DNA from: Bacteroidales bacterium
GTDB taxonomy: Bacteria > Bacteroidota > Bacteroidia > Bacteroidales > UBA932
Reading direction: 5' to 3'
Assembly: GCA_017477465.1 (NCBI GenBank)
Contig: JAFUVU010000032.1
Span: 23,556 to 87,555, forward strand
Length of the DNA: 64,000 bases
The translations under genes were made by a program, and so were the position numbers. Positions 1 through 64,000 of this stretch are shown here, one piece after another (position 1 is the first letter of the stretch; each line of letters begins with the position of its first letter). The notes beneath the pieces were generated by a model, which saw only the letters and a list, made by a program, of their open reading frames with translations, was not told where the DNA came from and ran no database searches.

Positions 1-1563
1 GACCGTCCGGAGCCTCGGATATAGCTGTTCGCGGAGGTGCCTGTAGAATGGCTCCGACTGCATCTGCTTTTCCCGGATGTCGGGATCTTCAATGTCGAGA
101 TAACGTATGTATGTGCGTTTGTCGGCAGGGGAGAGCAGGGTGTCTTCGTCAACAAGGACTGATAGCATCGGCCAGTTTTCGCCGTTTGAGCGGGAACGGA
201 AAGAGATGCTGCCTTGAGGGACCTCTGACATGCTTTCCCTGCCATCTGACAGGGACAGAGAAAAACTGTTGCGCCTGACGGAGTCCTGATATGAGCGGAT
301 GAAAGAATCGAAGTGCCGGGCGACTGAAGCGGCACGCTGGGTGGCAAGCGCACCGTTGGACCGTACGCTTCCTTCAGGTGACGCCGATGCCGCTATGACA
401 ATCGAGTCAATGTCAAATGTCTCATTGCCAAGTAGTTCCAGTATATTTCCTCGGATGCGCCCCATTTCTTCCCGGTTATGGCCGAGATCAAGGTCGATGT
501 CCCATTTCCCCGAGCGGAAATCCACATAGCAGGCTGTGTTGGCCGACGCCCGTCGCTCCGTTATGCGGGAAATATAGCGTTCTGTGCCATCGGCAAAAGA
601 TGATAGCGAGCTGATATAGAAGGTGAGGGGCTCGGTCCTGGGCATGGAGTAGAGAAGGCGGTCCTGCTCGTAGATTTCGCCTGAAAGGACTACATCCACC
701 TTTCTCAGCTTCGGCATGGTCTGAAGGCTTTGTACGTATTGGTAAACGAAGTCTCCGTCGGCATTTCTGAGCACGGTGTCCAGCCTCACTCCATTTGTGG
801 TGATGGGGGCTTTTACGTATTTGGCAAAAACCTGCCCGCGCTCTCTCCATTTGCGCTCGTGCCGCCTTTTGAGGGCAAACAGCGTATAGTGCTTTATCGC
901 CTCGGCTTCAGTGGGGCCGAACATGGAGTGGAATTCCTCCTGGGCGACCATTGACGAGTCGTTGCGGAAGCGGTAGAGTTCGGGCATGTTCCGTGCTATC
1001 CAGATATGCAGGTTCCTCCAGTCGACAAAACGCGTACTGTCCGTTATGATTGAGCGTAAATACCTGTCGTACAGCTCATAACCTCGCAGTTGGGCTTTCC
1101 TGTAGCCGGCGCCTGTTATGATGATGCTTTCCAGGCGGAGCGAATCTTCCAGCACGAACATGTCTGGATGAAAGCGGAGCTGCCAGCGGCTGTCCTGCAG
1201 CGAGGACGGAACCACAATCTCAAAGCGGATGTCAACCTTGCCGTTTCTTTCTGCCACATTCCTGAACCTGGCCGTGATGACGGCCGCGTCTATTATATCA
1301 GTCGCTACCATTTCGCCTGTGGCTTCATCCTTTACGGCTTTCATGATGAGGACCTTGTTCCCATCCTCGTCCCTGACTGTCAAGGTGTCGCGCCTGCCGG
1401 TCCTTATGGTCTTGCGCTCCTCCAGGATTTCGTTCCGGGAGAGGGCCAGCGTGGCTTTCATCTCCTTCTTTCTTATCTGGCTGAGCTTTGTCGGTGCGGA
1501 GCAGGCGATCACCATGAGAAACAGGGTGAGGATGAGCTTTGTTTTATGAAAGGCAGTTCGCAT
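1..1563 (-). CDS. Lipoprotein with OmpA-like C-terminal region, partial (3' end outside window)
   Basis: The frame is open for 521 codons from an ATG at 1563 to the left edge, so the C-terminus is missing. The N-terminus is a lipoprotein signal: a basic start, a hydrophobic stretch and the lipobox VIAC with Cys21. Near residue 400 the sequence IVIAASASPEGS followed by ATQRAASVARHF resembles the core of OmpA/MotB-type peptidoglycan-binding modules, where a short Ser/Ala-rich strand precedes an Arg-containing helix. It follows a DUF3575 outer-membrane protein by 7 nt, a pairing common in Bacteroidales cell-surface loci. I infer an envelope lipoprotein, perhaps one that bridges to peptidoglycan; its exact role is unknown. 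Confidence 0.75.
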   Translation of the reverse strand, partial: MRTAFHKTKLILTLFLMVIACSAPTKLSQIRKKEMKATLALSRNEILEERKTIRTGRRDTLTVRDEDGNKVLIMKAVKDEATGEMVATDIIDAAVITARFRNVAERNGKVDIRFEIVVPSSLQDSRWQLRFHPDMFVLEDSLRLESIIITGAGYRKAQLRGYELYDRYLRSIITDSTRFVDWRNLHIWIARNMPELYRFRNDSSMVAQEEFHSMFGPTEAEAIKHYTLFALKRRHERKWRERGQVFAKYVKAPITTNGVRLDTVLRNADGDFVYQYVQSLQTMPKLRKVDVVLSGEIYEQDRLLYSMPRTEPLTFYISSLSSFADGTERYISRITERRASANTACYVDFRSGKWDIDLDLGHNREEMGRIRGNILELLGNETFDIDSIVIAASASPEGSVRSNGALATQRAASVARHFDSFIRSYQDSVRRNSFSLSLSDGRESMSEVPQGSISFRSRSNGENWPMLSVLVDEDTLLSPADKRTYIRYLDIEDPDIREKQMQSEPFYRHLREQLYPRLRTV

Positions 1564-1570
1564 GAAAGGT

Positions 1571-2119
1571 CTAGAAAATGAATTGGATAGCTATTCTGGC
1601 GTCGGGAATCCAGAAAGGTTTTCCGCCGCTGTCCAGAGTGACGCCGCAAAGGGGGCAGGCGTATATGGTGTACTCCTTCCAACCACCCCAAACGCCTATG
1701 CCTAAATCCAGGTTCCAAAGATCGGTGATCATAATGGAGTAGCCGCCATACAGGCCCGCCCCGTATGCGTCGCCTTCTTCCGTTTCCCGCTTGATGATGC
1801 CTCCGCCGTTGTACACCGTATAGCGAAGGTCAGCTCCGGCCCACCAGCCTGAATATACATGCCATGGCCACCAGCGAAGGCCGCCCCAGTAACTGTTCTG
1901 CCTCATCTGCAGCTGTTTCTGCTGGTCTCCGGCCCTGAAAGTCCAGGGATTCAGCTCGGCGCCTACATGGACCGAATAATGCTGAGACACCGCCACCGAA
2001 GCTTCTGCATTGAGAGTGCCCAGGCTGAGCCAGTCGACGGCGTTCGTCCCCACGCTGTAGCGCTGGGCGTTCATCGGCAGGCAGAGTGCAAGAAGGAGGG
2101 GAAGAATCAAAGCTTTCAT
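1571..2119 (-). CDS. DUF3575 family secreted/outer-membrane protein
   Basis: This is a 182-residue protein with a clear signal peptide (MKALILPLLLALCLPMNAQ) followed by SVGTNAVDWLSLGTLNAEASVAVS, the hallmark opening of DUF3575 proteins. The rest alternates hydrophobic and aromatic residues, as in a small outer-membrane beta-barrel, and ends with phenylalanine (AIQFIF). The start at 2119 puts the signal peptide first; the frame extends further upstream but overlaps ssb. It lies 1 nt after ssb and 7 nt before the lipoprotein gene, so the three are probably co-transcribed. DUF3575 proteins often sit beside fimbria-like or OmpA-like lipoproteins in Bacteroidales; their biochemical function is not established. 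Confidence 0.8.
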   Translation of the reverse strand: MKALILPLLLALCLPMNAQRYSVGTNAVDWLSLGTLNAEASVAVSQHYSVHVGAELNPWTFRAGDQQKQLQMRQNSYWGGLRWWPWHVYSGWWAGADLRYTVYNGGGIIKRETEEGDAYGAGLYGGYSIMITDLWNLDLGIGVWGGWKEYTIYACPLCGVTLDSGGKPFWIPDARIAIQFIF

Positions 2120-2120
2120 T

Positions 2121-2483
2121 TTACCAGTCGCGTTGAGGGGAAAGAGAGGATAAATCTTCGCGGGGGATAAGTTCGACCAGACGGGCCAGGACATCCAGGC
2201 TCATGCGTTCTTCTCCGTCCTGCGTTACGTATTTTCTTTGGCGCAATCGGCCCACTACGCGGATCCAGCCGCCTTTTTGGATGCTGTAAAGGTCCGGAAT
2301 GCCGGGCTGTCCCTCCCATGCGGTTACATTGAACCAGGTGGATTCAACTGTCGAGTTGCCTTCTTTGTCAACCGCGCTGTTTTCGGTGACTACGGAGAAG
2401 TTGCATACCAGGGAGCCATTGTAGGAGTTGACATCGGCCCTGCCGACGACTCCTCTCAGTTCTATTCGATTTAAAAATTCCAT
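2121..2483 (-). CDS. ssb: Single-stranded DNA-binding protein
   Basis: A 120-residue OB-fold protein beginning MEFLNRIELRGVVGRADV with the SSB core features: LVCNFSVVTE, the STWFNVTAWEG strand, the KGGWIRVVGRLRQRKY strand and a closing LARLVELI strand. SSB coats single-stranded DNA during replication and repair. The protein is short and ends SSLSPQRDW, without the acidic DDDIPF-type tail that recruits partner proteins, so it may be a secondary or specialised SSB. It is the first gene of a minus-strand run with the DUF3575 and lipoprotein genes. A loose -7 element (TACTTTG, minus strand, 2552-2558) lies about 70 nt upstream. Confidence 0.93.
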   Translation of the reverse strand: MEFLNRIELRGVVGRADVNSYNGSLVCNFSVVTENSAVDKEGNSTVESTWFNVTAWEGQPGIPDLYSIQKGGWIRVVGRLRQRKYVTQDGEERMSLDVLARLVELIPREDLSSLSPQRDW

Positions 2484-2571
2484 GGTTTTGGCGTTTTAGG
2501 TTTATCTTTCGGTCCGGCCGGGCGGTGCGCACTCCCGCCGGGAACCGACTGCAAAGTAAAAGCGGCCGGAA

Positions 2572-2601
2572 AGAAAAACCTCGGCCTGGAGGGCGCCGAG
2601 G
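2572..2601 (-). terminator. Intrinsic terminator, minus strand
   Basis: Arms CCTCGGC (2579-2585) and GCCGAGG (2595-2601) form a perfect 7-bp GC-rich stem with a 9-nt loop. On the minus strand the stem is followed at once by GGTTTTTC. It lies upstream of ssb, so it cannot end ssb itself. It would stop minus-strand transcription arriving from the right. Confidence 0.6.
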
Positions 2602-2656
2602 GTGCATTTTTATATGTTTTGAATGCATTTTATCTGTTTTGCAGTAAGTTTTCTAC

Positions 2657-2695
2657 AAAAAAATACGCACCCGTCAAATCTTTTGACGGATGCGT
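2657..2695 (-). terminator. Strong intrinsic terminator, minus strand
   Basis: Arms 2665-2678 and 2682-2695 pair as 5 bp (ACGCA/TGCGT), one C-A mismatch, then 8 bp (CCGTCAAA/TTTGACGG) around a 3-nt TCT loop. On the minus strand the stem is followed by A and then seven T (complement of A7 at 2657-2663). There is no T-run on the plus-strand side. The nearest minus-strand gene upstream is the MFS transporter that ends at 3212. Confidence 0.7.
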
Positions 2696-2799
2696 GTTCC
2701 GTGTGGTTCGGGCAAAACAGAAAAAAAGTGAAAAATGTTTTGACCGATGCTTGGATTTTCAGGCTCCTAATGACATTTTTGCAGAAAAACAGCTGCACT

Positions 2800-3243
2800 A
2801 TGCCGTACGATTCAGATACCCATAAAAGCAAGCCGGTTCACTGCTTACAGTGCGGTGCGCCGATATACTTCGGCCGGCAGGGAAAGAAATTCTGTTGCCT
2901 GCATTGCAAGAACAGGTACCACAACGAGCGCGCGTACCCTAACAGGTCACTGCCGGTAGGCCGTATCCTTCACATCCTGGACTCAAACCGCTGCATACTT
3001 GTCAAGCTCATGAATATGGGAATCCGTACCATGGATCTGCCGACCCTGATCCATCTTGGCTTCGACCCTATCTACGTAACCTCTTTCCGCAAAGAGGGAA
3101 TCCGGAGCGTCTATACCTGCTTTGACGTACAATACGAATTAACCCCTTCCCGCATCAAGAGAATCTCTTTTCTGGGGGGAGGGGTAATGGGAGAAAAAAT
3201 GCGTCCGGTCTCTAAGCTGCCGTTTTCTTCTGGGGATCTTTGA
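2800..3243 (+). CDS. Zinc-ribbon protein of unknown function
   Basis: The 147-residue protein starts MPYDSDTHKSKPVHCLQCGAP. It has an N-terminal treble-clef or zinc-ribbon signature: Cys15-x2-Cys18, then Cys33-x2-Cys36 in KKFCCLHCKNRYHN, which resembles the knuckles of FYDLN/DUF-type zinc fingers. The middle is basic with helical content (VGRILHILDSNRCILVKLMNMGIRTMDLPTLIHLGFDPIYVTSF). The frame stays open upstream to 2623, but that part is AT-rich, spans a hairpin and looks non-coding, so I chose 2800. The last 32 nt overlap the end of the convergent MFS gene. I do not recognise the family by name; a nucleic-acid-binding role is inferred only from the zinc motif and basic charge. Confidence 0.7.
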   Translation: MPYDSDTHKSKPVHCLQCGAPIYFGRQGKKFCCLHCKNRYHNERAYPNRSLPVGRILHILDSNRCILVKLMNMGIRTMDLPTLIHLGFDPIYVTSFRKEGIRSVYTCFDVQYELTPSRIKRISFLGGGVMGEKMRPVSKLPFSSGDL

Positions 3244-4495
3244 ACAAAATCCAGAACAGGATAGCAACCACGAAGGCATATCCGGCGAAGATGTACCAGG
3301 CTTTAGGCCAGTTGGCGGGCGTGTTGAATACATCGCACGCATCCACCACTGCTCCTGCCGCAAGAGTGCCGATGGTGGCGCCGAAGCCGTTGGTCATCAT
3401 CATGAACAGGCCCTGGGCGCTGGAGCGGATATCCACCGCGGCGTTCTGCTCGACGTACAGGGAACCGGAGATGTTGAAGAAATCGAAGGCCATACCGTAA
3501 ACGATGCAGCTCAGGACAAACAGCAGCACGCCGGGCATGGCGGGATTGCCCAGTCCGAACAGGCCGAAGCGGAACACCCAGGCGAACATGGAGATAAGCA
3601 TCACTTTCTTGATGCCGAAACGCTTCATGAAGAAGGGGATAAGGAGGATGCACAGGGTCTCGGAAGCTTGCGAGATGGCAATCAGGGCATTGGAATTCTT
3701 GACGGCGAATGTGTCGGCAAGGTTGGGATCCGCAGCGAAGGAGCCAAGGAATGTATTGGCATAGCCGTTGGTGATTTGCAGGGAAGCGCCCAGCAGCATG
3801 CTGAAGATGAAGAAGATGGCGAACTGCGGGTCCTTGAACAGGGTGAAGGCCTTGAGGCCGAAGGCTTCGGCTATCGTTTCGTCTTTCTTTGTCTTGTCAA
3901 CGGGGCAGGCAGGCATTGTGAGGGCGTAGCCGCAGAGGACGAGCGAAAGGATGCCGGAAGAAATCAGCTGGGTATAGCTGTCCTGCATTGCAACGCCGCC
4001 GATGTGGAGGAAGTTGGTGAGCAGCATGCTGCAGATGAAACCCACGGTGCCGAATACGCGGATGGGCGGGAAATCTTTCACGGGATCCATGCCTTCCTTG
4101 GCGAGGGCGTTGTAAGCCACGGAGTTGACGAGAGCGATGGTGGGCATGAAGAAAGCGACGCTAAGGCTGTAGAGGATGAAAAGAGGGGCAAATTGCACTG
4201 CGCTGCCGGCGCTCATGCAATAGAATCCCGCTCCGGCCATGAACAGTCCTGCAAGGCCGTGGCACAGCGAGAGCACTTTCTGGGCTTCCATTTTCTTGTC
4301 GGCCACGATGCCCATGAGGGTGGGCATGAAGATGGAAACGATGCCCTGCATGGCAAAGAACCATTTGATCTGTGAACCAAGGCCGATGTTGCCGAGGTAA
4401 CGCCCCAGGGACGTGAGGTAGGCACCCCAAACTGCAAACTCGAGGAAGTTCATCACAATGAGTTTGAGGGTGACGGGTTTGATTTTGATTTGCAT
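3212..4495 (-). CDS. MFS transporter, nucleoside:H+ symporter-like
   Basis: This 427-residue protein is almost entirely hydrophobic with about 12 predicted membrane helices. The start MQIKIKPVTLKLIVMNFLEFAVWGAYLTSLGRYL and the later PPIRVFGTVGFI and FFMPTIALVNSVAYN fit the NupG/XapB-like nucleoside symporter family of the MFS, widespread in Bacteroidota for nucleoside uptake. The start at 4495 drops a short non-coding extension. A -7 box TACATTTG lies upstream on the minus strand at 4527-4534. The 3' end overlaps the zinc-ribbon gene by 32 nt and has no terminator of its own, so its mRNA may run on to the hairpins at 2657-2695. The substrate is inferred from family only. Confidence 0.85.
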   Translation of the reverse strand: MQIKIKPVTLKLIVMNFLEFAVWGAYLTSLGRYLGNIGLGSQIKWFFAMQGIVSIFMPTLMGIVADKKMEAQKVLSLCHGLAGLFMAGAGFYCMSAGSAVQFAPLFILYSLSVAFFMPTIALVNSVAYNALAKEGMDPVKDFPPIRVFGTVGFICSMLLTNFLHIGGVAMQDSYTQLISSGILSLVLCGYALTMPACPVDKTKKDETIAEAFGLKAFTLFKDPQFAIFFIFSMLLGASLQITNGYANTFLGSFAADPNLADTFAVKNSNALIAISQASETLCILLIPFFMKRFGIKKVMLISMFAWVFRFGLFGLGNPAMPGVLLFVLSCIVYGMAFDFFNISGSLYVEQNAAVDIRSSAQGLFMMMTNGFGATIGTLAAGAVVDACDVFNTPANWPKAWYIFAGYAFVVAILFWILFKDPQKKTAA

Positions 4496-4526
4496 AGTAT
4501 CGGGTGTTATTACTTTCGTGCGAATA

Positions 4527-4534
4527 CAAATGTA
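4527..4534 (-). promoter_or_regulatory. -7 promoter box for the MFS gene
   Basis: TACATTTG on the minus strand matches the Bacteroidota TAnnTTTG box, 31 nt before the ATG at 4495. No TTTG sits at the ideal upstream spacing. It lies next to the divergent tgt box, so the two promoters would compete for the same 80-nt gap. Confidence 0.5.
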
Positions 4535-4546
4535 CAAAATTTTCCG

Positions 4547-4554
4547 TATTTTTG
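4547..4554 (+). promoter_or_regulatory. -7 promoter box for tgt operon
   Basis: TATTTTTG matches TAnnTTTG and ends 18 nt before the tgt ATG at 4573. No good -33 TTTG is visible at 19-21 nt. Confidence 0.5.
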
Positions 4555-4572
4555 TATTCCAAAAGAAAAACG

Positions 4573-5715
4573 ATGTTCAAGTTTGTCCGCATAGCCCAAG
4601 ATTCCGCCTCCTCCGCCCGTGCCGGCGTAATATCGACCGACCATGGGGAAATCCATACCCCTATCTTCATGCCGGTGGGTACGGTAGGCTCGGTTAAAGG
4701 CGTCTATCACAGGGATTTACAAGCGGACATCCGTGCAGAAATCATCCTCGGCAATACCTATCATCTGTATCTTCGCCCGGGGCTTGATACCCTGCGTAAA
4801 GCCGGCGGTCTGCACCGTTTCGAGCATTGGGACCGCCCGATCCTCACCGACAGCGGCGGTTTTCAGGTGTTTTCGCTTGCTCCTATCCGCAAACTGACGG
4901 AGGAAGGCTGCCGTTTCGCCTCGCACATCGACGGCAGCAGGCACACCTTCACGCCGGAAAACAACGTCGATACCCAGCGTATAATCGGCGCCGATATAGT
5001 AATGGCCCTGGACGAATGCTGCCCGGGAGATGCCGATGTCCGGTATGCGACAAAGTCCCTCAAGCTCACTCAGGGTTGGCTGGAGCGTTTCGCCCGCCAC
5101 TTCGACGAGACGGAGCCCCTCTACGGCTATCAGCAGGTGATGTTCCCCATCATTCAGGGCTGCGTTTATCCGGATCTTCGCCGCCGGGCAGTGGAACATG
5201 CCCTTACGCTTGACAACGATAACCGCGGCGGTTATGCAGTAGGCGGGCTTGCCGTCGGTGAACCTACGGAGAAGATGTATGAAATGCTGGAGGTCACATG
5301 CCCTCTGCTGCCGCAGGATAAACCCCGCTATCTCATGGGTGTGGGCACTCCGGCCAATATTCTGGAAGGCATCGCCCGTGGCATAGACATGTTCGACTGC
5401 GTAATGCCCACACGCAACGGCCGCAACGGCATGCTCTTCACGTGGAACGGAATAATGAATATGCGCAATTCCAAATGGACCGACGATTTTTCCCCGCTGG
5501 ACCCCTCCGGAAGTTCCTTCGTTGACAGTTATTATACAAAGGCGTATATTCACCACCTGTTCATAGCAAAAGAGATGTTTGCGGCAATGGTGGCGTCGGA
5601 GCATAACCTTGCCTTCTACCTGGATCTTGTACGTACGGCGCGGGAGCATATCGTAGCCGGCGATTTCCTTGCCTGGAAAAACGCAACCGTCCCCAAACTT
5701 ATGCAGCGTCTATGA
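4573..5715 (+). CDS. tgt: Queuine tRNA-ribosyltransferase (TGT)
   Basis: The 380-residue enzyme exchanges guanine 34 for a 7-deazaguanine precursor in GUN-anticodon tRNAs; QueA, encoded near 46 kb, acts next. It has DSGGFQVFSL with catalytic Asp93, GNTYHLYLRPG, and the nucleophile region GIDMFDCVMPTRNGRNG. The usual zinc site is altered. Where the Escherichia coli enzyme has Cys302, Cys304 and Cys307, this protein has Gly313, Ser315 and Asp318 in DPSGSSFVDSYYTKAY, while the following His (His344 in SEHNLAFY) is kept. The start at 4573 fits the family; the open frame upstream is promoter DNA. The stop overlaps the next start as ATGA, so it leads an operon with the LptF/G permease, dut and murF. 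Confidence 0.96.
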   Translation: MFKFVRIAQDSASSARAGVISTDHGEIHTPIFMPVGTVGSVKGVYHRDLQADIRAEIILGNTYHLYLRPGLDTLRKAGGLHRFEHWDRPILTDSGGFQVFSLAPIRKLTEEGCRFASHIDGSRHTFTPENNVDTQRIIGADIVMALDECCPGDADVRYATKSLKLTQGWLERFARHFDETEPLYGYQQVMFPIIQGCVYPDLRRRAVEHALTLDNDNRGGYAVGGLAVGEPTEKMYEMLEVTCPLLPQDKPRYLMGVGTPANILEGIARGIDMFDCVMPTRNGRNGMLFTWNGIMNMRNSKWTDDFSPLDPSGSSFVDSYYTKAYIHHLFIAKEMFAAMVASEHNLAFYLDLVRTAREHIVAGDFLAWKNATVPKLMQRL

Positions 5716-6806
5716 AGATAAAAGGATTGCAGAAACTGGATTGGTACATCATACGCAAGTTTATGGTGACATTCTTCATGTCCATACTCTTGCTTGCCGT
5801 GATTATCATTATCTTCGACGTAAGTGAGAAAATCGAAGACTTCGTAAGAAAGGAAGCCCCCCTGCACGAGATAGTCTTTGACTACTACCTTAACTTCATA
5901 CCGTATTTCATGAACATGTATTCGCCTATGTTCGTGTTCCTTACGGTAATTTTCTTCACGTCGAAGATGACGCAGGACTCAGAGGTGATAGCAATCCTTT
6001 CAAGCGGCATAAGTTTCCACAGGCTCGCTGTCCCTTATCTGGTTTCTGCGGCCCTCATTGCCCTGTTGTCTCTCGGGCTTGGCATGTGGGTGATTCCGCA
6101 CGCCAACGGAACCAGGGTGGATTTTGAGCAGAAGTACATCCCGCGTACAAAAGTCCGAATAGGGCACGATATGCACTATAAACTGGAAAACGACCATTTC
6201 GTATATCTGGAAAGCTTCAGCGCCTATAATAATACGGCCTACAATTTCACTCTGGAAGACCTCTCCGGCGGGCGTCTGCGCTCTAAGATAACGGCGGAAT
6301 CGGCCCAGTATGACACCTTGAGCGGCAAATGGAAGCTGCGCAATTACTTCATCAGGGATTATGATGAAGGCCTGCGCGACCATATCCGTTCGGGCCGACA
6401 GATGGACACAGTGCTAAGCCTGACAAGGGACGATTTCTTCCTGAATCGCTACACCATCCAGCGTCTGAATCAGAAAGAGCTGGACCAATTGATAGAAACG
6501 CAGATCATGAGGGGCGACGCGTCGGTCAATCAGGCGCTAATAGAAAAGAACAACCGCTTTTCGCTCCCGTTCTCGGCCTTCATCCTGACCATTATCGGCT
6601 TTGCTCTTTCCACTAAGAAAAAGCGCGGAGGCATGGGATGGAACCTTGCGGCCGGCACTGCATTGGGCTTTTCATATATCCTCTTCATGCAGTTCAGCGA
6701 AATGTTTGTAGTGACGGACACTTTGCCCGCCAGCATAGCCATTTGGCTGCCCAACTATCTGTATGCCATAATTGCAGCAGTACTGTATATCAAAGCACCT
6801 AAATAA
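5712..6806 (+). CDS. LptF/LptG family permease (LPS export)
   Basis: A 364-residue YjgP/YjgQ-family protein with three N-terminal membrane helices (LDWYIIRKFMVTFFMSILLLAVIIIIFDVSEK is the family opening), a periplasmic beta-rich domain at about 110-270, and three C-terminal helices containing LPFSAFILTIIGFALSTKKKRGGMGWN. LptF and LptG pair with the LptB ATPase to extract lipopolysaccharide from the inner membrane. Only one copy is in this window and I cannot tell F from G. The gene overlaps tgt by 4 nt, and dut starts at the base after its stop. Confidence 0.9.
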   Translation: MKIKGLQKLDWYIIRKFMVTFFMSILLLAVIIIIFDVSEKIEDFVRKEAPLHEIVFDYYLNFIPYFMNMYSPMFVFLTVIFFTSKMTQDSEVIAILSSGISFHRLAVPYLVSAALIALLSLGLGMWVIPHANGTRVDFEQKYIPRTKVRIGHDMHYKLENDHFVYLESFSAYNNTAYNFTLEDLSGGRLRSKITAESAQYDTLSGKWKLRNYFIRDYDEGLRDHIRSGRQMDTVLSLTRDDFFLNRYTIQRLNQKELDQLIETQIMRGDASVNQALIEKNNRFSLPFSAFILTIIGFALSTKKKRGGMGWNLAAGTALGFSYILFMQFSEMFVVTDTLPASIAIWLPNYLYAIIAAVLYIKAPK

Positions 6807-7241
6807 ATGAAAGTCAAGATTGTCAACCACTCGCAATATCCATGCCCTGCCTATGCTACGCCTCAGTCGGCAGGAGTGGATCTGAAGGCCGATATCCAGG
6901 AGCCTATAGTGCTTAACCCTCTTCAGCGGACGCTGGTCCCCACAGGGCTGTACATAGCGCTGCCTCAAGGTTACGAGGCGCAGGTCCGCCCCCGCAGCGG
7001 ATTGGCCCTTAAGCACGGCATTACGGTCTTGAATTCGCCCGGCACCATAGATGCCGATTACAGGGGCCAGCTTCAAGTTATTCTGGTCAACCTGTCCGAC
7101 ACCCCCTTCACGATTGCCCCAGGTGAGAGGATTGCGCAAATGGTGATAGCAAAGCACGAACAGGTAGAATGGGAGCAGGTTGAAAGCTTGGATGAAACAA
7201 GCCGCGGCGCCGGCGGCTTTGGATCGACTGGAAAGCAATAA
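6807..7241 (+). CDS. dut: dUTP diphosphatase (dUTPase)
   Basis: At 144 residues this is the standard trimeric dUTPase. All five motifs are present: SAGVDLKA (1), [11 protein letters not shown] (2), [17 protein letters not shown] with the catalytic Asp (3), [10 protein letters not shown] (4) and the glycine-rich GAGGFGSTG tail (5) that closes over the nucleotide. It cleaves dUTP to dUMP and pyrophosphate, supplying dTMP synthesis and keeping uracil out of DNA. The start directly follows the permease stop, and murF begins 4 nt after its end. Confidence 0.97.
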
Positions 7242-7245
7242 TAGC

Positions 7246-8514
7246 ATGGATATTAAGGATTTATATCAGTTATTCCTGAAAAGTACAGGAGTAAATACAG
7301 ATACTCGCACAATACGCCAGGGGCAGATGTTCATCGCCCTTAAAGGTGAAAATTTTGACGGTAATACCTTTGCACTCAAGGCCTTGGAGGCAGGTGCTGT
7401 ATGTGCCGTTGTGAACGATACCATAGAAGAAGATGACCCGCGGCTTGTGAAGGTGAAGGACACCCTTGCCACTCTTCAGGAGCTTGCGGCTTATCATAGA
7501 AAACAGTTCGATATTCCTGTCATCGGCCTTACCGGCACCAATGGAAAAACCACCACTAAGGAGCTGATACGCGCCGTATTGTCTTCAAAATATCAAGTCC
7601 TTGCAACTGAGGGTAATCTGAACAATGATATCGGTGTCCCTCTGACAGTGCTCCGGCTTAATCCGGCAATCGAAATAGCGATTGTGGAGATGGGCGCCAG
7701 CCATCCCGAGGACCTTAAACCCCTTCTTGCCGTTGCTCAGCCAACTCATGGGCTTATTACCAATGTAGGAAAGGCCCACCTTTTAGGTTTTGGCAGTTTC
7801 GAAGGCGTAAAGCATGCGAAAGGCCTTCTGTATGATTATCTTAAGGAACATGGCGGCATAGCCTTCGCCAATGCCGATGATGCAACCCTTCAGGGCATGC
7901 TTTGGGACAGGGGACTGGCCATGATTCCCTACGGAATGGACGGTGTGGAGATTATGCCGTCATCGGCAGAGCGGCCTTTCCTGCGGTTGAAGATGGCGGA
8001 AGGGGAACTTGATACTTCCCTTGTAGGCGCTTACAACTCTGCAAATGTTATGGCGGCGCTCAAACTGGGCTGGTTCTTCGGCGTAGGAAGAGAGGATGCG
8101 TGGAAGGCCGTTAGTTCATACGTTCCTTCCAATAATCGCTCTCAGCTTCTTAAAACAGAGAAGAATACGGTTATCATCGATGCGTATAACGCCAATCCGT
8201 CATCAATGGCAGTTGCCCTGGACAACCTGTCTCGCTGCGATGGGCGGAAAGTTGCACTTCTTGGCGATATGCGCGAACTTGGAGCCGACTCCGCCGCAGA
8301 GCACAAGCGTATTGTGGATGAGCGCCTTAATGGTATAGAGGCGTTCTTAGTGGGAGAAGAGTTTGCAAAGGCTGCTGCAGGAAGCGGCATCCCTACATTC
8401 AGTACTTCTGACGATCTGGCTGCCTACCTGAAAGAGAATCAGATTATCGGCGCTACGGTTCTGGTAAAAGGCTCCAGGGGAGTGCGCATGGAAAAGGTTA
8501 TAGCTTCGCTTTAA
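7246..8514 (+). CDS. murF: UDP-N-acetylmuramoyl-tripeptide--D-alanyl-D-alanine ligase
   Basis: This 422-residue Mur ligase has the three-domain layout: an N-terminal substrate domain (VNTDTRTIRQGQMFIALKG), a central ATPase domain with the P-loop GLTGTNGKTTTKEL, and EMGASHPEDL and NVGKAHLLGFGS, then a C-terminal domain with IIDAYNANPSSM and LLGDMRELG, typical of MurF. It adds D-Ala-D-Ala to UDP-MurNAc-tripeptide in the cytoplasm. I start it at 7246 (MDIKDLYQLF), since the frame upstream overlaps dut. The last 17 nt overlap the end of the convergent PAP2 gene. It is not in a classic dcw cluster here. Confidence 0.96.
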   Translation: MDIKDLYQLFLKSTGVNTDTRTIRQGQMFIALKGENFDGNTFALKALEAGAVCAVVNDTIEEDDPRLVKVKDTLATLQELAAYHRKQFDIPVIGLTGTNGKTTTKELIRAVLSSKYQVLATEGNLNNDIGVPLTVLRLNPAIEIAIVEMGASHPEDLKPLLAVAQPTHGLITNVGKAHLLGFGSFEGVKHAKGLLYDYLKEHGGIAFANADDATLQGMLWDRGLAMIPYGMDGVEIMPSSAERPFLRLKMAEGELDTSLVGAYNSANVMAALKLGWFFGVGREDAWKAVSSYVPSNNRSQLLKTEKNTVIIDAYNANPSSMAVALDNLSRCDGRKVALLGDMRELGADSAAEHKRIVDERLNGIEAFLVGEEFAKAAAGSGIPTFSTSDDLAAYLKENQIIGATVLVKGSRGVRMEKVIASL

Positions 8515-9091
8515 CCACAATATAATGCGTTAGATACGCGATTGCGCATCCGATAACGCTTCCGAAAATTGAACCGACAATAACATCGCCCGCAAAGTGG
8601 GCGCCTATCATTATGCGGCTTATTGTAACCAGAATCGCCCAAATAGCCACGCCCCAGCCGTATGCCTTGTAATTATGCTGCGGGTCGTTCAGTTTGAATC
8701 CCAGATAGGAGCAAAGTGCAAACCCGAAAGTGTTGCTTGCATGGGAGGAGAAGAATCCGAACAGATGGCCGACAATGCCGTAGGGGAGACGCAGGCCGTT
8801 TTCCACCATCCAGCTGTTATAGCAGGGGCGAAGCCGTTCCATGCCGCTCTTTACCATGCCGGACAGCTGGTCAGTCATCACTACGCATAGAATCAGTGAC
8901 AGTACAACGGCTAGACCTTTTTTCCAACCAAGCTTCCAAATCAGGATGCCCATGATGGTCGCATAGGCGGGAAACCAGATGCGGGAGTTGGAAAGAAACA
9001 TCCATAGAGGGTCTATCCATGGACTGCTTAAATTATTAATCCAAAGAGTAATATGCTGGTCTAGCTGAAGAATCTGTTCAAGTATGCTCAT
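8498..9091 (-). CDS. PAP2 family membrane phosphatase
   Basis: The 197-residue membrane protein has the complete PAP2 signature: KSGMERLRP (K-x6-RP), SSHASNTFG in the PSGH position, and [12 protein letters not shown] (SR-x5-H-x3-D). About five to six membrane helices are predicted. Relatives dephosphorylate undecaprenyl pyrophosphate, phosphatidylglycerol phosphate or lipid A, so the substrate is open. The start overlaps the obg stop as ATGA, and the end overlaps murF by 17 nt. Confidence 0.88.
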
Positions 9092-10080
9092 TTAGTCAGG
9101 GCTTTCCAGAGTTCTTCTTTAAGTTCGTTCAGCCCTGTTTGAGCTACGGACGAAATAAAGACGTGCGGAATATCGTCGGGCAGTTTCTTTTCTATCTTTG
9201 ACTTCTGCTTGGCATCTATAAGATCGGTCTTGGTTATGGCAAGCACACGGTCTTTCACCAGCAATTCCGGATTATATTCTTCCAGCTCGTTAAGCAGGAT
9301 GCGGTAGCCTTTGGCGATATCCGGTTCATCGGCCGCAACCATGAAAAGGAGGACGGAATTGCGTTCTATGTGCCTTAGGAAGCGCATTCCTATGCCCCTG
9401 CCTTCGTGCGCGCCTTCTATGATGCCCGGAATATCGGCCATTACGAAGGAACGGTCGTCATAATAGCGCACGATGCCAAGATTCGGCTCGAGCGTAGTGA
9501 AAGCATAATTGGCGATTTTGGGCTTTGCCGATGTAATCGCAGCCAGGAGCGTGCTCTTTCCGGCATTCGGGAAGCCTACCAGGCCGACATCGGCAAGGAC
9601 TTTCAGCTCCAGGATGAACCAGCCTTCCTGGCCTTCTTCGCCGGGTTGGGCGTAGCGCGGAGTCTGGTTTGTGGCGCTTTTGAAATGGTCGTTGCCCCAG
9701 CCGCCTTTGCCGCCGCGGCACAGGATGAATTCCTGGTCTTTCTCTACCAGTTCGGTGATTACTTCTTCAGTCTCCGCATCTTTAACTACCACACCCTGAG
9801 GTACTTCCAGAATGATGTCGGCCCCGTTTTTTCCGCGCTTAAGGGCTTCTGCGCCGTTGCCGCCGTTGTCGGCCCTTACTACTTTGCGGTATCTAAGATG
9901 GATGAGAGTCCAAAGCTGGGGATTGACTTTAAGGATGATATGGCCGCCACGGCCGCCGTCACCACCGTCGGGGCCGCCTTTAGGTACATATTTGGCCCTG
10001 TGCAGGTGGGCCGATCCGGAACCGCCATGCCCGCTGGCGCAGAAAAGGCGTACGTAGTCTATGAAGTTAGATTCGGCCAT
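9088..10080 (-). CDS. obg: GTPase Obg
   Basis: A 330-residue Obg protein with the glycine-rich OBG fold at residues 1-160 ([31 protein letters not shown]), then a G domain with G1 GFPNAGKST, the switch region TTLEPNLG, G3 [14 protein letters not shown] and G4 TKTDL. It ends soon after the G domain, so the optional C-terminal OCT domain found in some Obg proteins is missing. Obg is an essential GTPase linked to late 50S assembly. It lies 5 nt after the upstream 693-residue membrane protein gene and overlaps the PAP2 gene by 4 nt. Confidence 0.96.
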
Positions 10081-10085
10081 ATAAT

Positions 10086-12167
10086 TCAGTCTTTGCTTGT
10101 TTTTTCATCTATGTCTTTGGGACTTCCCTCAAGTATGGCGGCCTTGACTGCCAGCCAGGATATGTGGTGGTCTTTTTCGTCGGTGATATGCTCGTAGGTG
10201 CGTAGATTCTTGATTTTTTTGTTCAGCTCGTCTTGCTCAGTGCCTCCGTCGATATAACCTGCGGCCTGCAGGGCGGTGATAAAGTGCAGATGTTCTCCTT
10301 TGGCAAGATGCTCCATCAGTGCGGCATCGGCACTGTTTCCTTCGAAATGGACAGGCTTATCTGGATCGAACGTGTCCGGAATGGAATGTACAAGCTTTTG
10401 CTTTTCCGGAGGGCAGAGTTGCCGGAGGGTATGGGCGAAGAGGCTGTGGTTGATATCTTCGGCCTGCTTTCTTAGGAGTTCCTGCCGATTCAGCAGCACA
10501 TTGCCGCCCCTGCCACGGATGCGCTTGCTGCGCTGCTCCCATGTCTCCATATTCAGGAGGTTCCTAAGGAGGTTGGATTTGGGTTTCAGATTCCTGCCGC
10601 TTACGACATCCAGGTTCCAGATTCTCTCCGGCAGGCCGAAGGGGTGAATGACGCTGGAACCTTCCGGGGAATAGCTCCTGTTATAGAAATCGATTGTCTC
10701 CAGCATGTGTTTATCGGCATCCGGCGTCAGCACAAGTATGCACAGTTTGGACAGGTCTTTTCCATAGCGGGAAGCTTCCTGAAGCAGGCGAACGGCGATT
10801 TCCACATTCACATGACTCTTGCCGGTAGAGATAATTACGTAGTTGAGAGTGGGCAGCATCATTGCGAATTCCAGCCAGAATTGGGACGAGCCCGTGCTTA
10901 CGCTTGACCAGTTGATATCGGCACCGTAGCGCAGGGCAGGGGTGCGGCTGAGGAAATCACCTTTAAGCGACTCTATATTAGGGTCGTACACATAATATGT
11001 GTTTTGGACGGGGCTGCCGTCTTTGCCGACGAAAGAGCCATACTCCCACAGATAGCGCAGACCTTCCTGGCCGCTTTCCCCAAAGCCGATAAGCATGGCG
11101 GAAGCGGGGGACTTGATATAGCCGAGGGAATTGCCTGAGGCATCCGTAGCCACATTTGCAAAGTGGACGGGATGGAGCTCCGGCGAGTTTTGCTTGAGTT
11201 CCATGAAGGACAGCTCCGGAGGGTTCAGCAGCCTTACGCGGTCGCCCATGGCTGCCATAAGCGAGGTATAGCTGTTGACGCGTTCGGTATAGCAGAAAAC
11301 CTTTGCCTTTACGCTTTGCTCCGAAACCAGGTATTTGAGCAGGGAGAAGTTCTCGTTTTCGTCGGCTGACAGTATGTAAACGGCCGTGCCGGGATTCTCA
11401 AGCCACTTTTGCAGCTGCTTAAGGCCGATGGCGCTGCAAAGGTCCTTGTCTTCATTTTCCGGGAGATGGCCTCTGAGGAGGACAAAGTCGTCGCTGCCCA
11501 GCTCATCTTCCAGCGACAGGCTCTTTTGCCTGCCGAAGATATTGGTAAACAGCTCACCTATAGAAAGTTCCTTGTGCTGCTTGTCGCTTGAGGGAAAATC
11601 GACAAGAATAACATCGCCTTTGTTTTCGGCGCTTTTGTTGCCGAGAATAGTCTTGGCAAGTTCCTTGGACCTGGGGTTGATGTCCAGGAAGATGTGATTC
11701 TTCTGCTTGCGCTTTGCCTTGAACTGGTTGAAGCTGAGCCATGTCCTGTCTTTGAGGCGGCGCGGCATTATGAGCAGCACCATCGACAGGGTATATGAGA
11801 GCACGAGCGAGAAGATGCTGACATATATCATCAGCAATAGCGGCTCCCGGAAAATCACGGCGGCTATGATATCGTCAAATACTACAATATTGCCGATGAA
11901 CATTTCCAGTGCCGTGAGCATGGAAACCATTACAAGCTGTATCCAGTTTCCGTCCGTAACCGTGTGGCTTGAGCGGGACAGCAGAACCACGTGGATGACC
12001 GTTCCGGCTGCAAGCAGCAGGACGAAGATCAGACCAAGTGCATTACGCTTTCCTTTCCTGTTCAGGTGGATAAGGAGCTGTATGAACCCGGCGACAAATG
12101 CTACCAGGAGGACAATCCACAGTATCATTACCGGGGCGGAAATGGGAAAATCCGGACTTGTGTGCAT
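10086..12167 (-). CDS. Membrane protein with two tandem Rossmann/TrkA-N-like modules
   Basis: This 693-residue protein has four predicted membrane helices (about residues 13-35, 43-65, 76-98, 109-134), then a basic linker and a large cytoplasmic part. Two Rossmann-like segments follow each other. The first, near 157-300, starts [20 protein letters not shown] and is degenerate. The second, near 355-520, has [14 protein letters not shown], a clear GxGxxGxxx dinucleotide loop, followed by YYVYDPN. The layout recalls bacterial ion channels with tandem RCK domains and the CASTOR/POLLUX family, but I see no TVGYG-type filter. A helical C-terminal region ends in a charged tail. I call it a putative nucleotide-gated membrane protein of unknown substrate. 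A -7 box lies 17 nt upstream. Confidence 0.65.
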
Positions 12168-12184
12168 AGCGTTAAGTTTGAGTA

Positions 12185-12192
12185 CAAAGATA
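12185..12192 (-). promoter_or_regulatory. -7 promoter box for the two-Rossmann membrane protein
   Basis: TATCTTTG on the minus strand, ending 17 nt before the ATG at 12167. The usual upstream TTTG is not visible at 19-21 nt. Confidence 0.5.
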
Positions 12193-12217
12193 CATACTTT
12201 ATTTTAAATCGCATAAT

Positions 12218-12268
12218 TTATCGAATTTCGATAATAACATTTTTGTTATAGATAATAACAATATTGTT
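12218..12268. promoter_or_regulatory. Cluster of three dyad-symmetric sites in a divergent promoter region
   Basis: Three palindromes follow each other within 51 bp: TTATCGAA-T-TTCGATAA (12218-12234), ATAACA-TTTT-TGTTAT (12234-12249) and the perfect 12-mer AACAATATTGTT (12257-12268). They lie between the divergent membrane-protein and arginase-fold genes, outside both -7 boxes. They could bind a regulator, but the region is AT-rich and some symmetry is expected by chance. Confidence 0.4.
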
Positions 12269-12341
12269 GCATTAATTGAAAATCAATGGATATGTCAAAG
12301 GTGCAGTTGTTTTACCGATTTGACCGGCAATTTTATTCGGT

Positions 12342-12373
12342 TTTGCCAATCTTCACAAAAAATACTATATTTG
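12342..12373 (+). promoter_or_regulatory. Full promoter of the arginase-fold/gcv operon, ending 4 nt before the ATG
   Basis: TTTG at 12342-12345, a 20-nt spacer, then TATATTTG at 12366-12373 form a near-ideal Bacteroidota promoter. Only 4 nt separate the box from the ATG at 12378, so the expected transcription start falls on or next to the start codon, implying a leaderless mRNA. Confidence 0.65.
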
Positions 12374-12377
12374 AGAG

Positions 12378-13070
12378 ATGAAAATGATGCTTTTGAATTT
12401 CACCGGAGTTTACCGGGAGCAGGGCTTTCTTGACTGGTTGCTCGCGCAGCCCGGGACAGATTTCTGCGAGGTGAACCTAAGTGAAGTGGAGGGAACAAAC
12501 TGCTACTGCGACCCGGCCGCAATTGAGGAAATAGGAGAAAGACTCCCGGCCCCTCTTCCCGCAGTGCGTTGGATTGACAGCGGAGATTATCATTACATGA
12601 GCTATCTGCTGGCAATGGAGGAGAAGGCACCGTTTCACCTTTTGCTGCTTGACAATCATCCGGACGATCAGGAACCGGCCCTTGGAGATGTGCTCAGCTG
12701 CGGCGGCTGGGTGTCAAGGCTCAGAAAAGACAGCGCCATTCTGAGGGATGTCCTTACAATCGGCCCGGAGGGATGCGCTGCTGACATTCCGCAGGCTTGG
12801 CTGGCCGACAGGAAGGGAGAGCGAGTGTATCTGTCCATAGACAAGGATATCATGGACAGGGATTGGGCAAGGACGGACTGGTCGCAGGGAGCTTACTCGC
12901 TGTCACAGGTGGAAGCTATGGTTGAGCGAGTTCTTGGCAGCATGGATGTGATTGCTATTGACATCTGCGGGGAATTGACGGAATCTAAGGGCGCCCTGCC
13001 GGAAGACTACTCGATTAACCTGCAAACGAATATTGATTTATACAAATTTATATCAAACCATTTAAAGTAA
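12378..13070 (+). CDS. Arginase-superfamily (ureohydrolase-fold) protein
   Basis: At 230 residues it is shorter than typical arginases (about 300). It carries degenerate forms of the three metal-binding motifs in the right order: SGDYHYMS (68-75) for GGDHS, DNHPDD (92-97) for DAHxD, and SIDKDxxD (153-160) for SxDxDxxD. These would bind a two-metal centre. The substrate loop differs from arginase and agmatinase, so the reaction is unknown. The gene is 9 nt upstream of gcvT and is probably co-transcribed with the glycine cleavage genes. The start could be Met1, Met3 or Met4 (ATGAAAATGATG); the promoter spacing favours Met1. Confidence 0.75.
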   Translation: MKMMLLNFTGVYREQGFLDWLLAQPGTDFCEVNLSEVEGTNCYCDPAAIEEIGERLPAPLPAVRWIDSGDYHYMSYLLAMEEKAPFHLLLLDNHPDDQEPALGDVLSCGGWVSRLRKDSAILRDVLTIGPEGCAADIPQAWLADRKGERVYLSIDKDIMDRDWARTDWSQGAYSLSQVEAMVERVLGSMDVIAIDICGELTESKGALPEDYSINLQTNIDLYKFISNHLK

Positions 13071-13079
13071 CACTTAACT

Positions 13080-14195
13080 ATGTCAGAATTGCAGAATACA
13101 GAAGCCCTGAAGCTGACTTGCCTCTATGAGGAGCACCTGGCACTCCAGGCAAAGATGAGCCCCTTCGCGGGTTTCATGATGCCTATCCAGTACAGTTCCA
13201 TCACTCAGGAGCACAATGCAGTCCGTCATAAGGCCGGAATGTTCGACGTCTCCCACATGGGAGAGATATTCGTAGAAGGTCCTGAGGCGGAAGCTTTTGT
13301 CAATCATATATTTACAAATGAAATCCGCGGCTTCGGGCCGGGAAAGGTCCTATATGGGATGATGTGCTATCCTGACGGCGGCACAGTTGACGATCTGCTA
13401 GTATATCGCGAATTCGAGGCCGATCATTTCCTCCTCGTGGTGAACGCAGCCAATATCGACAAAGACTTTGCCTGGATTGAGGAACACGCCAAAGGATTCA
13501 ACTGCAAGGTGGTCAACGCATCGGCCGATTGGGGGCAGATAGCCGTCCAGGGCCCGGAAGCGGAAAAAGCCGTCATCGAAGTGCTCGGCTTCAAAGAAGC
13601 GGCCGCCCTTGGCTTCTACACATTCTGTGATGTGACCTATAACGGCAAACGCCTCATTCTCAGCCGCACAGGTTATACAGGCGAAGACGGCTTCGAGCTG
13701 TACACCACCACGGACAACACGGTTGAAATCTGGAAACGTCTGCTCGCTGCAGGTGTAGAGCCCTGCGGCCTTGGCTGCCGCGACACCCTGCGTTTCGAGG
13801 CTGGCCTCCCTCTGTACGGCGACGAATTGAGCCCGGAAATCAGCCCCGTCATGGCGGGTCTCGGCATGTTCTGCAAATACGACAAGGACTTTATCGGCAA
13901 GGAAGCCCTGCTTGATCAGAAGGCAGGCAACATTGCCCGCAAGCTCGTCGGCATAGAGATCGAGGACAAGGCCATTCCGCGCGCCGGATATCCTGTGGAG
14001 CTTGAGGACGGCAGGGAAGTAGGCATAGTAACTACCGGCTATCACTCCATCTCCCTTGACAAGAGCGTCTGCTTTGCCCTTGTCGATAAGGAATTTGCAG
14101 CCCTCGATACTCTGCTGAGCATCCGCATCCGCAAGAAAACCTTCCCCGGGAAGGTGGTTAAAAAGAGATTTTATCAAACTAATTACAAAAAATAA
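13080..14195 (+). CDS. gcvT: Aminomethyltransferase, glycine cleavage T protein
   Basis: This 371-residue GcvT takes the aminomethyl group from lipoyl-GcvH and yields methylene-tetrahydrofolate and ammonia. It has PFAGFMMPIQYSSITQEHNAVR at the N-terminus, GMFDVSHMGEI, the folate region (SRTGYTGEDGFELY), the Asp-containing LRFEAGLPLYGDEL, and a C-terminal barrel domain (GIVTTGYHSISLDKSV). The length is standard. It starts the T-H-PA-PB order, with 6 nt to gcvH. No glycine riboswitch is visible before it; the 9-nt gap to the arginase-fold gene leaves no room. Confidence 0.97.
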   Translation: MSELQNTEALKLTCLYEEHLALQAKMSPFAGFMMPIQYSSITQEHNAVRHKAGMFDVSHMGEIFVEGPEAEAFVNHIFTNEIRGFGPGKVLYGMMCYPDGGTVDDLLVYREFEADHFLLVVNAANIDKDFAWIEEHAKGFNCKVVNASADWGQIAVQGPEAEKAVIEVLGFKEAAALGFYTFCDVTYNGKRLILSRTGYTGEDGFELYTTTDNTVEIWKRLLAAGVEPCGLGCRDTLRFEAGLPLYGDELSPEISPVMAGLGMFCKYDKDFIGKEALLDQKAGNIARKLVGIEIEDKAIPRAGYPVELEDGREVGIVTTGYHSISLDKSVCFALVDKEFAALDTLLSIRIRKKTFPGKVVKKRFYQTNYKK

Positions 14196-14201
14196 CACGT
14201 T

Positions 14202-14582
14202 ATGTCAAAGATTTTGGAAGGACTCAAGTATTCCGAGTCACACGAATGGGTAAAAGCAGAAGGAAATGTGGCCTATATCGGCGTTACGGATTTCGCACAG
14301 AAAGAAATGGGCGACATTACATACGTTGACATGCCCGAAGAAGGCGACGATGTGCTCGCCGGCGAAGAATTCGGCGCCCTGGAAAGCGTAAAAGCTTCTT
14401 CAGAACTCATCAGCCCCGTCTCCGGCGTAGTTCTGGCAGCAAATACAGAACTGGAAGACGCCCCCGAAAAAGTGAACGAGGACGCCTTCGGTTCCTGGAT
14501 CATCAAAGTGGAAATGTCCAATGCTGCAGAACTTGACGCCCTTATGGACGCCGCCGGCTATAAAGCTCATATCGGAGAGTAA
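14202..14582 (+). CDS. gcvH: Glycine cleavage system H protein
   Basis: The 126-residue lipoyl carrier shuttles the aminomethyl group between GcvP and GcvT. Lipoyl-lysine is Lys64 in FGALESVKASSELISPVSG. The start YSESHEWVKAE and the DAFGSWIIKVEMSN region match the family. It is followed by gcvPA after 3 nt. Confidence 0.97.
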   Translation: MSKILEGLKYSESHEWVKAEGNVAYIGVTDFAQKEMGDITYVDMPEEGDDVLAGEEFGALESVKASSELISPVSGVVLAANTELEDAPEKVNEDAFGSWIIKVEMSNAAELDALMDAAGYKAHIGE

Positions 14583-14585
14583 GGA

Positions 14586-15908
14586 ATGGCACCATATTTC
14601 CCTCACACAGAGGCCGATGTACAAAGCATGCTGGAAAAAGCAGGGCTGAAAAGCCTTGACGACCTGTATAGCGATGTACCGTCGGAATTCCTGCGCCGGG
14701 GAGCTTATCATCTTCCCGATGCCCTCTCAGAACAGGAACTGCGCGACTGGCTGCACAGCCTGGATTCGCAGAATGCGCACCTGAAGGTATTCGTCGGCCA
14801 GGGAGCTTACGATCACTATACTCCCTCGGTGATTCCTTACCTTACTCAGCGCTCAGAGTTCCTGACAGCCTACACCCCGTACCAATGCGAGATTTCGCAG
14901 GGTACGCTGCGCTACATCTTTGAATATCAGAGCATGATATGCGCCCTGACGGGCATGGACATTTCCAACGCCTCGCTTTACGACGGCCCCACAGCCGCAG
15001 CCGAGGCCATGAAGATGTCCATCTCCTGCACCCGCAAAAAGACTCGCGTACTGCTCTCCAAGGGCCTTTTGCCTCATGTTATCAAAGTAGTGGAGACTTA
15101 TGCCAAATTCCATGGCGTTGAGATTGGCTATGTGCCCGTGATGAACGGACAGACCTGCCCCAACTGCCTGAAGGCGGAACTTGCCAAGGATGATGTTGCC
15201 GGCGTTATCGTCCCTTCAATCAACCGTTACGGCATAGTGGAAGACCACAGCGGCTTTGCCGATGCAATCCATGCCGAAAAGGGTCTTTTGATAGAGTACT
15301 GCGATCCGTCGGCCCTTGCCGTAGTAAAAACTCCCGGTGAATGGGATGCGGACATTGCGGTGGGTGACGGTCAGCCCCTTGGACTTCCTCTTTGCTATGG
15401 CGGTCCGTACGTAGGCTTCATGGCTGTCAAAAAGGACTATATGCGCAAGATGCCCGGCCGCATAGTAGGTCAAACTGCCGACAAGGAAGGCCGTCGTGCC
15501 TTTGTTCTCACCCTTCAAGCTAGGGAACAGCACATCAAGCGTGAAAAGGCAACCTCGAATATCTGCTCAAATGAGTCTTTGATGGCCCTCTGGGTCACAA
15601 TTTACCTCTCGCTTATGGGCCCCGAAGGCCTGCGCGAAGTAAACCGCCTGAGCAGCGACGGCGCCCACTATCTGTACGATGAGCTTGTCAAGACAGGCCA
15701 GTTCGAGGAAGTCTTCCCCGGAAAGCCCTTCCTGAAAGAATTTGTCCTGAAGCCCAAGAAATTCCCCGGCCTCATGCAGCAGAAACTGGAAAAGGCGGGT
15801 TACTTTGCCGCCCTTGACACAGAAGAAGGCTACGTCAGCTTCTGTGTAACGGAAAAGCGCACAAAGGCCGAGATTGACGAACTGGTTAAAATCATCAAGG
15901 AGGGATAG
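14586..15908 (+). CDS. gcvPA: Glycine dehydrogenase (decarboxylating) subunit 1
   Basis: A 440-residue N-terminal half of split P protein: YFPHTEADVQSMLEKAGL, GAYDHYTPSVIPYLTQRSEFLTAYTPYQCEISQGTLR and NASLYDGPTAAAEAM are diagnostic, as is GGPYVGFMAVKK. It pairs with GcvPB to make the PLP-dependent glycine decarboxylase. The split form is normal in many Bacteroidota. The gene lies 3 nt from gcvPB. Confidence 0.97.
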   Translation: MAPYFPHTEADVQSMLEKAGLKSLDDLYSDVPSEFLRRGAYHLPDALSEQELRDWLHSLDSQNAHLKVFVGQGAYDHYTPSVIPYLTQRSEFLTAYTPYQCEISQGTLRYIFEYQSMICALTGMDISNASLYDGPTAAAEAMKMSISCTRKKTRVLLSKGLLPHVIKVVETYAKFHGVEIGYVPVMNGQTCPNCLKAELAKDDVAGVIVPSINRYGIVEDHSGFADAIHAEKGLLIEYCDPSALAVVKTPGEWDADIAVGDGQPLGLPLCYGGPYVGFMAVKKDYMRKMPGRIVGQTADKEGRRAFVLTLQAREQHIKREKATSNICSNESLMALWVTIYLSLMGPEGLREVNRLSSDGAHYLYDELVKTGQFEEVFPGKPFLKEFVLKPKKFPGLMQQKLEKAGYFAALDTEEGYVSFCVTEKRTKAEIDELVKIIKEG

Positions 15909-15911
15909 GCT

Positions 15912-17318
15912 ATGAAATACTACGATAAGCTAATTTTCGAACTTTCGAAAGAAGGAAGAGTCGGTTATTCCTTGCCTAAGAATCAGTTCCCGGCGGCACC
16001 GGAACTTCCGCTTCAAGTAAAAAGAACATCGGCCCTATGCCTTCCGGAAGTGTCGGAACCGGATGTGGTGCGCCATTATACCAATCTATCGCAGATGAAC
16101 TTCGGCGTTGATACCGGGTTCTATCCGCTTGGGTCATGTACCATGAAGTACAATCCCAAAATCAATGAAGAGATTGCCGCACTGCCCGGTTTCAACGGGC
16201 TGCATCCTCTGATGCATGCCGGTCTCACCAAAGGCGCCCTGAAAGTATATCAGGAAATGAACAAGGCGCTTGCCGCCATTACCGGCATGTACGCTTTCAC
16301 CTTCGACCCTTGCGCCGGTGCACACGGTGAGCTTACCGGCCTGATGATCATGCGCCAGTATCACATGAACAGGGGAGACCTCAAGCGCACCAAGGTTATC
16401 GTTCCGGACAGCGCGCATGGCACCAATCCGGCATCGGCAGCTGTCTGCGGCCTTGAAGTGGTGGAAGTCAAGTCCCTGGAAAACGGCAGAATAGACGTGG
16501 AAGCGCTCAAACCCCTCCTGGACGACAGCGTAGCCGGCATAATGATGACCAATCCCAACACCCTGGGCCTCTTCGAAACGCAGATTAAGACCATCGCCAA
16601 GCTGGTTCATGAAGCGGGCGGCCTTCTGTATTATGACGGCGCCAATATGAATCCTCTCATGGGTGTGGTCCGTCCCGGCGACATGGGCTTTGACATCATG
16701 CACCTTAACCTTCACAAGACTTTCTCCACTCCACACGGAGGTGGCGGTCCCGGTGCAGGTCCTGTAGGTGTGGCAAAGCATCTGGAAGATTGTCTGCCCG
16801 ACATTCGCGTATCCGGCTTCCACGGCAATTTCGGAGTTATCCTGAGAGCCTATGCATACATCCTCATGCTGGGTAAGGATAATTTTAAGAAAGTAGGTCA
16901 GTATTCGGTACTTAGCGCAAATTATATCAAGGAAAGCTTAAAGGACTTGTACAAGCTTCCGATCGAAGGCGTGTGCAAGCATGAGTTTGTCTTTGACGGA
17001 CTTATAAACGACGGTGCCCACGACGATGTCCCGGGTGCCACCACCCTTGATGTAGCCAAACGCCTGCTGGACTACGGTTTCCATGCTCCCACCATTTATT
17101 TCCCGCTTCTGTTCCATCAGGCGCTTATGATAGAACCGACGGAAACGGAAAGCAAAGAAACCATCGACGCCTTCATTGCAGTTATGCGAAAGATTGCGGA
17201 AGAAGCAGCGGCAGATCCTATGCTGCTTCACGACGCGCCGCACAATACGCCTATTTCCAGGCCCGATGAGACTGCGGCAGCCCGTAATCCCATCCTCAAG
17301 TATCAGGATGCGAATTAA
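15912..17318 (+). CDS. gcvPB: Glycine dehydrogenase (decarboxylating) subunit 2
   Basis: The 468-residue partner subunit holds the PLP site: LNLHKTFSTPHGGGGPGAG with Lys269 as the Schiff-base lysine, preceded by the YDGANMNPLMG loop. The N-terminus (VRHYTNLSQMNFGVDTGFYPLGSCTMKYNPKINE) is typical. Glycine is decarboxylated and the aminomethyl group is passed to GcvH. The L protein (dihydrolipoyl dehydrogenase) is not in this window. Confidence 0.97.
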   Translation: MKYYDKLIFELSKEGRVGYSLPKNQFPAAPELPLQVKRTSALCLPEVSEPDVVRHYTNLSQMNFGVDTGFYPLGSCTMKYNPKINEEIAALPGFNGLHPLMHAGLTKGALKVYQEMNKALAAITGMYAFTFDPCAGAHGELTGLMIMRQYHMNRGDLKRTKVIVPDSAHGTNPASAAVCGLEVVEVKSLENGRIDVEALKPLLDDSVAGIMMTNPNTLGLFETQIKTIAKLVHEAGGLLYYDGANMNPLMGVVRPGDMGFDIMHLNLHKTFSTPHGGGGPGAGPVGVAKHLEDCLPDIRVSGFHGNFGVILRAYAYILMLGKDNFKKVGQYSVLSANYIKESLKDLYKLPIEGVCKHEFVFDGLINDGAHDDVPGATTLDVAKRLLDYGFHAPTIYFPLLFHQALMIEPTETESKETIDAFIAVMRKIAEEAAADPMLLHDAPHNTPISRPDETAAARNPILKYQDAN

Positions 17319-17323
17319 TTTGC

Positions 17324-17331
17324 TATCTTTG
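17324..17331 (+). promoter_or_regulatory. -7 promoter box between gcvPB and the SEC-C gene
   Basis: TATCTTTG followed by CA, a frequent Bacteroidota context, ends 8 nt before the ATG at 17340. No -33 TTTG is visible. It would give the SEC-C gene its own transcript with almost no leader. Confidence 0.5.
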
Positions 17332-17339
17332 CACTCCCA

Positions 17340-18572
17340 ATGAAAGAGCGTACCCTTCATACCATCCTGGACGGCTTCCAGAAAATGGAGCTGCAAGACC
17401 TCGGGAATATCCTGGGGAGCAACCTCAGCCCCCGTCTCAGGAAGTCCCAGCTGGTGGATCAGTTAGACACCTACCTGCGCGGTGAGCCGCGCAGGTGGAT
17501 GTCCCATCTGATGGAAAGGGATGTGCGCTTGCTTAAGGACCTGGTGCATGCAGGTCCGGAAAAAATTCAATATCAAGACTTTGCGGACTATCCCTCCCTT
17601 CTGGAAGTGACAGGCCTTATCCAATACGACGACTCGGACGAAAACTACCACAAAGTCTGGATAAGCCGTGAGCTTTACGACATAGTTGCCAAAGACGTCG
17701 AAAAGGTTCTCCACAACGGAGAAAAAAGCGGCCAGTTCGAGCTCGAGCGTATCGGCCTTGGATATTTGAATCTGTACGGCATTTTACCGACGGACAAGTT
17801 CTTGGACCTGATGATGTCCTGGTACGACAAAACCCACAATGGGGATTACCGGGAACTTACAAGAATCCTTCAGCAGAGTCCGCTGGTAAAGTTATACCGT
17901 TACACCGACAATTATGGAGACTACGTCTGCTCTCCATGCGTCGAGAATATAGACGAGATTTACTCCCTCAGGGAATCGCTCAATCAAAAGCGTTTCAAGC
18001 ATTTCCTGATTTCCGACGCCCACGAGGCCGGCTCAGGCGCCCCGTACTTTACCGTAGGCATGAAAACGCCCGAGGGAATGCGTCTTGAGCAGATGTACCG
18101 CCGCCTGGGCTATGAAGGATACGATCTGGTAAAAGCGGAGCACGACACCTGGATGGAGGCTCAATACACAGCCGAGCAGAACGACGCCCTCTTCCAGCCT
18201 CTCGTGGACAGCCCCAGAAGTCCGGATCTGGACAACGAAAGCTGGCTTGCCTGCTGCCAGATAGTAAGCCAATATGCCGACAGCGTCCCCAAGTGGGTAC
18301 TGTGCGGACGCAGCGCCGCGGAAGCCGGACTCTGCAAGGCCGATTGGGAAGCATGGAAAACCCTTCCCGCCCAGGATGAAGCCGCTCAAGCCCAGGACGA
18401 GTATCCGCATTGGAACATGCCGGAACCGACTGTAACAGACGGCTTCGCGGCAGAAATCGGGGAGGAGGCCATCCCTCTTGGCTTTGCAATTCCACATGTA
18501 GCCCCGGACGATCCCTGCCCCTGCGGAAGCGGCCTGCGATACTGTCGTTGCCATGGCAAATTTCTTTCCTGA
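17340..18572 (+). CDS. SEC-C motif protein of unknown function
   Basis: The 410-residue protein ends in a SEC-C zinc motif, PCPCGSGLRYCRCHG (Cys393, Cys395, Cys402, Cys404), the metal-binding tail also found at the end of SecA and YecA-type proteins. The rest is mostly helical, with no domain I recognise; the first 50 residues have a SAP/Rho-N-like feel (LSPRLRKSQLVDQLDTYL). A protein-interaction or chaperone-linked role is plausible for SEC-C proteins but not shown. Its end lies inside the longest reading of trmO (20 nt overlap if trmO starts at 18553). Confidence 0.75.
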   Translation: MKERTLHTILDGFQKMELQDLGNILGSNLSPRLRKSQLVDQLDTYLRGEPRRWMSHLMERDVRLLKDLVHAGPEKIQYQDFADYPSLLEVTGLIQYDDSDENYHKVWISRELYDIVAKDVEKVLHNGEKSGQFELERIGLGYLNLYGILPTDKFLDLMMSWYDKTHNGDYRELTRILQQSPLVKLYRYTDNYGDYVCSPCVENIDEIYSLRESLNQKRFKHFLISDAHEAGSGAPYFTVGMKTPEGMRLEQMYRRLGYEGYDLVKAEHDTWMEAQYTAEQNDALFQPLVDSPRSPDLDNESWLACCQIVSQYADSVPKWVLCGRSAAEAGLCKADWEAWKTLPAQDEAAQAQDEYPHWNMPEPTVTDGFAAEIGEEAIPLGFAIPHVAPDDPCPCGSGLRYCRCHGKFLS

Positions 18573-18573
18573 A

Positions 18574-19242
18574 ATGGATCTCATTTTAAAACCGGTGGCC
18601 CATTATCACGGGCCGTTCGGCTCAAAATTCGGCATTCCAAGGCAAAGTCTGCTTGCAGCAGTCGAAGGACGCATAGTATTTACTCCCGAATTCAGAGTCC
18701 GTGAAGCCCTACGCGGTTTGGACGGCTTCAGTCACTTGTGGCTTATATGGGGCTTTTCGGCGAATCGTGAAACCAAAGGGGAGTGGCAGCCTACAGTACG
18801 CCCGCCCAGGCTGGGTGGTAATACGTCCATCGGCGTATGGGCAACCCGTTCCCCGTACAGGCCCAATCCGCTTGGCCTGTCATGCGTGGAATTAGTACGC
18901 ATCGACGATATGGAACTGATAGTAAAAGGGGCCGACCTTCTGGACGGCACCCCAATCTATGATATCAAGCCGTATATCAAATACGCGGACTCTCACCCGG
19001 ATGCCGACAGCGCTTTTGCCGAAAAAGCACCTGAGCACAAGATGGAAGTTGTCATTCCGGAATCTATTCCCCTAAGTCCGGAGGACAGGGAAATTCTCAC
19101 CGGAATCCTTTCCCTGGATCCAAGACCGGCTTATCAGGACAAGCCCGGCAGGGAATATGGAATTACCTACAAAGGAGAAGACATCCGTTTCAGGGTCGAA
19201 AACGGATGTCTTACAGTTATTTCAAAGGATAAGTTACTTTAA
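18574..19242 (+). CDS. trmO: tRNA (t6A37) N6-methyltransferase TrmO (TsaA/YaeB family)
   Basis: About 222 residues with the UPF0066/TrmO beta-barrel motifs GPFGSKFGIPRQSLL, GLDGFSHLWLIWGFSAN, RPPRLGGNTSIGVWATRSPYRPNPLGLS and DGTPIYDIKPYIKYADSHPDA. TrmO methylates threonylcarbamoyladenosine at tRNA position 37 using SAM. I chose the ATG at 18574, right after the SEC-C stop, because MDLILKPVAHYHGPF matches how homologues begin. An ATG at 18553 would add seven residues and overlap the SEC-C gene. The 3' end overlaps the convergent AraC gene by 9 nt. Confidence 0.93.
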   Translation: MDLILKPVAHYHGPFGSKFGIPRQSLLAAVEGRIVFTPEFRVREALRGLDGFSHLWLIWGFSANRETKGEWQPTVRPPRLGGNTSIGVWATRSPYRPNPLGLSCVELVRIDDMELIVKGADLLDGTPIYDIKPYIKYADSHPDADSAFAEKAPEHKMEVVIPESIPLSPEDREILTGILSLDPRPAYQDKPGREYGITYKGEDIRFRVENGCLTVISKDKLL

Positions 19243-19986
19243 ATTGCGGTACTGGCTCGGAGTCATGCCGGTCTTCTTTTTGAAAAAGCGGGAGAAGTAG
19301 GACTGGTCTTCCAGCCCCGTCTTTTCTGCTATCTCAGAGATAGGGACGGCCGGGTCTTTAAGCAATTGTTTGGCAAGATTCAGGCGGGCTATTTCTATCC
19401 AATCAATGGCTGTGCGGTGGGTGTGGTTCTTAACGGTTTTGTTTAAGTAGTTAGCCGTAACATTCAGTTTTGCAGCATATTCTGATACTGGGAGCGGGAC
19501 AGCCTCTCTGTCAAATACCAGCTGCAGGAATTTTTCCGGTATTGCAGCTACGCGGTTATTGGTGCGAATCTGACTCAGGAGCAGATCCATACCGCTTTGC
19601 AGGAATTGTTTATCCTTGTCCTGGCATGCTATGAGCATACGGTTCATCAGAGCTCCTACAAAAACTGCGTCGTCGAACCAGAAACTCTGCTGTACGGGCT
19701 GCTGCGAACGAAGTACTGGGTATGAAACGTCTTTGAGGAAATCCAGGCAGAAATAGCCGTCGAATCCCTTGCAGGCTTTGAAATGGCGTATAAGTATAGT
19801 GCTGTTCTCCGGGACTAAGATAAACTGCCCGGCGGTGATCAGGAAGCTCTTCTGATCAACTTCCACCAGCACTTCGCCTTCCATTAGGAAAGCAAAGGTG
19901 TATGCAGCAATCTTGTGAGGAATCACCTGCTGCGTTACTTCAAATCCATCGACATTGATTGGACGTACGTTAATAAGAGGTTTCAT
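19234..19986 (-). CDS. AraC-family transcriptional regulator
   Basis: A 250-residue regulator with an N-terminal cupin-like sensing domain (MEGEVLVEVDQKSFLITAGQFILVPENST) and a C-terminal double helix-turn-helix: AAKLNVTANYLNKTVKNHTHRTAIDWIEIARLNLAKQLL, then ISEIAEKTGLEDQSYFSRFFKKKTGMTPSQYR, the classic AraC signature. It starts 4 nt after the DUF5686 gene stop, so it is probably expressed with that outer-membrane protein. Its ligand and targets cannot be told from the sequence. Confidence 0.92.
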   Translation of the reverse strand: MKPLINVRPINVDGFEVTQQVIPHKIAAYTFAFLMEGEVLVEVDQKSFLITAGQFILVPENSTILIRHFKACKGFDGYFCLDFLKDVSYPVLRSQQPVQQSFWFDDAVFVGALMNRMLIACQDKDKQFLQSGMDLLLSQIRTNNRVAAIPEKFLQLVFDREAVPLPVSEYAAKLNVTANYLNKTVKNHTHRTAIDWIEIARLNLAKQLLKDPAVPISEIAEKTGLEDQSYFSRFFKKKTGMTPSQYRNLK

Positions 19987-19990
19987 AGTT

Positions 19991-22465
19991 TTAGAATTCT
20001 ACATCAATTCCTATATTGATACTGAGGTTTTTATTCTTTTCGGGCCGTCTGTGGGTTACGCGCCAGAAACAGTCCACTCTAAGGACTCTCAGAATGTTGG
20101 AAAGCCCTACTCCAAGTTCCACATAAGGTTTTTCCAGGGCACTGGTCTCCGGCAAAAGCTGCACAGGCGCATTCTCCCTGTTGGCAGGGGAAATTGTGCC
20201 CCAGGCGAAACGTGCCGTAACGACTTCTCTGAGATCGAGTTTTTTAATCAGGGGAATCTTTCCCAGGAAGAAGCCGTTGAAATTGTGCTCATAGTAACCA
20301 GCGATCCAGCGGTCCGATGCGAACTCGTAATAGTTCATGCAGGAGAAGGCGGTGCGGTCCATGAAGAAGGTTTGGTTTCCTTCATGCAGCTTTAGCAAAG
20401 GATAAGGCACGCTGCCCCAGATGGCACCTCCTTCCAAATAAAGGCGGGCAAAGCCGATGGCTGTGGAAGGAATTTTCCAAACCAGGTTTGCATCGGTTTT
20501 TATGTAAGGGACGGCGTCCGCTTCTATTCCGGGAATGCCTGCGGTAAAATTAAGTGTGAGAACCGGATATTTAGTGAATAAGTATGTCTTCTTGAAGTAG
20601 TTACGGTTTACCCTTTCGTCTTTTGAGAGGCGTACGCCAAGGTGCAGCTCATGAGTGGAGAAACTGTCCATCATGCTGTCATCGGCCCTTTTCAGATATA
20701 CGTTGTCGTTGCCCCAGAGGCGCGAACTGGTCCACTCAAGCTCTGTATTCACGGAAGGGGAGAACTCGTGCTCATAGAGAATGTCCAGGGAGCGGAGCAT
20801 GCTTTGCCGATTGGCGTGCGAGCGTGCCAGTATCGATGAAATGGTATTCTGCGCAGTAAATACGCCCTTGCCGCTGCCCAGCTGCGTAAAGTCTTTCTTG
20901 AAGCTTACGGTGAGCTTTCGGGTCTTCTCGCGGTTGAACATATATTCGGCCGTCAGTTCCCATTTGGGCATCCTGTCCTTGAAGCCGTAGGCGATATAGC
21001 CTCCGAGGCGCAGCTTTTTGGAAAACTCCTTTATCGTCCTGCCGCCGGCCATCAGTCTTAGGCCTTCCACGTCGTTGAAGACTATCGCGCGGGCTACCCT
21101 GCCAAACTCTACGCCCCAAGGCTTTACTTCATAATAACCGCCGAAAAGCGGCCTCATGATTCCGTAGGTCCATTTATAAACCGGCGTATCCTTTACATCG
21201 TCCACCATGTCGTAGATGCCCTGTTCGCGTTCACTGAGCGCGTATGGCCTGGCCTGCTGCCAATAGGCTTCGTCTCCCTGAACGACATCGTGCATCACGA
21301 CGGCTGCATCGGAGGACAGCACATCGGGATCTGTGACTTTTTCAAATTTGGGGTAGTCGTAGGATATGTTTCTGTGCCCGAGGAAGGAGATAATCCTTGA
21401 ATTGTCGCTCACTGAGATGGAAAAGTCGATGAAAAGACGCTCCTCGCCGTAGAACCAGCGCCCGTTTTCCAGGCGGCGGTTGGTCACGTCTATATTGATG
21501 TGCCGAATCCAGTTGACGTTGGAATTGGGCGACAGCGACACGTGCACAGAGCGGATGCCGAAATCTTCGGCGTCTATTTGCATTTCTCCGTCCAGGGTGG
21601 GGGAAGTTACCAGCTTTTTGGGATGGAAGCGGAGTACGTATGTTTTGCGCCCTTCGACATTGAGGCTGTCAACAAGGAAGTAGTTGTAGAAAATGTGAGA
21701 AGCCGATGCCGCCGGGTTGGGGATTTCAAGGTTAAAAACGCCGATGCTGCCTTTGTAGAAGTTGGTTTTGAGAAGATAGGCACCCGTGAACTGCCGGAAG
21801 AAGTTGTCTTCTTCCAGGCCTGAAATGCGGCTTGCGCGCATGACTTCCCGGTTGAAGCGGGGATCCTCCGAGTGGTAAACGTCGGTCACGTTTTCCGAAA
21901 TCAGGGCAGGAAAATACGGCTTGCCGGTTATGGCCGATGTGTCGGCATATTGCTTTACGAAGCCTACGCTCTTTTTAAGCGGTCCCCAATCCAGGACTTC
22001 CTCCAGGTTGGTGACGTCGAATTCCATCTTGGAATATAGGCGCGAGTTCCAGTCCGGGGCGTTGTCCGGATCGTTTTCCGCGCGCTTTCTGTCAAGCTTG
22101 GCAAGTATGGAACGGATATAGCGGTTGTCTGGCTTGACAAGCGCCGCATTCAGCTGTTTGGGGTCCGGCCTTAGGGAGAAATTAATCTCGGAGAAGGAAC
22201 CTTTCTGCACAGGATATGAAAGGCTTTCGTATCCTATGAGCTGGGCGGTGAGGACAGTAGCTTCCGCCGACCTTGTCTCCAGGCTGAACTTGCCGTCCAT
22301 ATCCGTAGAAATGCCGATTGTGGTTCCGTCGAAATAGACGCCGACAAAGGGGAGAGGCTCTCCGGTTTCCGCATCTTTTACAATGCCTCTGACGCGGGTG
22401 CTTTGTGCAGCCGCGGACATTACATGCAGAAGAAGCAGGAATATGAGCCAGAACCTTGTCTTCAT
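19991..22465 (-). CDS. DUF5686 outer-membrane protein with carboxypeptidase-regulatory-like domain
   Basis: An 824-residue protein with a signal peptide (WLIFLLLLHVMSAAAQ), a CarboxypepD_reg-like beta-sandwich at about 24-110 (VRGIVKDAETGEPLPFVGVYFDGTTIGISTDMDGKF), a central DUF5686 part (DNRYIRSILAKLDRKR) and a long C-terminal barrel-like region ending in an aromatic residue (IGIDVEF). These proteins look like TonB-receptor relatives without a plug, and their role is not known. A complete promoter (TTTG, 19 nt, TACCTTTG) ends 4 nt before the ATG. The AraC gene follows by 4 nt. Confidence 0.88.
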   Translation of the reverse strand: MKTRFWLIFLLLLHVMSAAAQSTRVRGIVKDAETGEPLPFVGVYFDGTTIGISTDMDGKFSLETRSAEATVLTAQLIGYESLSYPVQKGSFSEINFSLRPDPKQLNAALVKPDNRYIRSILAKLDRKRAENDPDNAPDWNSRLYSKMEFDVTNLEEVLDWGPLKKSVGFVKQYADTSAITGKPYFPALISENVTDVYHSEDPRFNREVMRASRISGLEEDNFFRQFTGAYLLKTNFYKGSIGVFNLEIPNPAASASHIFYNYFLVDSLNVEGRKTYVLRFHPKKLVTSPTLDGEMQIDAEDFGIRSVHVSLSPNSNVNWIRHINIDVTNRRLENGRWFYGEERLFIDFSISVSDNSRIISFLGHRNISYDYPKFEKVTDPDVLSSDAAVVMHDVVQGDEAYWQQARPYALSEREQGIYDMVDDVKDTPVYKWTYGIMRPLFGGYYEVKPWGVEFGRVARAIVFNDVEGLRLMAGGRTIKEFSKKLRLGGYIAYGFKDRMPKWELTAEYMFNREKTRKLTVSFKKDFTQLGSGKGVFTAQNTISSILARSHANRQSMLRSLDILYEHEFSPSVNTELEWTSSRLWGNDNVYLKRADDSMMDSFSTHELHLGVRLSKDERVNRNYFKKTYLFTKYPVLTLNFTAGIPGIEADAVPYIKTDANLVWKIPSTAIGFARLYLEGGAIWGSVPYPLLKLHEGNQTFFMDRTAFSCMNYYEFASDRWIAGYYEHNFNGFFLGKIPLIKKLDLREVVTARFAWGTISPANRENAPVQLLPETSALEKPYVELGVGLSNILRVLRVDCFWRVTHRRPEKNKNLSINIGIDVEF

Positions 22466-22469
22466 TCAA

Positions 22470-22500
22470 CAAAGGTAAGGCTTTTTGTTAAAAATACAAA
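22470..22500 (-). promoter_or_regulatory. Full promoter of the DUF5686 gene, ending 4 nt before the ATG
   Basis: On the minus strand TTTG (22500-22497), a 19-nt spacer and TACCTTTG (22477-22470) fit the Bacteroidota consensus. The box ends 4 nt before the ATG at 22465, so the predicted transcript is leaderless. The -33 part lies in the last codons of the SDR gene. Confidence 0.65.
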
Positions 22501-23297
22501 GCCCTGACGATAGCCAGCTTTAGTTTTTCAGGACATATACGTACTGCAAAACCTACTAATTTGTAGTCCAGGCGCGGGATGACGCGCGCTTTCATGTGCC
22601 TGCGCCTGAGCTGCCTCAGAATGACCTTGCCGATAACCTCCGGACGCATTCCGTTCTTCTCGTCATGCTCTATCTTTGCCAGGTTGCGCTTTATGCTTTC
22701 TTTGTAGGGCGAAGACTCGTCCAATGCAGCCTTGTTCAGATGCCTGGCCTGGGTGAATCCGGTTGATACATCCCCTGGCAAAATGCTGCAGCATTCGATG
22801 CCGCTACCCATAAGCTCCATGGACAGGGTCTCGGTCAGTCTAAGAAGGGCCGATTTGGCCGCAACGTACAATCCTTGATAAGGCAATTCCAGGATGGCCA
22901 TTACCGATGTGACCGTTATAATGCGACCATAGCCTTGGCGACGGAATGTCGGCAGGCAGGCTTCGATAGTTTTCAGGGAGCCGAAGAAGGTGGTTTCCAG
23001 CTGCGCACGGGCCTCTTCCTCAAGCGTTCCTTCAATCGGCCCGTAAACGCCGTTTCCGGCATTGCAGATGACGGCGTCAAGATGCCCTTCGCGGGCGACG
23101 ATATCGGCAACTGCCGCTTCTGTCATGGCTTGGTCGTTGACGTCCAGCTTTATAGGGATGACACCTTCGCATGGCGTCTCTACGGTGCCTCTGCGGCTGC
23201 CAGCATATACCTTTATGCCGGCCGATGCCAATATACGGGCAGTTGCAGCGCCGATTCCGCTGCTTCCTCCGGTCAGGAGAACTGTCTTTACTTCCAT
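22488..23297 (-). CDS. SDR-family oxidoreductase
   Basis: At 269 residues, a classical short-chain dehydrogenase: TGGSSGIG nucleotide loop (about 10-17), CNAGNGVYG, catalytic Ser in TVTSVMA and the YVAAK motif (Y-x3-K). The C-terminal part (LRRRHMKARVIPRLDYKLVGFAVRICPEKL) resembles SDRs acting on lipids or sterol-like substrates. It overlaps the upstream acyltransferase by 10 nt, which supports a joint role in lipid metabolism; the substrate is unknown. Confidence 0.88.
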   Translation of the reverse strand: MEVKTVLLTGGSSGIGAATARILASAGIKVYAGSRRGTVETPCEGVIPIKLDVNDQAMTEAAVADIVAREGHLDAVICNAGNGVYGPIEGTLEEEARAQLETTFFGSLKTIEACLPTFRRQGYGRIITVTSVMAILELPYQGLYVAAKSALLRLTETLSMELMGSGIECCSILPGDVSTGFTQARHLNKAALDESSPYKESIKRNLAKIEHDEKNGMRPEVIGKVILRQLRRRHMKARVIPRLDYKLVGFAVRICPEKLKLAIVRALYF

Positions 23298-24145
23298 AAC
23301 TCCGATCTTTTAATAAAGTGGTCCGGCATCGGCATATCGTAAACGCTTTTGCGCAGAAATGACTTGAATTCCTCTTCCGGGACCGCGTCCTGCTCCTCCA
23401 CGCTGATTACCTGGCCGATTCCCATCCGGTGAACGCTGCCTTTTTTGTTGTGCACCTCGTGGAAGAGACGCACAAAGCGTATCCTGTAATCGATGAGGCC
23501 GAGCAGATAATAGAACATGGAGTTCCTGTCGAAAAAGCGGATGGGGACTATCGGGACGCGGGCTTTGCGGATAAGGCGTATCGCCGCATCCTGCCAATCC
23601 CTTTCGCTGATAGTCCATCCTTCGCGGGGCTTGAGATCGGCCACGGCGCCGGAGGGGAAAATTGCAAGCGGCTCGCCGTTACGCAGCTGCAGAAGGGCGT
23701 TTTTTACGCCGTTGATGCTGGTGCTGGTGGTATCGTGGGACTTTACCGTTGGATTGACCGAGATGAAGTTGGGGGCGAGTCCACGGATGTACATAAGCAT
23801 CTGATTCACCATTACCTTCACCTGTGGGCGCACATGGCCGATGACATCCACGAGGCAAATCCCGTCGATATGTCCGTAAACGTGGTTCGCTATCACGATG
23901 AACGGGCCATCCGGAAATTGAAGGCGCTCCGGATTTCCTATAAGGAAGTCTATGCCTATCTGGTCGATGATGCCTTTGGCAAAATCGGGCCCGGGGGCAA
24001 TTCCGGCCTTGTCCACGGCGTCGTGGATTTGGTTTACATAGCGGATCCCCGTTACTCGTAGGGCAAGCTTGTAAAGAATACGGCCCAGTTTACCCTTGAA
24101 CAGGGGAGAGAGTTCGGCGGCCTGCTCCGCGCTTAGGACAAGCAT
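23288..24145 (-). CDS. Lysophospholipid acyltransferase-like protein (hemolysin/OlsA-GlsA type)
   Basis: A 285-residue acyltransferase with NHVYGHIDGI, corresponding to the NHPLGGLDG block of hemolysin-type acyltransferases (H-x5-D rather than the PlsC H-x4-D), and IFPSGAVADLK as the second conserved block (FPSG). Such enzymes O-acylate lyso-lipids, including the second step of ornithine or glycine lipid synthesis. An N-acyltransferase-like GNAT lies at 25692-26666, so a glycine-lipid pair is possible. It follows the CDP-alcohol transferase by 6 nt and overlaps the SDR gene. Confidence 0.82.
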   Translation of the reverse strand: MLVLSAEQAAELSPLFKGKLGRILYKLALRVTGIRYVNQIHDAVDKAGIAPGPDFAKGIIDQIGIDFLIGNPERLQFPDGPFIVIANHVYGHIDGICLVDVIGHVRPQVKVMVNQMLMYIRGLAPNFISVNPTVKSHDTTSTSINGVKNALLQLRNGEPLAIFPSGAVADLKPREGWTISERDWQDAAIRLIRKARVPIVPIRFFDRNSMFYYLLGLIDYRIRFVRLFHEVHNKKGSVHRMGIGQVISVEEQDAVPEEEFKSFLRKSVYDMPMPDHFIKRSELWK

Positions 24146-24151
24146 GACTTT

Positions 24152-24862
24152 TTATTCTTCTTTTTTCTTGAGAGGGTCTATCTTGGAGTAATACTTGGCG
24201 TCTTTGAAGAAGCCGATGAGATAGAAGATGAAAATAAGCAGCGCAATGGCAACGGCGAAGTAGTCAAACAGGCCGACCATGAAATTGTTGTTGAAGAGGG
24301 TGATGGGGCGCTTCCACTCGCTCAGCCATGGAATATACATGAAGCAGATGTTGATCAGAAGCAGGATTACCCTGAATTCGGTGGGTCCAAGACCGCCGTA
24401 AGTGAGGCGCATTTCACCTTTCAGGTGGCAGTCTATGTAAACGTAGATGCTGATCATGAAATAAGCCACCAGAGCCAGCATGGCGAAGGACATATTGATC
24501 AGCGGACTGCATCCTACGCCGATGAACATGATGGTTTCGTTGATTACATCGACATTGTGGTCGATGAAAAAACCGTAGGTTTTGCGCTGGGTGCCGCGGA
24601 CGCGGGCCAGGCTGCCGTCCAGAGAGTCTCCGAACCAGTTGAGGAACAGTCCGAAGCAGGAGAGCCACATCCACTTGAGGTTCAAGTTGGAAAGGGCGTA
24701 ACCGAGGGCCATGATGAGTGACCCGAGGAAGCCCACGAATGTGAGCATATCGGAATTGACCCAGGCGGGCATTCTTTCAGCCAGCCATACAAGGACTTTC
24801 TTTTCGTATGGATTCAGGATGGATGTCTGAATCCTCTGGGCTTGTTTTCTTTCTTCGTCCAT
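24152..24862 (-). CDS. CDP-alcohol phosphatidyltransferase family protein
   Basis: This 236-residue membrane enzyme has the CDP-OH-P signature across residues 79-105: D79-x2-D82-G83-x2-A86-R87, then G97-x3-D101-x3-D105. The spacing between AR and G is 9, within known variation. About six membrane helices are predicted. It transfers a phosphatidyl group from CDP-diacylglycerol to an alcohol; the alcohol (glycerol phosphate, serine, inositol phosphate) cannot be read from sequence. It heads a three-gene lipid operon with the acyltransferase and SDR. Confidence 0.9.
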   Translation of the reverse strand: MDEERKQAQRIQTSILNPYEKKVLVWLAERMPAWVNSDMLTFVGFLGSLIMALGYALSNLNLKWMWLSCFGLFLNWFGDSLDGSLARVRGTQRKTYGFFIDHNVDVINETIMFIGVGCSPLINMSFAMLALVAYFMISIYVYIDCHLKGEMRLTYGGLGPTEFRVILLLINICFMYIPWLSEWKRPITLFNNNFMVGLFDYFAVAIALLIFIFYLIGFFKDAKYYSKIDPLKKKEE

Positions 24863-24889
24863 TATGGGATACGATTTAGGTTTAACCTA

Positions 24890-24897
24890 CAAAAGTA
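24890..24897 (-). promoter_or_regulatory. -7 promoter box for the lipid operon
   Basis: TACTTTTG on the minus strand, ending 27 nt before the ATG at 24862. No clear -33 partner. Confidence 0.45.
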
Positions 24898-24971
24898 GCA
24901 ATTATTTCCCGTACCTTGATAATAAAACGTCTTAAATGGCAGAAAATAGAGCGTTTTTGTACAAAAAATCG

Positions 24972-24979
24972 TATATTTA
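24972..24979 (+). promoter_or_regulatory. Near-consensus -7 box 4 nt before the DUF5715 ATG
   Basis: TATATTTA differs from TAnnTTTG only in the last base and ends 4 nt before the ATG at 24984. There is no TTTG at the usual spacing, so this is weaker than the other close-set promoters. Confidence 0.35.
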
Positions 24980-24983
24980 CACT

Positions 24984-25691
24984 ATGAAAAAGCAGCAATT
25001 TGGGATTCTGTCGGCAGGTGCGCTGGCTGTTCTTGGTCTGATAATCTGGGGTGTCGTCTCTTTGCGCAGCTGCGTTCAGGAAAAACGCTGGCTCGCCCTC
25101 GGCCCCATCGAGAACCATCCGGTTCGCATCTACGATGTAAAGTTCGCAAGGGAGTTCAATGACATGAACGATGTCCAGCTCGCGGTGGCTCAGGCCATCG
25201 GCGTGCCGCCCGTTGCCGACAGGGAAGCGGCGGAGAAGCTTAAAACAAGCCTCGTAAAGCTTGAAGACACCGACACCTACGTGATAGATTCCCTGACGCA
25301 CTCCATCCCGTATCTGATTCCGTCGGCAAAGGAATTGCTGGACAGAATCGGGCGCAATTTCCAGGACTCGCTCTCGGCGAAAGGTTTGAACCCTAATAAG
25401 TTGGTCGTCACTTCAGTACTGAGGACAGAGGCCGATGTCGCCCGCCTCCGGCGCCGCAATGTCAATGCTTCGGAGAATTCCACGCATCGCTATGGCACCA
25501 CTTTCGACCTCTCCTACTGGCGCTATGATAAGGTGCCGGAACTAAGAGGACGCCCTTACGAGGACGTCCCTCCGGAATATCTCAGGGCCACTCTAAGTCA
25601 AGTTCTCAAGGACTTGCACGATGAGCCCGGAGTATGTTACATCAAGTACGAACGTAAGCAGAACTGCTTTCACATTACCGTCCGGCGCTGA
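24984..25691 (+). CDS. DUF5715 family protein, M15 peptidase-like
   Basis: A 235-residue protein with one N-terminal membrane anchor (about 7-28) and a periplasmic domain. It shows the layout of M15/VanY-type D-Ala-D-Ala peptidases: VTSVLRT (142-148) for the SGYRS block, Ser166-x-His168-x2-Gly171-x3-Asp175 for SxHxxGxxxD, and a late His230 in CFHITVRR for the third zinc ligand. I infer a cell-wall peptidase or a close relative. I start it at 24984 (MKKQQFG), since the 16 codons upstream overlap the promoter. The stop touches the end of the convergent GNAT gene with no gap. Confidence 0.8.
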   Translation: MKKQQFGILSAGALAVLGLIIWGVVSLRSCVQEKRWLALGPIENHPVRIYDVKFAREFNDMNDVQLAVAQAIGVPPVADREAAEKLKTSLVKLEDTDTYVIDSLTHSIPYLIPSAKELLDRIGRNFQDSLSAKGLNPNKLVVTSVLRTEADVARLRRRNVNASENSTHRYGTTFDLSYWRYDKVPELRGRPYEDVPPEYLRATLSQVLKDLHDEPGVCYIKYERKQNCFHITVRR

Positions 25692-26666
25692 TTATTTTTT
25701 CTGGAAACGGCTCAGAAGATTGCGGATATGCCTCCGGCCCAGTTCCACGAAGCTGTCGGAATGACGCTGGCGCTTTTCCGGGTACATGTCTTCGAAGTCT
25801 ATGAGCAGGCCGGAGTCGTAAACATCGCCGAATTCGTCATTTATGCCGGTGCCGAAGAATATCATGCTGGGCGAAAGGTTCATGTAGGTGTTCACGAGCG
25901 GGGGAATGGACACTCCGAGCTTGAGCACTTCCGCTTTAAGCACGCGGTAGGCATCCTTGAATCCAAGGCCTTTGAACAGGCGTACAAAGCGGGCCGGCTG
26001 CTGGACTTTCACCTCTTTTCTGATATGGAGAAGATGCCTTTTCTTGCCGAAGTATTTGGTGAGAAAGTACATGATCATCTCGCGTGCTTCTTCGGGATAC
26101 TCCTGATAGATAGTGGCTTTTCCAAAGAAATAGCGTATGCGCTTTTTGTAAAGGACACCGAGGGCGCCGATGCCGTCGAAAAGATTGTCCAAAGCGTACA
26201 GGCTCTTGGAACCGGCCTTGGAGCTCTGGTACTCAACCGATACGAAAGACCTGCCCAGTTCCATTGTCTTGGGAAGATAGTCTTTGATGAACTTGCGCGA
26301 AAACTCGAACATGTGGGACGATGTCAGGATGGGCTGGCCGTTTCTGTCAAAGACAGCATCGTCGCATAGGCAGAAACGGTAGCCGCCGATGATTTCCCGG
26401 GCCTCGGGATCCCACAGGACCAGCTGTTTGTAGCCGTAGGCGGGGTCGATGTCGAATTTGTCGATGTCAAGGGGGTTGCCGGTGCCGCCGCCGTCGTTTC
26501 TGAATGCTATTTCTCTCAGTCGGCCTATTTCGCGGATTACATTCGTTGATTCCGGGCCGACTACATACAGTTCGTTGCCTGCCCGATTGGTTGTGCGGAG
26601 CAGGGTATTGACATTCAGTTCCGTTTTCAAGGCTTCCCTGTCAACGGCCTCAATGATAGGTTTCAT
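25692..26666 (-). CDS. GNAT-like N-acyltransferase (hemolysin/OlsB-GlsB type)
   Basis: A 324-residue acyl-ACP N-acyltransferase-like protein: LREIAFRNDGGGTGNPLDIDKFD, YKQLVLWDPEAREIIGGYRFC and MELGRSFVSVEYQ are typical of the family that includes OlsB and GlsB. GlsB makes N-acyl glycine for the glycine lipids of Bacteroides. Together with the GlsA-like acyltransferase at 23288-24145 this suggests a glycine-lipid pathway, though the genes are not adjacent. I start at 26666; an ATG at 26720 would add 18 residues reaching toward the GtrA promoter. It abuts the DUF5715 gene tail to tail. Confidence 0.8.
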   Translation of the reverse strand: MKPIIEAVDREALKTELNVNTLLRTTNRAGNELYVVGPESTNVIREIGRLREIAFRNDGGGTGNPLDIDKFDIDPAYGYKQLVLWDPEAREIIGGYRFCLCDDAVFDRNGQPILTSSHMFEFSRKFIKDYLPKTMELGRSFVSVEYQSSKAGSKSLYALDNLFDGIGALGVLYKKRIRYFFGKATIYQEYPEEAREMIMYFLTKYFGKKRHLLHIRKEVKVQQPARFVRLFKGLGFKDAYRVLKAEVLKLGVSIPPLVNTYMNLSPSMIFFGTGINDEFGDVYDSGLLIDFEDMYPEKRQRHSDSFVELGRRHIRNLLSRFQKK

Positions 26667-26704
26667 GGTACTCACGTCAATTCTGAGCGCTAATTTAATC
26701 CAAT

Positions 26705-26736
26705 TTTGGGACAATAACAAAATATTCGTATCTTTG
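26705..26736 (+). promoter_or_regulatory. Full promoter for the GtrA-pfp-GH13 run
   Basis: TTTG at 26705-26708, a 20-nt spacer and TATCTTTG at 26729-26736 match the Bacteroidota consensus. The box ends 19 nt before the ATG at 26756, giving a short normal leader. Confidence 0.7.
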
Positions 26737-26755
26737 CAAATCCCGATAGGCTCGT

Positions 26756-27226
26756 ATGAAACGTAGTTGGAAAGAGTTATTGTCTAAATTTGTGATGTTT
26801 GTCCTCACCAGCAGTGCGGGCACTGTCGTGGATTTGGGCCTCCACTGGGTGTTGAGCAACTTCATCTTCAAGGGCAACTACTGGGGCAGCTACTGGATAG
26901 CGCCCACAATATCCTTCGAAGTGGCCGCCATTACAAATTTCTGCATTGCATATTTCTTCGTCTGGAAGGAAAGAATCACCAACAGGGGCACACGCTCTTT
27001 TTTCCGTCATCTGGCGGGCTACAATGCAACAACAATCGGCGCCTATCTCATAAAGCTGTTGGCCATGCAGGGCATCCATTTCATTTTCCTGCATTTCGGC
27101 TGGCTGCAGGACTGGTCCTTCGAACCTGTACTGTGCAACCTCCTCGGCCTGTTCTTCAGCGGCAGTTTCAACTTCGTAATGAGCGAATTTGTGATTTTCA
27201 ACAAAACCGGCAAAAAAGACAACTAG
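26756..27226 (+). CDS. GtrA family membrane protein
   Basis: A 156-residue GtrA/DPMS-like protein with four predicted membrane helices: KFVMFVLTSSAGTVVDLGLHWVL, FEVAAITNFCIAYFFVWKERI (the family's NF-x3-FF-x-W-KE-type block), HLAGYNATTIGAYLIKLL and LLGLFFSGSFNFVMSEFVIF. Relatives help flip lipid-linked sugars for cell-surface glycans. The neighbours give no direct partner such as a glycosyltransferase. pfp follows after 21 nt. Confidence 0.88.
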   Translation: MKRSWKELLSKFVMFVLTSSAGTVVDLGLHWVLSNFIFKGNYWGSYWIAPTISFEVAAITNFCIAYFFVWKERITNRGTRSFFRHLAGYNATTIGAYLIKLLAMQGIHFIFLHFGWLQDWSFEPVLCNLLGLFFSGSFNFVMSEFVIFNKTGKKDN

Positions 27227-27247
27227 TCATTTATTCACAAGTATAAC

Positions 27248-28477
27248 ATGAAAGATTCCATCATTATTCTCTGCGGTGGCGGCCCGGCTCCGGGCATGAA
27301 CACCGTTGTCATGTCTGTTGCCAAGACATTTCTCTCGAACGGTTATAGGGTAATCGGCCTTCATGGCGGTTACAGCGGTCTTTTCAGCAAGTCCCCTCGC
27401 ACCGAAGAAATCGATTTCTTCAAAGCCGACGCCTATTTCAACCGTGGTGGCAGCTACCTGCAGATGAGCCGTTTCAAGCCCACCGACAAAGATTTCGAAG
27501 AAAACTTCAACCTTGGCCTTTTCCAGGAAAACAATATCAAGTTGCTGGTAACAGTAGGTGGTGACGACACCGCCTCCACCGCAAACCGTATCGCCAAGTT
27601 CCTGGAAGCCAAGCAATACCCCATCCACAACATCCACGTCCCCAAGACAATCGACAACGACCTTCCTCTTCCCGACAACGCCCCTACCTTCGGCTTCAAC
27701 TCGGCAAAGAATGAAGGCGCACACCTTGCACGCACTGTCTATGAGGATGCCCGCACAAGTGGCAACTGGCTCATTATCAGCGCCATGGGCCGCAGCGCCG
27801 GCCACCTTGCCCTCGGCATCGGCGAGGCTACCCATTGCCCCATGACCATCATCCCCGAGATGTTCAACAAGACCGAAATCACCCTTGACAAGATTGTGAA
27901 GCTGGCCCTTTCCGCCATTCTCAAGCGCAACATCCTTGGCATCCCTTATGGCACCGTGGTTGTCGCGGAAGGCGTTTTCCACGATTTGGACCCTCAGGAA
28001 ATCAAGAACGCAGGTGTCTCGATGACCTACGACGAGCACGGCCACCCCGAGCTTGGCAAAATCTCCAAGGCTGTCCTGTTCAACGACATCCTCGAAAAGG
28101 AATTCAAGAAAATCGGCCTGAAAGTCAAGACCCGCCCTGTGGAGATCGGTTACGATGTCCGCTGCCAGGATCCCATCGCTTTCGACCTTACCTATTGCTC
28201 CGAGCTTGCAATGGGCGCATACGAACTCTTCCGCAAAGGCGAGACCGGCTGCATGGTTTATGTCGATTCCTTCGGCGAGGCCAAGCCCCTGTATCTCAAA
28301 GACCTCCAAGGTGCCGACGGCAAGATTCCTCCGCGTCGCGTCAACATCGACGGCGGTACTGCCCAGAACTATTTCAACCACATCTGCCACTTCATCACTG
28401 AGGCCGACTATGAGGCCGCCAAGAAGTACGTAGCCGATCCTGAATCCTACGACTTCAAGAAGATCTTGAACTGGTAG
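27248..28477 (+). CDS. pfp: Diphosphate--fructose-6-phosphate 1-phosphotransferase
   Basis: This 409-residue phosphofructokinase has GGDDT (104-108) where ATP enzymes have GGDGS, and PKTIDND (132-138) where they have PGTIDND. Both changes mark use of pyrophosphate, allowing reversible flux between fructose 6-phosphate and the 1,6-bisphosphate. SAMGRSAGHLALGIG and the GGPAPGMN start are also typical. The gene is 1 nt from the GH13 gene, linking glycolysis to glucan breakdown. Codon use is rich in C-ending codons, as expected for high expression. Confidence 0.95.
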   Translation: MKDSIIILCGGGPAPGMNTVVMSVAKTFLSNGYRVIGLHGGYSGLFSKSPRTEEIDFFKADAYFNRGGSYLQMSRFKPTDKDFEENFNLGLFQENNIKLLVTVGGDDTASTANRIAKFLEAKQYPIHNIHVPKTIDNDLPLPDNAPTFGFNSAKNEGAHLARTVYEDARTSGNWLIISAMGRSAGHLALGIGEATHCPMTIIPEMFNKTEITLDKIVKLALSAILKRNILGIPYGTVVVAEGVFHDLDPQEIKNAGVSMTYDEHGHPELGKISKAVLFNDILEKEFKKIGLKVKTRPVEIGYDVRCQDPIAFDLTYCSELAMGAYELFRKGETGCMVYVDSFGEAKPLYLKDLQGADGKIPPRRVNIDGGTAQNYFNHICHFITEADYEAAKKYVADPESYDFKKILNW

Positions 28478-28478
28478 A

Positions 28479-29906
28479 ATGAAATCGGTTATTTACCAAG
28501 TACTTCCCAGACTCTGGGGAAAAGGTAAATTCTCATCAGTGGACACCGGGTCCTTCCAGTATTGGAAGCAGCTCGGTGTCAACTGCATTTGGTTTACAGG
28601 TATCATAAGGCACGCAAGCCGCTGGGGCGACAATCCGGACAAAGTTGTAAAAGGCGACGCCGGAAGTCCCTATGCCATAACCGATTACTACGACGTAAAT
28701 CCCTACCTGGCCGACAATCCGCAAAAGCGGATGCAGGAGTTCGAGGATCTGGTGGCGAGGACCCATGCCGCGGGCTTCAAAGTCCTTATCGATTTTGTGC
28801 CCAATCACGTAGCCCGCGAATATAAAGGGCAGCTGGGAGCAGGGGACGACAAGAGCGTGCACTGGTCGGCCGACAACGACTTTTTCTATTATCCGGGTCA
28901 GAGCCTGCAGCTACCGGCTTCCTGCAACGGATATACGGAAACGCCGGCCAAGGCTTCCGGTAACTGCTTTACGCCCTCTCCGGGCATAAACGACTGGTGG
29001 GAAACGGTCAAGCTCAACTACTGCGATTTCCACACAGCTACCTGGGACAAGATGCGGGACATCGTCCTCTTCTGGGCTTCCAAGGGAGTTGACGGTTTCC
29101 GCTGCGACATGGTGGAGCTTGTGCCGCCTAAGTTTATGCAGTGGCTCATTTCCTCTCTCAAGGCCCAATATCCGGATATTGTCTTCGTTGCCGAAGTCTA
29201 TGAAAAGGAAAAGTACCGCATGTACTCGGATGAGGTGGGCTTCGATCTCCTCTATGATAAATCCGGCTTATATGACTGTCTAAGGGCGGTTACCTGCCAA
29301 GGAGCATCGGCCAGGGGAGTTACATGGAACTGGCAGTTCCTTGGGGACTTGCAGCCGCGTATGCTGAATTTCCTTGAAAATCATGACGAGCAGCGCCTGG
29401 CCTCGGACTTTTTTGCCGGCAGCCCCCAGGCCGGATATGCTGCCCTGGCGGTTTCCCTTCTTATGAATACTGCGCCGTTCATGCTGTACATGGGGCAGGA
29501 AGCAGGGGAGAGAGGCATGCAGGCCGAAGGTTTCAGCGGCCTGGACGGACGCACGTCGATTTTCGACTGGTGCACTGTCCCTGCCTTGGAAAATCCTGAT
29601 AAAGAGGTGTTTGCGCGCTATAAAGAAGCTTTGGCGCTGGCGCATGAGCCTGCCTTTGCCGATGGCAAAACCTTCGATCTCAATTATTGCCAGGACTCGT
29701 CGCACTTTAATCCGGACCGTCATTTCGCCTTCCTGCGCAGTGACGGAGCCTTCACCTATCTGGTAGTGGCTAATTTCGGCCCAGATGCTGAAGTGACTGT
29801 GCGCATTCCTTCGGAAGCCTTGAAGTACCTGAATATCAAGCTGGTGCGAACGGTTTACAGCCTTTCTGTCAAGGAAAAAGATTATTGCTGCCTGCCGATA
29901 GCCTGA
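28479..29906 (+). CDS. GH13 alpha-amylase family glycoside hydrolase
   Basis: A 475-residue protein with all four GH13 blocks: DFVPNH (105-110), GFRCDMVEL with nucleophile Asp210, VFVAEVYE with acid/base Glu239, and NHDEQR with Asp303. It has no signal peptide, so it acts in the cytoplasm, probably on maltodextrin, glycogen or a similar alpha-glucan. A C-terminal beta domain ends at 475. It lies 1 nt after pfp, and its TGA touches the stop of the convergent methyltransferase gene. Confidence 0.92.
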   Translation: MKSVIYQVLPRLWGKGKFSSVDTGSFQYWKQLGVNCIWFTGIIRHASRWGDNPDKVVKGDAGSPYAITDYYDVNPYLADNPQKRMQEFEDLVARTHAAGFKVLIDFVPNHVAREYKGQLGAGDDKSVHWSADNDFFYYPGQSLQLPASCNGYTETPAKASGNCFTPSPGINDWWETVKLNYCDFHTATWDKMRDIVLFWASKGVDGFRCDMVELVPPKFMQWLISSLKAQYPDIVFVAEVYEKEKYRMYSDEVGFDLLYDKSGLYDCLRAVTCQGASARGVTWNWQFLGDLQPRMLNFLENHDEQRLASDFFAGSPQAGYAALAVSLLMNTAPFMLYMGQEAGERGMQAEGFSGLDGRTSIFDWCTVPALENPDKEVFARYKEALALAHEPAFADGKTFDLNYCQDSSHFNPDRHFAFLRSDGAFTYLVVANFGPDAEVTVRIPSEALKYLNIKLVRTVYSLSVKEKDYCCLPIA

Positions 29907-30635
29907 TTACTTGGGCCTACGGAATTCCGCCACGGTGACAGCGGTTGCAACTGCTGCGTTAAGGGATTCCGAACCGGGATCATCGGCCGGATAAGGCGGG
30001 ATGAAGAGACGGTCGCTTACGCAGGCGGCCGTTTTTTCGGATATGCCGTTGGCTTCATTGCCAATAACGATGACCGAAGGGGCCTGCGAGCCCTGCGAGA
30101 GGTCCTTTTTGTAGATGTTGTCCCCGTCCAGGAATGTCCCGTAAACTTTGCCGCCGGCGTTTATGGCTGAGCGGCAGAGCGATGGAATGTCCGTATAATG
30201 GAAGCGTACCCGGAAAATGGCGCCCATTGTGGACTGGACCACCTTGGGATTATAGATATCGACGGTATCTTCGGAGGCGAACACCGCGTCTATGCCGAAC
30301 CAATCGGCAATTCTTAGGATTGTGCCCAGATTGCCTGGGTCCCTGATGCCGTCAAGGGCCAGAAAGAGGCCTTTTGAGGGCAACTCTCCGCTTTGGAGAT
30401 CATCGGGCCGTCTTATCAGCGCAAGTGCCGGTGAAGGCGAGGAAAGGGCGGAAATGCGGGCCATTGCTCCTTCGCCCACATCGGCCTTCCTGTACACCTT
30501 TTCGACTTTGAAGTCCGAGGCCAGGGCTTCGGCGACCATCTTCTCGCCTTCTGCCACGAAAAGGCCGCTGCTGTCGCGGAACTTTTTCTGCGACAGGGAC
30601 TTGATGAATTTGATTTCGTTAGCCCTGAGAGTCAT
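29907..30635 (-). CDS. TrmH/SpoU family RNA 2'-O-methyltransferase
   Basis: The 242-residue protein has the SpoU fold: an N-terminal substrate-binding part (IKFIKSLSQKKFRDSSGLFVAEGEKMVAEAL), then motif 1 DGIRDPGNLGTILRIADWFGI, motif 2 VIVIGNEANGIS and motif 3 LFIPPYP-x-SLNAAVATAVTV, forming the trefoil-knot SAM site. It methylates a ribose in rRNA or tRNA; the target is unknown. The proximity to tamL (3 nt after it) recurs in Bacteroidales. Confidence 0.9.
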   Translation of the reverse strand: MTLRANEIKFIKSLSQKKFRDSSGLFVAEGEKMVAEALASDFKVEKVYRKADVGEGAMARISALSSPSPALALIRRPDDLQSGELPSKGLFLALDGIRDPGNLGTILRIADWFGIDAVFASEDTVDIYNPKVVQSTMGAIFRVRFHYTDIPSLCRSAINAGGKVYGTFLDGDNIYKKDLSQGSQAPSVIVIGNEANGISEKTAACVSDRLFIPPYPADDPGSESLNAAVATAVTVAEFRRPK

Positions 30636-30638
30636 AAA

Positions 30639-32816
30639 TCAGAAGGGATAGCCGACACCGAAATGAACTGCAGTATTGCCTTTGAACCACTCTGCCGGAG
30701 GCACCCAGCGGTCTCCGGCTTTGCGTCCTGGATCGTGCAGTCTGATGCCTGCGTCAACGCGCACCAGTATGAAATCCAGATTCACGCGCAGTCCAAGGCC
30801 CCAGTCAAGGCCGATGCTTTCGCCCAGGTTTTTAAAGCTGAACATGGCATCGTCTGTAGAACCGGAGATATCCCAGATGTTGCCGGCGTCCACGAACAGG
30901 CCGCCTTCAAGTTTCCAGAAAAGAGGGAAGCGGTATTCTGCGTTGGCTTCCAATTTCATATCGCCTATCTGGCTGGGAATGAGGAAGAGTTCGCTTAGCA
31001 GAGTTTCATTGCCGGGGCCGAGGGTCCGTGCCTGCCATCCGCGCATCGAGGTTGAGCCGCCGGCGTAGAAAAGCCTGTCCAGAGGTGCCGTAAACGAGTT
31101 TCCGTAAGCGTAGGAGGCGCCTGCAAGAAAACGAAGGGCGAGGGCATGCTTGTCTGCGGCCCCGAAGCGGAAGGTCTTGCCCAGCTGCAGTTCGCCGCGG
31201 ACATATTGGGCGTAGGGGGTTTCCCAAATAGTGCGGACGTTGTCTTCGTCAGTCGGCATAAGGTTGTTGAACAGGCTGAGCACGTTTCCCGACACGTCCA
31301 CGCTTAGGCGGGCGTAATGATATGGCCTTGAAGGGATTGCCGACGCATCCGTAGTATAGTACAGCGCTCCGGAAACCCCCATGTCAAAGTTGTTGGAGTA
31401 GAGGTTGACGATGTACAGGTTGTCGGCGATGCTGTCCACGAAATCGTCGGCTATGTCGAAAACGCGGGCGATGTTCACCCTGAAAGGAGTGAACTGGTAG
31501 AAAAGTTTTGAGGCCAGACGTCCGTTATAAGTGAAGGCCGTTGAAATGACGGTGCGGTGGAATTCGGGCCTGTTTTGATAGCTGAAGGCGGCGCTGACTT
31601 CCGTATTGGGGATGTAAGGACCTCTGTACCAGCGGTTCGGCAGGCCTACCAGCTGAGGAAAGCGAAGGGATGTGGTTACGCTGACGTCGGTAGCCCTTGT
31701 GGAAGTGCCGGGCTTGAACTGGAAGTTTCCCCTGATACCCAGATTGAGGAGTTCACCGCCGTGGAAGAGGTTTTTGTGGTAATAGCTCAGCTGCGGGGAA
31801 ATACCTATCAGACCGGTGGAATTGACCGACGCCTCCAGATTGGTCTTGAAGCCTTGAAGACCGGAGTTGCGGAGGGAGATGTTGCAGTCCACCTTGTCCT
31901 GGCTTACCGGGGTCATGTTGATGTTTACGCCGGATAGCATGTTTACGCTGCTGTATCGGCTGTAGGTGGTATTGATTTCCTCTTCGTTATAGAGCTGGCC
32001 CGGGCGGAGTGTATTCAGGCTTTCCAGCACCGCAGGGCGTATTTTCACATTCTGCGGATGTGAGATGCTGACGGCTCCAAGGGTGAATTTCTTGTGCTCC
32101 TGCGCCGCGGCGGGCGTATCTCCAAGGGCATAGTCCCGTATGGAGTAGGTGAGGCGGGCGTGGCTGTCTCCTGCAAGGGTGTCGGCCTCGAAAGCATAAT
32201 AGCTTTTTGTGAAACCGTAATATCCAAGATTGCGTAAGTACTGGGCCGATCTGTTCGCCTCCTGCTCAAGGGCCGATTCAGAGAGATAATCGCCCTTATG
32301 GATGCCGATGTTGGGCTCGTCGGCCATGAAATCGGCCTTCAGGGTGCCGTAAGAGGGGATGTCGTAATCTATTGCGCTGATTTTGTATCGCTTGCCAAGT
32401 GCCACATAATAAGTGACATATACCTTGCGCCCCTTTACCTGGACTTCGCTTTCCACCTGCGAGCCGTAGTAGCCCAGATAGCGGAGGTGGTTCTGGATAT
32501 TGGCGATGCTTTCGTCAACGCTTGCGCTCTGATACACTACGGGCGCAGTGCCGAAGCTTTGGAAAAAACGCTGAAGGGACGTTTCGCCTTTTCCGCCCCA
32601 GTTATAGACGGAAAGCAGCGGATTGAGCCCGAGCAGGTAAGAATTGGGCTTTTGGACGATATACGAAGTCAGGCTTGATGCACTGAAGCTTTTATCGTTC
32701 ACTTCGACCTTGTTGTTGCGGAGCAGGTACTGCCCGTCGGCAAGGGAACGCGTAGTGCTGCATGCGGCCGATAGCGCTGCCGCACATAAAAGAAATATGC
32801 ATTTGAGCCGATTCAT
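30639..32816 (-). CDS. tamL: BamA/TamA-family outer-membrane lipoprotein TamL
   Basis: A 725-residue Omp85 protein with a lipoprotein signal (Cys19 in LSAACS), POTRA-like repeats between about 110 and 330 (NIQNHLRYLGYYGSQVESEVQVKGRKVYVTYYV is typical) and a C-terminal 16-strand barrel (GGSTSMRGWQARTLGPG, VDAGNIWDI) ending in GVGYPF. The lipidated TamA replacement is characteristic of Bacteroidota and works with TamB in outer-membrane assembly. TamB is not in this window. A -7 box TACTTTTG ends 5 nt before the ATG. Confidence 0.93.
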   Translation of the reverse strand: MNRLKCIFLLCAAALSAACSTTRSLADGQYLLRNNKVEVNDKSFSASSLTSYIVQKPNSYLLGLNPLLSVYNWGGKGETSLQRFFQSFGTAPVVYQSASVDESIANIQNHLRYLGYYGSQVESEVQVKGRKVYVTYYVALGKRYKISAIDYDIPSYGTLKADFMADEPNIGIHKGDYLSESALEQEANRSAQYLRNLGYYGFTKSYYAFEADTLAGDSHARLTYSIRDYALGDTPAAAQEHKKFTLGAVSISHPQNVKIRPAVLESLNTLRPGQLYNEEEINTTYSRYSSVNMLSGVNINMTPVSQDKVDCNISLRNSGLQGFKTNLEASVNSTGLIGISPQLSYYHKNLFHGGELLNLGIRGNFQFKPGTSTRATDVSVTTSLRFPQLVGLPNRWYRGPYIPNTEVSAAFSYQNRPEFHRTVISTAFTYNGRLASKLFYQFTPFRVNIARVFDIADDFVDSIADNLYIVNLYSNNFDMGVSGALYYTTDASAIPSRPYHYARLSVDVSGNVLSLFNNLMPTDEDNVRTIWETPYAQYVRGELQLGKTFRFGAADKHALALRFLAGASYAYGNSFTAPLDRLFYAGGSTSMRGWQARTLGPGNETLLSELFLIPSQIGDMKLEANAEYRFPLFWKLEGGLFVDAGNIWDISGSTDDAMFSFKNLGESIGLDWGLGLRVNLDFILVRVDAGIRLHDPGRKAGDRWVPPAEWFKGNTAVHFGVGYPF

Positions 32817-32821
32817 TCTTA

Positions 32822-32829
32822 CAAAAGTA
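32822..32829 (-). promoter_or_regulatory. -7 promoter box 5 nt before the tamL ATG
   Basis: TACTTTTG on the minus strand ends 5 nt before the start at 32816, so the transcript would be leaderless or nearly so. No -33 partner at ideal spacing. Confidence 0.5.
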
Positions 32830-32841
32830 ATACTTTTTACT

Positions 32842-32849
32842 TATATTTG
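32842..32849 (+). promoter_or_regulatory. -7 promoter box for the arginine decarboxylase gene
   Basis: TATATTTG followed by CA, 34 nt before the ATG at 32884. It sits only 12 nt from the divergent tamL box. Confidence 0.5.
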
Positions 32850-32883
32850 CACGTTTTTATGATTGACAAAACTTCAAACAGGG

Positions 32884-33402
32884 ATGAAAAATAAATACAT
32901 CGACCTAATTGACCAGACCTTCGACTTCCCTCAGGACGAATTCATGGTAGTTGACGGCAACCTGATGTTCAACGACATCGACCTGATGGAAATCATCGAC
33001 AAGTATGGTACGCCCCTTAAAATCACTTATTTGCCCAAGATTTCATCGCAGATCCAGCGTGCCAAGCGTCTGTTCAAAGTAGCCATGGCAAAAGCCGATT
33101 ATCAAGGCGAATACCACTACAGCTACTGCACCAAGAGCTCTCAGTTCGCCTTCGTAGTGCACGAAGCTCTGAAAAACGACATCCATCTGGAGACCTCATC
33201 GGCCTACGACCTGGACCTCATAGAAGCCCTGGAGAAAGACGGCTCAGTCAATAAAGAGGACCTGTATATCATCTGCAACGGCTTCAAGCGTCCGCAGTAT
33301 ATTGCGAATATAGCCAAACTCAGAAAAGGCGGATGGAATAACATCATCCCCGTCCTGGACACTAAAAACGAATTCGAAGAACTGGACGACCACATAGAAT
33401 AA
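32884..33402 (+). CDS. N-terminal part of interrupted arginine decarboxylase
   Basis: 172 codons ending at TAA. It starts MKNKYIDLIDQTF after a GGG at 32881-32883. It holds the PLP lysine Lys84 and the first half of the barrel. An upstream TTG at 32863 is a less likely start. Confidence 0.75.
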   Translation: MKNKYIDLIDQTFDFPQDEFMVVDGNLMFNDIDLMEIIDKYGTPLKITYLPKISSQIQRAKRLFKVAMAKADYQGEYHYSYCTKSSQFAFVVHEALKNDIHLETSSAYDLDLIEALEKDGSVNKEDLYIICNGFKRPQYIANIAKLRKGGWNNIIPVLDTKNEFEELDDHIE

Positions 33403-33411
33403 GACACCAGT

Positions 33412-34284
33412 ATGGGCATCCGCATAGCCTCGGAAGAAGAGCCCAACTTCGACTTCTACACCTCCCGCCTTGGCATCCGCTATTCGGACATCTTGAAGTT
33501 CTACCAGAGCACGGTGGCCAAGTATCCTAATTTCCACCTGAAGATGCTGCATTTCTTCATCAACACAGGCATCAGGGATACCGCATATTATTGGAACGAG
33601 CTTTCAAAATGCGTCAAGGTTTACTGTGAACTTAAAGCAATCTGCCCGGAACTGGACAGCCTCAATATCGGTGGCGGCCTTCCTAACAAAACCTCCCTCG
33701 CACAGGATTTCGACTATGAATACATGGTCGAAGAGATTATCAACCAAATCAAGGTTACCTGCAACGCGATGGGCGTGGAAGAGCCGGACATCTTCACGGA
33801 ATTCGGTTCCTTCACGGTAGGGGAAAGCGGTGCCACCATCTTCAAGATTCTGGATATCAAACAGCAGAACGACAGGGAGAAATGGTACATGATTGACAAC
33901 TCCTTCATGACCTGCCTGCCCGACACCTGGGGCCTCAACCAGCGCTTTATCCTGCTGCCTATCAACAAATGGAACGACGAGTATCAGCGTGTCTTTCTTG
34001 GCGGCCTCACCTGCGACAGCCAGGACTTCTACAACGCCGACTATCACGCCAACGCCATCTTCCTTCCCACAATCCGCAGCCGCAGGGAGAACCTGTATAT
34101 CGGCTTCTTTCACACCGGCGCATATCAGGAAGCGCTTTCCGGATACGGCGGCATAAAGCACTGCCTCATGCCATCTCCAAGGCACATATTGCTGGACAGG
34201 GACAAGGACGGCAATCTCATAACATCGGTTTTTGCTGAAGAGCAAAGCGCCGAATCGATGCTTAAGATGCTGGGATATAAGTAA
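33412..34284 (+). CDS. C-terminal part of interrupted arginine decarboxylase
   Basis: 290 codons from an ATG that is probably an internal methionine of the original gene (MGIRIASEEEPNFDF). There is no ribosome-binding sequence before it. It holds the glycine loop and the catalytic CDS motif (Cys201 of this part). Its stop abuts the rarA stop with no gap. Confidence 0.7.
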   Translation: MGIRIASEEEPNFDFYTSRLGIRYSDILKFYQSTVAKYPNFHLKMLHFFINTGIRDTAYYWNELSKCVKVYCELKAICPELDSLNIGGGLPNKTSLAQDFDYEYMVEEIINQIKVTCNAMGVEEPDIFTEFGSFTVGESGATIFKILDIKQQNDREKWYMIDNSFMTCLPDTWGLNQRFILLPINKWNDEYQRVFLGGLTCDSQDFYNADYHANAIFLPTIRSRRENLYIGFFHTGAYQEALSGYGGIKHCLMPSPRHILLDRDKDGNLITSVFAEEQSAESMLKMLGYK

Positions 34285-35583
34285 TTACTTCTTGTAATAT
34301 TTGGGCCAGCAGGCCTCGAGATAGGCACGGAGCGCAGCTTCGTGCTTATTTTGTGCGGGTTCGTAGAACACAGTGCCCTTGAGCTTTTCCGGCATGAATT
34401 CCATATCTACGAAATGACCCGGGTAGTCGTGGGCGTACTTGTAGCCGTCACTGTAACCGAGTTCTTCCATAAGCTTGGTAGGGGCGTTGCGTATAGGCAG
34501 CGGAACGGGCTGGTTGCCTGATTGTTTGACCTCGGCCAGGGCTTTCTCGAGGGCCATGTAACTGGCGTTGCTTTTAGGCGAAGATGCCAGATACACAGTT
34601 GTTTCCGCCAAAGGGATACGTCCCTCCGGCATGCCTATCTTGGATACCACTTCGAAGCAGGCATTGGCCAGAAGCAGGGCGTTTGGATTTGCAAGGCCCA
34701 CGTCTTCCGAGGCGCTGAGGCACAGGCGTCTGGCTATGAACAGCGGATCTTCTCCGCCGTCGATCATCCTTGCAAGATAGTAGATTGCGGCATTGGGATC
34801 CGAGCCTCTGATACTCTTGATGAAGGCGGAGATGATGTCGTAATGCATTTCCCCGTCTTTATCGTAGATGGCCATGTTCTCCTGGATGGAGGCCGTGACG
34901 GTGGCATTGTCCAGAACGATGGGGGACTGCCCCGCCTGGGCGTCGATTACAAGTTCCAGAACGTTGAGAAGCTTACGGGCATCGCCGCCGCTGTACCGCA
35001 TCAGGGCCTCGCTTTCCTTAATCTGTATGTCTTTGTCTTTGAGAAGGACGTCTTCCCGGAGGGCGCGCCTCAGAAGGATTTCCAAATCGGCCTTTTCAAG
35101 GGGCTTTAATACGAAGACCTGGCAGCGGGAAAGAAGGGGAGTGATGACCTCGAAGGACGGATTCTCAGTTGTTGCGCCGATTAGGACGATTGTGCCATTT
35201 TCTACAGCTCCAAGCAGGGCGTCCTGCTGTGCTTTGTTGAACCTGTGGATTTCGTCGATGAAAAGGATGGGCGCACCTTTCCGGTTGAAGAGTGAGCTGC
35301 TTCTGGATTTTTCAAAAACCTCGCGGACATCTTTTACGCCTGCGGTTACTGCGCTTAGGGTAAAGAAGTCACGCTCAAGTGTTTGTGCAATAATATGCGC
35401 AAGTGTGGTCTTTCCCACTCCGGGAGGCCCCCAGAGTATGAAAGACGACAGATTGCCGCTTTCTATCATCTTTCTCAATACGCAGCCCTGATCTACAAGA
35501 TGATGCTGTCCCACGTACTCATCGAGTGTGCGGGGACGCATTCTTTCGGGAAGAGGGGGGAGCATTGCGGATGATGCGCTCAT
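34285..35583 (-). CDS. rarA: Replication-associated recombination ATPase RarA (MgsA)
   Basis: A 432-residue AAA+ ATPase of the clamp-loader type: MRPRTLDEYVGQHHLV, Walker A GPPGVGKTTLA, Walker B LFIDEIHRFNKAQQDALL and the sensor GATTENPSFEVITPLLSRC. The C-terminal part (RGSDPNAAIYYLARMIDGGEDPLFIARRL, the tetramerisation region) is complete. RarA acts at stalled replication forks. It lies 2 nt after the GNAT gene and is probably co-transcribed with it. Confidence 0.95.
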   Translation of the reverse strand: MSASSAMLPPLPERMRPRTLDEYVGQHHLVDQGCVLRKMIESGNLSSFILWGPPGVGKTTLAHIIAQTLERDFFTLSAVTAGVKDVREVFEKSRSSSLFNRKGAPILFIDEIHRFNKAQQDALLGAVENGTIVLIGATTENPSFEVITPLLSRCQVFVLKPLEKADLEILLRRALREDVLLKDKDIQIKESEALMRYSGGDARKLLNVLELVIDAQAGQSPIVLDNATVTASIQENMAIYDKDGEMHYDIISAFIKSIRGSDPNAAIYYLARMIDGGEDPLFIARRLCLSASEDVGLANPNALLLANACFEVVSKIGMPEGRIPLAETTVYLASSPKSNASYMALEKALAEVKQSGNQPVPLPIRNAPTKLMEELGYSDGYKYAHDYPGHFVDMEFMPEKLKGTVFYEPAQNKHEAALRAYLEACWPKYYKK

Positions 35584-35585
35584 TG

Positions 35586-36716
35586 CTATATGGGTTTTGA
35601 AAAGACGCGCCTGCGACGCTTGACCTCTTTCTTATAATCGTTCCAGAGATTTTGGATTTTGTTGTTGGTTTCCATCTCTCCGTTGGATTCTCCATAACGG
35701 AAGCCGCCCTTTATCAGTGCCGGGATAAGTTCTGCAAAAAGCATGGCGTGAACACCGCGGTTGCGATATTCGGGGTCAACGGCTATTATCATGAGCTCTA
35801 CAGCCTCTTCATGCTTTATGTACATCGATTTCACCAGATGCCACCATCCCAGAGGGAAGAGGTAGCCGTTGCCTTTGCGGACGGCATGCGCAAGGGAAGG
35901 CATGGTGATTGCAACCCCGACCAGCTTGCCGTCGTTGTCTTCCACAAGCGTGACATATCTGAGGTCCAGAAGGCCGAGATAGGTATCTATATACTGGTCG
36001 ATTACTTCCGGAGGCAGTACCGTAAAGTCGAAGAGAACATTGTAGGTGCGGTTCACCAGGTCGAAGATTTTTTGCCCGTAGCGCTCTTTTTTCACCTCGC
36101 GCTTGGTTATTTTGCGCACATGCAAGTTGTAGCGTTCCTGGACGATGGCTGCTGCACGGCCTACTTTTTCCGGCAGCTGCTCGGGCACGTAAATGCGGTA
36201 TTCTATCCAGTCGTTTTCTTTTCCAAGGCCCAGGGCTTCATAGTGCTCTCCATAGTAGGGATAGTTGTACTTGAGCATGAAGGAGGATATGTCGTCGAAG
36301 CCTTCCACTACGCAGCCTTCGTTGTCGAAGTCCGTGAAGCCGAGGGGGCCTGTGACCTTGTTCATGCCATGCTGTTTGCCGAAGGCGATTACGGCCTCCA
36401 TAAGGGAGCGGGAGACTTCTTTGTCGTCGATGAAATCGGCCCAGCCGAAGCGGACTTCCTTTTGATCCCAGTCTTTATTTGCTATATTGTTGATTATAGC
36501 GGCCATACGTCCGGCCAGTTTGCCGTCTTTGTATGCCAGGAAAAGGCGGGAGATGCAGTATTTGCCCATTGGATTCTTGCTGGGATCCAGAGCCGACAGT
36601 TCATCCATGTACAAGTTGGGGACATAATATGGGCAATCTTTATAAAGCTTTACAGGGAACTTTACAAAGGCTATGAGGTCCCGCTTGGATTGGACAGTCT
36701 TAATGCTTACAGACAT
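35586..36716 (-). CDS. GNAT-fold N-acetyltransferase-like protein
   Basis: A 376-residue protein common in Bacteroidales and often annotated as a GNAT or as an uncharacterised enzyme. It has a GNAT-like C-terminal half with AVELMIIAVDPEYRNRGVHAMLFAELI (acetyl-CoA loop R-x2-G-x-A). The N-terminal half has FVKFPVKLYKDCPYYVPNLYMDE and GPLGFTDFDNEGCVVEGFD. The start at 36716 removes a basic, non-coding-looking extension. A -7 box TATCTTTG lies 24 nt upstream. The substrate is unknown. Confidence 0.8.
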   Translation of the reverse strand: MSVSIKTVQSKRDLIAFVKFPVKLYKDCPYYVPNLYMDELSALDPSKNPMGKYCISRLFLAYKDGKLAGRMAAIINNIANKDWDQKEVRFGWADFIDDKEVSRSLMEAVIAFGKQHGMNKVTGPLGFTDFDNEGCVVEGFDDISSFMLKYNYPYYGEHYEALGLGKENDWIEYRIYVPEQLPEKVGRAAAIVQERYNLHVRKITKREVKKERYGQKIFDLVNRTYNVLFDFTVLPPEVIDQYIDTYLGLLDLRYVTLVEDNDGKLVGVAITMPSLAHAVRKGNGYLFPLGWWHLVKSMYIKHEEAVELMIIAVDPEYRNRGVHAMLFAELIPALIKGGFRYGESNGEMETNNKIQNLWNDYKKEVKRRRRVFSKPI

Positions 36717-36740
36717 AAAGTGTGGTTTTAGTAACAAATG

Positions 36741-36748
36741 CAAAGATA
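36741..36748 (-). promoter_or_regulatory. -7 promoter box for the GNAT-rarA genes
   Basis: TATCTTTG followed by CA on the minus strand, 24 nt before the ATG at 36716. It lies just downstream of the terminator of the preceding gene, as expected for a new transcription unit. Confidence 0.55.
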
Positions 36749-36761
36749 ACACTTTTGGAAC

Positions 36762-36804
36762 AAAAAAAAAGAAAAGCCGCACCTGCGACGTGGCGGTGCG
36801 GCTT
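36762..36804 (-). terminator. Intrinsic terminator of the 308-residue lipoprotein gene
   Basis: Perfect 10-bp arms AAGCCGCACC (36774-36783) and GGTGCGGCTT (36795-36804) with an 11-nt loop. On the minus strand they are followed by TTTTC and a run of nine T. The stem begins 21 nt after the lipoprotein stop. Confidence 0.85.
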
Positions 36805-36825
36805 AAAATCCGGCTTCTATGCTGC

Positions 36826-37752
36826 TTATTTGGCCTTGAGGGTGAGCTCCAGACGGCCTTCATATGTTGTGCCGCCTGCAGTGATGGTGGCTTTCACATC
36901 CAGGAGAGCGGTATTGTCTTCAGGGAAGGTAAATGTGCCGGTAGCTTTGCCGTTAATGATGGCGTTTCCTAAATTGCCAAGATCGTAGCTGAAGGTGGAA
37001 CTGGAGAGATTCCATGTGCCGTAGAACGGATCTTTACCGGTGAAAGTGATAACGAAGGTCTTGTCGCCTGTGATAATGATATTTTTGACTTTGTATCCCG
37101 ACAATTCCTCCTTGTCTTTGACCGAGAAGCTGATTCCTTTATTCTGGCCTTCTGCCCAAGTCGCAAATTCAAGCAAATCCAGGGTCCCGTCAATTTTCTT
37201 TTGGATGCCTGCAGAGCCCAGTGCCGCACCCTTGACTGAAATGATGGAAGATAAAACAGTCCAGCTTCTTGACATATTGGCAATTAAATCAGAGCCGGCA
37301 ACGATATCTTTAATAGTTGCACCGTTTACAGTGATGCTTGAACTTGAGCCGGCAGGGGTGAACTGAATGGTGTTGCCGATGATTTCGAATTTGCCAACGC
37401 CCTCGACGTTGTAAGCAAAACCGGTAGCTTTGCCGACGACATCAGCGGTGAAAGGCTTGACAATGAGCTTGATTTCAGGCTCTTCCGGTACTTCGGGTGA
37501 AGGAGTTTCTGGAGTTCCTTCCTCGATTCCTACGTAGATGAGAGTTTCGCCGTCTTCTGTAAATGTCGTCTTTTTCATATGATACGTAGTGCCGTCGATT
37601 TCTACATCGAGGGGCTTGGCGGAAGGTAATTCGACAGTCTTTGCGGATTTGACGGTGCTGGCTTCCTTTACGGATACGGAAGTCTTACCGGAGCAAGCGC
37701 TGAGCAGTGCAATCAGAGCTCCAAGGGATAAGAGGGCTAGAATCTTTTTCAT
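36826..37752 (-). CDS. Lipoprotein of unknown function
   Basis: The 308-residue protein has a lipoprotein signal with Cys20 in LLSACSGK. A short Pro/Glu-rich linker (TPETPSPEVPEEPE, about 80-93) separates an N-terminal part from a beta-rich C-terminal domain with FYGTWNLSSSTFSYDL, which recalls the lipocalin-like or calycin folds of many Bacteroides lipoproteins. I do not recognise a named family with confidence. It lies 24 nt after an outer-membrane barrel gene and ends at a strong terminator, so the two form a unit. Confidence 0.75.
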   Translation of the reverse strand: MKKILALLSLGALIALLSACSGKTSVSVKEASTVKSAKTVELPSAKPLDVEIDGTTYHMKKTTFTEDGETLIYVGIEEGTPETPSPEVPEEPEIKLIVKPFTADVVGKATGFAYNVEGVGKFEIIGNTIQFTPAGSSSSITVNGATIKDIVAGSDLIANMSRSWTVLSSIISVKGAALGSAGIQKKIDGTLDLLEFATWAEGQNKGISFSVKDKEELSGYKVKNIIITGDKTFVITFTGKDPFYGTWNLSSSTFSYDLGNLGNAIINGKATGTFTFPEDNTALLDVKATITAGGTTYEGRLELTLKAK

Positions 37753-37776
37753 ATCGCTGTAAATTTAGAAGTTACG

Positions 37777-38577
37777 TTATAAAATGCGGAAGAAAACATT
37801 GAGTTTAAGCATTGGCATGACAGGGATTTTGCCCAGCATATCGACTGCTCCTTTATCCAATTGGTTGCCGTTTTCATCCACGAGGTCCCTGCTGGTGATG
37901 CGGATGGCTTCACCTTTTTCTGAGCGAAGATAGTTATATGTATAGGGTTTTAAACCTCCGGTGTATAGAACACCCATGTCGAAGGAAACGCTTACGCGAT
38001 TATCAACGTTTAGGGCATGGCCGAAACCGATTCCCAGATACGGCATTACGACAGCGCTCTTGATGTCTGCATAAGCATAACCGTTTTTGTCCGTTGACAT
38101 GGAGATGTCGTTGAAAGTGATAGCAGTAGTGGCCCATTCTTCCTTGTCCAGAATTTCGCGCATATCGGCCTTGGCATTAAAGAAGGAACCGCTGCCGATG
38201 TACAAGCCGGCGGTGAAATGGAAAGGAGTGTGCTTGCCGGGGAAGATGTCGAAAAGGAGTTTGCCGCGACCGCCCTTAAGCACCGAGAGAGAGACGGGCA
38301 TATTGCTGATGTCCCTGTCTTTGCCGCCGATTTCTACTGTAGGAATGTCCTGTGAGAACTGACTGGGCTTAAGGGTGGCGTTTAAAGGAAGGAATGAGTA
38401 GCCGCCTCTGACCTGTACATAGGGGGTAAGAGTGGTGACAAGTTCCAGACCTATACCGTCCAGACCGTCGGTGATGCCTATTCCAAGGTGGTTAAAAATT
38501 TGTTTGTCCTGAGCGAAGGAATTTATGCTCAGCATAGAAAGTGACAGCGCTGCTGCAAAGGCTAGAATTTTTTTCAT
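37777..38577 (-). CDS. Outer-membrane beta-barrel protein
   Basis: A 266-residue protein with a signal peptide (MKKILAFAAALSLSMLSINSFAQ), then alternating beta strands (YVQVRGGYSFLPL, FHFTAGLYIGSGSFF, VVMPYLGIGFGHAL, VSVSFDMGVLYTGG) and a C-terminal LKLNVFFRIL. This is the pattern of a small porin-like barrel. No named family is certain. Upstream a -7 box overlaps a 14-bp palindrome. The lipoprotein gene follows by 24 nt. Confidence 0.8.
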   Translation of the reverse strand: MKKILAFAAALSLSMLSINSFAQDKQIFNHLGIGITDGLDGIGLELVTTLTPYVQVRGGYSFLPLNATLKPSQFSQDIPTVEIGGKDRDISNMPVSLSVLKGGRGKLLFDIFPGKHTPFHFTAGLYIGSGSFFNAKADMREILDKEEWATTAITFNDISMSTDKNGYAYADIKSAVVMPYLGIGFGHALNVDNRVSVSFDMGVLYTGGLKPYTYNYLRSEKGEAIRITSRDLVDENGNQLDKGAVDMLGKIPVMPMLKLNVFFRIL

Positions 38578-38602
38578 AGGTATAACTTTCTGTTTATCCG
38601 GA

Positions 38603-38623
38603 CAAATATAATAAATATTTATT
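38603..38623 (-). promoter_or_regulatory. -7 box overlapping a 14-bp palindrome before the barrel gene
   Basis: TATATTTG on the minus strand (38610-38603) ends 25 nt before the ATG at 38577. The perfect palindrome AATAAATATTTATT (38610-38623) covers the start of the spacer and could be an operator. AT-richness makes chance symmetry possible. Confidence 0.45.
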
Positions 38624-38676
38624 GAAACAATTGTCTGTTAATGCATAAATTAACGCTAATTCATAGGTAAAATTAC

Positions 38677-39597
38677 CTAATCTTGCTTGATATGCACATC
38701 CATTTGAGGGAAGGGGAACTGAATTCCATACCTGGAAGGAAGGAGCGTGTAGATGTTTTCGTTTAGGGCGAAACGCGCGGCCCAGTAGTCGGAAGCCTTC
38801 ACCCAGGCGCGTACGGTGAAGTTTACGCTGCTTGCTCCAAGGTCTGTCAAGGCTACCACGGGATCGGCCGCACCGGGGACTTTTCCGTCCAAAAAGAGCG
38901 GGTCGAGGGAAATGATCTCGAGAACGGCTTCTTTTACCTTCTGTGCATCCGAGCCGTAGGCTACAGAGAGGGGAATATCTACCCTGCGCAGCTTCTTGCC
39001 GGAAAAATTATTGATATTGCCGTTGGAAAGCGTGCCGTTTGGAAGGATGATTACGCGGTTGTCAACGGTGAGCAGTTTGGTGCTGACCATATTGACCTCT
39101 GTCACCGTTCCTGCGAAGCCTTGTGCCTCGATGTAATCGCCAACCTTGAAAGGCTTGAAAATGAGAAGCATAATGCCGCCGGCAAAGTTTTGCACAGTAC
39201 CGCTTAGTGCCATGCCGATAGCCATGCCGCCGGCGGCCAGGAGCGCAGCCAGGGAAGTGGTGTTGATGCCGAGGGTGCTGATGGTGATTATAATGAGGAC
39301 CACCCACAGGCTGATGGAAACCAGACTGTCAACGAAAGATGCAAGGGTCGGTTCCGCTTTACGGCGTTCAAACCCCCTGCGGACAGCCCTGCGGATAACG
39401 CGGATAAGCCATGCGCCGATGATGTAAATGAGAAGTGCAGCGAGCACTTTAAGGCCGAATTGTATGGCTTGCTCTCCAAGATCGGCAAGCAAGTCTTTGG
39501 GCGGGGTGTTCATTATCTTTTCGGCCAACATTGCCTTTTTGGCTTCCAGGGAGTCGGCCGATACTTCCACGGCAGGGATATTTTGAAGTAAAAACAT
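38677..39597 (-). CDS. MscS-family mechanosensitive channel
   Basis: A 306-residue small-conductance channel with three membrane helices, the pore helix GMAIGMALSGTVQNFAGGIMLLIFKPFKVGDYIEAQGFAGTVTEVNMVSTKLLTVDNRVIILPNGTLSNG carrying the glycine/alanine packing and the beta domain, then a C-terminal domain typical of MscS. It protects cells from hypo-osmotic shock. It follows the CaCA antiporter gene by 3 nt. A dyad (TAGGTAA/TTACCTA, 38664-38679) covers its stop codon. Confidence 0.93.
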   Translation of the reverse strand: MFLLQNIPAVEVSADSLEAKKAMLAEKIMNTPPKDLLADLGEQAIQFGLKVLAALLIYIIGAWLIRVIRRAVRRGFERRKAEPTLASFVDSLVSISLWVVLIIITISTLGINTTSLAALLAAGGMAIGMALSGTVQNFAGGIMLLIFKPFKVGDYIEAQGFAGTVTEVNMVSTKLLTVDNRVIILPNGTLSNGNINNFSGKKLRRVDIPLSVAYGSDAQKVKEAVLEIISLDPLFLDGKVPGAADPVVALTDLGASSVNFTVRAWVKASDYWAARFALNENIYTLLPSRYGIQFPFPQMDVHIKQD

Positions 39598-39600
39598 AGT

Positions 39601-40563
39601 TTATAAGTTGATGATCAAGTAAGACATGTAAGCTGCGAATAACAGCAGGAACAGCGAGCCGTCCAGACGGTCAATCTGGTTTTTCTTCCCGATGAAACAG
39701 GCAGAGAGAAGGGCAAGGGCGCTTACCATCAACGCTGCCAAGTCTATATCCGTTATGTCTGTGAAGGACAGCGGGTTAATGAGCGCACTGCCGCCCAGGA
39801 TAAGCAATATGTTGAAAATATTTGAGCCGATGATATTGCCAAGCGCCAGCTGGCCTTTCTTTTTGACGGCCGCCGCTATGCAGGTTGCAAGCTCCGGCAT
39901 TGAGGTGCCGCCGGCAAGGATGGTGATGGCGATGAACTTGTCGCTTATGCCAAGGTCTTTTGCAATTGACGTCGCTGAATTCACGAACAGATGTCCGCCT
40001 CCTATGAGTGCTGCAAGGCCGCCGAGAATCATGAGGAGGGAAAGCCAAATGTTCCGTGAGGAGGAGGCGTTACCGGCATTATCTTCCGGGGCCGATGTCT
40101 TTTGGGAGAAGCTCCACCACATATAAGCGGCGAAAAGGGCGATGAGTATGCCGCCGTCAATGCGCGAAAGGCCATCGACGCCTATTCCGAAGAAGCGGTG
40201 CTCAAGACCAAGGACGATCAATAAAACAGTGACGAGAATGTTCATCGGAACATCCTGCTTTTTGTTTTCAGGCAATACTGAAATGGGCAGTATGAGGGCG
40301 GTGAGACCAAGTATAAGCAACGTATTGAAAATATTGGAACCCACGACATTGCCGATGGAAATATCGGAATTACCCTGTATTGCGCCTATGAAACTTACTA
40401 CCATTTCCGGGGCCGAAGTTCCCATGCCCACAATGGTGAGGCCGATGACGAATTCGCTGAGCCCGAAGCGGCGGGCGACAGAGGAGGAACCTTCGACCAG
40501 ATAATCGGCCCCGAAAACGACAAGAGCCAGACCAACCAACAAGAATACAATCTCTAACAACAT
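39601..40563 (-). CDS. CaCA-family sodium/calcium antiporter
   Basis: A 320-residue antiporter with two repeated five-helix halves, each with the alpha-repeat: GLTIVGMGTSAPEMVVSFIGAIQGNSDISIGNVVGSNIFN and AITILAGGTSMPELATCIAAAVKKKGQLALGNIIGSNIFN. The Glu in each TSxPE motif is the ion ligand. It exports Ca2+ in exchange for Na+ or H+. It is the first gene of a two-gene unit with MscS, so both may respond to ionic stress. Confidence 0.94.
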   Translation of the reverse strand: MLLEIVFLLVGLALVVFGADYLVEGSSSVARRFGLSEFVIGLTIVGMGTSAPEMVVSFIGAIQGNSDISIGNVVGSNIFNTLLILGLTALILPISVLPENKKQDVPMNILVTVLLIVLGLEHRFFGIGVDGLSRIDGGILIALFAAYMWWSFSQKTSAPEDNAGNASSSRNIWLSLLMILGGLAALIGGGHLFVNSATSIAKDLGISDKFIAITILAGGTSMPELATCIAAAVKKKGQLALGNIIGSNIFNILLILGGSALINPLSFTDITDIDLAALMVSALALLSACFIGKKNQIDRLDGSLFLLLFAAYMSYLIINL

Positions 40564-40583
40564 ACACTTCTAATTTTCCAGCA

Positions 40584-40591
40584 CAAAAATA
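40584..40591 (-). promoter_or_regulatory. -7 promoter box for the antiporter-MscS unit
   Basis: TATTTTTG on the minus strand, ending 20 nt before the ATG at 40563. No -33 partner seen. Confidence 0.45.
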
Positions 40592-40612
40592 GTAAAACTT
40601 ATGGATTTTACC

Positions 40613-40620
40613 TATATTTG
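40613..40620 (+). promoter_or_regulatory. -7 promoter box for the lipoprotein-M6 protease unit
   Basis: TATATTTG, 24 nt before the ATG at 40645. The region upstream is short and AT-rich with no clear -33 TTTG. Confidence 0.5.
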
Positions 40621-40644
40621 TATGCTACTGAAACCTAAATTAAC

Positions 40645-41091
40645 ATGAGCGGCGCTTCCATACGCTGGATTGTATGCCTGATGATGGCTGTCTTTGCCAC
40701 GTCAGGATGCAAGGAAAAGGAGTCTCCTGTAATTCCTCCCGGACCGGAGGTAGAGGAGGACCCGCTTACGCGTGTGCGTGTCCCGGGAGCTTACGGCGTG
40801 CCGGGAGGCGACCAGATTCTCCAGCTGTCAAGGCAAAGCAGCACCTTGTTTTATGGCAATTCCTTTTCCTATCGTCTTCTGGACCCTTCCACCCTCACGG
40901 TAGTTTCGCTTTCCGGTTTCCCGAAAGGCCTTGAAGAAGGCGATACCGTCTCATTTACCTACCGCCTTGCCAGGCGCGGCGTTACAATAGCAACGGCTCG
41001 CTATGACGGCGTCAAAGTTATAAAGACAGGCGGCGGAATGGCCTGGCTGAAAAAAGATGAAAACTGCTTTTTTGTCATAGAATTGCTATGA
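40645..41091 (+). CDS. Small lipoprotein translationally coupled to an M6 protease
   Basis: The 148-residue protein has a lipoprotein signal (Cys22 in FATSGCKEKE) and a small beta-rich domain (residues 55-148) without a recognised family. Its stop overlaps the protease start as ATGA, so the two are made together. A role as anchor, chaperone or inhibitor of the protease is possible but is only inferred from the coupling. Confidence 0.7.
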   Translation: MSGASIRWIVCLMMAVFATSGCKEKESPVIPPGPEVEEDPLTRVRVPGAYGVPGGDQILQLSRQSSTLFYGNSFSYRLLDPSTLTVVSLSGFPKGLEEGDTVSFTYRLARRGVTIATARYDGVKVIKTGGGMAWLKKDENCFFVIELL

Positions 41092-43358
41092 AGAAGCTGT
41101 TTTTCATATTGCTCTGCATTGTTTCTTTTCAAATGCTTGCGGCTCAGGAGATTAATCCTCCCGGGGGCGTCCACGCCATAGCCATCTTGGTCGAATTCAA
41201 GGACCTCACCTTCAGCACGGAAAACCCTCAGGAGGCAGTGCGGGAGCGTCTGGACAAGACATCGGCCTATTTCCGGGACAATTCAGCCGGCCGGTTCGTC
41301 CTGTCGTTTGACTTGTTCGGCCCCGTGCAATTGGACAAGAAAGTCTCGGCATACGGAAAGGATATGATGGATGCAGGCGTGCGGGTAGGGGATCAGGCTC
41401 CGGAATTGATGCTTGCGGAAGCCTGCGCCGGATTGGACTGCGAGGTGGACTTCTCCTCCTACGATGCCGACGGCGACGGCGTCCTCGACCTTGTAATACT
41501 TGTCTTTGCGGGCTACGACCAGGCCGAAGGCGGCATGTCCGACACCCTTTGGTCACTTGAATGGGACTTCAGGAGGGGGGCATCGGCCGAAACAGCCGCG
41601 GTCAGCTTCGACGGAAAAATACCCGGGCATTTCATAGCGGTTTCCGAGCTTAGAGGAAAGACCGGGGCCGATGCCGCCGGGATAGGCCCTCTTTGCCACG
41701 AAATGGGCCATTTCCTTGGCCTGCCTGATTTTTATGATACCAATGCCGCTATTGGCGGCAATGCCGGGGGAGTCTATTCCTTCTCTCTCATGGGCAATGG
41801 CTTGTACAACGGCGGAGGGGATACGCCGCCATACCTGAATGCCCTTGAGCGTCGCCTCCTTGGGTGGTGGGAAGGGGAAATCCCCATGCTCAAGGAAGGC
41901 GAGAATATCCTCGGCCCCGTTCAGAACGGCTTTGCGGGAATGAGCGCAACGTCGGTGGATGGGGAGTTCTTCCTTTATGAATATCGCGACGGAAGCGGCT
42001 GGGACAGCACTTTGCCCGCGGGCCTCATGATTTACCATGTCGATCAATCGGCCCGCTTGATAGGGGAGGACAGCGCCGCATGGCTATGGAGCAACTGGCG
42101 CGAGAAGAATGCACTGAATGCCACGGCCGGGCATCCTTGTTTCTATGCGGTCCCTTCTTCGGATGCAAGCGCGCTCTCTTTTTCCGCCTCCATGGTGCCC
42201 GGGAATATCGTTTATCCCGGTCTGGGGCAGGTGATTTTTTACGATCCTGTCGATTGGGACGGGGCATATACGGACATCCAGGTCAGCAATATCGGCCTTG
42301 AAGAAGACGGGGCCCATATTTTCGTGCTTACAGATGCCGGAAGGAATATCAACGGCCGGGTAAAAGACACTCAGGGGCGCCCTCTGAGCGGAATAAGCCT
42401 GCAACTGGACGGCGTCCCCGGCGCAAACTTCCTTTCAGGGGCCGACGGTTTCTTTCGCCTAGACATCCCCGAGGGAACTGCCGACAAAATATACTCGCTC
42501 ATCGCAAGCGGCGACGGTTTCCGCCCGCAAAGCGTAGAGGTTGCATTGGAGGACAGGCGCATGATAAGCGTCCCGGTGCAGATGAGGCATGAGGGCCAGG
42601 CCAACGACTTCTCCCTGTCCAAATATGACCGGCATGCCAAGATGGGCTATTTCTCCGTTCCCTCTGTCATCGCGGCAGTGCGGTTTACCGCAGATGATCT
42701 GGCGCCTTACATCGGGCAGCAAATCAAGGAAATATCTTTCTATCCTTATCTGACTCAAGCATTTGAAGGAGAGGTGTTTGTGACGGTCGATTTCGGCCCT
42801 GAGCGGGTGCTAACACAAGCGGTCGAGTCTCTTGGGAAAGGCCCTTATTCCCGTAATTCCGTGGATATTTCAGGGGCGAATCTGCTGATTCCGGAGGGGA
42901 AGGACATCTATATCGGATATGGCTCTTCTCAGCCTGGGGACGGCAGCTTCTATATCGGCACTGTTTATCCTGCGAAAAAGGGGAATAGCTTCTATACCGC
43001 TTTCAGCATGGAAAAGTCCAAATGGGAGGAGCTGTACGTTAAGAGGGCCGGGCTGTATATGGATGTCGCATTGTCGGCTACAGTGTCGGAAAAAACTGAC
43101 GCAGAGTCACTTGCCGATTTGGGCTATCATTACATCGATGCCACTAAGCTGAATTATAAGGCAGGGGAGAGCTTCCCGCTTAAATTGCACGAATCAGCCG
43201 CTGCACCGCTTGAATCTGTAAGCTGGTATCTGGATGATACGCCTGTAAGCGGCGATTCTGTGGTGCTTAATGACGCTGGGAATTATGTGATAAAAGCAAG
43301 CCTCCGCTACCGGGACGGCAGGGAGGAGGTACTTCAAGTAGTAGTTAAGGTAAACTAA
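41088..43358 (+). CDS. Secreted M6-family metalloprotease
   Basis: A 756-residue protein with a signal peptide (MKKLFFILLCIVSFQMLAAQ) and an M6 (immune inhibitor A-like) catalytic domain carrying CHEMGHFLGLPDFYD, with HEMGH at 204-208. YDADGDGVLDLVILVFAGY is a calcium-loop-like segment. After about residue 430 a carboxypeptidase-regulatory-like domain follows (NGRVKDTQGRPLSGISLQLDG), then a beta-rich region and a C-terminal Ig/PKD-like domain ending KVN. I see no T9SS sorting domain. It cleaves extracellular proteins, with targets unknown. The end overlaps rlmD by 4 nt. Confidence 0.88.
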   Translation: MKKLFFILLCIVSFQMLAAQEINPPGGVHAIAILVEFKDLTFSTENPQEAVRERLDKTSAYFRDNSAGRFVLSFDLFGPVQLDKKVSAYGKDMMDAGVRVGDQAPELMLAEACAGLDCEVDFSSYDADGDGVLDLVILVFAGYDQAEGGMSDTLWSLEWDFRRGASAETAAVSFDGKIPGHFIAVSELRGKTGADAAGIGPLCHEMGHFLGLPDFYDTNAAIGGNAGGVYSFSLMGNGLYNGGGDTPPYLNALERRLLGWWEGEIPMLKEGENILGPVQNGFAGMSATSVDGEFFLYEYRDGSGWDSTLPAGLMIYHVDQSARLIGEDSAAWLWSNWREKNALNATAGHPCFYAVPSSDASALSFSASMVPGNIVYPGLGQVIFYDPVDWDGAYTDIQVSNIGLEEDGAHIFVLTDAGRNINGRVKDTQGRPLSGISLQLDGVPGANFLSGADGFFRLDIPEGTADKIYSLIASGDGFRPQSVEVALEDRRMISVPVQMRHEGQANDFSLSKYDRHAKMGYFSVPSVIAAVRFTADDLAPYIGQQIKEISFYPYLTQAFEGEVFVTVDFGPERVLTQAVESLGKGPYSRNSVDISGANLLIPEGKDIYIGYGSSQPGDGSFYIGTVYPAKKGNSFYTAFSMEKSKWEELYVKRAGLYMDVALSATVSEKTDAESLADLGYHYIDATKLNYKAGESFPLKLHESAAAPLESVSWYLDDTPVSGDSVVLNDAGNYVIKASLRYRDGREEVLQVVVKVN

Positions 43359-44755
43359 GCTTTTCTCTTAAGAGCTACAACGTTTTCTACGTGCATCGTG
43401 TGCGGGAACATGTCCACGGGCTGGACGGCTGTAATCTCGTACATGCTGCACAGGATGCTGAGATCCCGGGCTTGCGAAGCGGGGTTGCAGCTTACGTAAA
43501 CCATTCTTTCCGGGGCGGCCTTCAGGATAACTTGCGCCACATCCGGATGAATACCGGCTCTGGGAGGGTCAAGAATGATTACGTCCGGTTTTCCGTGCTC
43601 GTTAATGAAGTCTTCGTTAAGGACGTCTTTCATGTCTCCTGCAAAGAATTCGCAGTTGCTGATTCCGTTGCCGGCGGCATTGACTTTGGCATCTTCTATT
43701 GCTTCCGGAACGTACTCGATGCCAATCACTTTACTGGCTTTTGCGCTTACGAACTGGGCGATAGTGCCTGTGCCGGTGTACAGGTCATAGACTACCTCCG
43801 TTCCTTGCAGTGCGGCGAATTCCCTGGCCACGCTGTAAAGGCGGTAAGCCTGAGGCGAATTTGTCTGGTAGAAAGACTTGGGACCAATCTTGAAGCGGAG
43901 TCCTTCCATTGTTTCGTAGATGGCGTCAGCTCCTTTGTATAGGATAGGGGACTGGTCTGATATTGAGTCGTTTAACTTCTCGTTAATTACGTAATACAGG
44001 CTTGTAATCTCCGGGAAACGGGCCGATACTGCATCCAGAAGGGCTGTTCTGGGGGCTTCGTCGGGTTTTGCGAAGCAGAGGATTAGCATTACCTGGCCGT
44101 CTTCCGTTGTGCGGATGAACATGTTGCGGAAAAAGCCCCGGTTTTCGCGGATATTATAGAATTCCAGGCCGTTTTCAAGGCAGAAGTTCTTGATAAACAG
44201 GCGAATAGCATTTGAGGGCTCTTTTTGCAGATGGCACTGCTTAATATCCAGCACTTTATCGAAGAACTTGCCCACATGGAAGCCAAGTCCCGGTTCTATG
44301 AGTTCCGGATCCTCGGTTTTTAACAGCCAGCGTTTATTGGAAGCGCTGAATTCCAGTTTGTTACGGTAATATTTGGTTTTCTCTGAGGGGAGTGTGGGCC
44401 TGATTTCCGGAACGTCCAGATGGCCTATGCGGACCAGCTGATCTTCGACCTGCCTGCGTTTGGCTTCCAATTGCATGGAATAGGGAAGCGGTTGCCATCG
44501 GCAGCCACCGCAAATGCCGAAATGTTCGCAGAAGGGTTCAAGTCTGTCGGCGGAAGGCTGTACCATGCGTTTGATAAAGCCTTCCATGTAGTTCTTTTTC
44601 TTTTTGTAAACCTGGATGTCCACGATGTCGCCGGGTACGGCAAAATCTACGAAGACGACCATTCCATCGACCCTGGCTATTGCTTTGCCTTCTGCGGCTA
44701 CTGATTCTATTGTGACGTTCTCCAGGAGAAGGTCAAGTTTCTTTTTACGCGTCAT
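43355..44755 (-). CDS. rlmD: 23S rRNA (uracil-5-)-methyltransferase, RlmD/RumA family
   Basis: A 466-residue protein with an N-terminal TRAM domain (LLENVTIESVAAEGKAIARVDGMVVFVDFAVPGDIVDIQV), an iron-sulfur cluster region CEHFGICGGCRW with a further Cys in KQCHL, and a C-terminal methyltransferase with DLYTGTGTIAQF, ILDPPRAGIHP and the catalytic VYVSCNPASQARDL. This family methylates uracil 5 in 23S rRNA (U1939 for RlmD) or U54 of tRNA; assignment to the exact site is by homology only. Confidence 0.92.
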   Translation of the reverse strand: MTRKKKLDLLLENVTIESVAAEGKAIARVDGMVVFVDFAVPGDIVDIQVYKKKKNYMEGFIKRMVQPSADRLEPFCEHFGICGGCRWQPLPYSMQLEAKRRQVEDQLVRIGHLDVPEIRPTLPSEKTKYYRNKLEFSASNKRWLLKTEDPELIEPGLGFHVGKFFDKVLDIKQCHLQKEPSNAIRLFIKNFCLENGLEFYNIRENRGFFRNMFIRTTEDGQVMLILCFAKPDEAPRTALLDAVSARFPEITSLYYVINEKLNDSISDQSPILYKGADAIYETMEGLRFKIGPKSFYQTNSPQAYRLYSVAREFAALQGTEVVYDLYTGTGTIAQFVSAKASKVIGIEYVPEAIEDAKVNAAGNGISNCEFFAGDMKDVLNEDFINEHGKPDVIILDPPRAGIHPDVAQVILKAAPERMVYVSCNPASQARDLSILCSMYEITAVQPVDMFPHTMHVENVVALKRKA

Positions 44756-44837
44756 TTTTCTTAAATTGGCAGACAGGGGAATGCTCCCATATTGTCAACT
44801 TAACATAATATAAATTGTGTAACAAAATAGCAATATG

Positions 44838-46010
44838 CTAGATTTCGTTATTTTCCAGCATTTCCTTGCTCTGTACGGGATTGCTGTAGATGTGGAGCAA
44901 AATATCGGCAAGATCTCTTCTGTCAAGATCCGGTTCCACCTTCATGAGCTGTGCGGCTATGTACGATCTGAATTCTTCCTGATCTTCTTTTGTGTAGTGG
45001 TCTGCGTATTTTGTTGTCTTGTTGACGCTGTCGTACGCCATGTAATTTGTTTTCCAGAGTTTGTAGCCTGCAATTATCCTGCGGTCCATCGCGTGGCGGA
45101 TCGATTGGTAGCGGTCGTTCTTGTCGCAGGCTGACGCTATACGGATTTCTTCTTCGCTCAGAGGATCGCCGAAATTTAGATGGACATTGCCTTTGTTCTG
45201 CTTTATGCCGACCATGATGCTTTGCAGATCCTCGTCTTCCGATTTCACGTAGGTTCTGGTGCGCGAGATAAGTTTTTCACGGGCTTTGAGCACGTCGCAG
45301 GGCTCGTATTCGTACGAAATGCTGATGGGAACGATGCTGAGTTCCTTGAAGTTTTGTACGAAATCGCCTGTCCCGCTCATGTCCAGCATTTTCAGAAGGC
45401 CTTGTTCCGTTGTATCGGTGCCGTCTTTTGTGCGGCCCTGACGCTGCGCAATCCAGACTGAACCTGCGCCGCTGGTAATGGTTTCGCGGATGTATTTGGA
45501 CAGCAGCTGCGAAGACAGGTACAGCTCCCTTGCCGATATGCCGCGAATTACCTTAATCATTCTGTTTGAACGGATTAGCAGCTCAATAGTTTTGCTTTTG
45601 AGCAGATTGTCGCCTACGCAGATTTGAGTGGCCGGAAGGCCGTTGGAAAGGAGTATGAGCTGCGTAAAAGCCGGATCCAGGATTATATCCCGGTGGTTGG
45701 ACATTGCTAAATAGTTATGTCCCAGGGCTTTAACCTTTTCTATGCCCTCGTAGGAGAAGTCCTTGACTGTTGTGTCTATGACCCACTGTATGGCTTTCGA
45801 CATGACGGCCTGCTGGAACTGGTCCACCGTGTGGATGTTGCAGAGAAGGTCCCTCAGATAAGTGTAGGGCTGATCCGGGAATATGTACTTTGATATCCAG
45901 GGAACATTGGGATGGTTTGCCACACGTGAAAGGGCGGCGTCGGCTTCCTGATCATTGAATGGAGCTATGTCACCGAAGGGCGACTGGTCCTGTTTTTCTA
46001 TTTCGTTCAT
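44838..46010 (-). CDS. Acyltransferase (PlsC-like), glycerophospholipid type
   Basis: A 390-residue protein with an acyltransferase block GHNYLAMSNHRDIILDPAF (H-x5-D), the second block GSVWIAQRQGRTKDG, and LSIVPISISYEYEPCD. Similar Bacteroidales proteins are annotated as lysophospholipid or 1-acylglycerol-3-phosphate acyltransferases. I start it at 46010 (MNEIEKQDQSPFGD): the frame continues further upstream for 184 codons but that part overlaps queA and is compositionally unlike coding sequence. A full promoter lies 4 nt before the ATG, inside the end of queA. Confidence 0.8.
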   Translation of the reverse strand: MNEIEKQDQSPFGDIAPFNDQEADAALSRVANHPNVPWISKYIFPDQPYTYLRDLLCNIHTVDQFQQAVMSKAIQWVIDTTVKDFSYEGIEKVKALGHNYLAMSNHRDIILDPAFTQLILLSNGLPATQICVGDNLLKSKTIELLIRSNRMIKVIRGISARELYLSSQLLSKYIRETITSGAGSVWIAQRQGRTKDGTDTTEQGLLKMLDMSGTGDFVQNFKELSIVPISISYEYEPCDVLKAREKLISRTRTYVKSEDEDLQSIMVGIKQNKGNVHLNFGDPLSEEEIRIASACDKNDRYQSIRHAMDRRIIAGYKLWKTNYMAYDSVNKTTKYADHYTKEDQEEFRSYIAAQLMKVEPDLDRRDLADILLHIYSNPVQSKEMLENNEI

Positions 46011-46014
46011 ACTA

Positions 46015-46045
46015 CAAAAATACAAAAAAATTATGCTCTTTCCAA
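46015..46045 (-). promoter_or_regulatory. Promoter inside the queA 3' end, 4 nt before the acyltransferase ATG
   Basis: On the minus strand TTG (46045-46043), a 20-nt spacer and TATTTTTG (46022-46015), ending 4 nt before the ATG at 46010. The -33 element lies within the last codons of queA (queA ends at 46031). Confidence 0.6.
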
Positions 46046-47239
46046 TAAGGAACTGTCTCCGTAGCTTAGGAAGCGGAAACCATGCCCTAGGGCATAGTCG
46101 TAAATAGTTCTCCAGTCCCCGTTTACGAAGGCCGACACAAGCAGGATAAGAGTGCTTTCGGGTTGATGGAAATTGGTCACCAGCATATCCACAATGCGGA
46201 ATTTGAAGCCGGGAACGATGATGATGCGTGTACCGGCTACAAGGCTGTCTTTGCCGCTGCGGTTCAGATAATCGACAATGGCGCCGAGGGCTTCTTCTGT
46301 GGAATAGCCGTACTCGCGGGTATAGGGTGCCCATTGGTCCACATCGGCAGGCTCTCCCCTTTCTATACAGCTTACGCCTATGTAATAGAGCGATTCCAGG
46401 GTGCGAACTGACGTTGTGCCGACAGCGATGAGCGGAGATTTCCTGTCTCTGAGGCGCTCCAGCAGGGATTTTGAGACCACGAAGGGTTCGCGGTGCATCG
46501 GGTGCTCCGACACCAGCGAACTCTTGACTGGCAGGAAGGTTCCGGCGCCGACGTGCAGGCACACCGTCTCCATGTCGATTCCCTTGCTGCGTATATTGTC
46601 GAGGACCGCCTGGGTGAAATGCAGTCCGGCCGTAGGTGCTGCAACTGAGCCTCTTATGTGGGCGTAAAGCGTCTGGTAGCGCTCCAGGTCGATTGGTTCG
46701 GACTCTCTGTTCAGATATGGAGGAATAGGAACCGTGCCGGCAATGTCCAGGACATTGGAGAATGGCGAATTATCTTCCCATGAGAAGCTGACTATACCGG
46801 TCTGTCCTTCCCTGTTCACCAGATCGGCATGCAAGCCCAGGGCCGATATCTTAGGGTTGTTGCCGGGATTATAAAGGTGAAGCGTGTCCTCCTTCCACTT
46901 TTTTGCATTGCCGATAACGCATTTCCAGCTGCAGCTTTTGGTGGCGGCGAAGGCAAGATTATACTCGCAGGGATTTACGGGTTCGAGACAAAAGATCTCG
47001 ATGATTGCACCGCTCTCCCTTTGGAAATGCAGACGCGCCGGGACTACTTTTGTATCGTTGAAAACCATCAATGCACCTTTGGGCAACAAATCCGGCAACT
47101 GGCGGAAGATGTATTCTCCGACTTTGCCGTTTTTGTAATGGAGGAGCTTTGATGCGTCACGCTCTGCTAGCGGATATTTCGCTATTCTGGAGCTGTCCAG
47201 GCCGTAATTGTAATCTTCAATATGAATTTCAGGTATCAT
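46031..47239 (-). CDS. queA: S-adenosylmethionine:tRNA ribosyltransferase-isomerase
   Basis: A 402-residue QueA. It converts preQ1 on tRNA into epoxyqueuosine using the ribosyl part of SAM, the step after Tgt. Signatures: YPLAERDASKLL, DLLPKGALMVFNDTKVVPARL, the HLHVGAG-type region (VCLHVGAGTFLPVK), APTAGLHFT and LITNFH-like LVTNFHQPESTLILLVSAF. It is longer than the E. coli protein (about 350), which is usual in Bacteroidota. The start at 47239 (MIPEIHIEDYNYGLD) follows a -7 box by 19 nt. Confidence 0.95.
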   Translation of the reverse strand: MIPEIHIEDYNYGLDSSRIAKYPLAERDASKLLHYKNGKVGEYIFRQLPDLLPKGALMVFNDTKVVPARLHFQRESGAIIEIFCLEPVNPCEYNLAFAATKSCSWKCVIGNAKKWKEDTLHLYNPGNNPKISALGLHADLVNREGQTGIVSFSWEDNSPFSNVLDIAGTVPIPPYLNRESEPIDLERYQTLYAHIRGSVAAPTAGLHFTQAVLDNIRSKGIDMETVCLHVGAGTFLPVKSSLVSEHPMHREPFVVSKSLLERLRDRKSPLIAVGTTSVRTLESLYYIGVSCIERGEPADVDQWAPYTREYGYSTEEALGAIVDYLNRSGKDSLVAGTRIIIVPGFKFRIVDMLVTNFHQPESTLILLVSAFVNGDWRTIYDYALGHGFRFLSYGDSSLLERA

Positions 47240-47258
47240 GAAATTTCTAAATTTTGCC

Positions 47259-47266
47259 CAAAGGTA
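47259..47266 (-). promoter_or_regulatory. -7 promoter box for queA
   Basis: TACCTTTG on the minus strand, ending 19 nt before the ATG at 47239. Confidence 0.5.
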
Positions 47267-47309
47267 CACTATTTATCGCGAATTCTGAAATCTCGCACGA
47301 GGAATAAAA

Positions 47310-47375
47310 TGTAAACGCTTCATGTTTACAAAAGTGAAATATGTAAACCGTGAGATATCTTCACATTTGTAAAGT
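47310..47375. promoter_or_regulatory. Four TGTAAA(C/G) half-sites upstream of queA
   Basis: TGTAAAC (47310-47316) and GTTTACA (47324-47330) form a dyad with a 7-nt spacer; TGTAAAC recurs at 47342-47348 and TGTAAAG at 47369-47375. They lie about 44-110 nt upstream of the queA -7 box. The repetition suggests binding sites for a regulator, perhaps the nearby XRE protein; no binding evidence exists. Confidence 0.45.
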
Positions 47376-47398
47376 ATATTCAGAACGGCGAGGCGGTG

Positions 47399-47417
47399 TT
47401 TTAGCACGTTGCTAAAA
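47399..47417. promoter_or_regulatory. Palindrome TTTTAGCA-CGT-TGCTAAAA
   Basis: Perfect 8-bp arms around CGT. A third half-site TGCTAAAAA occurs at 47462-47470. A plausible operator for the divergently placed XRE gene, not followed by a T-run on the correct side for a terminator. Confidence 0.45.
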
Positions 47418-47679
47418 TAGTATAAAAATAATTTATGGTGATTTTTGCAAGTTTTATAATTTGCTAAAAATCAGTTGTTTATTTATGTTTATATGAAATA
47501 TAACTTTGCAAATGCGCCATTGTGGCCCAAAATGCGTTGTCCAAGGGGCTAAATTGGGGCTATTTATAATATATTATTTGCAGATAATCAGATATTTATA
47601 AATCTTATTTAAATAAATACTTAGGTGAGTTACTCCCCTATTATTCGGCTATCCCCTTCCTTTTCCCAGTCCTGAGTCA

Positions 47680-47711
47680 TTTGGATTATTCTGATAATAT
47701 TTTTATTTTTG
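47680..47711 (+). promoter_or_regulatory. Full promoter of the XRE regulator gene
   Basis: TTTG (47680-47683), a 20-nt spacer and TATTTTTG (47704-47711) match the Bacteroidota consensus. The box ends 20 nt before the ATG at 47732. Confidence 0.65.
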
Positions 47712-47731
47712 TGAAAACATAATTTAGAAAT

Positions 47732-48079
47732 ATGAATCGCCGATTATTGCAATTTCTGCAGGCCGAAAATATAACGCAAACTCAACTTGCCGACATTCTC
47801 TCCGTCGCCCGCGGCAGCGTGTCGCATATCTTGGCAGGAAGAAATCGGCCAGGCTATGATTTCCTGGAGAGTTTGCTGCTTCACTTCCCCTCTTTGAATC
47901 TTGAATGGCTCATGACCGGGAAAGGCAAAATGTACAAGGAAACGTCGCCTGAGCAGGAAGAATCGGCCTCTCAGCTGGATCTTTTCCCTCCCAGGACGCC
48001 TTCTGCGGGCCGCAGAGTGGAAAGAATTCTCGTATTCTACAACGACAATACCTACCAAGAGTTCAATCCTACGGAATAA
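47732..48079 (+). CDS. XRE-family helix-turn-helix regulator
   Basis: A 115-residue protein with an N-terminal HTH (ENITQTQLADILSVARGSVSHILAGRNRPGYDFLESLLLHFPSLNLEWLMTGKGKMYK, about residues 11-68), the layout of the phage-repressor-like regulators common in Bacteroidales. The C-terminal 45 residues are charged and unstructured-looking, with no peptidase domain. It has its own promoter and a long, repeat-containing upstream region, which fits self-regulation. Confidence 0.88.
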   Translation: MNRRLLQFLQAENITQTQLADILSVARGSVSHILAGRNRPGYDFLESLLLHFPSLNLEWLMTGKGKMYKETSPEQEESASQLDLFPPRTPSAGRRVERILVFYNDNTYQEFNPTE

Positions 48080-48084
48080 TTTGC

Positions 48085-48092
48085 TATATTTG
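48085..48092 (+). promoter_or_regulatory. -7 promoter box for the DHOD-like gene and cinA
   Basis: TATATTTG followed by CG, 27 nt before the ATG at 48120 and just after the XRE stop. No -33 partner at ideal spacing. Confidence 0.45.
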
Positions 48093-48119
48093 CGTGCGTT
48101 TGATAGCGTACGTCAGTAA

Positions 48120-48800
48120 ATGTTCAGGCTTTTCAGAAAAGACAGCGGCCTTTTAGTACGTGAAGTGGCCGGCATCAGCTTCCGCAATCCCCTGGGTGTC
48201 TTCTATTCAGAGGCCGGACGCCATTTTGCCTCTGCAAAACGCACAAACGCGGCGTTTATCACGCTTTCTCCGCCCTCCGGCGGCATCCTTCAGTGGATAG
48301 GCCAGTTGCAGGATTATCGCTCCAAATGCGTCCTTGCGGTCAATTTATCGGCCGATATCCAGCGTTCCTTCTCCCTGGTGTACGATTTCGCGGATCTGAT
48401 AGTACTGGCACCGGACAGCGACAACGGCATAGATGCAACAGATATTGCCGACACTCAACACCTTATTGACGAAGTAGTAAGCCTTCGCCTTTGCTATGAG
48501 CGCTATACTCCAATCTTTCTGAGGCTTTCCCATGGCCTGACGGAGGAAGAATTGCGTTCGCTTCTCTCATCGTGCCAGATGAGCGGCGTGGACGGCGCTT
48601 TCGTTCCCGGAAAACGCATGCTTTCCTTGGCAAAGGAAATAACCCTTGGCCGCTTCCCTCTTGTAGGAGTGGCCGACACACAGGAAGAAGCCCTGGAAAT
48701 GATTCAGGAGGGCTATCCCCTGGTGGAAACGAAGCTAAAGCCGGTAGCAGCCTGCAAGCTTCTGAAAACAATTGAAAATCAAGCTCAAAATAAGAAATGA
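48120..48800 (+). CDS. Short dihydroorotate dehydrogenase-like beta/alpha barrel protein
   Basis: The 226-residue protein begins like class-2 dihydroorotate dehydrogenase (VREVAGISFRNPLGV) and has TIM-barrel-like segments (KCVLAVNLSADI, TPIFLRLSHGLTEEELRSLLSSCQMSGVDGAFVPGKRM, FPLVGVADTQEEALEMIQEGYPLVET). It is about 100 residues shorter than PyrD and lacks the conserved catalytic Ser and FMN-binding GGIxS region. It is probably a degenerate paralogue with another role, seen as a neighbour of cinA in Bacteroidales. It overlaps cinA by 4 nt. Confidence 0.7.
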   Translation: MFRLFRKDSGLLVREVAGISFRNPLGVFYSEAGRHFASAKRTNAAFITLSPPSGGILQWIGQLQDYRSKCVLAVNLSADIQRSFSLVYDFADLIVLAPDSDNGIDATDIADTQHLIDEVVSLRLCYERYTPIFLRLSHGLTEEELRSLLSSCQMSGVDGAFVPGKRMLSLAKEITLGRFPLVGVADTQEEALEMIQEGYPLVETKLKPVAACKLLKTIENQAQNKK

Positions 48801-50050
48801 CCAGCGCTAGTATTGTAACAATCGGCGACGAAATCCTAATAGGACAGGTGCTGGACACCAACTCTCTAAACCTGGCCCGCGCCCTTGAAGAAAAGGGCAT
48901 CCATGTGAGCAGAATGCTCTCGATTGGCGATAATCGCGAAGACATAAAGGCTACCCTTGAGGCCGAAACAGCACGAAATGCAGTAGTAATCACAACCGGA
49001 GGCCTAGGCCCCACGAAGGACGATATCACCAAATCCGTCCTTATGGAGCTTTCAGGCAGCAAAAGCTGTGTCGAGCATCCCGGCCAACTGGAAATGGTGC
49101 ACAGAATCCTCAAGAACAGAGGGCTGGACGTTTTGCCGGCGAATCTGCAGCAGGCGATGGTCCCGGACACGGCAGAAGTAATTGTCAATCAATTGGGAAC
49201 GGCACCTATTATGGTGTTTCGCAATCTCCCAGGAGGCGGCACGCTCTACGCTCTGCCCGGACTCCCGCACGAGGCGGTAGGAGCCATCCACGACGTGCTG
49301 GAAGACATTTGCTCGCATCAGCACCTGGGCAAGATTCTGCACCGCAGCATTATGGTCTATGGCATAGCGGAATCGGCCCTTTCTGCAAAGATTGCCGCCT
49401 GGGAAGATGCTCTGCCTGCAGATATTCACCTCGCCTATCTTCCTAATCCCCTCACCGGTATCCGGCTGCGCCTTTCCTGCTATTCAGGCGAAAAAGCCGA
49501 TGCGTCAGAAAGGATGGAGTTCCAAATCGCTACTTTAAAACAGCTTTTGGGCAATTTGGTATATGCCGATGCTGACTCAGACCTTGAAACAGAAGTTGGC
49601 CGCCTTCTCAAAGAGAGCGGCAAGACGCTTTCGGCCGCGGAGTCTTGCACAGGAGGCGAGATAGCCCATCTGATTACATCGGTTGCCGGTTCATCGGCCT
49701 ATTTTCTGGGCTCCGTTACATCATACGCTGTGGCGGTAAAGGAAAAGGTGCTTGGGGTCCCCTCTTCTGTAATTGAGAAGCACGGCGTAGTGAGCAGCGA
49801 AGTCGCCGCGGCGATGGCGGATGGTGTAAGGAATCTGACCGGGAGCGATTATGCCGTTGCCACTACCGGACTTGCCGGCCCTTCAGGAGACGGGGTAAAT
49901 CCGGTGGGAACTGTATGGATCGGAGTCGCCGGACCTCACGGTACAAGCACCGTCAGTCGCTGTTACAAAAATGACAGAAAACGCAATATCGAGCGTTTTG
50001 CAGCCTCTGCACTGGACTTTTTGAGGATTGTTCTCGAAAAAGAACTATAG
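48797..50050 (+). CDS. cinA: CinA: competence/damage-inducible protein with NMN amidohydrolase domain
   Basis: A 417-residue two-domain protein. The N-terminal MoCF-like domain (ASIVTIGDEILIGQVLDTNSLNLARALEEKGI, TGGLGPTKDDITK) is ADP-ribose pyrophosphatase-like; the C-terminal domain (about 260-417) carries SAAESCTGGEIAHLITSVAGSSAYFLGSV and GLAGPSGDG, the PncC amidase that hydrolyses nicotinamide mononucleotide to nicotinic acid mononucleotide. The full length indicates both parts are present. It follows the DHOD-like gene with an ATGA overlap. Confidence 0.95.
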   Translation: MTSASIVTIGDEILIGQVLDTNSLNLARALEEKGIHVSRMLSIGDNREDIKATLEAETARNAVVITTGGLGPTKDDITKSVLMELSGSKSCVEHPGQLEMVHRILKNRGLDVLPANLQQAMVPDTAEVIVNQLGTAPIMVFRNLPGGGTLYALPGLPHEAVGAIHDVLEDICSHQHLGKILHRSIMVYGIAESALSAKIAAWEDALPADIHLAYLPNPLTGIRLRLSCYSGEKADASERMEFQIATLKQLLGNLVYADADSDLETEVGRLLKESGKTLSAAESCTGGEIAHLITSVAGSSAYFLGSVTSYAVAVKEKVLGVPSSVIEKHGVVSSEVAAAMADGVRNLTGSDYAVATTGLAGPSGDGVNPVGTVWIGVAGPHGTSTVSRCYKNDRKRNIERFAASALDFLRIVLEKEL

Positions 50051-50068
50051 TGATGATTTTCAACAGAT

Positions 50069-50105
50069 GAAACAAAATTGTTTAATATAGTAACATTTTT
50101 GTTTC
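50069..50105. terminator. AT-rich hairpin between converging cinA and the dipeptidase gene
   Basis: GAAACAAAA (50069-50077) and TTTTGTTTC (50097-50105) form 9-bp arms with a 19-nt loop. It may serve both converging units, but the stem is weak and has no clean T-run after it. Confidence 0.3.
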
Positions 50106-50122
50106 TAAATCGCTAAATTTCA

Positions 50123-51211
50123 CTAACTGTCTAATTCTGAGCAGTTTATGATTCTTTCGTAAACTGCCATCAAATTCCCTCCGGCGACCTTATTAACAGC
50201 CTCTTGGGAATAACCGCGCCTTAGCATTTCGTCAAAAACACGCCCTATTTCAGAGGCGTTTTCAACCCCTGCAGGAGGGACAAGGATGCCGTCAAAGTCG
50301 GAGCCTATTCCAACATGATCAATGCCGGCTAAGGAAACTGCGTGGTCTATATGATCTACGATTTCTTTTACTCCGGGGCGGTTCAACTCCTTCAGGCGGT
50401 CCTGCATCTTGTGCCAATTTTCAATGGCAGCAGGATCGGAGGGATTGGCTATGAAAGCCGTTTCGGCAAGATCGGCCGCGTCCATGAGGGCTGCGTCTTC
50501 GGGGCTGCTGGCAAAATCGTCGGAGAGGAAAGGCGGGTAGATGTTAATGCCGACATATCCGTCCTTCTCGCCCAGGGCGCGGAGCATGTCGTCGGTCAGA
50601 TTGCGACGGTGCGAACAGAGTGCCCTGCAGCATGAATGCGTGGCAATGACGGGCGCGCTGGAAAGCTCGATGCAGTCCCAGAATGCCTTGTCCGAGGCGT
50701 GCGACAGGTCGATCATCATTCCCAGCTTGTTCATTTCTTTCACAAGCGAGCGTCCGAACGGGCTCAGGCCGTTCCATCTTGTGCCTTGGGCGGCGCTGTC
50801 TGCAATCGCATTGTCGGCATTGTGGGTAAGTGTGACATAGCTAACCCCCAGCCTGTAAAAGGTTTTCAGCAGAGAAAGCGATTCCTGTATGGGAGAGCCG
50901 TTTTCCATGCCGATGAAAAGAGACATCAGTCCCTTTTTGCTGTTGGCGGCCGCTTCGTCCGGAGTGAAAGTAATGGCTGCATAGTCCGAATTGCTTTCTG
51001 CTGCGTCATATACTGCAGAAAGCATTTCCAAAGCATAGCGCGTGGCCGCATCCGGAGCCATCTGGGGAGGCGTGTATAAGGCAAAGAAGGCACCTGAATA
51101 GTCCCCCGCCTTCATCTTTGGCAGGTCCAACTGGGCGTATGTGTTGTCAATGCCTATGTCCCTAAGCCTGAGGAGCTGGGACGGCGTATCTACATGGGAG
51201 TCGAAAATCAT
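50123..51211 (-). CDS. M19-family membrane dipeptidase
   Basis: A 362-residue zinc dipeptidase: DSHVDTP at the N-terminus holds the first metal ligands (HxD), followed by IGMENGSPI, YVTLTHNADNAIAD, MIDLSHASDKAFWD with a catalytic region, PVIATHSCCRALCSHRRNLTDDML and HVGIGSDFDG. The enzyme is normally extracytoplasmic or membrane-linked and splits dipeptides, including some D-amino acid dipeptides. I see no signal peptide, so it may act in the cytoplasm. It overlaps the GIN-domain gene by 4 nt. Confidence 0.92.
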   Translation of the reverse strand: MIFDSHVDTPSQLLRLRDIGIDNTYAQLDLPKMKAGDYSGAFFALYTPPQMAPDAATRYALEMLSAVYDAAESNSDYAAITFTPDEAAANSKKGLMSLFIGMENGSPIQESLSLLKTFYRLGVSYVTLTHNADNAIADSAAQGTRWNGLSPFGRSLVKEMNKLGMMIDLSHASDKAFWDCIELSSAPVIATHSCCRALCSHRRNLTDDMLRALGEKDGYVGINIYPPFLSDDFASSPEDAALMDAADLAETAFIANPSDPAAIENWHKMQDRLKELNRPGVKEIVDHIDHAVSLAGIDHVGIGSDFDGILVPPAGVENASEIGRVFDEMLRRGYSQEAVNKVAGGNLMAVYERIINCSELDS

Positions 51212-52200
51212 TTTCCTGTTGCGCCAAGAGGAGCCAGAGTGGATTTGAACACCTTGCCGATTTTAAACACGGGCGTACCGGTATAATAGAGGGCGCTGCC
51301 GCCTACCAGGGTGGCGTCAAGAAGCTCTGATACATTGACTTCCGCCTTTGAGGAGCCGCTCATGTCTGCTTCCAGGGTTTTAGCGTCGAAACCATTGGCG
51401 TTAAGCTTTGCGCTTTTTTCTGACTTTAGATAAAGAGTTTCTGCTTCTCCTGTGAGAATCAATTCGGTAGAGCCGCCAAGCTGAAGTGATGCTTTTTGTG
51501 CTTTCTGGGAAATTGACATCTGAGGGGAGCCTGAGCCGCTGAGGGTTGTCGAGCTGCAGAAGCCATTGACGGAAACGTTGGAATTGCCGGCTGCCGATAC
51601 TACCAATTCGTTGCATTCTGTCATGGCTGTCAGATTTGAGTTGCCGTCGGTGATTATTTCTATCTTGTTGTCGGCCTTGAAATTGACAGAGGCCTGAGTG
51701 TTCTTTTTGGTATTGATGAGAATAGACGAGGCAATGAGCGTCAGGCCCTTAAGCTGGGACTTGTCGGCCAGGTTTATTTCCACTTGGTCGCCTGCGAATT
51801 CGTCGCTTGCGAGGAGAGTTGCATTGTCCGAAAGGATTATGCCTCCAATCTGAGGCATGTACACAGTTGCGCGGAAATGAGGCTGCGGAGCGTTGCGGCC
51901 TTTGAACATTTTGCGGATGTCCTTTGGAACTGACTTTTCGTCGTAGGTTATGTACAGCGTTTTGGACCTTACATATACCTGGACGTAAGGCGAAAGCACT
52001 TTATCTACAGTTACTTTTGTGTTGTAAGCACCTTTGGCCAGAGTAACTTCAAAGTCGTTTGAGACTGATACCGAGGTGAACTCCCCCACCGGGAGAACTT
52101 TTTCTTCCAATTGGGTGGTGTACTGTTGAGCGTTTGCCGCAAAAGCAAAAGCGATTGTGCAAATAACAATCGATAACACTCTGTTGATTAATGCCTTCAT
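51208..52200 (-). CDS. GIN-domain (DUF2807) secreted protein
   Basis: A 330-residue protein with a signal peptide (IVICTIAFAFAANAQ) and a right-handed beta-helix-like repeat core of short strands (FTSVSVSNDFEVTLAKG, VVSAAGNSNVSVNGFCSSTTLSGSGSPQMSI, LSGSSKAEVNVSELLDATLVGGSALYYTG) typical of DUF2807/GIN proteins, probably in the periplasm or on the outer membrane. Function unknown. It overlaps the dipeptidase and lies 14 nt after the ABC-F gene. Confidence 0.88.
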   Translation of the reverse strand: MKALINRVLSIVICTIAFAFAANAQQYTTQLEEKVLPVGEFTSVSVSNDFEVTLAKGAYNTKVTVDKVLSPYVQVYVRSKTLYITYDEKSVPKDIRKMFKGRNAPQPHFRATVYMPQIGGIILSDNATLLASDEFAGDQVEINLADKSQLKGLTLIASSILINTKKNTQASVNFKADNKIEIITDGNSNLTAMTECNELVVSAAGNSNVSVNGFCSSTTLSGSGSPQMSISQKAQKASLQLGGSTELILTGEAETLYLKSEKSAKLNANGFDAKTLEADMSGSSKAEVNVSELLDATLVGGSALYYTGTPVFKIGKVFKSTLAPLGATGK

Positions 52201-52214
52201 ATCTCAATTTTTTT

Positions 52215-54146
52215 TTATTCCAATTCTTCCATCAGACTGGTCCATTCGTCTGTGAGGGGCTCCAGTGCCATTTTTTGCTCCAGGTATTCGCGTGTGAGCT
52301 CCAAAATATCGGCATTATTTGTGGGATTTGCAAGGATTTTTTCAATTTCTCCCATCCTCTGCTCCCGTTTGCCGATTTCTTTTTCCAGATAGTCTATCCT
52401 ATTGCGCAGCTTTCGCTGTTCTTTTGATATAAACTTCTGCTGCTGAAACTTACGTTGCGATTCAAGCTTCTGCTCACTCTCTTTGGGCGAAGCAACTGCG
52501 GCCGAATTCTTTCTTTCCAGCTCTTGCAGACTTTCCAGTTTTCTCTTTTGCAGGAAGTCCTGAACTCCGCCAAGATGCTCTGTCACCTTGCCGTCTCTGA
52601 ATTCGTACAGCTTGTCAACCAGTCCGTCAAGGAAGTCACGGTCGTGAGATACGACAACAAGCGTGCCATCGAAAGACTTAAGCGCCTGTTTCAGAACATC
52701 TTTTGACCGGATGTCCATGTGGTTTGTGGGTTCGTCCAATGCAAGTACGTTGTAGGGAGACAGCATCAGGCAGGCCATTCCGAGGCGTGCCCGTTCACCG
52801 CCGCTGAGAACTGATACTTTCTTATCGATATCCTCCCCTTTGAAAAGGAAGGCTCCAAGCAGGTCACGGAGCCTGGTCCTTATTTCCCCCACCGCTATCC
52901 TGTCCAGAGTGCCCAGCACGGTTTCTTTAGGGTCCAGGACGTCTTCCTGATTCTGGGCATAATAGCCTATCTTCACATTATGCCCGACCTTGGCTTCACC
53001 GCCCAAGGGCTCCAGCTCTCCCATGATAACTCGCATAAGAGTGGTTTTGCCTTCGCCGTTTCGGCCTACCAAAGCCACCTTCTCGCCCCTTTTAATCTCT
53101 ATCTGGGCGTGGCTGAAGACCGTTTTCTGCGGGTATCCTACGGTGAGATCAGAGCCTTTGAACACCACGTCTCCCGAACGCTGTGCGGGTGGAAACCTGA
53201 GGCTGAACTCGCTGTTGTCGCTTTCGTCTATCTGTATCCTGTCCAGTTTCTCAAGTGCTTTGATGCGTGACTGGACCTGATTGCTCTTTGTGGGTTTGTA
53301 GCGGAAGCGGTTGATAAAGTCCTCTGTCTTTTCAATCATCTTCTGCTGATTTTCGTACGCCGCCGTTTGCTGGGCGATCCGCTCGGCCCTTAAAGCGACG
53401 TACTGGCTGTACGGAACCTTATAATCATGTATATGCCCGAGCATTATCTCCACCGTGCGTGTGGTGACATTGTCCAGGAACTTCCTGTCGTGCGAAACAA
53501 GCAGTACCGCTCCCCTATATGCCTTCAGGTAATCTTCGAACCACTCAATCGATTCAATGTCAAGGTGGTTGGTGGGTTCGTCCAGGAGCAGCACATCGGG
53601 CTTTGACAGCAGGATCTTGGCCAGTTCGATACGCATGTTCCACCCCTGGCTGAAGGTTTCGGTCTTCCTGTCAAGTTCATCGGCCTTGAAGCCTAGGCCT
53701 GCAAGCACTTTTTCTGCCTGAGCGCGGGGAGAAACGCCGCTCTCCAAAGCAAGCGCGTCATTGAGGTAATTCAAGCGGGCGATAAGCGCTGCATATTGGG
53801 CCGACTCGTAGTCTGTCCTTGATGCAAGCTCTTCTGTCACAGCTTTTTCCTCTTCTTCGAGCCTATGGATATAGTCGAATACCGACAGCACTTCTTCGAT
53901 GACGCTGTGCCCCTTGTGGTGCTCCATAATCTGCGGCAGATATCCTATCTTGATGCCGGACGAGGGCTTTTCTACACTTCCCTGCGTCGGGCTCTGCTCT
54001 CCGGTAATGAGTTTCATCAGGGTTGTCTTGCCGGCACCGTTCTTCCCTACCAGACCTATCTTTTCGGACTCGCTGATATGGAAGCTGATGTTGTCGAGAA
54101 GGGTGAAGCTGCCGAACGCAACGGTGACGTTATTGATGGAAATCAT
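52215..54146 (-). CDS. ABC-F family ATPase (ribosome-associated type)
   Basis: A 643-residue cytoplasmic protein with two ABC domains and no membrane segments. The first has Walker A GKNGAGKTT and LLDEPTNHLDIESIEWFE; the second has GRNGEGKTT, signature LSGGERARL and ALDEPTNHMDIRSK. A linker between them and a long coiled-coil C-terminus (EQRKLRNRIDYLEKEIGKREQRMGEIEKILAN) are typical of Uup/YheS-type factors that act on translating ribosomes. It overlaps tatC by 4 nt. Nothing here indicates antibiotic resistance. Confidence 0.93.
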   Translation of the reverse strand: MISINNVTVAFGSFTLLDNISFHISESEKIGLVGKNGAGKTTLMKLITGEQSPTQGSVEKPSSGIKIGYLPQIMEHHKGHSVIEEVLSVFDYIHRLEEEEKAVTEELASRTDYESAQYAALIARLNYLNDALALESGVSPRAQAEKVLAGLGFKADELDRKTETFSQGWNMRIELAKILLSKPDVLLLDEPTNHLDIESIEWFEDYLKAYRGAVLLVSHDRKFLDNVTTRTVEIMLGHIHDYKVPYSQYVALRAERIAQQTAAYENQQKMIEKTEDFINRFRYKPTKSNQVQSRIKALEKLDRIQIDESDNSEFSLRFPPAQRSGDVVFKGSDLTVGYPQKTVFSHAQIEIKRGEKVALVGRNGEGKTTLMRVIMGELEPLGGEAKVGHNVKIGYYAQNQEDVLDPKETVLGTLDRIAVGEIRTRLRDLLGAFLFKGEDIDKKVSVLSGGERARLGMACLMLSPYNVLALDEPTNHMDIRSKDVLKQALKSFDGTLVVVSHDRDFLDGLVDKLYEFRDGKVTEHLGGVQDFLQKRKLESLQELERKNSAAVASPKESEQKLESQRKFQQQKFISKEQRKLRNRIDYLEKEIGKREQRMGEIEKILANPTNNADILELTREYLEQKMALEPLTDEWTSLMEELE

Positions 54147-54880
54147 TTCTTGCAGAGGAGGATGGATAATTCGAACAGTCCGTATAGGGGAAAGGCCAGA
54201 ACGAACATGGAAAACGGATCGCTAGGAGTTATGAAAGCTGCTAATATTAAGATGATTACAAATGCGTACTTTCTCCATTGCTTTAACTGACTCCTGTTAA
54301 GGATGCCAAGGTTGGAGAGCACCAGAATAATTGTAGGGAACTCGAAAAGAATACCTATCAGGAACACCATGGACGTGAACATGGACATGTATGAGCCCAG
54401 CGAAATGGTATTCTGAATGGCATCGCTTACAGAGAAATTCACAAAGAACATCAGGCAGACCGGCAGAACCACGAAATAGCCGACGGCCACCCCTAAGTAA
54501 AACAATCCCGACGAGAGTGAAAAGGCTGTCCTTACTGCCTTTCGTTCATTGTCGTAAAGAGCCGGCACGATGAATTTCCAGATCTCGTAAACGATATAAG
54601 GAAACGCCAATACGACGCCGCAGAGAACGGAAACCTTGAGATAGACAAAGAACTGGGCCGATAATGCTATGTTTATCAGCTCCATCGAGAAGTCTATCCC
54701 CGGGAGGCGATATAAGAGGAAATCGGGTCTTGTCGGCCAGAGAACGACGCTGAACAGTTGTTTTGGGAAACAAAGGAAAATGGCGGAGAACAAAACAACT
54801 GCAAGAACCGAGCGGAACAAGGTTCCCCTCAGCTCTTCCAGATGGTCCCAGAAGGACATTTCCGCGTCCTTCCCTGCCAC
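54143..54880 (-). CDS. tatC: Twin-arginine translocase subunit TatC
   Basis: A 245-residue membrane protein with six helices and the TatC start MSFWDHLEELRGTLFRSVLAV (conserved HLEELR). FPYIVYEIWKFIVPALYDNERK and the last helices match. TatC binds twin-arginine signal peptides. Together with the TatA next to it (1-nt gap) it forms a minimal Tat system; no TatB gene is seen here. Confidence 0.95.
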   Translation of the reverse strand: MAGKDAEMSFWDHLEELRGTLFRSVLAVVLFSAIFLCFPKQLFSVVLWPTRPDFLLYRLPGIDFSMELINIALSAQFFVYLKVSVLCGVVLAFPYIVYEIWKFIVPALYDNERKAVRTAFSLSSGLFYLGVAVGYFVVLPVCLMFFVNFSVSDAIQNTISLGSYMSMFTSMVFLIGILFEFPTIILVLSNLGILNRSQLKQWRKYAFVIILILAAFITPSDPFSMFVLAFPLYGLFELSILLCKK

Positions 54881-54881
54881 G

Positions 54882-55079
54882 TTATTCCTTTTTGTAGTTA
54901 TCGTCGTCCTTGATTTCTTTCTCCACCTCGTTCATCCCATCCTTGAAGCTCTTGACGCCCTTACCGATGCCTTTCATGAGTTCGGGGATTTTTTTGCCGC
55001 CGAAGAGTAAGACAACTACGGCAACAATGGCAACGATCTCCCATGTGCCGATCATAATGATAAGTGGATAAGTAGTCAT
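54882..55079 (-). CDS. tatA: Twin-arginine translocase subunit TatA/E
   Basis: A 65-residue protein: one membrane helix ([13 protein letters not shown]), the conserved [16 protein letters not shown] hinge and an acidic amphipathic tail. It forms the Tat pore with TatC. The frame offers ATG at 55079 and at 55055 ([11 protein letters not shown]); the second matches TatA length better, the first lies 4 nt after the thioesterase gene. Confidence 0.93.
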
Positions 55080-55083
55080 GTTA

Positions 55084-55497
55084 TCAGTCGTTAATGTGTT
55101 CTTCTAACAATTTTGCAAGCGGCTCGGGGCAGCGCACGGGCATGAAGCTGTCTTTGTCCAGGAATCCCAGCGTTACCGTTCCGTCTGCGCAGAGCTCTCC
55201 GTTCTGGTTATAGACTGCCTGTTTGATCACCATCTTTGCAAGCGGGACTTTGTTAACCTCGGCGGTTGCTGTGAGGACGTCGCCCATTCTTGCGGGATGA
55301 CGGAAGTGGCATTCTACGGAAACTATGGGGACAACCACATTCAGTTCCTTTTCGCACTTTTCAATCGGGAAACCAAGCTTGACCATCATCTCGTCCCTTG
55401 CTATTTCGAAATAACGGATATAGTTTGAGTGATGGACTACCGCCATCTGGTCCGTTTCGTAGTACCTGACCGGGAAAACTGCCTTGAAAATAGCCAT
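55084..55497 (-). CDS. Acyl-CoA thioesterase, 4HBT/YbgC family
   Basis: A 137-residue hotdog-fold protein with [26 protein letters not shown] (the catalytic Asp is in YYETDQM and the His follows). It hydrolyses acyl-CoA thioesters; the acyl chain is unknown. It is part of the minus-strand run after valS, 33 nt from valS and 4 nt from tatA. Confidence 0.9.
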
Positions 55498-55530
55498 AAC
55501 AAAAATGTTATAGGTAATAACTTAATTGTT

Positions 55531-58188
55531 TTATAGGCTCTTTTTCAGAGTCTTAATCTTTTCTTCAAGACTTTCTATCTTGGAGAGTGAATCGGCCTCT
55601 TTTTTGCGCTCGTTTTCTATTACGGCTGCTGGAGCATGTGCTGTGAACTTCTCATTTGCCAGTTTTGCACGTACTCCGGCGAGGAATTTTTGCTGGTGCT
55701 CCAGATCTTTTTGTGCTTTTTCAATCTCCTCTGAAACATTCACCAGGCCGTCCAGTGCGATGAACATTTCTATCGTGCGGACCATGAATCCGACACCTTG
55801 GGCGCCGGCGAAGTCCTGCACCAACTCCACTTTTGCATTGGCCATTTTCTCTACGATCGGAATCATTTCAGCGGGGAAATCGCTGCCTTTGATTTTGAGG
55901 GAGAGAACTTGCTTGGGGGCAAGATTACGCTGGTTGCGGATACCTCTTGCGCTGTTCACTGTCTCAGTAGCGATGGCAAAGCTGTCGAGGAGAGCGCTGT
56001 CCACTTTTTCCGCTTTGGGCGTGGGGGCGAACATAATGGTGTCGCCGTCCTGTCTTGGTGCAATGTCCTGCCACAGTTCTTCCGTGATGAACGGCATGAC
56101 AGGATGAATAAGTTTGAGCAGAGCTTCGAAGTACTCCAACGTGGCCTTGTATGAGTCCGGATCTATCGGCTGGCCGAAGGCGGGCTTGATGGCCTCAAGG
56201 TACCAGGAGCAGTAGTCGTCCCAGAAGAGGCGGTAAATGGTCATGAGAGCGTCCGAGATGCGGAATTTGCTGTAATGATCCTCCACCAGGGCGACAGTCT
56301 CGGACAATGTGTTGCGGAACCATTCGATTGCAGTCTTGGCCACTGCGCTCTGCTGCAGGCTTTCGTCCACGTTGAAGCCCTTGACCAGGCGGTAGGAGTT
56401 CCAAATCTTATTGCAGAAGGCGGCTCCCTGCTTTATTTGAGCCTCATCATAGAAGATGTCGTTTCCGGCACTGGAGCAAAGCAGCATGCCGATTCGCACT
56501 GCATCAGCCCCGTAGGTTTTGATAAGATCAAGCGGGTCCGGAGAATTGCCGAGGGTCTTGGACATCTTGCGGCCGATCTTGTCGCGCACTATGCCGGTGA
56601 AATAAACATGGGAGAACGGCTCCTTGCCCATGAATTCCTCCCCTGCCATGATCATGCGGGCTACCCAGAAGAAGATGATATCCGGGCCTGTTACCAGATC
56701 ATTGGTAGGATAATAATAGGCCAGGTCTTTGTTGGGCTGATGCTCGGGATGTCCGGGTTTTTCGGGGTCGAACACTGAGATCGGCCACAGCCAGGAACTG
56801 AACCAGGTGTCCAGTACGTCCTCGTCTTGATGGAGGTCTTCCATCTTGATAGAAGGATTAATAGCCTGTGCTGCTTTAAGTGCTGCTTCAGGTGTTGATT
56901 CTACGACGTACTGGCCGTCCGGCAGGTAATAGGCAGGAATGCGCTGTCCCCACCAGAGCTGGCGGGAAATGCACCAGTCGCGGGCGTTTTCCATCCAGTG
57001 GCGGTATGTGTTGACGTATTTTTCGGGAATGAAACGGGTGCGTCCGCTTTCAACGGTTTCCAGTGCCATCTTTGCGAGGGTTTCCATTTTCAGGAACCAC
57101 TGTGCGCTGAGCCTGGGCTCGATAACCGCGGTGGTGCGCTCCGAATAACCTACCGGCGAGGTGTATTCCTCTGTCTTAACAAGATTGCCGGCTTCTTCCA
57201 GCATCTTGACAATCTTCTTGCGGGCGACGAAGCGGTCCTCCCCTACGAGGATCTGCGCCTTTTCATTGAGGCGTCCATGTTCGTCAATGATATCCAGCAC
57301 CGGCAGATTGTGCCGCAGGCCGATTTCATAGTCATGAACATCGTGCGCAGGCGTGACTTTAAGGCATCCTGTACCGAAGTCCATTTCTACGTAAGAATCC
57401 TCAATCACAGGGATTTCCTTGCCGATCAGCGGGATAAGCACCTTCTTGCCGCGCAGCCAGTGGTGGCGCTCGTCGGCCGGGTTTACGCAGATGGCGGCAT
57501 CGGCCATAATTGTTTCCGGGCGGGTGGTGGCTATGACGAGGAATTTATCGGTGGGATGTCCTTCGCCGTCTGAAATGTAGTATTTCAGATGGTAGAAATG
57601 GCTCTTTGTGTCTTTGTGGATGACTTCGTCGTCGCTTACTGCAGTGAGGGCTTCAGGATCCCAGTTTACCATTCTGACGCCTTTGTAGATCCAGCCTTTC
57701 TTGTAAAAATACACGAAAGTGTTGATCACGGCTTCCGAGAGGGCGGGTTCCATGGTGAAGCGGGTACGGTCCCAGTCGCAGGAACAGCCCAGCTTGCGAA
57801 GTTGCTCCAGAATAATGCCGCCGTGCTCTTCTTTCCACTGCCAGGCATGCTGGAGGAATTCTTCGCGCGTGAGGCTGTCTTTGGAGATGCCCATGGCCTT
57901 CAGCTTTGCAACCACTTTGCTTTCGGTTGCTATTGAGGCATGGTCTGTGCCGGGCACCCAGCATGCGTTTTTACCGTCCATCCTTGCTTTGCGGATGAGC
58001 ACGTCGTTCAGAGTATTGTTGAGCACGTGGCCCATGTGAAGGATTCCGGTCACATTGGGCGGCGGTATAACTATGGTGTAGGGCTGTTTGTCGTTAGGTT
58101 CGCTGTGGAAAAATTTGTGTGTGAGCCAGTAGGCATACCACTTGTCTTCCACTTCACTGGCACTGTACTTCGCTGCTAATTCTTTCAT
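55531..58188 (-). CDS. valS: Valine--tRNA ligase
   Basis: An 885-residue class I synthetase with PPPNVTGILHMGHVLNN (HIGH motif as HMGH, 51-54), the editing domain (MDFGTGCLKVTPAHDVHDYEIG) and KMSKTLGNSPDPL for the KMSKS motif. The C-terminal anticodon domain and coiled coil (EIEKAQKDLEHQQKFLAGV) are complete. It leads a seven-gene minus-strand run to the dipeptidase. A -7 box lies 38 nt upstream. Confidence 0.97.
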   Translation of the reverse strand: MKELAAKYSASEVEDKWYAYWLTHKFFHSEPNDKQPYTIVIPPPNVTGILHMGHVLNNTLNDVLIRKARMDGKNACWVPGTDHASIATESKVVAKLKAMGISKDSLTREEFLQHAWQWKEEHGGIILEQLRKLGCSCDWDRTRFTMEPALSEAVINTFVYFYKKGWIYKGVRMVNWDPEALTAVSDDEVIHKDTKSHFYHLKYYISDGEGHPTDKFLVIATTRPETIMADAAICVNPADERHHWLRGKKVLIPLIGKEIPVIEDSYVEMDFGTGCLKVTPAHDVHDYEIGLRHNLPVLDIIDEHGRLNEKAQILVGEDRFVARKKIVKMLEEAGNLVKTEEYTSPVGYSERTTAVIEPRLSAQWFLKMETLAKMALETVESGRTRFIPEKYVNTYRHWMENARDWCISRQLWWGQRIPAYYLPDGQYVVESTPEAALKAAQAINPSIKMEDLHQDEDVLDTWFSSWLWPISVFDPEKPGHPEHQPNKDLAYYYPTNDLVTGPDIIFFWVARMIMAGEEFMGKEPFSHVYFTGIVRDKIGRKMSKTLGNSPDPLDLIKTYGADAVRIGMLLCSSAGNDIFYDEAQIKQGAAFCNKIWNSYRLVKGFNVDESLQQSAVAKTAIEWFRNTLSETVALVEDHYSKFRISDALMTIYRLFWDDYCSWYLEAIKPAFGQPIDPDSYKATLEYFEALLKLIHPVMPFITEELWQDIAPRQDGDTIMFAPTPKAEKVDSALLDSFAIATETVNSARGIRNQRNLAPKQVLSLKIKGSDFPAEMIPIVEKMANAKVELVQDFAGAQGVGFMVRTIEMFIALDGLVNVSEEIEKAQKDLEHQQKFLAGVRAKLANEKFTAHAPAAVIENERKKEADSLSKIESLEEKIKTLKKSL

Positions 58189-58226
58189 ATAATGTTTGAT
58201 GTTTCTAATTCAAGTCCTATAACCTG

Positions 58227-58234
58227 CAAAATTA
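58227..58234 (-). promoter_or_regulatory. -7 promoter box for the valS unit
   Basis: TAATTTTG followed by CA on the minus strand, 38 nt before the ATG at 58188. Confidence 0.45.
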
Positions 58235-58246
58235 CTGAAATTTTGT

Positions 58247-58254
58247 TAAATTTG
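58247..58254 (+). promoter_or_regulatory. -7 promoter box for the DUF3467 gene
   Basis: TAAATTTG followed by CG, 28 nt before the ATG at 58283. The divergent valS box lies 12 nt away. Confidence 0.5.
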
Positions 58255-58282
58255 CGAATAAGAATACTAAAGAAGCTATTAT

Positions 58283-58621
58283 ATGGATAACAATCAACCC
58301 AAACCTCAGAACCAGATAAGCCTGGAACTCAAGCCCGAAGTGGCAAAAGGCTCATATTCCAACCTTGCAATCATCTCCCATTCCCGCAGCGAATTCATAA
58401 TCGACTTCGCCACTACCCTGCCCGGATTGGCCAAGCCGGAGATCGGCAACCGCATAATAATGACGCCGGAACATGCAAAACGCCTGATGAACGCCCTCTT
58501 CGACAACATCTCAAAATACGAGGCCCAGTTCGGTATAATAGACCTGGGAGGCAAGCCCCAGCCTGGAAGCACATTCAATCTGAATGATTTCGGGCCCCTC
58601 GGCGGCGGAAACAAATCTTAA
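58283..58621 (+). CDS. DUF3467 family protein
   Basis: A 112-residue acidic protein: ISLELKPEVAKGSYSNLAIISHSRSEFIIDFATTLPGLAKPEIGNRIIMTPEHAKRLMNALFDNISKYE is the DUF3467 core, and the tail is Gly-rich (FGPLGGGNKS). The family is small, conserved in Bacteroidota and of unknown function, structurally linked to a beta-sandwich. It is a single-gene unit with its own promoter and a hairpin terminator. Confidence 0.92.
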   Translation: MDNNQPKPQNQISLELKPEVAKGSYSNLAIISHSRSEFIIDFATTLPGLAKPEIGNRIIMTPEHAKRLMNALFDNISKYEAQFGIIDLGGKPQPGSTFNLNDFGPLGGGNKS

Positions 58622-58659
58622 AAAAATGGCTGGTCAAATTTAAGACCAGCCAATTTTTT
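58621..58659. terminator. Bidirectional intrinsic terminator between the DUF3467 gene and citF
   Basis: Perfect 9-bp arms TGGCTGGTC (58627-58635) and GACCAGCCA (58644-58652), an 8-nt loop, six A before and six T after (58654-58659). It can end both converging transcripts. Confidence 0.88.
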
Positions 58660-60079
58660 ACTGAAGGATATTGTAGATTTTGTCCAGGACCGATCCGTCC
58701 CGGTTCATCACTATTCCTACGACTTTATCGCCGAACGGCAGCGGGTCCGGCGTGCCGATAATTGATTTGGCCTTGGCTGCCAAGTCTTTGATATCGACAA
58801 TATTCAGTCCCGCTTCCTTAAGCTTTTCTGCAATTTCGGGGCGGGCCGGATTTACCGCTATTCCGTACTCCGTAACCACGACATCGACAGACTTGCCGGG
58901 GGTGATGAGAGTAGTGACGTGGGGCACTACGCAAGGGATTCTGCCCCTGAGCAGCGGACAAACGATTATGCTGAGTGCGCTGTCGGCAGCTGTGTCCTGA
59001 TGGCCGCCGATTGCACCGCGGATGATACCGTCGGAGCCGACGAGCACGTTGACGTTGAAATCAGTGTCCACCTCCAGGGCGCTGAGTATGACAATGTCAA
59101 GTGCATGAGTGGCAGAACCCGGATGTTCGCCCGAAGCATATTCCACTGCCGACACTTCCTGGTGCATAGGGTCGTCCTTGATGGATTCGGCAGCCACTTT
59201 GTCAAATGACTGCACGTCTATCAACTTGCCGATGAGGCCTTCTTCGTGGAGTTTCACCATATGGGCGGTAATGCCGCCGAGGGCGAAGGAGGCTTTGATT
59301 CCGCGGCTCAACATTTCTTCCCTTATGTACTTTACAGCAGCAAGCGATGCCCCGCCTGTGCCGGTTTGAATGCTGAAGCCATCCTTGAAGTAACCGGAGT
59401 TAATAATCACTTTTGCAGCCTGTTTGGCCAGTAGAATATCTCTTGGATTCTTGGAATCGCGAATAGCGCCTGAAGAGATTTTCGAGCTGTCGCCGACGCT
59501 GTCCACCACCACTACGGATTCCACATCGGCGGCGGAGATTGACATGGGCATGTTGGGATATGCGACAAGATCGTCGGTTATCACTACGACGTGTTTGGCG
59601 TAGCGGGCGTCGGGAAGGGCGTAACCAAGTGAGCCGCAGATGGATTTGGCATTTTCGCTGCGGGAATAGCCGCAGGCGTTGCCAAGTTCATCGGCCGATG
59701 AGGCGCCAAGGAAAGCTACGTCTATTTTCAATTCCCCTTTTGCGATTGCGCTGCCGCGGCCGCCGTGGGAACGGAATACCACAGGCTCTTTCATCAGTCC
59801 GTGCGAGATTGCATCGGCCAGATCACCGCGAAGTCCTGATGTGGAGATGCCGCTTATGACACCGTTTTTAATATGTTCGATTAGGGGCTTGTGGACATCA
59901 GAGAGGCTGGATGCCGCCAGTTTCAGGTCCTTGAATCCCATTTGGGCAAGCTTGTCCACTACCAGGTTGACCACTTTGTCGCCGCCACGGAAATGATGGT
60001 GGAAACTGATGGTCATCCCATCCTTGAGACCGCTGCGTTTTACAGCTTCTTCAAGCGACACTACTTTTGAGTTTCTCAT
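58658..60079 (-). CDS. citF: Citrate lyase alpha subunit
   Basis: A 473-residue CoA-transferase-type subunit that moves the acetyl-ACP thioester to citrate: SFHHHFRGGDKVVNLVVDKL, GVISGISTSGLRGDLADAISHG, RSHGGRGSAIAKGELKIDVAFLGASSADELGNACG and VPHVTTLITPGKSVDVVVTEYGIAVNPARPE. It is complete and ends just before a strong hairpin. It overlaps citE by 4 nt. Confidence 0.95.
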   Translation of the reverse strand: MRNSKVVSLEEAVKRSGLKDGMTISFHHHFRGGDKVVNLVVDKLAQMGFKDLKLAASSLSDVHKPLIEHIKNGVISGISTSGLRGDLADAISHGLMKEPVVFRSHGGRGSAIAKGELKIDVAFLGASSADELGNACGYSRSENAKSICGSLGYALPDARYAKHVVVITDDLVAYPNMPMSISAADVESVVVVDSVGDSSKISSGAIRDSKNPRDILLAKQAAKVIINSGYFKDGFSIQTGTGGASLAAVKYIREEMLSRGIKASFALGGITAHMVKLHEEGLIGKLIDVQSFDKVAAESIKDDPMHQEVSAVEYASGEHPGSATHALDIVILSALEVDTDFNVNVLVGSDGIIRGAIGGHQDTAADSALSIIVCPLLRGRIPCVVPHVTTLITPGKSVDVVVTEYGIAVNPARPEIAEKLKEAGLNIVDIKDLAAKAKSIIGTPDPLPFGDKVVGIVMNRDGSVLDKIYNILQ

Positions 60080-60966
60080 AGTACTTCCTCCTTGTCGATT
60101 ACGCCTGCGGCTACTGCCAGGGCAATTGTGCGTTCCGCCCTGAGCACTACCGGCCTATCAACCATTTTTCCGTTCAGGGATATAACGCCCGAGCCTTTTG
60201 CCTGGGCTTCCTTGATGGCGGCCACAACTGCGCGGGCCTTTGTAATCTCTTTCTCGGTAGGCGTAAACACGCTGTTTACAACCTCGATCTGCCTGGGGTT
60301 GATTATGGATTTGCCGTCGAAGCCAAGTGTTTTGATAAGCTCCACTTCCTTGCGGAAGGTTTCCATGTCGTCCAGGTTTGAATAAACGGTGTCGAAGCAG
60401 GAAATGCCGGCGGCACGGGCTGCAACGACAATCTGTTCACGGGCCAGCAGAAGCTCTGCGCCTCCCGGGGTGCGGTTGGTTTTGAGGTTGGCTGAATAGT
60501 CCTCCGCTCCCAGGGCAATTCCCATCATTCGTTTGGACGAAGTGGCTATTTCATAGGCGTTTACAATGCCAAGGGCGCTCTCGATGGCGGCCATTATGCG
60601 AGTCTCCCCCACCCGGCCGATTTCGGTTTCCACTTTCAGGATCTCGGCTTCAAGCTCGCGGACTTCGTCGGCAGTTTCCGTTTTGGGCATGCGGATTACG
60701 TCCACGCCTGCTTTGACTACCGCTTCCACGTCCTTCTTGCCGTACGGGGTGTTGAGCGGATTGATGCGCACCACCATTTCGGTGGAGCCGTAGTCGATGG
60801 TTTTCAGGGCGTTGTACACCAGAAGTCTGGCGGCGTCCTTTTCTGCCATTGTTACTGAGTCTTCCAAGTCCAGCATTATGCTGTCGGGGCCGTAGATATG
60901 GGCATCGGCCATCATTCCGGGATTGTTGCCCGGAACGAACATCATTGTTCTCCTTAGTCTTTCCAT
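60076..60966 (-). CDS. citE: Citrate lyase beta subunit
   Basis: A 296-residue CitE (MERLRRTMMFVPGNNPGMMADAHIYGPDSIMLDLEDSV), whose family cleaves citryl-ACP into acetyl-ACP and oxaloacetate. VRINPLNTPYGKKDVEAVVKAGVDVIRMPKTE and GIALGAEDYSANL carry the metal and substrate contacts. I start it at 60966, matching homologues; it overlaps citD by 13 nt and the alternative ATG at 60945 would leave no overlap. Confidence 0.94.
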   Translation of the reverse strand: MERLRRTMMFVPGNNPGMMADAHIYGPDSIMLDLEDSVTMAEKDAARLLVYNALKTIDYGSTEMVVRINPLNTPYGKKDVEAVVKAGVDVIRMPKTETADEVRELEAEILKVETEIGRVGETRIMAAIESALGIVNAYEIATSSKRMMGIALGAEDYSANLKTNRTPGGAELLLAREQIVVAARAAGISCFDTVYSNLDDMETFRKEVELIKTLGFDGKSIINPRQIEVVNSVFTPTEKEITKARAVVAAIKEAQAKGSGVISLNGKMVDRPVVLRAERTIALAVAAGVIDKEEVL

Positions 60967-61223
60967 ACGTCTTTTCCTGTTGCCCGGACTGCGGCTGCGG
61001 TGACGCGGGCCCGGATGGTGCAATCTATGGCGCCCTTGTCGATGGCCTGCACATGGGCGTCTTCTATGCCCAGGCCTTCCAATGTTTCCGTTATCACGGC
61101 TTTGATCTGGCGGCCGAACTGCGCCGCCACAGAGCTCTGCAGCTCAATTTCCAGCCCTTTTCCGGGGCCGACGGTAACCATGATGTCACCGCTTTCCAAC
61201 GTTCCAGCTATCGCTTCTTTCAT
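60954..61223 (-). CDS. citD: Citrate lyase acyl carrier protein (gamma subunit)
   Basis: An 89-residue CitD with AGTLESGDIMVTV, where Ser11 carries the phosphoribosyl-dephospho-CoA group. The group must be made and attached by CitG/CitX and acetylated by CitC, none of which are visible in the window. It starts the citDEF run, preceded by REP-like palindromes. Confidence 0.93.
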   Translation of the reverse strand: MKEAIAGTLESGDIMVTVGPGKGLEIELQSSVAAQFGRQIKAVITETLEGLGIEDAHVQAIDKGAIDCTIRARVTAAAVRATGKDVWKD

Positions 61224-61239
61224 TTTGGTTATTATTTTG

Positions 61240-61310
61240 GATGCCCGATCAAGTCGGGCATGACGTTAATCAAGTCGGGCGTGACGTCATTCCCGGCTTG
61301 ACCGGGAATC
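61240..61310. repeat. REP-like palindromic units in inverted order
   Basis: Unit 1 (61240-61265) is a hairpin TGCCCGA-TCAAG-TCGGGCA followed by TGACG. Unit 2 (61285-61310) is the reverse orientation: CGTCAT then TCCCGG-CTTGA-CCGGGA. Reading unit 2 on the other strand gives the same 26-nt frame with paired changes in the stem. Between them, TCAAGTCGGGC-G-TGACGT (61270-61287) repeats the right half of unit 1. Such units are typical of REP elements, often scattered through a genome. They lie between the DUF4301 gene and citD. Confidence 0.75.
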
Positions 61311-61312
61311 TT

Positions 61313-62803
61313 TTATCCTTGATGTGCCGGACGGAGCAGGTCCAGAACAACTTTTACCGGGTTGAAGGTTTCGATGGGAACCTCTACGAAGAGAGTGTTC
61401 CAGTCGCTCATCGCACCGTTCCATAAGCCGGGGAGTTCCAAGGCTTTGAGCTCGCGGCCTTCGTAGCTTTTGGAGCTTATGAAGCCGGCTTCCTGATCGA
61501 CATAGTCAAGCAGGTTGAAATGGGCGCCTTTGTAGTCCAGCAGGCAGCAGACCAGGTCCACAGGGTTGAAGTGCGTAGCGTGGGACATGGCCATGGCTGC
61601 ACCGGCATCGGCCTTGTTTATTTGGACGCTTTCCAGGATTTGCAGGCTTGTGCTGCCGTCTTTGCCGGCGATTATGTACGGTCCGCCGCCGGGTTCGCCT
61701 TCGTTGCGGACCATGCCGCACACTCTGATCGGGCGGTTAAGTTTGGCGCGGAGCAGTTCCACGCGCTCCTGTTCCGAATGGGCCAGCGGAATCTGGATGC
61801 AGAGCTGCTTGTCCAGGAAGTTCTCTATCTCGTTGCAAAGCTGCACCGAAGGTTCTTTGTCCAGGGCTTCCAGATATGCGAAAATCTTGTCTCTGAGCTC
61901 CAGGGCGACGCCCATCAGTACTTGCTTGTACTCTGCCGTGACGGGCAGAAGCTTTTCATGGGCTACGTTGTCGATGTTTTTGATGCTTACCAGTTCGTCC
62001 TGCACTTTGTTAAGGTTGTAGATGAGGGCGCCGTGCCCGGCAGGACGGAAAAGCAGGCTTCCATCGGCCTTGCGGAAGGGTTTGTTCTCCGGATCAACCG
62101 CCACGGTATCAGTGGCTTTGTCCTGGTAAGTGAAAGTGATGTTGTATCTGACGCCATAGCGCTTTTCGTAGCTCTCTTTAATCTGGCCGATGGCCTGCTC
62201 GAAGAGTTCCCGGTGCTCGGGCGAGATTGTGACGGTGAGGTTGCAGCTGCCGTCGGCATTGCGCATGTACTGCTGGGCTTCTACCAGATGCTCTGCGATT
62301 GCAGTACGCACTTCCTGCGGATAACGATGGAACTTGAGCACGCCCTTGGGCTTGCTGCCGTATCCTAAACCGTCTTCTTTGAGGAGCTTACGCAAAACAT
62401 CCTGCCGATAGGCCGCGCTGTCCACGGGCTCTCCGAACATTTCGGGAGTATAAAAAGCGAAGTCCTTGATTTTGGCGGCAAGCTTCGAGCCTGGAGCATC
62501 GGCAGGTAAATCTTTGCCTTCTTCCAGGGACGACAGGCCGGCGAACATGTCCTTGAACATGCGGGACGCTGCGCCGGATGCCGGAACAAATTTGCTCTTC
62601 CCGTGAATCTTTGCCTGCCGATAATATGCGACGGCCTTATCCACGGCTTCGGCCGAAAGGACTTTGATTCCTCTTTCCGGAGTTGCCGGGCCGACGATTT
62701 TCATCCAGGGGAAACCGGTCTTGAAGTGTTCTATCTGCTGTTTTACCTGATGCAGGGATGAACCTCTCTCTTCGATTTGTTTAATGTCTGATTGGTTAAA
62801 CAT
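61313..62803 (-). CDS. DUF4301 family protein
   Basis: A 496-residue protein with the DUF4301 features (IKQIEERGSSLHQVKQQIEHFKTGFPWMKIVGPAT, FVPASGAASRMFKDMF and GGGPYIIAGKDGSTSLQILE). It is found mostly in Bacteroidota. The VPASGAASRMFK segment recalls a nucleotidyltransferase-type loop, so a sugar-nucleotide or NTP-related role is conceivable but unproven. It follows pdxB by 10 nt. Confidence 0.88.
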   Translation of the reverse strand: MFNQSDIKQIEERGSSLHQVKQQIEHFKTGFPWMKIVGPATPERGIKVLSAEAVDKAVAYYRQAKIHGKSKFVPASGAASRMFKDMFAGLSSLEEGKDLPADAPGSKLAAKIKDFAFYTPEMFGEPVDSAAYRQDVLRKLLKEDGLGYGSKPKGVLKFHRYPQEVRTAIAEHLVEAQQYMRNADGSCNLTVTISPEHRELFEQAIGQIKESYEKRYGVRYNITFTYQDKATDTVAVDPENKPFRKADGSLLFRPAGHGALIYNLNKVQDELVSIKNIDNVAHEKLLPVTAEYKQVLMGVALELRDKIFAYLEALDKEPSVQLCNEIENFLDKQLCIQIPLAHSEQERVELLRAKLNRPIRVCGMVRNEGEPGGGPYIIAGKDGSTSLQILESVQINKADAGAAMAMSHATHFNPVDLVCCLLDYKGAHFNLLDYVDQEAGFISSKSYEGRELKALELPGLWNGAMSDWNTLFVEVPIETFNPVKVVLDLLRPAHQG

Positions 62804-62813
62804 AATTATGTGA

Positions 62814-63848
62814 TTATTCGATATAAAATTCTCTGCGGTAATTGTATTCGCTGCGCAGGCGCTCGAAGCTGTCGGGGCTGCTGCGGAAGAGGAAATCGTC
62901 TGTGAAAATCGGATAGTTATACTGCATTATGGCGGCAATCTCCCCTTGCGATTTGCCTTTCAGGTCGATGGCTACCGGCTTTAGGGAATCGTCCTCCGTT
63001 ACAGGGCGGAAATCCAGAAGCTGGCTTATTCCGAAATGCCTTGCAACGGCCTGAACCGCCTGAGCGGTACCGTTTTGCTTCCCTTGATACGAATAGCCGG
63101 CAATGTGCGGAGTGGCGATGTCGCAGGCTTCGATGAGGTTGGGATTGGGCGTGGGCTCGTTGCACCATGTGTCCAGAACAAGCGCTCCAAGCTTGGGGCG
63201 GGCATGAAGGAGGGCGCTTTCGTCCACCACTTCCCCTCGGGAAGCGTTGATGAAAATGGCCCCGGCCTGCATTTTTTCGAAGAAGTCGGCATCGGCCATG
63301 CCTTTGGTGCCGGCGTCCAGGGGGACGTGCAATGTTACGACGGTGGATTTTGCGAGAAGTTCGTTCAGATCTACGAAGCCTTCATTGCCCTCTTTCATGG
63401 CACGAGGCGGGTCGTTTAGAAGCACCTTGAAGCCAAGATTCTGGGCCATCCTCTCCACCTTTTTCCCTACATTTCCAACGCCGATAATGCCGATGGTGGC
63501 ATCGTCAAGCTTTATCGCCCTTCTTGACGCTATGCCGTACAGGGCGGAGAATACATAGTCCGCCACTCCCCCGGCATTGCAGCCTTCAGCGTTCTGCACG
63601 TCTATGCCATGCGCCTTGCACCAAGGCAAATCAATATGGTCCGTGCCGATGGTCGCGCTGGCTATCATCTGCACCTTCGACCCCTCCAGCGTTTCTGCAT
63701 TGCACTTTGTGCGCGTGCGGATTATTATTGCATCGGCATCGGCCATTGCCTCACGGTCTATCGACCTGCCGTCCAGATAAACGACCTCCGAGTAAGGCTC
63801 CAGCACACCTTTAAGAAAAGGAATATTGGTATCTGCTACAATTTTCAT
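62814..63848 (-). CDS. pdxB: 4-phosphoerythronate dehydrogenase
   Basis: A 344-residue D-2-hydroxyacid dehydrogenase of the PdxB type: IGTDHIDLPWCKAHGIDVQNAEGCNAGGVADYV, GIIGVGNVGKKVER (NAD loop), FINASRGEVVDE and LDTWCNEPTPNPNLIEACDIATPHIAGYSYQGKQNGT. It oxidises 4-phosphoerythronate in the DXP-dependent pyridoxal phosphate pathway. The length is slightly short of the E. coli enzyme (378). It leads the run toward DUF4301. Confidence 0.94.
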   Translation of the reverse strand: MKIVADTNIPFLKGVLEPYSEVVYLDGRSIDREAMADADAIIIRTRTKCNAETLEGSKVQMIASATIGTDHIDLPWCKAHGIDVQNAEGCNAGGVADYVFSALYGIASRRAIKLDDATIGIIGVGNVGKKVERMAQNLGFKVLLNDPPRAMKEGNEGFVDLNELLAKSTVVTLHVPLDAGTKGMADADFFEKMQAGAIFINASRGEVVDESALLHARPKLGALVLDTWCNEPTPNPNLIEACDIATPHIAGYSYQGKQNGTAQAVQAVARHFGISQLLDFRPVTEDDSLKPVAIDLKGKSQGEIAAIMQYNYPIFTDDFLFRSSPDSFERLRSEYNYRREFYIE

Positions 63849-63877
63849 TTGACTGCAAACACAATAGTACGTTAATT

Positions 63878-64000
63878 TTATAAAAGTTCAAGCGGCGTCA
63901 CGGACGCCCAGGAATAATAGTTCTTTGAAATCAGTGTCATTTTTTCGCAGTTTCGGGGATTTCCCGGAAATGGAAATAAATCGGTCAAGCATGTAAGCAT
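63878..64000 (-). other. Open frame entering from the right edge (41 codons), possibly a gene end
   Basis: On the minus strand a frame is open from the edge to TAA at 63878-63880. Its last 20 codons from an ATG read MTLISKNYYSWASVTPLELL. It could be the end of a gene beyond the window or chance. A 6-bp hairpin GGCGTC-ACG-GACGCC (63894-63908) lies inside. I cannot assign it. Confidence 0.25.

Follow-up and report, generated by a model that had tools for sequence, protein, structure and literature searches.

The window, as the whole stretch of 64,000 nucleotides analysed is called here, is part of contig C62 (87.5 kb) of a genome bin of 2.42 Mb, which is made of 73 contigs and is 82.5% complete; the stretch read contains no N. 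It carries a decarboxylase gene of 466 codons, whose frame is open except for a lone TAA, and which lies between two open frames of the opposite strand. The features are listed in Table 1. The two parts of the gene share one frame, as the original prediction had proposed, and the characteristic residues are divided between them in the way it had described: Lys84 lies 5' of the stop, glycines 263-265 and Cys377, within the TCDS motif, lie 3' of it, and all of them are invariant in an alignment of 32 sequences of relatives. The start of the first part was placed by the ORF tool at a TTG (32863); the start common to the relatives (MKNKYIDL) corresponds to the ATG at 32884. The downstream part ends at a terminal TAA (34282-34284). 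This codon is therefore the regular terminator of the same gene, and a changed genetic code, already considered unlikely, is rejected. The decarboxylase and the RarA-type gene meet tail to tail, their stop codons being directly adjacent (34282-34287). Another gene, at 36826-37752, is strongly divergent among related species, with 28-34% identity in the 5 homologues found.

Table 1. Features of the interrupted decarboxylase gene and of its neighbours; positions are those of the window.
Feature	Position	Strand	Basis or remark
Decarboxylase gene, 466 codons	32884..34284	+	
Upstream part, codons 1-172, with the PLP-lysine region (Lys84)	32884..33399	+	ORF reading, alignment; dN/dS not above that of the relatives
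In-frame TAA, codon 173	33400..33402	+	ORF reading; absent in 40 of 40 close relatives
Codons 141-176, tract with all eight residues unique to this genome	33304..33411	+	Codon comparison
ATG codon 177, possible restart, nine bases 3' of the stop, before the conserved GIRIA stretch	33412..33414	+	Start-like context
Downstream part, codons 174-466 and terminal TAA, with glycine loop and TCDS cysteine	33403..34284	+	ORF, Pfam, alignment
MgsA/RarA-type AAA+ ATPase, open frame, stop abutting the decarboxylase stop	34285..35583	-	Neighbour
Omp85/POTRA protein, open frame, divergent from the decarboxylase	30639..32816	-	Neighbour

The Pfam cut-offs for both domains of the AR-fold decarboxylases (PF02784 and PF00278) are passed by the downstream part, and the upstream part alone gave no Pfam match at an E value of 0.001. 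Among the NCBIfam models, both parts are nearest to the SpeA-type arginine decarboxylases, and the best solved relatives are also SpeA-type enzymes (3nzp and 3n2o). The TKSS and TCDS stretches align with the structure 3nzp, which was matched in two blocks, the SpeA segment between them being unmatched. An intact relative scored 164 bits with the SpeA equivalog model (TIGR01273), whose curated cut-off is 624. The name arginine decarboxylase, originally given to the gene, is reasonable, but the score is so far below the cut-off that "short SpeA-like protein" is a better one. The product may reasonably be regarded as a short Bacteroidales relative of the SpeA arginine decarboxylase, with arginine as its predicted substrate.

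Matches to the gene are present in 123 of 400 genomes of the genus, in 120 of 199 drawn from the family and in 179 of 393 drawn from the order; for genus genomes with a completeness of 90% or more and a contamination of 5% or less, the count is 51 of 150. Among the matches listed in the genus search, an internal stop occurs only in this genome. Codons were compared by using only matches spanning nearly the whole protein, for a total of 161 loci and 108 distinct sequences, counting that of the window. Constraint and clustering were evaluated on 40 close relatives, all distinct and with an amino-acid identity above 90%, and on 67 farther homologues, which include one broken copy (L062). In the 40 close relatives the gene is free of internal stops throughout its length, and all of them carry a sense codon at position 173, which is variable across the wider homologue set. 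Many of the close named relatives are Bacteroidales bins from the rumen or other foregut; the record L133, with 74% identity, belongs to Candidatus Cryptobacteroides excrementavium. In the tree, this genome is paired with L067 (the pair is given without a support value), and its terminal branch measures 0.159.

The original prediction had considered that homologues might carry two separate genes at this place. The relatives examined have single full-length genes, and no two-gene form was identified among the homologue matches listed and examined. Several apparent splits have other origins: those in G005 (L061, 1013-1095) and G459 (L169, 1049-1385) are runs of N, and the halves seen in G504, G525, G428 and G141 lie on different contigs. 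Two other copies of the family are broken, G323 by a TAA (L062, 1107-1109) aligned to codon 185, and G211, also an apparent split, by a frame change near codon 147 (L063, about 995-1010). The breaks of the three family copies are confined to a stretch of about 38 codons (post hoc P about 0.02); little weight was given to this, because the G323 stop falls on a position which is invariant in the 32-sequence alignment. Three genomes of the order (G621, G677 and G922) are listed with two matches each.

In the comparison with the relatives, dN/dS is 0.043 for the upstream and 0.034 for the downstream part, the corresponding values among the relatives being 0.055 and 0.048. For codons 150-180 it is 0.130 here, as opposed to 0.038 among the relatives. 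Because both parts, outside the tract, are as constrained as in the relatives, the substitution pattern points to one of three situations: the stop arose very recently, it does no harm to function, or it is an artefact. With a neutral N:S ratio assumed to be 2.5, neutral decay is compatible with roughly the final tenth of the terminal branch at most, because no unique missense change is found outside codons 141-176. This evidence fits the recent break proposed at the outset. As to the features by which pseudogenes are recognized, the frame is interrupted and orthologues are intact, and constraint is not relaxed over the whole gene.

Eight residues of this genome are absent from all 40 relatives: seven missense residues, at codons 141, 152, 160, 166, 168, 170 and 176, and the stop itself at codon 173. 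All residues unique to this genome are thus contained within codons 141-176. Outside this tract 11 unique bases were counted, all of them synonymous; inside it, eight unique bases fall in the seven residue-changed codons. The Fisher test, comparing the inside with the outside of the tract, gave a p-value of 1.3e-5 when all eight bases were counted as residue-changing, and of 1.6e-4 when the third base of codon 160, which is silent alone, was counted as silent. This clustering around the stop had been missed by the original prediction, according to which both parts were fully preserved: the statement holds for the constraint elsewhere in the gene, but not for the tract and its seven unique missense residues, that at position 160 included.

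Codons 152-176 also form the most variable segment of 25 codons in the 67 farther homologues (entropy 1.40 versus 0.61, rank 1 of 442). When the seven changes were placed according to family variability, about 8 of 100,000 trials put 6 or more of them into one stretch of 25 codons (P about 1e-4). In the same gene of the 40 relatives, a maximum of 5 unique changes per 25 codons was observed, and none reaches the density of this genome. Five of the seven missense residues occur at the same site in other homologues, where 3.2 are expected for random missense (P 0.11). Residue 160, which is changed here, shows no variation among the other 107 distinct sequences. Judging from these comparisons, some of the clustered changes may be of the ordinary kind, in a segment which tolerates them; codon 160 is the exception among conserved sites. 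An apparent excess of transversions was discarded, as it involves 7 of the 8 unique bases in changed codons here, but also 48 of 66 in the relatives.

The neighbour genes were evaluated in the same way. In seven of them, represented by 29-42 homologues each, the unique missense codons of this genome do not exceed 3 in 25; three more, with only 5-13 homologues, gave counts of 4 to 13, which are uninformative. In other species, clusters of at least 6 were seen in four well-sampled neighbour genes, for a total of seven cases, mostly in outlying species or in one variable, poorly aligned protein, and also in the three poorly sampled genes. Such clusters are not unheard of, though none was seen in the decarboxylase of the relatives. 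At the DNA level, the tract has a median identity of 79.0% to the 40 relatives, versus 83.5% for the whole gene (73% versus 84% for the sister L067). Among the 107 distinct homologues compared there is no donor for the tract, the best DNA match being 84%.

The same bin holds open genes, which would likely act after the decarboxylase. An agmatine deiminase-type gene, at C56:5059-6087, matches PF04371 with 371 bits (cut-off 25), and an N-carbamoylputrescine amidase-type gene lies two genes beyond it. Each has the expected family as its best NCBIfam match, yet the scores are under the curated cut-offs (215 versus 382 bits for aguA, 310 versus 410 bits for aguB); by their sequences, the two are likely to be the agmatine deiminase and the N-carbamoylputrescine amidase of the pathway. 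No other arginine decarboxylase was found in this genome: the SpeA model matches only the gene described here, which also leads to the rejection of a second copy, and models of the pyruvoyl-type and of the aspartate-aminotransferase-fold enzymes gave no match. A match to the nspC model is nearer to lysA. Since the genome is only 82.5% complete, another decarboxylase may be missing from the bin.

The relation between the decarboxylase and the agmatine deiminase-type gene was analyzed in 200 genomes of the genus, where a match to PF04371 was taken as strong with an E value below 1e-40, and 15 genomes with only weaker matches were scored as lacking the gene. Both genes are found in 52 genomes, including this one, and neither in 135, the discordant genomes being 5 and 8 (Fisher p 2e-33). 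This co-occurrence ties the decarboxylase to agmatine metabolism; for arginine decarboxylation itself, which is predicted, it is indirect evidence. In Bacteroides thetaiotaomicron, lack of the N-carbamoylputrescine amidohydrolase results in slower growth and severely lowered spermidine, as stated in PMC10135574. A literature search joining Cryptobacteroides, rumen and arginine decarboxylase returned no paper, and the gene may still have been reported; in the part of the text of PMC8503589 that was available, no word begins with "bacteroid".

The plainest reading of these results is a real, recent nonsense mutation in a short SpeA-like (alanine-racemase-fold) arginine decarboxylase. It is favoured here, with about even confidence, and an assembly artefact is ranked second. 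It would imply a correct base call and no rescue by restart or readthrough. The absence of the stop in all 40 relatives, the open partner genes and the low dN/dS of both parts speak for it, and it fits the patchy distribution of the gene in the genus. The host would be a Bacteroidales bacterium near rumen lineages, probably a Cryptobacteroides, in which the stop would truncate the enzyme at a position presumably inside the barrel domain; the first step of the agmatine route, from arginine to agmatine, would be lost, while the genes of the later steps remain, and the allele would represent an early stage of a loss common in the genus. The cluster at the stop sits against it, as a lone recent stop leaves the clustered missense changes unexplained. 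Because of these clustered changes, an artefactual tract and a functional split stay alive.

According to the former, the assembly or consensus would be wrong over a short piece of the contig (about codons 141-176), and the gene of the organism would be intact. This would account for changes that are local and include the stop, in a tract without donor and within a gene otherwise constrained; the copies of G323 and G211 are likewise broken in their assemblies. On the other hand, the tract is embedded in a contig of 87.5 kb, with no N in the stretch read, the seven well-sampled neighbour genes are free of such a cluster in this genome, and the finding of five of the seven changed residues in homologues leans slightly to real evolution. 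An artefact is thus a tentative explanation, and probably not the correct one.

A functional split is judged unlikely. Translation would end at the TAA and resume at the ATG nine bases downstream; the resulting fragments would assemble, and the new ends would be left to drift. The pattern predicted in this case is the one observed, with missense changes unique to this genome flanking the stop and absent from the rest of the gene; the stop sits in the most variable segment of the farther homologues, and the genes of the likely partners have open frames. Splitting a barrel is not an absurd idea, since an activation process is reported for the isolated half-barrels of a beta-glycosidase (PMC4591997). 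When ranked by a start-context model trained without this gene, the restart ATG belongs to the top 3% among 3574 internal ATGs and reaches the 42nd percentile of 422 starts. Adenine is present at -3, -6 and -13, and T at -12; in Flavobacterium johnsoniae, adenines at -3, -6, -12 and -13 are positive determinants (PMC6847099). Most of the start-like score derives, however, from the TAA itself: 184 TAA-N9-ATG sites of the same loci, used as a control, have a median of 3.03, versus 2.87 here, which removed most of the apparent support for a specially adapted restart context, and the same ATG in 38 relatives scores up to 3.81, with a median of -2.84. The lack of a two-gene form among the homologues examined, and the change of a residue as conserved as that at position 160, also argue against the split. 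That a PLP-dependent barrel decarboxylase has newly become an enzyme of two polypeptides, by one stop followed at once by a restart, and drifts at the new ends alone, is regarded as doubtful. If both fragments did work together, this would be a natural, very young split of a barrel enzyme, caught at birth, and the substitution pattern would show the effect of splitting on the selection acting on a protein.

Less probable still is a tract acquired by recombination from an unsampled, possibly already broken, allele: the changes are tightly bounded and the tract is somewhat less similar to the relatives than the whole gene, but there is no synonymous excess (dS 0.97, versus 0.96 among the relatives), nor a donor among the homologues compared. 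Readthrough of the stop to give the full-length enzyme, mentioned in the original prediction, is very improbable, in spite of the kept frame and of the constraint on both parts: the absence of the stop in the 40 close relatives argues that this is not a conserved readthrough site, the RNA around it has an ordinary structure (z -0.7), and TAA, a strong terminator, also ends this gene. An RNA recoding element was likewise discarded, neither stop conservation nor a recoding structure having been found.

The favoured nonsense allele, if real, would be one step in a recurrent loss of the agmatine-type polyamine route in the genus, and the species could rely on neighbours or on the host diet for agmatine or putrescine.

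Among known enzymes, both parts resemble SpeA (TIGR01273; 3nzp, 3n2o and 3nzq) most in sequence, and the TCDS motif as well as the PLP-lysine region can be aligned with it. SpeA differs in length, as the SpeA profile has 624 positions, of which about 360-447 are unmatched, versus 466 codons here; the gene described is also far below the curated cut-off, and a stop interrupts it. D-ornithine/D-lysine decarboxylase (8d2y; DokD, NF052544) and other AR-fold decarboxylases are similar in length, and the match consists of one alignment, covering profile positions 5-460, but is much weaker than that to SpeA (31 versus 112 bits). Nonsense alleles and young pseudogenes are a known class in bacteria. 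The gene resembles them in having one nonsense codon, intact orthologues and a dispensable function; it differs in showing no decay beyond one short tract, with changes that cluster at the stop.
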